From IMG/VR virus record IMGVR_UViG_3300046747_000291, positions 1-31,499 of that record: a stretch of DNA of 31,499 nucleotides, one strand, 5' to 3'. Below are positions 1 to 31,499 of the stretch, in pieces; positions within the stretch are counted from its first letter, which is position 1; each line of letters begins with the position of its first letter. This DNA comes from a virus. The notes under the pieces were generated by a model. The model worked only from the letters and a program-made list of their open reading frames with translations. It made no database searches and was not told the origin of the DNA. Both the position numbers and the translations under genes were made by a program.

Positions 1-1
1 G

Positions 2-1036
2 TTCTTCAATCAGTTGATCGAGATCGTCGGCAAGCAGGCGAAGAGCGGCTTCCTCATGGAAGAGGGCGTCGTCGAGGCGAAGCACCGCCGCGAATTCGAG
101 GACAACTACTCGAAGCCCGGAACGACTCAGATCGTCGCCGAGGGGTCGATCAGCGGCGGCAAGATCATGCCGAAGCCGCAGGGCGAGATCCCGCAGACGG
201 CGATGGGCATCCTTCAGTTCTGCACATCGTCGATGGAGACCGTGACCGGGCTCGTCCCGGCGTCTCTCGGCCTCGACAGCGGGAACGTACAGCAAGGGAC
301 ACAGCGCCAGCGCCTCGCCGCCGGGCTCGTTCTACTCGCGCAGGAATTCGATGCGCTGAAGGAATTCCGGATCGAGGAAGCCCTCATCTCGCAGGCCCTT
401 CTCAAGGTGATTGCGGACGGGCGGCAGATAAACGGCGGGCAAAACCCGTATGACAGCTTCATCGTGCGCCTCGACCGTAAGATCTTCGAGCGGATGTACG
501 CGATCTACTTGGACGACACGGAGCACGACCCGTCGCTCCGCGCACGCTTCTCGGCAACGATCATGGGTCTCATGCCGAATCTCATGCGGAGCGGGAACTG
601 GGTGCCGGAGCTCTGGGACTTCGTCTACGACCTACCGATGCGCGCCCGGGAATCGATCAAGAAGGCGTTCCAAGAGCAGCAGCAGCACCAGCAGGAGATG
701 ATCAAGGCAGGCTTCAACCCGTCCGGCAAGGGACAGCCGCGGGATCCGGTCGAGCAGCAGGCGAAGATCCAGAAGCTACAGGCCGAGGCAGCCGCACTCT
801 ACGGCCGGGCGGAATCGCTCACCAAGGGCCGCGCCGCTCGCGACTTCCACACCATCGTCACGGCCCTCGCCGAGGCCGAGCGAGTCAGGCTCGACCAGCA
901 CGACGCTGCGCTTGCCGCGGACGAGCACGCTACCAACGAATCGAAGTCGATTGTCGACATCGCCCACCGTGTGTCCGACCTCTACAGCCCGGCTCCCCAA
1001 AAGCCCGACAAGGGCAGTAGCTGGTCGGATACCTAG
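2..1036 (+). CDS. Portal protein, C-terminal part (5' truncated by window edge)
   Basis: The reading frame is open from base 2, so the N-terminal part lies outside the window; about 344 residues are visible. The portal is the dodecameric ring at one capsid vertex through which DNA is packaged and released. The visible part has the helical wing and crown character of podovirus portals: a stretch around 'GLVPASLGL' and 'GTQRQRLAAG' followed by a long amphipathic helix, then a Gln-rich helical C-terminus. The position directly before a scaffold-like gene and upstream of the major capsid gene agrees with this. A TTG at 14 is in frame but is not a credible start, because the protein is too short for a portal from there. 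The family call rests on remembered resemblance and gene order, not on a search. Confidence 0.75.
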   Translation, partial: FFNQLIEIVGKQAKSGFLMEEGVVEAKHRREFEDNYSKPGTTQIVAEGSISGGKIMPKPQGEIPQTAMGILQFCTSSMETVTGLVPASLGLDSGNVQQGTQRQRLAAGLVLLAQEFDALKEFRIEEALISQALLKVIADGRQINGGQNPYDSFIVRLDRKIFERMYAIYLDDTEHDPSLRARFSATIMGLMPNLMRSGNWVPELWDFVYDLPMRARESIKKAFQEQQQHQQEMIKAGFNPSGKGQPRDPVEQQAKIQKLQAEAAALYGRAESLTKGRAARDFHTIVTALAEAERVRLDQHDAALAADEHATNESKSIVDIAHRVSDLYSPAPQKPDKGSSWSDT

Positions 1037-1057
1037 AACCACTTGGAGGAGTGAGAA

Positions 1058-2263
1058 ATGGCAGATCTGGGACAGACGCCGATGGGCGCCACGACCGAGT
1101 ACGAGGACTCGAGCCTCGAGAAATGGCTGAAAGCAGATGAAGCCGAGAAGCTGACGCCGGTCGAGCACCCGCCTCCGACGCTGCCACCGGTCGTCGTCCC
1201 AGAACCGACTCCGGGGGAAATCCCTCCGAGTACCCCGGGTGAGCCGCCCTCCCCTGAGAGTCCCTCAGGGGAGCCAGCGGCGCCTCCTGCCGCAGTCGAA
1301 GCGCAGCCGCCCGCAGCGCCGGACGCCGAAGTCGATCCCGACGCGGACCCGGACGAGGCGAAGCCGCAGAAGCGACCGACCTGGAAACAGCTCCGCGAGA
1401 TCGAGCGGGAACTGAAGACCGAGCGGGAAGCTCGCCTCCGGCTCGATCAAGAGCGCTCCGATGGGCTACGGCGCCAAGGCGAGATCGAAGCCGAGCTCCG
1501 GATGATCCGGAACCAGATGGGCAACCGCGAGACGCAGCCCCCGGCGGAGACTCCGGTCCCGCTCGCCGACGAGACTGACCCGCTCACCAAGGTAGAGCGC
1601 GAGATGGCCGAGCTCCGGGCGCGGGACCAGCAGAGAGAAGCCCAGTCCCAGACGGCGGCCCTCATACAGGAGATCAACAACCAGGAGAACTCCTTCCAGT
1701 CGTCGAACCCGAACGGGAAGCACTACCGGGACGCCGTCGTCTGGTGGCAGGAGAACGAGATCCGGGAAGCCGAGAAGACCGGCAAGATCGCGGTCGTCAC
1801 GGAGAACGTCATCCGGAGCGCACAGCAAGCGGAGCGCGCGGGACAAGGGAACTTCGTCCGGCAGGCCGCCATGCAGTACGGCCGGAGCGAGCGCGAAGTC
1901 GCCGAGGCAATGGCGAAGAACGCAATCGTCTCGTCCAAGCGTGACGAGATCGTCATCTCGTCCAGGCTGTCGGGCAGGAACGTCGCGGAGAGCCTCTGGG
2001 AGATTGCCCAGATGCGTGGCTACCGTCCGGCTACGGCTGCAGCGCCGCCGTCGCCGGCGGCCCCTCCGCCTCCGCCTCGGAACCCCGTGGAACTCCGCGA
2101 GGCGTCTCGGAGCCTGTCGAGTGTGCCGCCGTCTCCTCCTCCGCCCGCGACCCGAACGATCCGCTCGAGGCAAGAGCTTCTCGACATCCCGTCGGAAGAG
2201 CTCGGCCGCTACATCGACGAGATGGACCGTACGGCACCCGGCTGGCTCGAGCGCCTCGGCTAG
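1058..2263 (+). CDS. Probable capsid scaffolding protein
   Basis: This 401-residue protein starts at ATG 1058 behind a clear ribosome site (ggagga, 1045-1050). It has a Pro/Glu/Ala-rich disordered N-terminal third (about residues 25-105). A charged coiled-coil region rich in Arg, Glu and Leu follows (about 110-215), then a mixed helical part and another Pro-rich stretch (about 325-365). It contains no cysteine. Disordered plus coiled-coil composition between portal and capsid genes is typical of scaffolding proteins, which guide procapsid assembly and then leave. No catalytic motif is visible, so there is no evidence of a fused protease. It could instead be another internal head protein. Confidence 0.6.
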   Translation: MADLGQTPMGATTEYEDSSLEKWLKADEAEKLTPVEHPPPTLPPVVVPEPTPGEIPPSTPGEPPSPESPSGEPAAPPAAVEAQPPAAPDAEVDPDADPDEAKPQKRPTWKQLREIERELKTEREARLRLDQERSDGLRRQGEIEAELRMIRNQMGNRETQPPAETPVPLADETDPLTKVEREMAELRARDQQREAQSQTAALIQEINNQENSFQSSNPNGKHYRDAVVWWQENEIREAEKTGKIAVVTENVIRSAQQAERAGQGNFVRQAAMQYGRSEREVAEAMAKNAIVSSKRDEIVISSRLSGRNVAESLWEIAQMRGYRPATAAAPPSPAAPPPPPRNPVELREASRSLSSVPPSPPPPATRTIRSRQELLDIPSEELGRYIDEMDRTAPGWLERLG

Positions 2264-2269
2264 GTCTTC

Positions 2270-2938
2270 GTGGCAACGATCGAGATCAACATCACCTGCG
2301 ACGTGGCGGGCCGTCCAATCGACGGCTCGCCCTTCCAGGTGACACTCGAGAATATCCCGCAGTACGACCTCGTGAACGTGAAGACGCCCGTGACCGCGGC
2401 GGGTACCTATGCCCTCATCCGGGGCACGCACGGGGCTTTCCCGATCGTCCAGGCCCTACTCCTCATCAACAAGACGGAGCCGATCGCCTATCGGCTCCAG
2501 GGGCAGACGGACTCCGACATCGACATCGGCGCGGGCGGCATGCTCTGCCTCGTCGGCACGTACATGGACGTCGGGGCGGGGAACCTGAAGGCGAACCAGC
2601 CGGACGAGATCGGCACTATCGTCGGCTTCGTTGCTGGCCGGGGCATGCCTCCGAGGGTGCCGTCGACGCTCGTTGTGGACGAGCGATGGGAAGCCACCTA
2701 CGTCATCCCGACGACGCTCGTCATCGACGAGCGGTGGGAAGGTACCTATCCGACGCCGACCGTGCTCGTCGTGGACGAGCGGTGGGAAGGCACCTATCCG
2801 GTGCCGTCGACCCTTCTCGTTGACGAGCGCTGGGAGGGGACTCTCTGCGTGACGAACGTTCTTGCGGTTCACGAGGACTTCGAGAGCGAACTTTGCGATA
2901 CACCGAACCTCGCCGTGCATGAGGACTTTGAAAGCTGA
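2270..2938 (+). CDS. Structural-type protein with paralogous N-terminal domain and six 16-residue C-terminal repeats
   Basis: The start is GTG 2270, six bases after the scaffold stop; 222 residues. Residues 1-125 form a beta-rich domain clearly related to the product of 4287-4670. Shared features are GSP near residue 20, 'YRLQGQTD' against 'YRFQGQTD', a following AGGM, and D-x-GAG. Residues 131-222 are tandem copies of a 16-residue unit centred on 'VVDERWEGTY'. The last two units diverge to 'AVHEDFES', and the gene stops inside the sixth. The stop shares one base with the next start (TGATG). The function is unknown. The location between scaffold and capsid genes suggests a head decoration or head-fibre protein, but this is inference. 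Confidence 0.6.
   Translation: MATIEINITCDVAGRPIDGSPFQVTLENIPQYDLVNVKTPVTAAGTYALIRGTHGAFPIVQALLLINKTEPIAYRLQGQTDSDIDIGAGGMLCLVGTYMDVGAGNLKANQPDEIGTIVGFVAGRGMPPRVPSTLVVDERWEATYVIPTTLVIDERWEGTYPTPTVLVVDERWEGTYPVPSTLLVDERWEGTLCVTNVLAVHEDFESELCDTPNLAVHEDFES
2660..2935 (+). repeat. 48-bp in-frame tandem repeat (16 residues x 5.75)
   Basis: Units begin at 2660, 2708, 2756, 2804, 2852 and 2900, with no length change between copies. Each encodes a unit of the form P-T/S-x-L-V-V-D-E-R-W-E-G-T-Y-x-x. Units 1-4 keep DERWE; units 5-6 read HEDFES. The array runs to the stop codon. Confidence 0.9.
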
Positions 2939-3585
2939 TGGCACTCGCCGACTGGACAATTGCCTCCGACGACTCCGCGGTCTGGACGCTCAACTCTATC
3001 TACACGATCAAGGGAACGTTCTCCGGGGCCGTCTTCGCTCAGACGCCGACGACCAATCTCGCGAACTACGTCGTCGGCTACTCGCTCGCGCCGGTCAATC
3101 AACAGTGCGGGCGGATCCGCACGATGTACAAGTTCGACCCGACGCTACGCGGGAACGACTCGATGGGTGTCTTTTGCCAGATGCAGACCTCGATCGGGAC
3201 GAACCGGCAAGCCTACATCGCGCTCGTGAAGTTCCTGGGCGCGACGTGCAGCCTCCACAAGAACAACATCGTGACGGCTAACGGCGAAGTCGGCCTCGCG
3301 CAGGTACCTTACGCGACCCCAACGCTCGGCTCGGTCTACGCGATACAGCTCAACTGGCAGACGGACCCGGTGTCCGGAGACATGCTCCTCATCGTGTCGC
3401 TGGATGGGCCGATCGCGAGCCCCTCGACTTACGACTACTCCACGCTCGTGGACGTCATCAGCTACACCGACTCAAGCTCGCCCCTGACGACCGGCTACAC
3501 GGTCGGCCTCGCGGGCCGGATCGAGGGTGTGGGAGTCCCTGGGCACTATCAACTCTATGACGGCGTCGACATCTACACAGACTAG
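2938..3585 (+). CDS. Hypothetical beta-rich virion-type protein (paralogue of 3598-4275)
   Basis: This 215-residue protein has an ATG at 2938 that overlaps the preceding stop by one base, so translation is probably coupled. It opens 'MALADWT', matching 'MALGDWT' in the product of 3598-4275, and both share a central block ('GVFCQMQTSIGTNRQAYIA' against 'GVFAVMQTSLGVASQCYAA'). The composition is rich in Thr, Ser, Tyr and Val with alternating hydrophobics, as in a concanavalin-like beta sandwich or fibre domain. No signal peptide or catalytic motif is seen. A head-attached or surface-binding role is inferred from the structural context only. I do not recognise a named family. Confidence 0.55.
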   Translation: MALADWTIASDDSAVWTLNSIYTIKGTFSGAVFAQTPTTNLANYVVGYSLAPVNQQCGRIRTMYKFDPTLRGNDSMGVFCQMQTSIGTNRQAYIALVKFLGATCSLHKNNIVTANGEVGLAQVPYATPTLGSVYAIQLNWQTDPVSGDMLLIVSLDGPIASPSTYDYSTLVDVISYTDSSSPLTTGYTVGLAGRIEGVGVPGHYQLYDGVDIYTD

Positions 3586-3597
3586 GAGACACGGCAA

Positions 3598-4275
3598 ATG
3601 GCGCTCGGTGACTGGACCTACGTTCACTCGGATACGAATTCGGCTACCGTCAACGCGGTTCTAAGTTCCGCCGAGACGCTCGAGCAGGTAACATCGCTCA
3701 TCCATCAGGTGGACGCCGCGAGCATGGCGTCCGCGCTCGACTCGATGGACGTGATGGGCTGGACGGCGGGAGTGACCGACGACACGGTGCTCGCGCGGAC
3801 GTGCGTGAAGTTCGTCCAGTCGCTCTACGGCGTCTTCGCCGTCATGCAGACGTCGCTCGGCGTCGCTTCCCAATGCTACGCGGCGACCTACAAGAACGAC
3901 GGGACGATTGCGCTCTGGAAAGCGACGATCACCGAGATCATGAACTCGAGCGTCTCGCCGATCGTCACCTACATGGGGGCCGCGCCGTCGTCGGACACCT
4001 GGGGGCTCTCGCTCCTCACGCAGTACGACTCGATTACGAACCAGATGCAACTCACCGTGTCGACGACCGACTCCGCGCAGACGCTCCCGCTCGAGGTCGC
4101 CGCCGCGCCGTACCCGACCGGGGAGTTCCCGGACGTGACGACCCGGATTACCTATATCGATCCGAGCCCGATCACGAGTGGCGTGAACGCCGGGATCTTC
4201 AGCGCGCAGCTCGGCACGTTCACCGCGGGCACGCAGCTATCGGACTTCGACCTCACGCAGATCTTCATCCCGTAA
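3598..4275 (+). CDS. Hypothetical beta-rich virion-type protein (paralogue of 2938-3585)
   Basis: This 225-residue protein starts at ATG 3598, with an aggaga ribosome site just after the upstream stop. The N-terminus and the central MQTS block match the product of 2938-3585, which indicates gene duplication. The C-terminal half differs more, with insertions such as the region around residues 120-150. There are only two cysteines and no signal peptide. Together with its neighbours it completes an A-B-B'-A' arrangement of duplicated genes. The function is unknown; a decoration or adhesion role is a guess from location. Confidence 0.55.
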   Translation: MALGDWTYVHSDTNSATVNAVLSSAETLEQVTSLIHQVDAASMASALDSMDVMGWTAGVTDDTVLARTCVKFVQSLYGVFAVMQTSLGVASQCYAATYKNDGTIALWKATITEIMNSSVSPIVTYMGAAPSSDTWGLSLLTQYDSITNQMQLTVSTTDSAQTLPLEVAAAPYPTGEFPDVTTRITYIDPSPITSGVNAGIFSAQLGTFTAGTQLSDFDLTQIFIP

Positions 4276-4286
4276 GGAGGGAGTAG

Positions 4287-4670
4287 ATGCCGCAGGTACA
4301 GATCATCATCGAGGCGTCGATCGACGGGCACCCGCTCCCCGGGTCGCCCTACATCCAGCAGTCCGCCGTCGTCACGCAGGTCCAGGCAATCAGCGTCCAG
4401 AAGGGAGTCGACCTCCCGAACGTCTTTGCGACGATCCCGACAGTCGATGCCTTCGAGGACATCTACATCCTGCTCCTCCTGAACCCCGACGCGCAGCTCG
4501 TCTACCGTTTCCAGGGGCAGACGGACGCGGGAGTCGTGGTACCGGCCGGCGGCATGATCCTCATCAGCGGAGCGATGCTCGACAGCGGCGCGGGGACGAA
4601 CGTGCTCGTCAACAACTCCAACAGCAACACCGCGGCGACGATCACCGGGTTCGTGGCGACCATCGAGTGA
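4287..4670 (+). CDS. Hypothetical small structural-type protein (paralogue of the 2270 gene N-terminal domain)
   Basis: This 127-residue protein starts at ATG 4287, preceded by a strong ribosome site (aaggagg, 4274-4280) overlapping the upstream stop. It corresponds to residues 1-125 of the 2270-2938 product and lacks the repeat tail. Shared landmarks are the IDG-P-GSP N-terminal segment, 'YRFQGQTD', AGGM, D-x-GAG and a closing GFVA. It has no cysteine. The strong ribosome site suggests high expression, which would suit a decoration protein, but nothing in the sequence proves this. Confidence 0.55.
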   Translation: MPQVQIIIEASIDGHPLPGSPYIQQSAVVTQVQAISVQKGVDLPNVFATIPTVDAFEDIYILLLLNPDAQLVYRFQGQTDAGVVVPAGGMILISGAMLDSGAGTNVLVNNSNSNTAATITGFVATIE

Positions 4671-4688
4671 GCGAGGAGGGAATCCACC

Positions 4689-4946
4689 ATGTCATGTGAA
4701 CGATGTACCCAGCTAGAAGAGCAAGTTGATCGGCTCACAGAGGCGTTACTGCCGTACGTGCGGGTCGCGGCGCGCATACCGCCCCACTGCGATGATGACG
4801 CGCCTTTACCGCCGCCCCCCTTGGGCATCTACGAGGGCGAGATTCCACCGGAGCTTCCCATCAGCGTGTGGCGTCGGGCCCATGCGGCGATCTGCCACCT
4901 TGGCTCATGGAGCGCGACGGCCGGCTTTGTCGCGACCGCAGAGTAG
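4689..4946 (+). CDS. Hypothetical 85-residue protein with N-terminal CxxC and coiled coil
   Basis: The gene starts at ATG 4689 with a gaggagg ribosome site. Residues 3-6 are CERC, followed by a short heptad-like helix (about 7-30), a Pro-rich linker (about 39-55) and a C-terminal helix. Cysteines at about 34 and 69 could pair with the N-terminal ones or bind a metal. The last residues (GFVATAE) resemble the C-terminus of the preceding gene product (GFVATIE), which may be a duplication remnant or chance. It is the last gene before the long non-coding gap and the terminator-like hairpin. I do not recognise it. Confidence 0.45.
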   Translation: MSCERCTQLEEQVDRLTEALLPYVRVAARIPPHCDDDAPLPPPPLGIYEGEIPPELPISVWRRAHAAICHLGSWSATAGFVATAE

Positions 4947-4990
4947 CCTAGAATCAGGCTTTCAGTGACACCGCGCTGTTGGTGGGCGGT

Positions 4991-5023
4991 GAGCGGCTCA
5001 GGGGATTGGCCTCTGGGCCGCTC
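4991..5023 (+). terminator. Terminator-like hairpin after the 2270-4946 gene cluster
   Basis: The arm 4991-5004 (gagcggctcagggg) pairs with 5010-5023 (cctctgggccgctc) in a 14-bp stem with two G-U wobbles and a 5-nt loop (attgg). It is followed only by ctcttt, so the U-tract is short. The position 44 bp after the last stop of a gene cluster fits a Rho-independent terminator or an RNA 3'-end stabiliser. Confidence 0.6.
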
Positions 5024-5092
5024 CTCTTTGGGGCACCTGGAAACACGGAAGGCCCCGGAACCCCACGCCCCGAGGCCCCCGTGACCCCAAAC

Positions 5093-5112
5093 CTCACAGC
5101 GCGAACTGTGAG
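5093..5112. other. Perfect 7-bp hairpin
   Basis: The arm ctcacag (5093-5099) pairs with ctgtgag (5106-5112) around a cgcgaa loop. No U-tract follows. It could be part of a structured RNA or a protein-binding palindrome. Confidence 0.45.
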
Positions 5113-5131
5113 ACTCGACTCTACACCAGGG

Positions 5132-5265
5132 CCTCCTTGACTGTCGAGGGTTATCCGTAGTGAGATGAGTCTTCGGCTCTCCCGAGCCACCTCGGGGAGG
5201 GGATAACGACCGGCAGTCGAGCCCCCCCCCGGGGCATTCCGCCCCGGCCCTCCTTGACTGTCGAG
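5132..5265 (+). repeat. Two copies of a 17-nt direct repeat, 117 bp apart
   Basis: The sequence cctccttgactgtcgag occurs exactly at 5132-5148 and 5249-5265. Each copy contains TTGACT, which resembles a bacterial -35 box, but no good -10 box lies 16-18 bp downstream of either. Other gtcgag motifs (near 5214 and 5287) lie in the same stretch. Candidate roles are a phage-specific promoter or a regulator-binding site. Confidence 0.55.
5179..5247. other. Two further hairpins between the 17-nt repeats
   Basis: The arm ctcccgag (5179-5186) pairs with ctcggggag (5191-5199) with one bulged G. The arm ccggggc (5229-5235) pairs perfectly with gccccgg (5241-5247) around an attcc loop. In addition gttatcc (5150-5156) can pair with ggataac (5201-5207) and enclose the first hairpin. 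Together these suggest a folded RNA between the two repeats. Confidence 0.4.
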
Positions 5266-5334
5266 TGCTTCCTGTGGTCTTCTGAAGTCGAGCCGTTCAT
5301 CGTGGCGCTGTCCTAGAGCAGGAATACGGTGTCA

Positions 5335-5459
5335 GGGGTCACTGCCTCACCCCACCCAAAAGGCGGCGGCTAACGTCCAGACGGCCGGTTCGAACGACTG
5401 GTTTCCGCCTCACCACCAGGCGCGATGGGTGGGACTCAGGGTTGTTGTGAGGTGGTTTC
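5335..5459 (+). promoter_or_regulatory. Structured leader of the capsid gene with a possibly occluded ribosome site
   Basis: The ribosome site of the capsid gene is within gtgaggtgg (5447-5455). Two upstream cctcac copies (5345-5350 and 5408-5413) are complementary to gtgagg. Competing local stems also exist: ggggt 5335-5339 with acccc 5349-5353, and aggcgg 5361-5366 with ccgcct 5405-5410. The leader could therefore hide or free the start site. This is inferred from base complementarity only. Confidence 0.35.
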
Positions 5460-6632
5460 ATGGAAACCGTTGTTCCCGCCGGGGACGCAACCGCTGTAGT
5501 AATCTACAGCCACCGCGTCTTCTACCAGGCGATCCGCTCCACGGTCGCTGCCAAGCTGATGGCAGTCGGCTTGAATCCGAAAGATCAGACCAACTACGTA
5601 CAGATGTTCGACGAGTCCATGAAGGGCCCGGGCGATACCATCAAGTACGATCTCATCCCGAATCCGCAGGGCCCCGGCGTTGCGGGTGACGGCGTGCTGG
5701 CCGGCCAGGAAGTCGCTTTCACCTGGTTCCAGAACACGTTAACAATTAACCAGCTCCGCCAGGCCGAGCTCCTCGTCGGGCGCATGTCGCAACAGCGCGT
5801 GCCCTACTCGATGCGGGACGTCGCGAAGGTCGGACTCGCCAACTGGTGGAAAGAGACCATCGACTACGGTCTTCTGAACCAGCTCGGCGGAAACACGTAC
5901 ATCTCGAATGCCGCCAACTTCTGGGGCACCAACATGAGCGGCATGCAGGCCCCGGTGGCACCGGATTCCAGCCACTGGATCTTCGCCGCAGGACGGGCCT
6001 CAGAGGCGACTCTCGCCCAGGGCGACGTCTTCACCGTGGACCTGATCCCGACTTTGGTCGCGAAGGCGCAGGGAACCCTCCAGTTCCCGATCAAGCCGGT
6101 CGTCATCAAGGGAGTCGAGATCTCGGGCGTTCTCTTCCTTCACCCCCTGCAGGTTCGCTCGTTGAAGCAGAACTACACGCAGGGCGAGTGGGGCGACATC
6201 TTCCGTGCGGCCCTCCAGGGCGGGCAGATCACCGGGAACCCGATCTTCACCGGGGCTATCGGCATGATCGACAACGTGGTCATCCACCAGGATTCCCATG
6301 TGCCGTACGGCGACACGAGCCAGAACACCGTGCAGCTAGCGATCAACGGGACTCTCGTCACGAAGGGCGCACCGAATGCGCTCGGCGCGGCGGCGGTCGG
6401 CGTGACCTCGATCTGCCGCGGTATCTTCGTAGGCGCACAGGCCGCAGCACTCGCCTTCGGTGGCGAGGAAGGCCCCGACGGCAAGCCCCTTCGGGTCAAG
6501 TGGACCGAGGAGCTTCTCGACGGCGCAAACCAGCTCCGCATTTCCGCGGGCATGATCTGGGGCTGCCAGAAGACCGTCTTCAACAGCCAGGATTACGCGA
6601 CCATCGTCGTGTCGTCCTACGAGACGGCGTGA
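5460..6632 (+). CDS. Major capsid protein, N4 gp56 / DUF4043-like
   Basis: This 390-residue protein starts at ATG 5460 behind a gaggtgg ribosome site. It would form the icosahedral shell. The N-terminal part ('YQAIRSTVAAKL', residues 23-34), the block 'FTWFQNTLTINQLRQAE' (about 83-99) and the later 'GVLFLHPLQVRSLKQ' read like the N4 gp56 family of capsid proteins with an HK97-type fold, and the length fits. The gene sits after portal, scaffold and a long leader, as expected. It has only two cysteines. The family assignment is from recognition of these motifs without a search; the capsid role is fairly secure from context. Confidence 0.8.
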   Translation: METVVPAGDATAVVIYSHRVFYQAIRSTVAAKLMAVGLNPKDQTNYVQMFDESMKGPGDTIKYDLIPNPQGPGVAGDGVLAGQEVAFTWFQNTLTINQLRQAELLVGRMSQQRVPYSMRDVAKVGLANWWKETIDYGLLNQLGGNTYISNAANFWGTNMSGMQAPVAPDSSHWIFAAGRASEATLAQGDVFTVDLIPTLVAKAQGTLQFPIKPVVIKGVEISGVLFLHPLQVRSLKQNYTQGEWGDIFRAALQGGQITGNPIFTGAIGMIDNVVIHQDSHVPYGDTSQNTVQLAINGTLVTKGAPNALGAAAVGVTSICRGIFVGAQAAALAFGGEEGPDGKPLRVKWTEELLDGANQLRISAGMIWGCQKTVFNSQDYATIVVSSYETA

Positions 6633-6644
6633 GGGAGAGGGTAA

Positions 6645-7094
6645 ATGGCAACCATCTACTACGCTGACAACTACGCGAACCAGAACCGCGTCGCGTCCGA
6701 TGCGTCGGACTTCACGCAGGTGTTCAAGTTCACCGTCCCGTCGGCGGGGTTCATCATCAACGACCTCGTCTACCTCTGCACGATCCCGGCGGGCGTCATT
6801 CTGCTCGAGTGGATGGTGAACGTGCCGGACATCGATACGTCCACGGGCGCGGCGATCCAGCTCGGCGACACGGGCACGGCCGACCTCTTCATGACGGCCA
6901 ACACCTCGGCTCCGCAGTCGGGCGGCATCGTCTACACTCAAGCGAGCGGAGTGCTCGGTTTGGTGCCGAAGTCCTACTCGGCGGCCAACGCCTTCATCCT
7001 GAAGGTCTCCACGGCACCGACCACGACCGCAACCACGGGAACCTTCAGCGGCTGGGTCCGCTTCCAGATGATCGGTGTGCCGCCCGCGGTCTGA
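6645..7094 (+). CDS. Small structural protein after capsid (possible decoration protein)
   Basis: This 149-residue protein starts at ATG 6645, 12 bases after the capsid stop, with a gagggagaggg ribosome site. It is beta-rich, with many Thr, Ala, Val and Gly, and has an LGDTGTAD motif near residues 66-73. It has no signal peptide and a single cysteine. Its position directly after the major capsid gene and its compact beta composition suggest a capsid decoration or head-surface protein. I do not recognise a named family. Confidence 0.5.
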   Translation: MATIYYADNYANQNRVASDASDFTQVFKFTVPSAGFIINDLVYLCTIPAGVILLEWMVNVPDIDTSTGAAIQLGDTGTADLFMTANTSAPQSGGIVYTQASGVLGLVPKSYSAANAFILKVSTAPTTTATTGTFSGWVRFQMIGVPPAV

Positions 7095-7438
7095 TGATCA
7101 GACCGCTCGGATCCCCGATGGGAATGGACTGGAAATACGATACGAAGCATCGGGCCACCAATTACGGTGGTCCGATCAAATATCCCGACGGTTTCGGGAA
7201 GCAGACCAATCCACCCGATGATCGGTTCATCGATGAATTGGTTCACCCTGCTGGGGGGCGGCCCAATGGGAATGAGGAGCTGAGCGGCGCGCTCGGCTCC
7301 TCATTGTGGCCCTCTGCGGCGGAGCTCGAAGCCAAGCAAGAACAAGACGACGCAGCACAGGAAGCGAAGTCCAGGCAATTCCGCATCACCGAGGCAGACG
7401 CGCTCGGCGAGCGGAACAAGCTATTCGACGAGGAGTGA
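7094..7438 (+). CDS. Hypothetical 114-residue protein
   Basis: The start is ATG 7094, sharing one base with the preceding stop (TGATG). The reading frame is open further upstream, but that part overlaps the previous gene. The protein is hydrophilic: the first 60 residues are rich in Gly, Pro, Asp and Lys, and the rest is a charged helix (about 72-112) rich in Glu, Ala, Gln and Arg. There is no membrane segment or cysteine. In podovirus genomes small helical proteins here may be internal head proteins. The function is unknown. Confidence 0.5.
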   Translation: MIRPLGSPMGMDWKYDTKHRATNYGGPIKYPDGFGKQTNPPDDRFIDELVHPAGGRPNGNEELSGALGSSLWPSAAELEAKQEQDDAAQEAKSRQFRITEADALGERNKLFDEE

Positions 7439-7440
7439 CA

Positions 7441-7659
7441 ATGGCAGGCAAGGTGAAAGAGCCGGGAATGGACGAGGGGCAGGCGCAGAAGGATCGCGCA
7501 GGCTTCCGCACCACCGTCGAGAACCTGACCGGTGGCACCGTGATGGACGCCGGAGACGGCGGCAGTGCCGAGGTCGGCAACCAGTACGACACCGATCCGC
7601 TCGGCGAAGAGCGGGACGACAATCTGACCTACGGGTCCGGTTCGTCGCCGAAGAAGTAG
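7441..7659 (+). CDS. Hypothetical acidic 72-residue protein
   Basis: The start is ATG 7441, two bases after the previous stop, with gaggag (7430-7435) as ribosome site. The protein is small, hydrophilic and probably disordered, with clusters of Asp, Glu and Gly ('DAGDGGSAEVG') and a lysine end. No domain is recognised. The tight spacing to both neighbours supports it as a real gene. Confidence 0.45.
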   Translation: MAGKVKEPGMDEGQAQKDRAGFRTTVENLTGGTVMDAGDGGSAEVGNQYDTDPLGEERDDNLTYGSGSSPKK

Positions 7660-7670
7660 GGGAGGGGACG

Positions 7671-8039
7671 ATGAAGAGGCTTCTACTTCTGTTCACGATT
7701 GCGTTCGCTATCGGTGCGGGCGCGGCATACGCGGAGGAGAGCTGCGCGAACGTGGCAACGACCACGGGCGGCACCTCGGTGCTCGCAGCGTCGGCCAACA
7801 AGGGTAACGCCATCATGTGCCAGAATCTCGGTGGCACGAATGCGGCGACCTGTTCGGTCGGCGGCACGCCGGTCGCGGCGCAGCACGGCACGCTCCTCGC
7901 GGTCTCCGGCGGCAACATGACCATGCAGAACGCGCCGGTGACGCAACAGAACGGCAGCGGGCAGTCTCGGGTACCCTCCGGGGCGGTTACCTGCATCACG
8001 GGCTCCAGCACCACATACGTCTGCTGCTCTAGCTGGTAA
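7671..8039 (+). CDS. Signal-peptide protein, six-cysteine small beta domain
   Basis: This 122-residue protein starts at ATG 7671 behind a ggggaggg ribosome site. Residues 1-21 form a classic Sec signal peptide: MKR, a hydrophobic core of about 14 residues, then AYA before the likely cleavage site. The mature part has six cysteines, two of them adjacent near the end. It has the pattern of small phage beta-sandwich proteins ('VLAASANKGNAIMCQNLGG', roughly residues 43-61). The product of 10963-11340 has the same plan. An even cysteine number behind a signal peptide suggests disulfides formed outside the cytoplasm. Whether it ends up in the virion, the periplasm or the medium cannot be told. Confidence 0.6.
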   Translation: MKRLLLLFTIAFAIGAGAAYAEESCANVATTTGGTSVLAASANKGNAIMCQNLGGTNAATCSVGGTPVAAQHGTLLAVSGGNMTMQNAPVTQQNGSGQSRVPSGAVTCITGSSTTYVCCSSW

Positions 8040-8048
8040 GGAGCGCCA

Positions 8049-8330
8049 ATGCGGCGATTCCTGATCCTCCTGGCGTTACTCAGCGCCGGGGTGGCTTTTG
8101 CCCAAGTCATCAATGACGGGAGCGGGGCAAGCGCGATCCGCAAGTACAAACCGCCGACGATCGTCATAGACGAGACGCTCGGCGGAGACGCGGTCGGCCA
8201 GCGAGGCGTCTTCGTACCGACTGCCAATCCGACGTTCACGCCGACGGCTACCGCGACTCCTACTGCAACCGCGACGCCGACGGCAACCGCGACGCCGACG
8301 TCTACTCCAACGGCAACGCCGACTCCCTGA
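8049..8330 (+). CDS. Signal-peptide protein ending in a Thr-Pro repeat tail
   Basis: This 93-residue protein starts at ATG 8049, with aagga (8038-8042) as ribosome site. Residues 1-18 are a Sec signal peptide ending AFA. A short hydrophilic part follows, then from about residue 55 a tail of TPTATATP-type units to the stop. The same kind of Thr-Pro segment appears twice in the 22511-25669 product. Such runs are normally extracellular spacers between domains. Here nothing follows the spacer, so the gene may be a truncated or minimal version of a larger exported protein. The stop overlaps the next start (TGATG). Confidence 0.55.
   Translation: MRRFLILLALLSAGVAFAQVINDGSGASAIRKYKPPTIVIDETLGGDAVGQRGVFVPTANPTFTPTATATPTATATPTATATPTSTPTATPTP
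8239..8325 (+). repeat. Thr-Pro coding repeat
   Basis: An exact 18-nt unit (gcaaccgcgacgccgacg) occurs at 8265-8282 and 8283-8300, with degenerate copies around it. It encodes TPTATA-type repeats in frame. Confidence 0.8.
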
Positions 8331-8527
8331 TGCCCTCGACGAGCGAGAAGCAACGTCGCTTCATGGGGGCTGACCTAGCCCGTGCCCGTAGCGGTGAGAA
8401 GACCGAGACGGGCATGAGCGCCTCTCAGTTGGCCGACTTCGCACGGAAGCCCGTCAAGAAGACACGAGCTCGCGGGAACCCGATGCGCTACGTCGGCTCC
8501 ATGTGTCACCAGGCGCACCACGAATGA
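8330..8527 (+). CDS. Small basic protein resembling DUF3008-type phage proteins, with C-terminal RYVG motif
   Basis: This 65-residue protein has an ATG at 8330 that overlaps the previous stop. It begins 'MPSTSEKQRRFMGADLARA' and continues to MS-x-x-QL-x-DFAR. This pattern is familiar from short phage and bacterial proteins grouped near DUF3008 (MP-x-x-S-x-KQ ... MS-x-x-QL-x-DFA). The C-terminal part contains 'GNPMRYVGSM', echoed in the next two gene products. It is basic and helical, with no membrane segment. The role is unknown; nucleic-acid or virion association is possible. Confidence 0.5.
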   Translation: MPSTSEKQRRFMGADLARARSGEKTETGMSASQLADFARKPVKKTRARGNPMRYVGSMCHQAHHE

Positions 8528-8730
8528 TGGACGACAGCGATACGATCTCTCGCTCCGATCGCCTTCGGAAGCTCGCCAAAGACGAGACGAAGCTCGGACA
8601 GGGGAACGCCGTTGAGCGAGCACGGAAGAAGTTCCAGCTCGAGCAGCAAGCGACCGACGACGAGGCCGTCTCGAGCGGCGCGCAGGGTAACCCCATGCGG
8701 TATCTTGGTACGATGAGGCACATCAAATGA
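8524..8730 (+). CDS. Hypothetical small protein with C-terminal GNPMRYLG motif
   Basis: The start is ATG 8524, a four-base ATGA overlap with the previous stop; 68 residues. The body is a charged helix (Arg, Lys, Glu, Asp), followed by 'GNPMRYLGTM' near the end, matching 'GNPMRYVGSM' in the preceding product. It has no cysteine and no membrane segment. The overlap chain 8330-8524-8727 implies coupled translation and probably a joint role. Confidence 0.5.
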   Translation: MMDDSDTISRSDRLRKLAKDETKLGQGNAVERARKKFQLEQQATDDEAVSSGAQGNPMRYLGTMRHIK

Positions 8731-8873
8731 AGAAGCTCGCGGTCAAGCTCACGGACACCGAGAACAAGACTCGCAAGCCCGGCATGCACGGCGGCTCCAA
8801 GAGCCCGGGGCAGATCAAGAAGGGCCCGAAGCCCTCCCAGATCCGCTACGTGGGGGACGCTCCCCTTCTGTAA
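8727..8873 (+). CDS. Hypothetical 48-residue basic protein with RYVG motif
   Basis: The start is ATG 8727, again overlapping the previous stop by four bases (ATGA), and the stop TAA is at 8871. It is very basic and Gly/Lys/Pro-rich ('MKKLAVKL' at the start, then GGSKSPGQIKKGPKP) and ends 'QIRYVGDAPLL'. The RYVG near the C-terminus matches the two upstream products. The gene is short, but the overlap and shared motif support it. Confidence 0.5.
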   Translation: MKKLAVKLTDTENKTRKPGMHGGSKSPGQIKKGPKPSQIRYVGDAPLL

Positions 8874-8882
8874 GGGCCATGC

Positions 8883-9506
8883 GTGGCAACCTACGCAGAC
8901 CTCGTCAACCGTGTCTTGTTCCTCCTGAACAGGCAGGGCGACCCGCTCATCACGCAGGCCGCGACTGACCTCTCGAAGGACCGCTGCTACTACTACGCCA
9001 ACTCCTTCTTCTTCGCTTCCGAGAAGACTGATACCTCGCTCATTCTGAACCCCGGGCAGCAGTCCTATCCGCTGCCCGCAGGCGTTCTCGACGTACTCGT
9101 TGCTCGCTACAACCTGAACGGGACGTGGATCCCCATGGAGAGGACCGACTACCGGAACCTCCTCTACATGGACGTGAACCAGCCGCCGACGACGAGCACG
9201 CCCTTCTACTGGGCGATCTTCGGGCGGATGTTCCGGATGTTCCCGGCCCCGAATCAGGTCTCCACGGTGGAGCTGACCGCAGAGACGCAGCCGCTCCCGC
9301 CGCGGCTCCCCGACGACTCCAACTTCTGGACGAACGAGGCCTTCTCGCTGATCGTTGCGGCGACGTGCGAGGACATCTGCAGGACGTTCCTGAACGACAT
9401 CCCGCGGGCCGAGGCGCACGCGACGGTACGGGACCGGGAATACAAGAACATGAACGGTCAGACGATCCGTCTGATCGGCCCGATCCAGGTCCGGGGCCAC
9501 CTCTGA
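8883..9506 (+). CDS. Head-to-tail adaptor, P22 gp4-like (probable)
   Basis: This 207-residue protein starts at GTG 8883, with a weak aaggg upstream. It is mostly helical with a beta segment: the N-terminal 'YADLVNRVLFLLNRQGDP' helix, an 'SYPLPAGVLDVL' strand region (about 60-71) and a C-terminal helical bundle. This is the profile of the podovirus adaptor that docks below the portal ring (P22 gp4 is somewhat shorter). The next gene resembles the gp10-type hub, which supports the assignment. The stop overlaps the following ATG by one base. Confidence 0.65.
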   Translation: MATYADLVNRVLFLLNRQGDPLITQAATDLSKDRCYYYANSFFFASEKTDTSLILNPGQQSYPLPAGVLDVLVARYNLNGTWIPMERTDYRNLLYMDVNQPPTTSTPFYWAIFGRMFRMFPAPNQVSTVELTAETQPLPPRLPDDSNFWTNEAFSLIVAATCEDICRTFLNDIPRAEAHATVRDREYKNMNGQTIRLIGPIQVRGHL

Positions 9507-10963
9507 TGGCGTTCAAGCGCCGGCCGCTCATCGATTTCGCCCCAGACCGAGACCCCCTGCAGGACGGAGTACTGACCGACTGCGACGGCTTCTTTCCGTC
9601 TCCAGCCGGCTTCCAGACGCTTCCCGGCCTACAGGTCTTCTCGCCTCCGCTCCCGAAGACGTGCCTCGGACTCTTCGTTGCGAAGATCTCCGCGGGCACC
9701 GTGATCGTCGCCGGCACGACCGACGACCTCTACATTCTCACGAACGGGAACTGGGCGGCGCAGGGGCTCACCGTCACGCCCTTCAGCGGGAAGTGGCGCT
9801 TCGACACGTACGGAAACGACATCATCGCGGTGAACGGGATCGACCCGCCGTTCGTCAGCCACAACGGCGCGGCGTTCGGCGTCCTCGGCGGCTCGCCCCC
9901 GATCTCCGACCTCGTACAGGCATCCGACTTCTCTATCTTTTTGGATACAGCGAATTCCTTCACCTGGTGGAGCTCGCTGGCCGACGACATCTGGGCGCTC
10001 CCCGGGATCCCGACCGAGACGGTATCCGCTCCGATCTCTGCGTCGCCCGGGAACCTGACGGCCATGATCGCGCAGCGCTCGACCATGACCTTCTTCAAGC
10101 GGAACTCCATGTACGTCGCCTACTTCACGCAGCCCCCCTTCTTCTGGGACATCCGGAAGATCTCGAAGCAGGTGGGTGTGGCGTCGGCCGAGGCAGTCGT
10201 ACAGGCCGGAGACCAGCTCTACTTCCCGGGCCCCGACGACTTCTACCAGTATGACGGGAACAGCCTGACCCGCATCCCGAATGATCTCCGGCTCTGGTTC
10301 CTCGCGGACCTGAACGTCAGCTACGACTTCCTGACGGCGGGGCGGTTCGATCCAGTTCGGAACCTCATCTTCTGGCACTACTCGTCGATCCGCGCGAACC
10401 CGCTCGGGACGATCGACAGTTGGGTCTGCTACTCGATCAAGACCGGGCGCTGGGCGCGCGGCGGGCTCATCATCGAGGCCGTCTGCCAGTCTCCCGTACC
10501 GGCGAATCTCGGGCTCACCTACGACGAATTCGGGACGATGATGGGCTTCTACAACCTGATCCCCGACATCCCGTACAACTGGCCCTTCTTCGGGACGACG
10601 GGGCAAGACCTCGCCGCGGTGGTGCTTCCGGACCACCGGATCTGGGTCTACGGGTCCATGCCTCCGGACGATAGCCCGGGGCCGTACATCACGCCGGGGG
10701 ACTTCGGGGACCGCCGTAACATGTACCAGTGCCGCCGGATAAGGCCTGGATTCACCGTGAATCCGCTACAATCGCAGTGTGAGGTTCTGGCGCAGTATCT
10801 TCAGGGAACGACCCCGACGCTCGTCCAGACGGCGCCCATGTCGTTCGATGGAAATTTCAACATTAACGTGACAAACCGACTACAGAGGCATCGTATGCGG
10901 GTCTTCGCCCTGGCGGAGATTGCAGACTACGAGGTCGAGTACGACTTGGCGGGTGAGGTGTGA
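9506..10963 (+). CDS. Tail hub / packaged-DNA stabilisation protein, P22 gp10-like (probable)
   Basis: The start is ATG 9506, overlapping the adaptor stop (TGATG); 485 residues, close to the 472 of P22 gp10. It begins 'MAFKRRPLIDFAPDRDPLQ' and is beta-rich with propeller-like strands. The central block around 'STMTFFKRNSMYVAYF' and 'QLYFPGPDDFYQYDG' is typical of podovirus hub proteins that close the portal channel and carry the fibres. An open frame upstream of 9506 lies inside the adaptor gene and is not used. The call rests on motif memory, length and order. Confidence 0.7.
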   Translation: MAFKRRPLIDFAPDRDPLQDGVLTDCDGFFPSPAGFQTLPGLQVFSPPLPKTCLGLFVAKISAGTVIVAGTTDDLYILTNGNWAAQGLTVTPFSGKWRFDTYGNDIIAVNGIDPPFVSHNGAAFGVLGGSPPISDLVQASDFSIFLDTANSFTWWSSLADDIWALPGIPTETVSAPISASPGNLTAMIAQRSTMTFFKRNSMYVAYFTQPPFFWDIRKISKQVGVASAEAVVQAGDQLYFPGPDDFYQYDGNSLTRIPNDLRLWFLADLNVSYDFLTAGRFDPVRNLIFWHYSSIRANPLGTIDSWVCYSIKTGRWARGGLIIEAVCQSPVPANLGLTYDEFGTMMGFYNLIPDIPYNWPFFGTTGQDLAAVVLPDHRIWVYGSMPPDDSPGPYITPGDFGDRRNMYQCRRIRPGFTVNPLQSQCEVLAQYLQGTTPTLVQTAPMSFDGNFNINVTNRLQRHRMRVFALAEIADYEVEYDLAGEV

Positions 10964-11340
10964 TGATGTTGAGGAGAGTCCTACCGTTCATGCTGCTTCC
11001 AGCCGTTGCCTGGGCATTCACTTTCAATAGCCTAGGGACGACCAAGGCGCCGCTCTCGATCACGTCTGCGGCCAAGGTGCTCGCGGGGAACCAGTTCCGC
11101 CGCTCCTGGTGCATCCTGCCGGAGGGGGTAGACATCCGGTGCAACGTCGGCGGCATCGACGACTCGGCTCCGGTCGTGACGCCGACCTCGGCGCGAGGGT
11201 TCCTGGTGAAGTCGAATTCGCTCGTCTGTGCGGACACCGGGTCGAACTCGAATACGCCGTCGTCGGTCGATCCGCAGATGCGCCTCGACTGCGCGAGTAC
11301 GGCTGGAGCGGTATCGGTCGACACGTCGGAATCGCCGTGA
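10963..11340 (+). CDS. Signal-peptide protein, four-cysteine small beta domain
   Basis: The start is ATG 10963, sharing one base with the hub stop; a GTG at 10960 and an ATG at 10966 are also in frame. Residues 1-18 form a signal peptide with Arg-Arg, a hydrophobic core and AWA before the likely cleavage site. The mature part has four cysteines and a 'VLAGNQFRRSWCILPEG' block comparable to 'VLAASANKGNAIMCQNLGG' in the 7671 product, so the two are probably paralogues. The role is unknown. It sits between hub and fibre-like genes, so a virion-attached role after export is conceivable. Confidence 0.55.
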   Translation: MMLRRVLPFMLLPAVAWAFTFNSLGTTKAPLSITSAAKVLAGNQFRRSWCILPEGVDIRCNVGGIDDSAPVVTPTSARGFLVKSNSLVCADTGSNSNTPSSVDPQMRLDCASTAGAVSVDTSESP

Positions 11341-11346
11341 TCGGCG

Positions 11347-11781
11347 ATGAACAAGCCGATCCGGCGGCCGTCGTCGCCGCAGTTGACGCAGCCGTCGCAG
11401 CAGCAGAAATCCTTCCAGGACCTCCGGAGCGAGGTCGTCAGCATCTCGAAGGACATCCGGTCGGTCCTTCAGTACACGGATCAGCTTTTCACCGAGATAA
11501 TTGCCCTCATCAATTCATCCACACAGGGGGTTGGGGAAGACATTGCCTCTGCGGCCACGATCTCTCCCGTCTGGCCGATTCACCGGGTAACCGGGACGGC
11601 GGCGATCGATACGATCAACCCCCCCGCGGGCTTCTCGGGTCCGCTCTGGCTCATCCCGACGGATCTCTGGACGACGGTGACGGGCGGCAATATCGCGCTT
11701 GGAACGACAGCAGTCGTCAACCGAGTGCTCATCCTCGTCTACGAGAACATCAACTCCGAACTCTGGTACCCTTCGTACTGA
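11347..11781 (+). CDS. Small tail-associated protein, helical N-terminus and beta C-terminus
   Basis: This 144-residue protein starts at ATG 11347 without a clear ribosome site. Residues 1-60 are Gln/Ser-rich and helical (a coiled-coil candidate). Residues 80-144 are beta-rich with 'NPPAGFSGPLWLIPTDLW' and 'GNIALGTTAVVNRVLILVY', a block I associate with small phage fibre or adaptor proteins. It has no cysteine and no signal peptide. It may be a fibre attachment or tail-needle-type protein; the P22 needle is also helical, but the likeness is not strong enough to name it. Confidence 0.5.
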   Translation: MNKPIRRPSSPQLTQPSQQQKSFQDLRSEVVSISKDIRSVLQYTDQLFTEIIALINSSTQGVGEDIASAATISPVWPIHRVTGTAAIDTINPPAGFSGPLWLIPTDLWTTVTGGNIALGTTAVVNRVLILVYENINSELWYPSY

Positions 11782-11791
11782 GGCCCCGCTA

Positions 11792-12712
11792 ATGCCTGAC
11801 GACATGACGACGGTCTCTTCGTCGACTTCGACGCAGCTACCCGATTGGGTGCTGCCGTACGCGCAGCACTATCTTGGTGCCTACTCGGGCCTCGTCTTCA
11901 ATCCGGACGGCTCCGTCCGGTCGATGCCGGATAGCCTGAATCAGCAGGTAGCGCCCTTCACCCAGGACCAGCGTACGGCCATGGGGTCCATGGAGGGGAC
12001 GACTCCGTGGGCGCAGGGACTTGCGGGTACGGGGTCGGCTGGGCTCGCGGCGACTCTCGGTGGAGCGTACCTCGACCCGGCGACGAATCCGTATCTCAGG
12101 GCAACCTACCAGGCCGCGGCCGATCCGGTCACGCAGAACTACCAGTTCGCAACCGCCCCATCGACGATGGCCGCGGCGCAGCGCGCGGGGCAGATGGGCG
12201 GCACGGCCTACGACGAGAGCCGCATGCTCGACCAGTACGGGCTCGGGCGGCAACTGAACGACCTCGCCACGAACATCTACGGCGGAAACTACCAGCAGGA
12301 GCGCTCGAGGCAGTCGGCCGCGCAGCAGTTCCTGCCGGGAACGATCGGAGCGATGTACCAGCCGGCCGAGACGCTTCTCGGAGTGGGTGCGTACCAGCAG
12401 AACCAGACGCAGCGGGAATACGATACGCAGTTCCAGAATGCGCTTCGAGCGCAGGAGTTTCCCTTCGCGCTCCTGTCGGGCTTCGGGAGCTCGCTCGGGC
12501 AGGCAGCCGGCGGCAGCGGGTCGTCTACCTCGACGTCGACTTTCCCGAATTCGTTCCTGCCGGGCGCGCAGGGCATGTCGCCGAGCGGGATGCCGACGAA
12601 CTCGCCGAACAACTACCTGCCGTACGCGCTCGCGGGCGTGAGCGCTCTGCCCGGCCTCGCCAATCTGGGGACGCAACTGACGAGCTACTTCGGCGGCGGC
12701 GGGGGCCAGTGA
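11792..12712 (+). CDS. Probable ejection (internal virion) protein 1
   Basis: The start is ATG 11792 with gagg nearby; the frame is open upstream but overlaps the preceding gene. It has 306 residues and no cysteine. The middle is Gln/Ala/Tyr-rich helical sequence ('NPYLRATYQAAADPVTQNY', then an AAAQRAGQMGG region). The C-terminus is Gly/Ser/Pro-rich and mildly hydrophobic. This matches the small ejection proteins that podoviruses place before their transglycosylase ejection protein. It probably helps to form the transient conduit through the host envelope. It is the first of five consecutive cysteine-free genes. Confidence 0.55.
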   Translation: MPDDMTTVSSSTSTQLPDWVLPYAQHYLGAYSGLVFNPDGSVRSMPDSLNQQVAPFTQDQRTAMGSMEGTTPWAQGLAGTGSAGLAATLGGAYLDPATNPYLRATYQAAADPVTQNYQFATAPSTMAAAQRAGQMGGTAYDESRMLDQYGLGRQLNDLATNIYGGNYQQERSRQSAAQQFLPGTIGAMYQPAETLLGVGAYQQNQTQREYDTQFQNALRAQEFPFALLSGFGSSLGQAAGGSGSSTSTSTFPNSFLPGAQGMSPSGMPTNSPNNYLPYALAGVSALPGLANLGTQLTSYFGGGGGQ

Positions 12713-12715
12713 CGG

Positions 12716-13579
12716 ATGGCGGGAGAGTTCAGTCTCGCGGGCGGTGCGCTCGGCCTCGCCGGGGCATACGACCCGCGGTTCGGACTTGCGGGCACGGGGC
12801 TCAGCCTCCTCGATCCGGAAGCCGATGCGAAGCGCCGGGCCATGGCGGCCGCGGCGGGGCTCTCGCAGGGCGCGCAGTTCTCAGGGAATCCGACGCTCGC
12901 CGGCATCGGCGGCGACGTCGGCTTCGGGCTCGGTCTCGCGGGGGCTGGCTACAACATCTACAACACGCTGAACAACCCGAATCTCGATACGGCCCACAAG
13001 GGGGCCGGCATCGGCGAGGGTATCGGCGAGGGAATTGCCTCCTACGTTACGCCTTGGGGGGCGCTTCCGGCTATCTCCACCGCGCTCGGTGGGCAGCTTC
13101 AGAAGTCGGGGAGCCCAGAGGTCAGGGGCACCGGGCGGTTCCTTTCGACATTGGGGCGCCCTGTCGACGTGACGAAGAACCCATTCACCGCCCACGGACT
13201 CAAGAACTTCGGCGAGACGTTGGCGCTCGGCGGGCCGATCGGCATGGCACTCTCGAATGCGATCGGCTTCAACCCGTTCGAGTCCAAGCCGACGACCGGC
13301 ACTCTCTACCGGGACGAGCTCGGGCAGATCTTCGGGAAGCTCGGCGTCAAGGGCGCGAACATGGGGCTCTACAACGCGCCGACCGCTGGCTATCAGTCCT
13401 ACGATCCGAAGGCGCTCGCAGCCTCGCAGTCACTCGCTCAGTTCTTGACCCCGTACGCGCACGACGCTCGGAAGAACATGCCCGCCTACACGCTCCAGAC
13501 GCAGAATCTGCTGCTCAACAACTACGGGAACGATCTCCCGTCGCTCGCGGAGAAGATCCGAGCGCACTTCAACAAGTGA
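12716..13579 (+). CDS. Probable ejection (internal virion) protein 2, Gly/Ala-rich
   Basis: This 287-residue protein starts at ATG 12716, three bases after the previous stop. The first 130 residues are rich in Gly, Ala and Leu with several short hydrophobic segments (around 5-17, 65-80 and 95-125), as in membrane-interacting ejection proteins. The C-terminal part is more polar, with a final amphipathic helix. It has no cysteine. Gene order between two other ejection candidates supports the role. No enzymatic motif is seen. Confidence 0.5.
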   Translation: MAGEFSLAGGALGLAGAYDPRFGLAGTGLSLLDPEADAKRRAMAAAAGLSQGAQFSGNPTLAGIGGDVGFGLGLAGAGYNIYNTLNNPNLDTAHKGAGIGEGIGEGIASYVTPWGALPAISTALGGQLQKSGSPEVRGTGRFLSTLGRPVDVTKNPFTAHGLKNFGETLALGGPIGMALSNAIGFNPFESKPTTGTLYRDELGQIFGKLGVKGANMGLYNAPTAGYQSYDPKALAASQSLAQFLTPYAHDARKNMPAYTLQTQNLLLNNYGNDLPSLAEKIRAHFNK

Positions 13580-13583
13580 TCCT

Positions 13584-14213
13584 ATGGCTATAACGCTCAG
13601 CAGCGCAGACCTGGACCCGCTCATTCGAGCGGGAATCGTCAGCAAGACCTACGGGCTTTCCGACGCGGGCGGCTTCTCGCTCGGCGGTGGCTACGGGCTC
13701 GATCCGCTGTCGCTCGACACGGGCTATAGCTCGACCCCCGACTTCACGGTGGCGCAGCCGTCCTATCCGGGGGACTTCTCGGTGTCGGGTGGCTACGGGC
13801 TCGACCCACTGAGCCTCTCCGGAGTGGGGAGTAGCCTCAACTTCCCGGCCTCATCGGGGACCACGCAGCAGTCGGGCCAGCCGCCACTCTCCGGTTGGCA
13901 GAAGTTCCTGGCTGGGCTCAACGACTTCAGCAAGGGTATCGCTCCGGGACTGGCCGCCATCGGCGGAGTCGCGACGAAGCAGCAAGATCAGGCTTTCCAA
14001 GCGCAACAAGAGGCGCGGAAGGAAGCCTTCCTGGCAGAGCAAAACAGGATCTCCGAGAGGGCCGCGATGGCTCGCGCCATGGCGAGTCGGCAAGCCCCTG
14101 AATTTCACAGCAATGCGGGCGAGGCGAAGCCGCTCAATTTCTCCGCCGGAGCGCCCGGGACGACCATCGATCCGCTCGCCTCCTACGCTGAGCTTATCCG
14201 GAGCCTACGCTGA
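13584..14213 (+). CDS. Probable ejection-block protein 3 with duplicated GGYGLDPLSL segment
   Basis: This 209-residue protein starts at ATG 13584, with no obvious ribosome site; coupling to the gene that ends 4 bp upstream is likely. 'GGYGLDPLSL' occurs at residues 35-44 and 69-78 in a Gly/Ser-rich N-terminal region. Residues 110-130 are hydrophobic, and 133-170 form an Ala/Gln/Glu/Arg helix. There is no cysteine. It is probably an internal virion protein by position. The stop overlaps the next ATG by one base. Confidence 0.45.
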   Translation: MAITLSSADLDPLIRAGIVSKTYGLSDAGGFSLGGGYGLDPLSLDTGYSSTPDFTVAQPSYPGDFSVSGGYGLDPLSLSGVGSSLNFPASSGTTQQSGQPPLSGWQKFLAGLNDFSKGIAPGLAAIGGVATKQQDQAFQAQQEARKEAFLAEQNRISERAAMARAMASRQAPEFHSNAGEAKPLNFSAGAPGTTIDPLASYAELIRSLR

Positions 14214-15232
14214 TGCCTGATCCGTCGCTCGCGACTCTCGGCGGCCAGCCGCCGCAGCCGTCTCTCGGGCAGCAACTCGCCGATGCCTTCAACATCATCG
14301 CCCCGACGATCACCGGGGCGCAGGGCGATACGGTCAAAGGGAACTACGGTGCGCTCATGGGGCTCGGTGCCGGAGCCGCGGCCGTGCAGAGCGAGCAGGA
14401 CCGGCAACTGAAGCTCCAGAAGGAGCAGCAGCAACTCCAGATCCAGCAGCAGGAGCAGGCGTACAAGACGTCGCTCGGCGCGCAGGCGCAGGCCGCCGCA
14501 GACCATCTGCAGGCCGAGACGCAGAAGATCAACACCGACTTCGCGCGGGGCGAAGAATACCGGAAGACCCTCTCGCCGGAAGATCAGTTCCTCTACGACA
14601 ACGACAAGCAGGGACTCGCCAAGAAGAAGTTGAACGCAGCGGCGCAGCCGTTCAACGCGAAGATGGCGAAGACGCTCTATCCGGACGTGGCCGACGATGT
14701 GCTCGAGAACATGAGTCCGGAGACGCTCACGAAGCTGATCGAGATCGGCGCGAGGAGCCCGGGCAGCAAGCCGATCCACCACGTCTTCTACGACAAGGAC
14801 GGCAAGGGGTTCGTGGGCGTCGTGGACCCGGAGGCGGAGCCGGGCAAACAGGTGGTGACGATTCCGATCCCCGGTGCGGTCGGGAGAAGCGCCCCCAAGA
14901 CGAACGACCTGAAGGCCGTGCCGCCTAGCACGATGGTGTCCTTGGAGAACACCTGGCGCATGGCGAACGGCAAGATCGTCGCGAAGCTCACCCCGAAGGA
15001 CGAGCAGGATCTCCACGACTACATCGTGAAGACGGTCAAGGAATCGAAGGCTACCGCGAAAGAGGCGGCCGGCGGTGATGCCGCGACCGAGGCCAAGCAG
15101 GAACTACCGCCGATTGACTCGTCGAGAATCCGCGTCGCCCTCGATGCGGGGCACTCGAAGGAGGAGATCGCCGGGAAGCTCGCCGCTCGGGGCTACACGA
15201 AGCAGCAGATAGACGCCGTGATCGGCAAGTAG
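14213..15232 (+). CDS. Probable ejection protein 4, coiled-coil
   Basis: The start is ATG 14213 (TGATG overlap); 339 residues, no cysteine. A hydrophobic Gly/Ala segment (about 45-60) precedes a long Gln/Glu-rich coiled coil (about 60-110). A mixed domain follows (about 125-270). The last 45 residues form a small helical unit ('HSKEEIAGKLAARGYTKQQI') like a UBA-type three-helix fold. The pattern suits an internal core protein partnering with the following transglycosylase protein. The start of the next gene is two bases after this stop. Confidence 0.5.
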   Translation: MPDPSLATLGGQPPQPSLGQQLADAFNIIAPTITGAQGDTVKGNYGALMGLGAGAAAVQSEQDRQLKLQKEQQQLQIQQQEQAYKTSLGAQAQAAADHLQAETQKINTDFARGEEYRKTLSPEDQFLYDNDKQGLAKKKLNAAAQPFNAKMAKTLYPDVADDVLENMSPETLTKLIEIGARSPGSKPIHHVFYDKDGKGFVGVVDPEAEPGKQVVTIPIPGAVGRSAPKTNDLKAVPPSTMVSLENTWRMANGKIVAKLTPKDEQDLHDYIVKTVKESKATAKEAAGGDAATEAKQELPPIDSSRIRVALDAGHSKEEIAGKLAARGYTKQQIDAVIGK

Positions 15233-15233
15233 C

Positions 15234-18200
15234 ATGGCCGACTCGCTCGACGACATCCTGTTCGGTCCTCCGGCGGCGAAGGGCGAGAACGGCTACGACT
15301 CCGAAATATCGGATGCCGTGAAGGGAACCGACGTTCCCTTCGATGTCGCCAAGGCCGTCATGGTGACGGAGTCGAGTGGAAACCCTGGGGCGGTCTCGCC
15401 GAAGGGGGCTCGTGGGCTCATGCAGCTTATGCCGGCCACCGCAGAAGCCCACGAGGTGGCAGATCCTCACGATCCAGAACAGTCGATTCGCGGCGGAGTT
15501 TCGGAACTCGACCGGCTCTACAAGAAATACCAGGACTGGCCGAAGACAATTGCGGCCTACAACGCGGGCGAGCGCGCGGTCGACAAGCACGACGGCGTGC
15601 CACCGATTCCGGAGACTCAAGCCTACGTCCAGAAGGTCGAGAAGCGCCAGGCCGTCTACGCCAAGCAGCGCGACGCGGGTCTCGACGACATACTCTTCGG
15701 CGGCAAGAAGCCCGCTGACGAGGGCATCAGCCGCGCCGAGCGGCTCGCGAAGCTCGGCTTGAACCCGGCAACGGGCGAGGAGATCGAGCCGGGTACGTCC
15801 GTCGCCACGGGCGGCGAGAACGCCGGGCCGATGGAATTCCTCGGGAAGGCGCTGGAGCTCCCCGCGTCGAACATGGCTCCGATCGTGGATCCGGCCGACA
15901 TGGCCGCTTCGGCGGCGACGGCGGGCACGTCGATGGCCGCTCGGGCGACGGCGGCGCTTGCGACGGGCGGGGCAGAGTTGACGCAGGGCAAGGTCGCGGA
16001 AGCGGCTGGCAGCGCCGGGCTCCCGCCGGTTGCGGCAGAAGCGATCGGGATTCTCTCGGGCATGGCCGCTGGGCACGCCGTCGATCGCGTCGCGATGCCG
16101 CATGAAACCCCCGCAATGCCTGGCGAAATGCCAAATGCACGTGAAACAATGGCTCCGCCGGAGGCTGGAGCACCGCCGCCGGCAGCGCCCGAGGCGGCGG
16201 CCCAGCCGCCCGTCGTCGAGCCACCCCCACCGCCGGAAGCAGCGGCACCGCCGAGCCCTGAGCCGGGCAACGTCATGGCGGAAGTCACCACCGACGCCGC
16301 CCCGCCGAAGCCGAAGACCGAACTCGAGCAGCCCTGGTACGACATGAGCCTCGAGGATCTCGAGGCCGCGAAGAAAGCAGCCAAGGTCCGCGAGGCTGGC
16401 GAGCTCGAACAGGTCTTCGGGAAAGAGGGAGCGAAGCAGTACCGCGCGCTCGACCGTACTGCGAATTCGACGTTTGCGTCTGTCGATGCCCAGGACGCCG
16501 CCACCAAGAAGCTCCAGGAAATGGAGGCGGGGCTCACGCCGGAGCAAGAGAAGATCCTCTATCACGGCCAAGGGGACTCGGCCGACACCATTCACGATTT
16601 CGTCGAGGCCAAGCGCGACATCCGGAACGGGGCGGGAAGCGAGCGTGATCTCGGCACCGCGATCTCTCACGCCATCACCGACATCGGCGATGCGACCGAT
16701 CCGGCGCAGATGGACCTTCGGCAGCTCCGTGCCTACGCGCAGATCCAAGAGGCGCACCGGATTATCCAAGAACAGGGCTGGTCGAGCGAGAAGGTGAGCG
16801 CCTACGCGATCAGCGCAGCCAAGCGCCGCTTCGGCGACGACGCCGACTTCATGCTCAGCCGCTACGCCAAGAAGCCGGGTGAGCCAGCCGCCCCACTCGC
16901 GCCGCCGGAGCAGGCACAGCTCCCAGCCCCCGCGGCGAAGCCCCGCTATCGCTACGACAACGCCACAGAGACCTTCATCCCCGTCCACGAGACGCCGGAG
17001 CAGGCCGCCGCCAACGCGGCCCTCCCAGCGCCCGCAGCGGTCGCCAGAGGGGTAGAACAAGTCGCCCCGGAGATCCATGCCGAGGTACAGCGCGCAGTCG
17101 ACGCGAATCCCCGCGTGAAGGCGCTGGCGACGGCCGTCGATACGAACTCGCCGTCGATGGTCTCGTGGCTCCGGATCGAGGCGGCGAAGACGGGACGGCA
17201 GATCAAGGAGACCTTCGCCCCCGGTCGCTTCGCGCCCGCCGAACGCTCGTCTCAGGTCATGCAGTACAACATGACGAAGGCGCACCTCGACCAGGGCATC
17301 GCGGTGAAGAGCCTCGAGGGCCTCGAGAAGACGCTCGCGAAAGAGCCCGATCACGGCTTCGGCACCTTCAACCTCTACGAAACCGGCCAGTTCGATAAGA
17401 TGCCGAAAAGCCTCGAGTCCTCTTTCGACTCCTTCCGAGAGGCCGCTCACGCGAACCACCGAGCGCTCGTCGACATGGGCGAGGAGATGGGCTTCATCGA
17501 GAACTACGCGCCGCATTACTACAAGGGCGATCCGGCCGAAGTCGTCGCGCGGCTGAAAGCATGGAAAGCGTCCGCCAAGACCCCGGCGGGCTCTCGGTCC
17601 TTCGCCGAGAAGCGCGTCTTCCCGACCTACAAGGTCGCGCGCGAGTTCGGTCTGGAGCCTCGGCTCAATAACCCAGTCGAACTCATGACGAAGGGGCTCG
17701 AGATGCAGGGGCGCTACCTCGCGATGCGCTCCACCGTGAACGATCTCGTCAAGGAGGGGATGCTCTACCCGAAGAAGCTGGAAGAGGGCCTCCTGCCCGG
17801 CGAGGACTGGCTGAAGGATTCGCACACGAGGGCCTGGGACGTGCCCGGCCTCGGCCATGTGGCGGGTCCGAAGGACGCCGTCCGTATCATAAACAATACA
17901 GTTGCGGGAGGCATCTGGGACGCTCCGGAGATCGGCCAGAAGGCGTACAGCGCGTACCTTCTCGCGTCCAATACGTCGAACGCCCTGCACGTTGCGGCCT
18001 CGGGCTTCCACTTCACGTTCGGGAACATCGCGGAGATGATGGATGAGGCGGGCGGGGCGCTCATCCACGGCACCGGCTCGGCCCTGGCCGGAGACTTCCG
18101 GGAAGCCGCTCGGCAATACGGGAAGCTCGCACCCCTGCCGGGGCGAGCGCTCAGGGATGCCTTCGCGGGCGGGAAATTCCTGAAGACGCTGAACGGTCAG

Positions 18201-19691
18201 CGCACCCCTGACCCTGCCTTCGATCAGATGATGGAAGCGGTCACGATGACGGGTGCTCGGCTCTACCGCCCGACGATCATGAAAGAGCTTGAGCGCGGGA
18301 AGACGAGCGCGGCAGGGCTCGAGTGGAAGCCGTTCCTTAGTACCTGGGGAGACGCTTTCGCCGAGATCGCTTCCAAGCGGGGCGGCATTCGCCCCATGAG
18401 CCGCCTCCAAGACGTCATCAAGCCGATCTCCGCTCCGGTCATGGAATTCATCCGCCGGGCGAAGATCGGCTCGGCGATCCGCATGTACGGGGAAGATACG
18501 ATGCGGGCGATGCAGGCCAAGGGCGGAGCGCTCACGCTCGCCGAGAAGCAGGCCATCGGCCACTCGATCATGGAGCACCTGAATAACGTGCTCGGTCAGA
18601 TCCCGCGCGAACAACTCTATTTCTCGCGCGCGATCAAGGACTGGATGCAGATCTCCTTCGCCTTCCCGAAGTGGCAGCTAGGCTCCGTGCGGCTCGCGGC
18701 GAGCGCAGGGACGGGTCTAGCGAAGATCATGACGAAAACGCCCTACTCGCAGCTACCGCTCCGGGAGCAGAAAGCCGTCAACTTCGCGCTCGGCGCAGTC
18801 GTCGTCCACGGCACCATCATGACCCTCATGAATCGGATGCTCGCGGGTGAGTGGCCAAAGGAGACGAAAGACTTCATCGCAGCGCGCTCCGGCTACATGG
18901 ACGACAACGGGAACCCGATCCGGCTCTGGAACCCGGACTACTTCCGCACTTACTACTCCATGTACAAGGCTCCGTTCCGGTGGCTCGGCAACACGGTTAC
19001 GTCGCCCGCGTCCGAGCTTTTTCATGTGCTCACGAACATGGATTACTGGAACAACCAGATATACAACCCGAACGATCCGCTCCTTCGGAAAGCCGTGCAG
19101 GTGGGCTGGCACGAGCTCGGGCAGATGGTCCCCTTCTCCATCCAAGCAAGGAATCGGATGGTCGAGCAGATGCCGGAGCACCCCTATCTGGCTACCGCAG
19201 CATCGTTCATGGGCGTGCAGCCGTCGCCTCGGAGCCTGTCCCAGACCTCCACCCAGAACATGGCCGACGAGATTTCGCGTACGAAGTATGGGAGCATGAC
19301 CCCGGAGAAGCAGGAAGACGTGGCGGCGAAGAGGCGGGTGATAGAATCCCTGAAGGCGGGCAAGGACGCGGCGCCTGAGGACATGGCGGTGCTCAGTCCC
19401 CAGCAGCAGCGCGGGCTCATGAAGGGGCCGCTCTCCGACAGAACCCGTTTCGACCGGACAATCGAGCGTTGGGAGTGGCCTGACATCGCCAAGATCTACA
19501 CGAACGCCATGCAGCAGGGCGACCAGAAAGACCTAGAGACCATCCGGACGCGGATCGCCCTGAAGGTCCGCAGCGCCATGAAGAAGCCGGGGCTCGGAAT
19601 GAGCGAGCGGGACCGCGGGCTCTACATGCCGCTCATCATCGAAGCGCTGAAACCGAAGGAAGAGCCGGAGTCGAAGGCTGTGGAGAGGTAG
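15234..19691 (+). CDS. Giant ejection protein with N-terminal lytic transglycosylase domain (T7 gp16-like)
   Basis: This 1485-residue protein (T7 gp16 is 1318) contains no cysteine. Residues about 20-140 form an SLT-type transglycosylase domain: catalytic Glu46 in 'MVTESSGNP', then 'GARGLMQLMP' (58-67) and 'AAYNAGERAV' (108-117). It would cut peptidoglycan locally during DNA entry. 'LDDILFG' occurs on both sides of this domain (5-11 and 151-157). A Pro/Ala linker follows (about 303-345), then long helical regions. The C-terminal third has hydrophobic helices (about 1181-1200) and a 'GYMDDNGNPIRLWNPDYFR' block (about 1220) typical of large podovirus internal virion proteins. The gene closes the ejection block; the next gene starts immediately after its stop. 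Confidence 0.8.
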   Translation: MADSLDDILFGPPAAKGENGYDSEISDAVKGTDVPFDVAKAVMVTESSGNPGAVSPKGARGLMQLMPATAEAHEVADPHDPEQSIRGGVSELDRLYKKYQDWPKTIAAYNAGERAVDKHDGVPPIPETQAYVQKVEKRQAVYAKQRDAGLDDILFGGKKPADEGISRAERLAKLGLNPATGEEIEPGTSVATGGENAGPMEFLGKALELPASNMAPIVDPADMAASAATAGTSMAARATAALATGGAELTQGKVAEAAGSAGLPPVAAEAIGILSGMAAGHAVDRVAMPHETPAMPGEMPNARETMAPPEAGAPPPAAPEAAAQPPVVEPPPPPEAAAPPSPEPGNVMAEVTTDAAPPKPKTELEQPWYDMSLEDLEAAKKAAKVREAGELEQVFGKEGAKQYRALDRTANSTFASVDAQDAATKKLQEMEAGLTPEQEKILYHGQGDSADTIHDFVEAKRDIRNGAGSERDLGTAISHAITDIGDATDPAQMDLRQLRAYAQIQEAHRIIQEQGWSSEKVSAYAISAAKRRFGDDADFMLSRYAKKPGEPAAPLAPPEQAQLPAPAAKPRYRYDNATETFIPVHETPEQAAANAALPAPAAVARGVEQVAPEIHAEVQRAVDANPRVKALATAVDTNSPSMVSWLRIEAAKTGRQIKETFAPGRFAPAERSSQVMQYNMTKAHLDQGIAVKSLEGLEKTLAKEPDHGFGTFNLYETGQFDKMPKSLESSFDSFREAAHANHRALVDMGEEMGFIENYAPHYYKGDPAEVVARLKAWKASAKTPAGSRSFAEKRVFPTYKVAREFGLEPRLNNPVELMTKGLEMQGRYLAMRSTVNDLVKEGMLYPKKLEEGLLPGEDWLKDSHTRAWDVPGLGHVAGPKDAVRIINNTVAGGIWDAPEIGQKAYSAYLLASNTSNALHVAASGFHFTFGNIAEMMDEAGGALIHGTGSALAGDFREAARQYGKLAPLPGRALRDAFAGGKFLKTLNGQRTPDPAFDQMMEAVTMTGARLYRPTIMKELERGKTSAAGLEWKPFLSTWGDAFAEIASKRGGIRPMSRLQDVIKPISAPVMEFIRRAKIGSAIRMYGEDTMRAMQAKGGALTLAEKQAIGHSIMEHLNNVLGQIPREQLYFSRAIKDWMQISFAFPKWQLGSVRLAASAGTGLAKIMTKTPYSQLPLREQKAVNFALGAVVVHGTIMTLMNRMLAGEWPKETKDFIAARSGYMDDNGNPIRLWNPDYFRTYYSMYKAPFRWLGNTVTSPASELFHVLTNMDYWNNQIYNPNDPLLRKAVQVGWHELGQMVPFSIQARNRMVEQMPEHPYLATAASFMGVQPSPRSLSQTSTQNMADEISRTKYGSMTPEKQEDVAAKRRVIESLKAGKDAAPEDMAVLSPQQQRGLMKGPLSDRTRFDRTIERWEWPDIAKIYTNAMQQGDQKDLETIRTRIALKVRSAMKKPGLGMSERDRGLYMPLIIEALKPKEEPESKAVER

Positions 19692-20900
19692 ATGGCAGAT
19701 CCGGTCACCGACAACCAAATAATCGATTGGCAGCCCGATGCTGCCACGTCCGACACGAACCTGCCGCAGGGCGCTTCGTCCATGGCCCCGGGCGGAGCGA
19801 CGGAGCTCGCCGGGGAACTGCGCGTCATCAAGAGCGTCTGCCGGGAGGAGTCGGTCAACAAGAGCTGGGAGCGCTGGTCTGGCCTCTACGGGACGCTCAC
19901 GATCGTAGACGCCACGCACTTCACGCTCTCCGGGAACCAGTTGACGTCGAACGTGGCGGACCCGGGCCCGGTCGAGGTGAACCGCCGGATCAAGGCGATC
20001 TTCCCGTCGAGCGACCCGCTCTACGGATACATCTCGGCCTGCGTCTTCGCGACCGGCACGACGACCGTCACGGTCATCATGGACTCGGGCGCGCTCGACA
20101 ACACGATCACGGAGATCCAGTTCGGAGTGCCGCTCGACATCGCGCTACCGGAGGACGTTCTCCGGACGTCGACCGCGCCGCTCTACGGAGTGGCTGCTGG
20201 GACGGACACCTACACGGTGACGATTCCGGCCGTCGGCGCAGTCCTCGTCGTCGGGCAAGCGTACGCGGTCAAGTTCCCGAACGCATCGACCTCGGCCGTC
20301 ACCCTGAACGTGAACAGCATCGGCGCGGTGCCGATCACGGACAACGCCGGGAACCAACTCGGCGCAGGCGGCATCCCCGCGGGCGCGCTCCTCGACCTCC
20401 TCTTCGACGGAGGACACTTCCAGTCGGTCGGGATGTCGAGTGGCGGAGCGGTCACGACTCTCGACGTACAGGCGGGCTCGATCGGCACGCCCGCATCGAC
20501 CGTCGAGACGAACCTCTTCGCCTACTCGATGCCGGGGAACCAGTTGGCGCTCGACGGGCAGTACCTGCAGCTCGTCGTGCAGATCCAATCGAATGGGCAG
20601 AGCGGGAACCGCTACCGGCTCTACTTCGGCACGACGGTGATTCTCGATCTGACGGCACAGTTCAACATCGCGGCCTTTTCGTGCGAGCTGAGAGCAACCA
20701 TCGTTCGGACGGGTCCAGCGAACCAGCGGATCACGGCGACTTGGGAGCATAATCAGGCTTGGGGACTGTCGAACAGCTTCGCCTCGGCTCCGACGGAGAC
20801 TCTGTCGGGTGCGATTTTGCTCAAGCTGACCGGAAAGAACGGCGCACCGACCGCGAATTCGATCGTCGGCAACATCTGGATTGTGCAGCTAGGAGGATGA
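19692..20900 (+). CDS. Tail fibre or spike protein
   Basis: This 402-residue protein starts at ATG 19692 directly after the previous stop; ggagagg (19682-19688) is a good ribosome site. The N-terminal part (1-65) is a likely virion-anchoring region. Residues 160-255 form a beta domain with 'AYAVKFPNASTSAVTLNVN', a pattern frequent in phage fibres. Residues 265-402 look like a beta-jellyroll receptor domain ('ETNLFAYSMPGNQLALDGQ', then RYRLYFGTTVILDLTA). It has only three cysteines and no signal peptide, unlike the fibre-like genes that follow. It probably binds the host surface. Confidence 0.65.
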   Translation: MADPVTDNQIIDWQPDAATSDTNLPQGASSMAPGGATELAGELRVIKSVCREESVNKSWERWSGLYGTLTIVDATHFTLSGNQLTSNVADPGPVEVNRRIKAIFPSSDPLYGYISACVFATGTTTVTVIMDSGALDNTITEIQFGVPLDIALPEDVLRTSTAPLYGVAAGTDTYTVTIPAVGAVLVVGQAYAVKFPNASTSAVTLNVNSIGAVPITDNAGNQLGAGGIPAGALLDLLFDGGHFQSVGMSSGGAVTTLDVQAGSIGTPASTVETNLFAYSMPGNQLALDGQYLQLVVQIQSNGQSGNRYRLYFGTTVILDLTAQFNIAAFSCELRATIVRTGPANQRITATWEHNQAWGLSNSFASAPTETLSGAILLKLTGKNGAPTANSIVGNIWIVQLGG

Positions 20901-20906
20901 TCTCCC

Positions 20907-21620
20907 GTGGCAAGTACTATTAACCCAGGAATGATGAGCGGCTGGTACAATCCAGGCTCGTACACGGGCCCCGGCTACACGGGCGGGTTCCAATCGCCGT
21001 CGAGCATCCAGTACCCAGGCGGCATGGCACCGGGGTTCAATCAGGGTGGCAGCACCCCGTATCAGCCGACGAGCGGCTACATCCAGGGCGGCAGCCCGAT
21101 GGGCGGCATGGCACCGGGGTTCAATCAGGGTGGCAGCATACCGCCCTCCTGGTTCACCGGGCTCATGAACGGGCAGACGCCGAATCCGATGGCTCCCTCC
21201 GGGAGCTTCCCGATGCTCGGCATGTGGCCGGGCATGGGATACGGGGCACCGTTCGGCGGTGGCCTCTTCGGCGGCTCTTCCGGCAGCCTCGGCACGGCGG
21301 GTGGCCCGCCGTCCATGGGGTCGACCGGGCGCTTCCACTCGGTCTCCGGCACGGGACAAGCCAATACCGGCGCGAGTGGCACATACGCGAGCCCGTACCG
21401 CGGAATCGATCAGGCCTACTACCGGCAGTCATACCGGCCGAACTACATTCGGGACGCGGCACTCCAGCGCCAGGGGCTCTCGCCCGGGCCGCAAGTGCGG
21501 CCAGGATACGCGGCACCCGGCCTGACCGACGGCCCGACGAACATGGCTCCTTGGCAAGTCGACTACGGTGACCCGAGCCGGATGCCGATGATCGGCGGCT
21601 CGATGGCCGGTGGCATGTGA
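20907..21620 (+). CDS. Gly/Pro/Met/Ser-rich low-complexity protein
   Basis: The start is GTG 20907; aggagg lies at 20891-20896, a spacing of about 10. It has 237 residues and no cysteine. It is dominated by Gly, Pro, Ser, Met, Tyr and Asn, with two identical 'GGMAPGFNQGGS' segments encoded by a 37-bp exact DNA repeat. The C-terminal third is more ordinary and Tyr/Arg-rich ('GIDQAYYRQSYRPNYIRD'). It is likely disordered or fibrous. Its place between fibre-like genes suggests a fibre-attachment or linker protein. No family is recognised. Confidence 0.45.
   Translation: MASTINPGMMSGWYNPGSYTGPGYTGGFQSPSSIQYPGGMAPGFNQGGSTPYQPTSGYIQGGSPMGGMAPGFNQGGSIPPSWFTGLMNGQTPNPMAPSGSFPMLGMWPGMGYGAPFGGGLFGGSSGSLGTAGGPPSMGSTGRFHSVSGTGQANTGASGTYASPYRGIDQAYYRQSYRPNYIRDAALQRQGLSPGPQVRPGYAAPGLTDGPTNMAPWQVDYGDPSRMPMIGGSMAGGM
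21018..21138 (+). repeat. 37-bp exact direct repeat inside the Gly/Pro/Met-rich gene
   Basis: Identical sequence lies at 21018-21054 and 21102-21138, both in the same reading frame, encoding GGMAPGFNQGGS. Zero differences in 37 bases suggest a recent duplication or gene conversion. Confidence 0.85.
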
Positions 21621-22483
21621 TGAAGAGACTCCTCGGACTGCTGCTCCTCTTCCCGGCGCTTGCGCTCGCGCAGCCCGCACCCTACCCGGGAAGCGGTAGC
21701 AACCTCTCCGGATACTCGATCATCCAGAACCCGACCGGCAATAACCTCGCGTCCCGCTCGACGCTCTCGCTCACGGGCTCGGGCGTCATCTGCCGCGACG
21801 ACACGGCGAGCAAGCGAACGATCTGCACGATCGAAGGCGGCAGCGGCGGCTCGGCCGGAAGTCTCACCGTCGGCACCACCACGATCACGAACGGCTTCGA
21901 CAAGTACGTCCTTTTCCAGCAGGGCTCGAAGGTCGGTCAGAACGTCGGCTTCCAATTCGACTACGGCACGGCTGACGTCACGATCGGCGGAGACGTCTCG
22001 GCCGGCGGCGACGTCACGTCCGGCACCGATGCGACCGGCCCGGGGCAATTCGACGCCACGGCCGACGCCTGCACGGCGCTCTCCACCTCGTCGACCAATA
22101 TCCTATGCTCGGACCAGACCGCGGGCTGGGTCGTCTCGGAGCTGACAAGCGGATTCAGCCACGTCCTATCGGCCAACTCCGTCGACGTCGTCACAGGGAA
22201 GACCTTGGTTACGCCGACGATCAATAGCTTCGTGAACGCGACACATAGCCACCAGGACGCCGCGGGCGGCGGGGCACTCAGTGCCGCGGCCATCACGAGC
22301 GGCACGCTCGGCGACGCGCGGCTGTCGGCCAACGTGCCGGTGCTGACGCCGACCGACGACAATATACCGGTCGGCAGCGGCTCGGCATGGCAGGGGAAGG
22401 CGATCCCGAATTGCCCGGATACGGGCGGTAATCATCTTAACTACGATGCAAGTACGAACACTTTTAGCTGCGGAACGAGCTGA
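21620..22483 (+). CDS. Fibre-like protein with signal peptide
   Basis: The start is ATG 21620, overlapping the previous stop (TGATG); a GTG one codon earlier is also in frame. The first 17 residues are a Sec signal peptide (MKR, a Leu-rich core, ALA). The mature part has six cysteines. The sequence is of tail-fibre type: Gly/Ser/Thr-rich beta repeats, 'SHQDAAGGGALSAAAITSG' (about 210-228) and 'LSANVP', with a 'NHLNYDASTNTFSCGTS' end. Signal peptides are unexpected on fibres that assemble in the cytoplasm. It may be exported to the periplasm or medium, or the hydrophobic start may serve another purpose. Confidence 0.6.
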   Translation: MKRLLGLLLLFPALALAQPAPYPGSGSNLSGYSIIQNPTGNNLASRSTLSLTGSGVICRDDTASKRTICTIEGGSGGSAGSLTVGTTTITNGFDKYVLFQQGSKVGQNVGFQFDYGTADVTIGGDVSAGGDVTSGTDATGPGQFDATADACTALSTSSTNILCSDQTAGWVVSELTSGFSHVLSANSVDVVTGKTLVTPTINSFVNATHSHQDAAGGGALSAAAITSGTLGDARLSANVPVLTPTDDNIPVGSGSAWQGKAIPNCPDTGGNHLNYDASTNTFSCGTS

Positions 22484-22510
22484 AGGTAAGCAGATGACGA
22501 TGCGAGTGGG

Positions 22511-25500
22511 GTGGCGGTGCGGAAGCAGTACAAAGCGCTTGCGGCGCTAGCGTTCACGGCGCTCGTGTCGATTGGCGCAGCGACCACGAGCGGCAACATC
22601 ACCATCAAGGGGAAGGCTCACCACGGGGCCGGGCGGCGCGTACCGACGACTACGCCGACTTTGGCACCGACGGCTACGCCGACCCGGACGCCGACCCCGG
22701 TGGCAACGCCGACGAGGACTCCGACCCCCATTCCGACCAACACTCCGGGACCGACCGCAACGGCGACTCCGACTGCGACCCCGACTCCCGCCTGGTCCGG
22801 GTGGGGCGCGAATACGCTCGGCGGCGCAGGCGGCTCGACCGTTCACGTCACGAATACGAACGACTCGGGCGCGGGGAGCCTCCGTACGGCCCTCTCGGCT
22901 GGCAACCGGACGATCGTCTTCGACGTCGGCGGCACGATCACCTTGGCCTCTCGGCTCCTCGTCGTCGGCAACTTCGTCACGATAGACGGGACGACCGCGC
23001 CGGGCGCTGGCATCACGATCACCGGCTACTCGCTGCGCCTCGAGGGCGTCCACGATGTCATCATCCAGAACATCCGCTCGAGGACGCCGACGCTCGACAC
23101 GGAGCCTGACAACATCACGATCAAAAACGGCGTCTACAACGTCGTTATCGACCACGTCTCGACGAGTGGCCCTCTCGACGGGAACATCGACATCACCAAT
23201 GACAGCCACGACATCACGGTGCAGGACTCGATCTTGGCGAACGGCACCAAGGCGATGCTGCTCAACTACGGCGCCTACCATGTGAGTCTCCACGGGAACC
23301 TCTGGATCAACGAGCAGTACCGGCAGCCGAATACGCAGTACGACGACGCGGCAACTTCCGTCTCTCCGGATGTCATCTCGGACGTCCGGAACAACGTCAT
23401 CTGGAACTGGGGAGACTCGGGCGGCGGCTCGATCTGGCAGTGCGGCGGCGTCGGGAACGACGTCAAGAACTACTACTATTCGGGCGCGACGACTGCGCCG
23501 CGAAAAGCGAACGGCATCGTAAACGACGGATGCTCGGGAGGCACCGCGCAGCCCGTCTTCTACACGGCGGGAAACGTCAGCGGCGACGACTCGTCTTCGC
23601 ATCTGAACGGAATGGGCACGACCTCGACCGAGCAGATCGCGGCGCCCATCAATGGCGAGCAGACCGCGTGCAACGCCGCAATCAGCATCACGTCGACTGC
23701 CGGTGCACAGCCGCTCGACGCGACGGACACGGCCCTCCTCGCTTCGGTTACGCTCCCGGTTTGCTGGACGCCGACTCCGACGCCGACCGCGACAAGGACT
23801 CCGACAGCGACCCCGACTCCGACCCGTACCCCGACGCCGACGGCTACGCCGACCAATACGCCTATGGGCGCCCCAACGGCGACGCCGACGAATACCCCGA
23901 CCGCGACGCCGACTCCTACGGCGACGCCGACGAATACGCCGACCCCAGTCCCGACGGCGACTCCTACGGCGACCCCAACAGCGACGCCCACAGCTACACC
24001 TACGGCGACGCCGACGGCGACGCCTACAGCTACGCCGACGGCGACCCCGACGGCGACGGCCACTCCGACGAGGACACCGACCCCGACTCCGACCGCGACG
24101 CCGACTGCGACACCTACGGCAACGCCGACGCCGGCCACCGGGACGAACCGGATCGTTCCGCAAACCGACCTGACCTATCTCGGAGCCTTCCGGGTTCCGA
24201 ACGACGACAACGTGAACTGGCAGTTCAGCGGCCTCAACATGACCGTGAACCCGGGCGGAGACAGCGGGAACGGATCTCTCTACGTCGCCGGCTTCACCGC
24301 CGCGCCGAATGGGACCGGGAAATTCGCCGAGATCAACATTCCGACGCCGATCAACAACCCGGACATCAATGCGCTCACGCGCGCAACGACCCTCCAGGCG
24401 ATGAGCGATATCGCTCCGGGGCTCCACCCGAGTAACACGAATACGACCTTCCAGATGAGTGACGTGCTCTTCGGAGCCGTCGGCGGGAAGCTCATGTGGA
24501 CGCGGTACATCTTCTACCTGCCGGCAAGTGAGGCGACGCTCGGATGCGCCTCGACGACCATCTCGTCGCCCGCGACCACGGGGCCGTGGAAGATCGGCCC
24601 GACAGAGACCACCAACTACGGAGGCTCGACCCTCGGCCGCTGGCTCTTCCTTCTGCCGCAAGCCTGGGCAGACGTACACACGGGAGGCCGAGCACTCGGA
24701 ACCGGGCGGTTCCGGACGAACGCCAACTCGGGTGGCACGTCCTGGTCCCCGTCCCTATTCGCGACTCAGCTTGCCTGCGATTCGACCGTGTCGGACGCCG
24801 TTGAGGTGATGCACAACACCTCTCGCGAGACCCGCTGGGCGCACGAGTCCTGGGGCGACGATTGGCACGGAGCGGTCTGGCTGACGACCCCGACCGGGAA
24901 CAAGGCAGCGATGGTCGTTGCCGGGAAGAAAGACGAGCGGGAAGACGGCGGCACAGCCTGCGGCTTCCAGTTCTGCGGCACCGCCCGGGGAGCCATGTAC
25001 TACGGCATCCCGCAACCACATGACTGCGGAGGCAAGGGGAACCACGGGGCTCCAGTCACCGGGGCTCTCATGTTCTACGACACGAACGAGCTCGGGGACG
25101 CTGCCGACGGGTCCATCCCGAAGGACTCGATCGACCCGTACGCGATCTTCCAGATAAAGGCCCATCAGTACGCGACGAGTCAGTGCCAGAACGGCGGCTT
25201 CGGGGGCGTGGCGTACGACACGACACACCACAAGCTCTACGTGGCGGAGCTCCGCGCCGAGTTGCCGCTCACGTCGAATAAGCCGGTCATTCACGTCTTC
25301 TCGGTCGCCGACGGCGGCGGAAGTGTCGACACGACGCCTCCGGCCGTGCCGGCAGGGCTCCACACGACGAGCGTGTCGGGCACGGGCGTAGCGCTTGCCT
25401 GGAACGCGGTGACGGATCCGGCCGGTGGCGTTGTGTACCTCGTCTACCGTGATCCGATTGACCAGGTGCTGAATCCTCCCGAAACGACGGTGCCCTATGG

Positions 25501-25669
25501 GCAGAGGTATCCGGCCGGGCCGCAGCCCTTCGCGATTACGACGGGGCTTACCTACACGGACAGCCTAGAGATCAACAGCGGCGTTACCTACACTTATTAC
25601 GTGGCGGCAAAGGATGCGGTCGGGAACACCAGCGTCAAATCGGCTGGGGTGACGGCCACAATCCCATGA
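22511..25669 (+). CDS. Exported multidomain protein: pectate-lyase-like domain, Thr-Pro linkers, C-terminal FN3
   Basis: This 1052-residue protein starts at GTG 22511 (GTG 22517 also possible); upstream the frame is closed at 22487. Residues 1-25 form a Sec signal peptide. A Thr-Pro linker (44-93) leads to a right-handed beta-helix domain of polysaccharide lyase family 1 type (about 96-415). Its landmarks are '[12 protein letters not shown]', '[11 protein letters not shown]', 'VVIDHVSTS' and '[18 protein letters not shown]'. A second long Thr-Pro linker (420-543) precedes a beta-rich domain of unknown type (about 545-938), then a fibronectin III domain (about 941-1052). Four cysteines lie in the lyase domain and six in the third domain. 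It probably degrades or binds an acidic polysaccharide at the host surface. Confidence 0.7.
22640..22789 (+). repeat. First Thr-Pro linker coding repeat
   Basis: Degenerate acNccgacN-type repeats encode about 50 residues of TP, TATPT and TRTPT units between the signal peptide region and the lyase domain. Confidence 0.8.
23768..24138 (+). repeat. Second, longer Thr-Pro linker coding repeat
   Basis: About 124 residues of [12 protein letters not shown] and TRTPTP units, coded by degenerate ccgacggcgacg-type repeats. They join the lyase-like domain to the unknown beta domain. Confidence 0.85.
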
Positions 25670-25682
25670 TGAGGAGAGGCGG

Positions 25683-28600
25683 ATGAAGAGGATTCTTTGC
25701 GGGGTACTCGCGGCGTGCCTGCTCGCGGCTGGAGTGGCGCAGTCGGACATGGTGGCCGGGGCCGGCGGCGGAGGGAGCGGCAGCGGCGGCACCGTCACAT
25801 CGGTTGGCCTCTCGATTCCGGGAATCTTCACCATCTCGGGTTCCCCGGTCACCACCACCGGGACTCTCACGGCGACCCCCGCGGGCACGAGCGGCGGGAT
25901 ACCCTACTTCAGCGGTGTCGCCTCCATGGCATCGAGTGGCCTGCTCGCCGCAAACCAGATCGTCCTCGGAGGCGGAGCCGCAACGACGCCGGCCACTCTC
26001 GGCTCACTCGGCACCACGGCCCAGGTGCTCCACGGCAATGCGAGCGGGGCACCGACGTTCAGCGCCGTCAGCCTAACCGCGGACGTCTCGGGGAACCTCC
26101 CGGTCACGAACCTGAACAGCGGCTCGAGCGCCGGGGCGACGACCTTCTGGAGAGGCGACGGGACGTGGGCCACGCCCGCGGGTAGCGGCGGCACCATCAC
26201 CGGCTCCGGCACGGCCGGGCTCATGCCGGTCTGGTCGACTACGACGGCGCTCGGCGATTCGAGCTGCTTCCCGGTGCCGATCGCGAACGAGACGATCACC
26301 GGAACGACCGTCAACAAGCTCGCGAAGGTGAATGCGACGAACGGCACGGCGATCATCACGAGCGCGGCCGAGACTTCGGGTATCCTCGGTATCGTCACGG
26401 GCGGAGCCGGAAACACCGGCACGGCTCAAATCTGCGCTCTCGGCGGAGCGAGCTGCGTCTTCGACAACGCAACGACGAACGGACACTTCGTCGGCGTGTC
26501 ATCGAGCGTCGCGGGCGACTGCACGGACCTCGGCACGAGCAGCAGCACGGCAATCTCCGCCGGCACGACCGTCATCGGCACCGTCACGGTCACGGCGGCG
26601 GCTGGAACGCGAGCCATGTTCGTCGGTACTCCGGACGTGCAAGGCCAATCGGGCGGCGGCGGTAACACGAAGCCGGCGGGCGCGGCTGGAGATATCCAGT
26701 ACCGAGCAACCGGAAATAACTTCGCAGCCGAAGCGGCATTCAACTACAACGCTACGAATAACCAGCTTCTCCTGACCGGCGCAACGACGGCATCCGACAA
26801 CACGACCTGGATGTTCGACGTGACCGGCACGATGCCGACCACGCCGTCGGCAACGGTGACGGGGCTCAACTTCCCGATCACGTCGGCTGGCTCGGCCTCG
26901 TTTCTGAACGGCGGCATGACCCTCACCTACGGCGCTGGATACACGGGCTCGTCGGCTACTCGAGCAGCGACCTTCACGAACGCTGCGGTCGGCACGGGGG
27001 CGACCCCGAGCATGGGGTCCACGACCGCCCCCGTCGGCAACCTCGGCGTCTACTCGTTGTCGAACCCGGCCGGTGCGGGCGACACCTTCGGCGTCATGGG
27101 CGACGCGGGCGGCTCTACGGGCCTTGCCGCAGGCGTCTATGGCCGCTCGGCGGCAGCCGTGGCGGGGACGAACATCGGTGTTCTTGGTAGCGCGGCGGGT
27201 TCCACCGAGGCCACCGGACGAAAGAACATCGCCGGTTACTTCGCCTTGGATAGCACGGACCCATCGACGCTCTCCGGCAACGGCGACCGGGGCCTCGAAG
27301 TGCAGGCGGGAACGCTTGCAGATGCAAATTCTCTCGTCGCTTCGTTCGTCGGCACACTCCCGGCGAGCCCAAGCGGCACGACGGTTGGCATCCAGCTCGC
27401 GAACATTACGAGCGCGGGTTCGGCTTCTCAGGTCCAGCGAGCGGCAACGATCGCTCTCGCCGCCGGCTACACAGGCGTTCGGGAAAACGAAGCACTGCTC
27501 GCAACGAACACAGTTCTCGGCACGGGCGCATGCGGTACGCAGGCGCTCAATGTCATCGGCTTCGGCGGAACGTGCGGCTCTGGAAACGACGGCGGTAACG
27601 CCGGAATTTCTACTCTCAGTTCGGGCGTCGGAGCCGGAGAGACGTTCGGTATCTACGCCGAGGCGCGTGGCAGTTCCACGGCGGCTGTAGCTATCGAAGG
27701 GAAGTCCGCTGCGGCCGTAGCGGGAACGAACCTCGGCGGCGTCTTCGCGGCTTCCAACTCCACCGAGGGAACGAACCTAAAGAACGTCGCTCTCTACGCG
27801 ACGCTCGGCTCGACCGATCCGGCAGCAATCGCCACCAACGGCTCGTTCGCGGCCTACATCGACGGAGGCACGCTCCCCGACGAGCTCGGCAGCGCGCTCT
27901 ACGTCCAGGCAACCATGCCGACGACGATTGCTGCGGCGGCCTATGCCGAGAAACTCTCCGTCACTTCCGCGGGATCGTCGTCTCAGGTCAACGGCGGCCT
28001 GAACGTCGCCTACGGGGCCGGATACACGGGCGCTTCAGGTACGCGCGGCGTCAGTGTGACGAACTCGGCCTTAGGCACCGCCACGACCCCGAGCATGGGC
28101 GCGACGACCACGCCCGCTGGAAATTTGGGCGTCTATGGGCAGGCCAACGGAGCCGGCGCTGGCTACCTTTATGGAGTCGCAGGCGATGCGAACGGCTCGA
28201 CGGGCATGGCCGTTGGCGTTTACGGAAAGTCGGCGGGCGGCTCGGCGGGTACGAACATCGGTGTGCTTGCCAGCGCGGCGGCTTCGACCGAGGGAACCAA
28301 CCTGAAAAACGTCGCCCTCTATGCGGCGTTGTCGAGTACTAACCCGGCGACGGTTGCCACGAACGGCAGCTTCGGGGCATTCATCGACGGCGGCACGCTG
28401 CCGGACGGACCGAGCTCGGCGGTCAAGGTGATCTCTACGCTCGCGTCCTCCCCGGCGACGTCTACGATCGGTGAGCGCCACTTCATCACCGGCAACGGCT
28501 CTGCGTCGCAGAACCAGTTCGCATACTCCATACTCCTGTCGGCTGGATATACCGGAAGTTCAAATGCCTACGGGAACTCGGTCGAGAACGACTCCCAATC

Positions 28601-29189
28601 GAGCGCCACCGGCATGACCCTCGCCACGGGGGGCAGTGCCCCGACCGGCAACTTCGGACAATACGTACTGACGGATCAGGGTTCGACCGGAGGCGGCAAC
28701 AGCATCGGGCTCTACGTCGAGTCGAGAAAGAGTACCCTCAACAACTACTCCATCGTCTCGCAGGCGATCGACAACTCGGCGGGAACGAACCTCGGCGTCC
28801 TCGGTGTTGCGGCAAATTCCACCGAAGGCACGAACTACAAGAACGTCGGCGGCTGGTTCTCCGTATCGACAGAGCACCCCGGAGCAATCGCTTCTAACGT
28901 GAGCCTTGCACTTGGCGCAGTCTCGGACGGCACGGCAGACATCTTCCGGGGCTACTCGACGACAACCCTCGCCACCTCGATCACGAAGGACGGAAACATC
29001 GCCACGACGGGCACGTTTACGTCGTCGGCCACGGGCGCTCTCGGCTGGACGGTTCAGAGCGCCACGAATCAAGCGTGTAACACCACTTGCGTGTCGGCCT
29101 GCGTCGTCGGTACGGACGCCGTGACGGGAGGATTCCTCGCCTGTACGGACGCGACCGCTGATTCGTGTTTGTGCGCCGGCAGCAGTTAG
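25683..29189 (+). CDS. Giant fibre-like protein with signal peptide and four tandem ~180-residue domains
   Basis: This 1168-residue protein starts at ATG 25683 behind a gaggagaggc ribosome site. Residues 1-19 form a signal peptide (VA before QSD); 'LAAC' at 9-12 could alternatively be a lipobox. Residues 35-165 are phage-fibre type, with a '[13 protein letters not shown]' end motif. From about residue 359 onward four related domains follow, each with SAGS(A/S)S, YGAGYTG-like and 'AGTNxGVL' landmarks. The C-terminus is cysteine-rich (six Cys in the last 45 residues), and the predicted mature chain has twelve. It probably forms a long trimeric surface fibre or adhesin, but the signal peptide raises the question of how it would be assembled. 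Confidence 0.65.
26757..28930 (+). repeat. Four tandem ~530-560 bp coding repeats
   Basis: Equivalent points (the V/L-x-G/A-T-M/L-P segment) lie near 26807, 27334, 27894 and 28419. Units 2 and 3 share a 41-residue block beginning [14 protein letters not shown] (27759-27881 and 28284-28406). It is nearly identical in protein but differs at many third codon positions. Unit boundaries are approximate. Confidence 0.75.
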
Positions 29190-29198
29190 AGGGAGGCG

Positions 29199-29417
29199 AT
29201 GCCTTTGCGCGGGTGCCTCGTAGGCTGTAAGAGTAAGACTATGATCAAGCGCTACGGAATCGATGCGGTCATCATGATTGCCGCCTTCATCGTCTGCCTC
29301 CTCGGTCTCGAGGTCTTCCACACCTGGCAGAGGGTGAACATCCTCTGGGCGGTCGCACTACAGCAGGAGCAAGCGAGGACGGCGCAGCAGCCGGCAGCCC
29401 CTCCGGCAACGAAATGA
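29199..29417 (+). CDS. Small single-span membrane protein (lysis cassette)
   Basis: This 72-residue protein starts at ATG 29199 behind gagggagg. An in-frame ATG at 29241 (MIKRYG) would give a shorter 58-residue form with the same membrane helix. One transmembrane segment ('DAVIMIAAFIVCLLGLEVF') is followed by a Gln/Ala/Pro-rich soluble tail. It could be a pinholin-like protein, a holin partner or a small inner-membrane spanin. The position at the head of the lysis cassette supports a lysis role without specifying which. The stop overlaps the next gene by four bases. Confidence 0.5.
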   Translation: MPLRGCLVGCKSKTMIKRYGIDAVIMIAAFIVCLLGLEVFHTWQRVNILWAVALQQEQARTAQQPAAPPATK

Positions 29418-29512
29418 TGACTGATACCGACACTAGCCCCATCGTACGCATCGCAGCTAGAATCATGATGTATGCGGTGGCGGGACTCTGCCTCATCTAC
29501 ATCTTCAACTAG
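29414..29512 (+). CDS. 32-residue membrane peptide
   Basis: The start is ATG 29414 (ATGA overlap with the previous stop); it ends with TAG 29510-29512. It has a short polar N-terminus, then one hydrophobic helix ('MMYAVAGLCLIYIFN'). It is very small, but the four-base overlap is the same coupling seen across this phage. It may be a lysis accessory peptide. The 29472 frame overlaps its 3' end out of frame. Confidence 0.4.
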   Translation: MMTDTDTSPIVRIAARIMMYAVAGLCLIYIFN

Positions 29513-29624
29513 ACCGCTCCGGCTGAACGTCGTTGCGCGGGTGGCGCTCGTCCTCTGGGCGATGCTGCTTGCTGCTCGCTGTCATTCCTACTGCGAAGTC
29601 TACGAGTGGGAGCAGCAGCCCTAG
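29472..29624 (+). CDS. Possible overlapping 50-residue exported or membrane protein
   Basis: ATG 29472 lies inside the previous small gene in another frame, and the stop TAG 29622-29624 is immediately followed by ATG 29625. It has basic and polar residues first, then a hydrophobic stretch ('LNVVARVALVLWAMLLAARC'), then a short tail with a second cysteine. 'LAARC' is an imperfect lipobox. The layout, a small overlapping gene with a lipoprotein-like signal next to a membrane coiled-coil gene, recalls Rz1 spanins. The evidence is thin. Confidence 0.3.
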   Translation: MRWRDSASSTSSTRPLRLNVVARVALVLWAMLLAARCHSYCEVYEWEQQP

Positions 29625-29966
29625 ATGCTCGCCGCCGAACACGACCCCATAGCCGCGGCTACCAAGCAGCGCTTCGGGATCTCCGACATCATTGCGCTCA
29701 TCTCGCTCGCGGGCATGGTCTACTCGTTCATCTCGAGCCAGTCGGCCCTTCAAACGGCGTTCGGCATGAAGCTCGACGTGCTCGAGCGGCAGAACTCGGA
29801 CCTACGGAAGGTCGTCGAGCCGCTTCCGATGATGGTCTACAAGGTGGACGCGCTCGCGCGGCAACAGGAAGAGGCCGAGAGGCAGCGCCTGCAGATGACC
29901 GCGGACATCCGCGAGATGCACGACGGCCTCATCGCGATGGGCATCACGCTGAAGGGCAAGAGGTAA
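29625..29966 (+). CDS. Membrane-anchored coiled-coil protein (spanin-like or holin accessory)
   Basis: This 113-residue protein starts at ATG 29625. The N-terminus carries one membrane segment ('DIIALISLAGMVYSFIS', about 21-37). A long charged coiled coil follows (about 48-100: Glu, Arg, Gln, Leu). An N-terminal membrane helix with a periplasmic coiled coil is the layout of an inner-membrane spanin (Rz), which works with a small lipoprotein to disrupt the outer membrane. The role is inferred from shape and cassette; no family is recognised. Confidence 0.45.
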   Translation: MLAAEHDPIAAATKQRFGISDIIALISLAGMVYSFISSQSALQTAFGMKLDVLERQNSDLRKVVEPLPMMVYKVDALARQQEEAERQRLQMTADIREMHDGLIAMGITLKGKR

Positions 29967-29969
29967 GGC

Positions 29970-30221
29970 ATGGGATTCCCGTGGTGGTTCATACCGCTCG
30001 CGTGGCTCGCGAACGGCTTCTACCTCGTGACGTACCCGGTTGCGGTCCTGCCGTTCCACGCGACTTGTCATGCGGACGTCTGGGGGAACCCGCCCGACAG
30101 CAACGGGTGCCCGGCGTTCTGGTGCCCGAACCTGGACCCGAATTGGCCGCCTGCCGTCGAACAGTACCCGCAGTGTGTCGAGTGGTGGAAGGACGGCGGG
30201 GCGAGCGGTGGGAGCAAGTGA
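29970..30221 (+). CDS. Small Trp/Cys-rich protein with N-terminal membrane segment
   Basis: This 83-residue protein starts at ATG 29970, three bases after the previous stop. Residues 3-30 are strongly hydrophobic and Trp/Tyr-rich (a signal anchor or uncleaved signal peptide). The rest is a compact domain with four cysteines ('GCPAFWCPNLDPNWPP') and many Trp and Pro residues. The even cysteine count outside the membrane segment suggests disulfides on the far side of the membrane. The function is unknown. The last codons overlap the endolysin start by four bases (GTGA). Confidence 0.45.
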   Translation: MGFPWWFIPLAWLANGFYLVTYPVAVLPFHATCHADVWGNPPDSNGCPAFWCPNLDPNWPPAVEQYPQCVEWWKDGGASGGSK

Positions 30222-30736
30222 GTGGCGGAGGACCAGGGCCCGCGGGAGCGCCGCCCGCAGTTCATGCTCCGCGTGTCGCTTCTGTCGATCCTAAGATGGC
30301 TCTTCCGAAGATAAGAGACTTCCGGCACTGCGTCGATTACCTGATCGATAACCTCGAGGGCGGGGGGAAGCTCGTCGTCGATACGGGCGGCCTCACCCGC
30401 TTCGGCATCTCCTCGAGGTCACACCCGGGGCTCGACATCTCGAGCCTCACGCACGAGCAGGCAGTCGAGATCTACAAGCGGGAATACTGGGACAGGTGCC
30501 GCTGCGGCGACTTCGCCTGGCCGATGAACCTGATCGTGTTCGATGCCGCGGTGAACCAGGGGACGGAGTTCGCCATGACGCTCCCGCTCGCCGGGCCGGA
30601 CTACGTGGAAGCGCTCATGCTCCGGATCGTTCGCTACGCGGAGACCCGGAACAACAACCCGCACAAGTACAGTCCCTTCTTCGCGGGCTGGGTGAATCGC
30701 GTGATCGGGATCTACGAAATGGTACAAAAGGCATGA
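30218..30736 (+). CDS. Endolysin, GH108-type N-acetylmuramidase
   Basis: This enzyme would cleave the glycan strands of peptidoglycan to end the infection cycle. The chosen start GTG 30218 overlaps the previous stop (GTGA) and gives 172 residues, with a Gly/Pro/Ala-rich 26-residue lead. ATG 30296 gives 146 residues, nearer the usual start of the domain, but lacks a ribosome site. The family pattern is clear: 'LEGGGKLVVDTGGLTRFGIS' (putative catalytic Glu47), 'EIYKREYWDRCRCGDF' and 'VFDAAVNQG'. There is no signal peptide, so a holin should provide access. Holin candidates lie on both sides. Confidence 0.75.
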   Translation: MSGGGPGPAGAPPAVHAPRVASVDPKMALPKIRDFRHCVDYLIDNLEGGGKLVVDTGGLTRFGISSRSHPGLDISSLTHEQAVEIYKREYWDRCRCGDFAWPMNLIVFDAAVNQGTEFAMTLPLAGPDYVEALMLRIVRYAETRNNNPHKYSPFFAGWVNRVIGIYEMVQKA

Positions 30737-30746
30737 GGGGGTAGTG

Positions 30747-31103
30747 ATGGAAAATCTCTGGAAACTGATCGCATCGTTCTTCGGTAAGGGATCGACGACC
30801 GTGGCGATCTCGACGGCCGAGACGCTCCTCCTCGAGGCCGCGGGCTCGCTCCTGTCGAACATCGCAACGATCGGCATCGAGGACGGCGCGCGGCTGATTG
30901 CCGATGCCCGCGCGCTCTCGGCTCAGATCAATAGCAAGACCGACGTCTCGGGGACCGATAAGATGAAGCTCTACCTCGGCGCGGCGGAGCGGCTCATCGT
31001 GGAGCTCGGCGGCGACATCGAGCATACGCTCGTCCTGTCGGTCACGCGGACCTTGGCCGAGTTGTTCCATCAGAACGACGCCTACGTCCCGACGAATGGA
31101 TGA
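30747..31103 (+). CDS. Hypothetical 118-residue protein of the lysis cassette
   Basis: The start is ATG 30747 with a gaggggg ribosome site; a GTG one codon earlier is in frame. The N-terminus is a mildly hydrophobic amphipathic helix ('NLWKLIASFF'), followed by mostly helical Ala/Leu/Glu-rich sequence. There is no cysteine and no strong membrane span. It could be a holin of atypical type or a regulator. I do not recognise a family. It overlaps the next gene by eight bases. Confidence 0.4.
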   Translation: MENLWKLIASFFGKGSTTVAISTAETLLLEAAGSLLSNIATIGIEDGARLIADARALSAQINSKTDVSGTDKMKLYLGAAERLIVELGGDIEHTLVLSVTRTLAELFHQNDAYVPTNG

Positions 31104-31488
31104 GCAGCGGCGGATCAGGGAGTGGGTCGAGCGGACGTTCGATCTCAGTTGGAAAGACGAGTGGGAGCTTTGGCTGGCACTCGGACTAGTGAAGAGGAAG
31201 GCGGGGAAGATGGGCGAGTTTTTCTGGCGGTTCTGGACTGATCAGGCGTACTTCATCGGCGTCTGCCGCTTTACTACGGTCGCCCTCACGGGAGCCTTTC
31301 TCACGGGCAAGATCATGCTGCCGCAGCCATACGAAGGCTGGCTTTGGACAATCGCCCCGTACCTTGCAGCGGTCGCCGCCGGAGTCCCGGCGGGGCAGAC
31401 GAACCGTACGGATGCGGAGACCAAGGCGGTCTCTCACGACCCGAACGTACCGCCAGCCGCCCTCGGCGACATTCCGAAGAAGGACTAG
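31096..31488 (+). CDS. Holin candidate (two membrane segments)
   Basis: This 130-residue protein starts at ATG 31096, eight bases inside the preceding gene. A charged N-terminus (1-48) precedes two probable membrane helices (about 51-73 and 81-100) and a polar Asp/Lys/Pro tail. Two helices with charged ends fit a class II-type holin, though the N-terminal extension is longer than usual. An internal Met39 could give a shorter form. It is the last gene; 11 bases follow to the window end. Confidence 0.5.
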   Translation: MDEQRRIREWVERTFDLSWKDEWELWLALGLVKRKAGKMGEFFWRFWTDQAYFIGVCRFTTVALTGAFLTGKIMLPQPYEGWLWTIAPYLAAVAAGVPAGQTNRTDAETKAVSHDPNVPPAALGDIPKKD

Positions 31489-31499
31489 AGCCGGTTCTT

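Follow-up and report, generated by a model that had tools for sequence, protein, structure and literature searches.

Repeat units exchanged together with a downstream lectin-like gene suggest attachment points for a separate protein in four uncultured phages

The adhesive capsid decoration proteins Hoc of T4, pb10 of T5 and gp17 of N4 carry their sandwich domains covalently (PMC7602432). In the branched receptor-binding complexes of the CBA120 tailspikes and the RaK2 tail fibres, docking is by folded N-terminal domains (PMC10253068). Phage Ig-like domains are also appended to structural proteins by frameshifting (PMC5009743).

The locus described here lies in a window of 31,499 nucleotides (positions 1 to 31,499 of IMG/VR record IMGVR_UViG_3300046747_000291), in which an anchor protein ends in short tandem peptide units and is followed by genes for separate, lectin-like proteins (clients). 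As in Hoc, pb10 and gp17, beta-sandwich domains are presumed to be displayed on the virion surface for attachment, but the sandwich proteins are here separate and of ConA-like, not Ig-like, type, and a peptide array would hold them. Unlike capsid decoration proteins, the present arrays are also found on tail-region anchors. As in CBA120 and RaK2, several different receptor-binding proteins would share one anchor, and parts are swapped between phages (PMC10253068); docking would instead use short tandem C-terminal peptides, of two classes on one chain. The likeness to the appended Ig-like domains is that of a mobile adhesion domain on unrelated head and tail proteins near a frame junction, but here the proteins have separate starts, a recoding signal was not found, and nothing in those domains corresponds to the tandem units.

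In cohesin–dockerin scaffoldins a scaffold presents repeated, type-specific sites to separate client proteins, and in pilus donor-strand systems a beta sandwich is completed by a strand from another chain. In contrast to both, the elements here are 16-residue peptides and not domains, and the surface would be that of a virion and not of a cell. Neither anchors nor clients match a cohesin, dockerin or pilin family in Pfam or NCBIfam, and the locus is not classed with the scaffoldins. A literature search found no donor-strand or strand-complementation device tied to phage heads or tail fibres. The purpose would be common to the known adhesion systems, and the construction different.

The anchor gene and its repeat array

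The neighbours of the anchor gene include a fragment of a P22-like portal gene, a gene in scaffold position and the gene for the major capsid protein. The features are as follows, in window coordinates.

2..1036: P22-like portal fragment (PF16510, 1.2e-14)
2270..2938, + strand: anchor gene, 222 aa with a GTG start, N-terminal domain plus C-terminal array (ORF call; 55% identical ortholog in the relative L007)
2270..2659, + strand: anchor N-terminal domain, paralogue of the 4287-4670 product (36% identity, E 3e-17)
2660..2851, + strand: four class-1 units (DERWEG), 16 residues each
2846..2935, + strand: two class-2 units (C-x7-HEDFES), counted from the Cys codon; the same class is found in the relative L001, and is diverged in L007
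4287..4670, + strand: stand-alone paralogue of the N-terminal domain, lacking the array (protein comparison, alignment)
5460..6632, + strand: major capsid protein (PF13252, 5.6e-47; PHROG 334, 2e-60)

Residues 1-124 of the anchor form the domain that recurs as the separate product of 4287-4670. Its gene position, and the presence of the stand-alone paralogue near the capsid gene, suggest that it may attach the anchor to the virion, where the stand-alone protein could co-assemble with it. The stand-alone copies of the window and L007 (L007:7718-8098) are 69% identical, and both lack an array.

The array occupies nucleotides 2660-2935 exactly, as five units of 16 residues and a last one of 12, and forms the C-terminus of the anchor. 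The units are, in order, PSTLVVDERWEATYVI, PTTLVIDERWEGTYPT, PTVLVVDERWEGTYPV, PSTLLVDERWEGTLCV, TNVLAVHEDFESELCD and TPNLAVHEDFES. A tandem array is also detected at the DNA level at 2660-2835 (Tandem Repeats Finder; period 48, score 163), and a degenerate two-unit pattern matches the window four times, with 0.00 matches expected from 100 dinucleotide shuffles. No significant further units were found elsewhere in the window or in the contigs of the relatives, and the array has no match to any Pfam, PHROG or NCBIfam family. An earlier note on this DNA had described almost six 16-residue repeats ending a head-region gene, with a shift to HEDFES in the last two. Their position and lengths are exactly as it claimed, the portal and capsid matches agree with its placement, and the shift is real and marks a second unit class. 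As refuting outcomes the note had named membership of a described domain family, or a local expansion lacking in relatives. The first is answered by the database result above, and the second by the relatives, which carry arrays of their own and in L007 have the same copy number of 4+2 as the window.

Three relatives carry the array. L007 (IMG/VR 3300033412_000067) is syntenic with the window, and its anchor ends in four IDERWE and two RELFE units. In L001 (IMG/VR 3300046747_000203) the anchor is another protein, 321 aa long and ending in three HEDFE units, with a pectate-lyase-like gene nearby. The anchor of L017 (IMG/VR 3300022562_000952) is 131 aa in length, ends in four IDERW[ED] units, and follows a 1224-aa ORF at a short distance, apparently among tail genes. 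The anchors of the four phages are of three unrelated kinds, each with the array at its very C-terminal end, so the connection with head genes that the note drew holds for the window, whereas two of the four cases lie in tail regions. The whole case comprises these four phages (the window, L007, L001 and L017), none of them cultured and partly related by descent or exchange.

Two pattern scans across the whole IMG/VR collection found no true arrays beyond the three relatives; the other candidates that they returned (L008, L009 and L021-L025) are chance matches. In about 85,000 bacterial and archaeal genomes a pattern search gave 42 stretches with the anchor pattern and 51 with the two-unit pattern, none of which is a tandem array. 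No relatives of the anchor or the clients were found among about 50,700 named phages. The L017 anchor gave weak matches in Aeromonas phages, with a best E of 0.05; these overlap an opposite-strand hypothetical gene in the one case inspected and were dismissed as chance, as were weak partial matches of the L007 fusion in named phages (E 3 or worse).

The client proteins

The array is followed directly by two client genes.

2938..3585, + strand: client c1, 215 aa, its ATG overlapping the anchor TGA; ConA-like by AlphaFold2 and Foldseek, 87% identical in L001
3598..4275, + strand: client c2, 225 aa, paralogue of c1; 66% identical in L007, with no separate c2 gene on the L001 contig

In all four phages the gene right after the array encodes a member of a single family of about 210-225 residues, with pairwise identities of 26-87% and N-termini reading MALADWT, MALADWT, MALSDFT and MSIAQWT. 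In the window and L007 a second client, c2, comes directly after c1. A family profile run against those IMG/VR stretches that have one conserved block matched only the contigs L007, L001 and L017, so that remote members may be missed. Searches of Pfam and NCBIfam with the client sequence found no family match.

The AlphaFold2 model of c1, made from six sequences, is a beta sandwich with pLDDT 70 and pTM 0.76, in which residues 1-38 fall below 50. Foldseek comparison of the model with the PDB gives matches with E from 2.3e-6 and probability 1.00, at TM scores of only 0.4-0.5, to legume lectins, GH16-type glucanases, VIP36, CBM66 and many phage proteins. A concanavalin-A-like (ConA-like) lectin/glucanase fold of the legume-lectin/GH16 type is predicted for c1 on this basis, and the clients may bind carbohydrate. 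No signal was obtained when the client profile was compared with two sandwich proteins of named phages (hhalign).

Two unit classes and an exchanged block

The earlier note had treated the units as one family. There are instead two classes, probably with two different partners. Class-1 units (DERWE/D) number four each in the window, L007 and L017 and are absent from L001; class-2 units (HEDFE or RELFE) number two in the window, two in L007 and three in L001, and are absent from L017. In the window both class-2 units carry a cysteine eight positions ahead of the H of HEDFES. A cysteine at -8 is present in 7/7 class-2 units and in 0/12 class-1 units. A cysteine column is likewise shared by the three c1-type clients and is missing from the two c2 clients and the L017 client (0/3), while the c2 clients have a cysteine of their own (column 73), for which the units hold no counterpart.

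The unit classes track the client types, and divergence runs in parallel. Class 2 is the only unit class in L001 and c1 its only client type; between the window and L001 the class-2 cores are 88% identical and the c1 proteins 87%. Between the window and L007 the corresponding values fall to 33% and 36%, with 76% for the class-1 cores and 66% for c2. Few independent events stand behind the pairing of cysteines and of classes, and the fit is imperfect in L017, where the client is nearer to c1 than to c2 by BLAST score despite its class-1 units.

DNA comparison separates one part of the locus from its surroundings.

2846..3602, + strand: exchange module, class-2 units plus c1 (blastn match 2865-3602 at 82% to L001, with ungapped extension to 2846)

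In this region the window matches L001 as a single block that begins in the first class-2 unit and reaches the start of c2, and that ungapped comparison extends to the Cys codon at 2846. No match to L001 was found for the N-terminal domain or the class-1 units upstream, or for c2 downstream. The matches to L007 cover 2294-2790 and 3598-4683 and beyond, and the gap between them takes in the class-2 units and c1 and, at its margin, the last class-1 unit. Since the L001 match covers just what the L007 match omits, the class-2 units and c1 are best read as one mobile module, swapped as one piece and nested between the class-1 units and c2.

This co-exchange as a block is the strongest evidence for a functional tie between the class-2 units and c1. 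It is possible that the end of the array was carried along passively with the adjacent c1 gene. Yet on anchors that are unrelated, the transferred flank, the class-2 units, remains in frame and retains its cysteine. The exchange of these units with their downstream lectin-like gene suggests that the protein it encodes attaches at each repeat.

The class-1 units are old and preserved at the protein level. In the ten-residue cores of units 1-4, pS is 0.73 and pN 0.15 between the window and L007; within the window, units 1, 2 and 3 differ from unit 4 with pS of 0.81-0.98 and pN of 0.09-0.14. Units 1-4 are thus under purifying selection. Units 5 and 6 have diverged from those of L007 in protein sequence (pN 0.43-0.51), in step with c1.

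A docking model and its alternatives

We put at somewhat better than even the chance that the array is a virion-surface docking rail on which each unit class holds its own lectin-like client. Tandem conserved units under selection and the co-exchange of a unit class with its client were both found, and they point to a partnership of this kind. The earlier note's suggestion of multivalent docking gains indirect support from purifying selection, from the same downstream family in four phages and from the exchange of the unit class with its client as a block. From these we infer binding, class-to-client pairing, stoichiometry, virion attachment and sugar binding, as follows. The N-terminal domain of the anchor would fix it to the virion with the flexible C-terminal array pointing outward, and each 16-residue unit would hold one copy of the ConA-like, lectin-type protein encoded by the adjoining downstream gene. 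Class 2 (C-x7-HEDFES) would pair with c1, and class 1 (DERWEG) with c2 or, in L017, with its single client. An anchor would then carry about four copies of c2 and two of c1, and these clustered carbohydrate-binding-like domains would serve the particle in adhesion. A further client would be acquired by insertion of its units and gene together at the array/client junction, and this would account for the nesting seen in class 1, class 2, stop, c1, c2.

The docking could be by donated strands, a more specific version that we hold tentatively and regard as rather doubtful. Each unit would be the missing first beta-strand of a client, so that an anchor would complete four to six lectins; class-2 pairs would perhaps be disulfide-locked to the client cysteine, and cassettes of strand units plus lectin gene would be swapped between head and tail anchors. 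The idea arises because the clients start near a W/F-T/S motif, which in one cis domain, the Foldseek match LIT1 ORF53, follows an E-x-F strand, and because the client N-terminus is poorly defined in the model. The units also resemble GH16-like motifs, which we take to support a first-strand role. An AlphaFold cis read-through fusion of the anchor array and client (pLDDT 52) is too low in confidence to interpret.

It is unlikely that the units are structural beta-repeats in the shaft of a homo-oligomeric fibre, with the downstream proteins independent or at the tip of the stalk. Shafts built of short repeats, the triple beta-spiral among them, have a repeat length near 15-20 residues, and units that recur regularly every 16 residues and contain a short hydrophobic stretch would suit one, as would the short strand in each class-1 unit of the low-confidence fusion model. 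The protein ends with the array, however, and has no terminal trimerization or knob domain; the spacing is loose, L007 and L017 having intervals of 16, 18 and 25 residues. A shaft would also leave unexplained the exchange of class and client as a block and the same neighbouring family on unrelated anchors.

Very little probability is given to the client being at least in part a C-terminal extension of the anchor, produced by read-through or frameshifting, with the last unit as its first strand in cis. Frameshift-appended Ig-like domains are known (PMC5009743), and the client is in the anchor frame behind the stop in L001 (TAG ATG), L007 (TAA CAC ATG) and L017 (TAG CCG ATG), and in the -1 frame in the window, where its ATG overlaps the anchor TGA. 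Yet every client has an ATG with a preceding Shine–Dalgarno-like site, that of c1 lying within the last unit.

2921..2925, + strand: GAGGA, Shine–Dalgarno-like site of c1 (seen in the sequence)

A conserved recoding arrangement lacking a separate start was not found, as frame, stop and spacing vary between the phages; no slippery heptamer was seen at the window junction when read by eye. Alternative reading of the stop codons was ruled out, all three being in ordinary use. Separate translation of anchor and client is supported by the Shine–Dalgarno-like sites, by the ordinary stop use and by the variation in stop codon and spacing among the four junctions. An extension would in addition leave four to six tandem unit copies unexplained.

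Equally improbable is a recombination scar, in which the units are functionless tandem leftovers of ConA-like domain starts at a hot spot for lectin-gene swaps. The exchange-block boundaries inside the array would be expected of such a scar, as would the likeness of the units to the first strand of ConA-like domains (LIT1 ORF53 being the one cis example), but the 4+2 copies have been kept between orthologs of 55% identity, pN is low where pS is high, and the units are in frame on unrelated anchors. Exposed tandem peptides could also bind a host or environmental ligand directly for avidity, with the lectin-like neighbours acting separately and the client gene adjacent anyway, but this has a slim chance given that unit class tracks client type and that one class has been exchanged together with its client.

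If the docking rail is correct, phages would own a plug-in attachment system in which class-specific short peptides hold separate lectin-like proteins on the head or tail, and adhesins could be added or exchanged without redesign of capsid or tail proteins. The model predicts class-specific binding between a 16-residue peptide and the 215-residue protein cognate to it. Such peptide/protein pairs could serve as small orthogonal display tags.

Some other features of the window and the L001 contig were observed. The large gene at 22511-25669 encodes long PT-rich repeat linkers and in its N-terminal half resembles pectate lyases (PF00544, 1.4e-5); it matches NF041900 with E 3.5e-23, yet far below the family cut-off. 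The L001 contig has a relative of this gene (74-77% DNA identity) adjoining the array cassette. Between the capsid gene and the array cassette of that contig (L011:8484-13155) the translations read as epimerase-like and glycosyltransferase-like ORFs, suggesting a phage-encoded sugar-modification cluster. A small secreted-looking PT-repeat protein is encoded at 8049-8330 of the window and contains PPTIVIDETLGGD; its faint class-1 likeness (E 0.48) is not significant. A near-identical phage from another sample (L018, IMG/VR 3300046656_000224) is represented by a contig running from inside c2 through the capsid gene, with the array outside it. Ahead of the major capsid gene, in non-coding DNA, GGSCCTCCTTGACTGTCGAG occurs twice, at 5129-5148 and 5246-5265, 117 bases apart; the duplication, with 0.00 expected by chance, is present also in L018. 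TTGACT lies within this sequence, which may act as a promoter or regulatory site of the phage.
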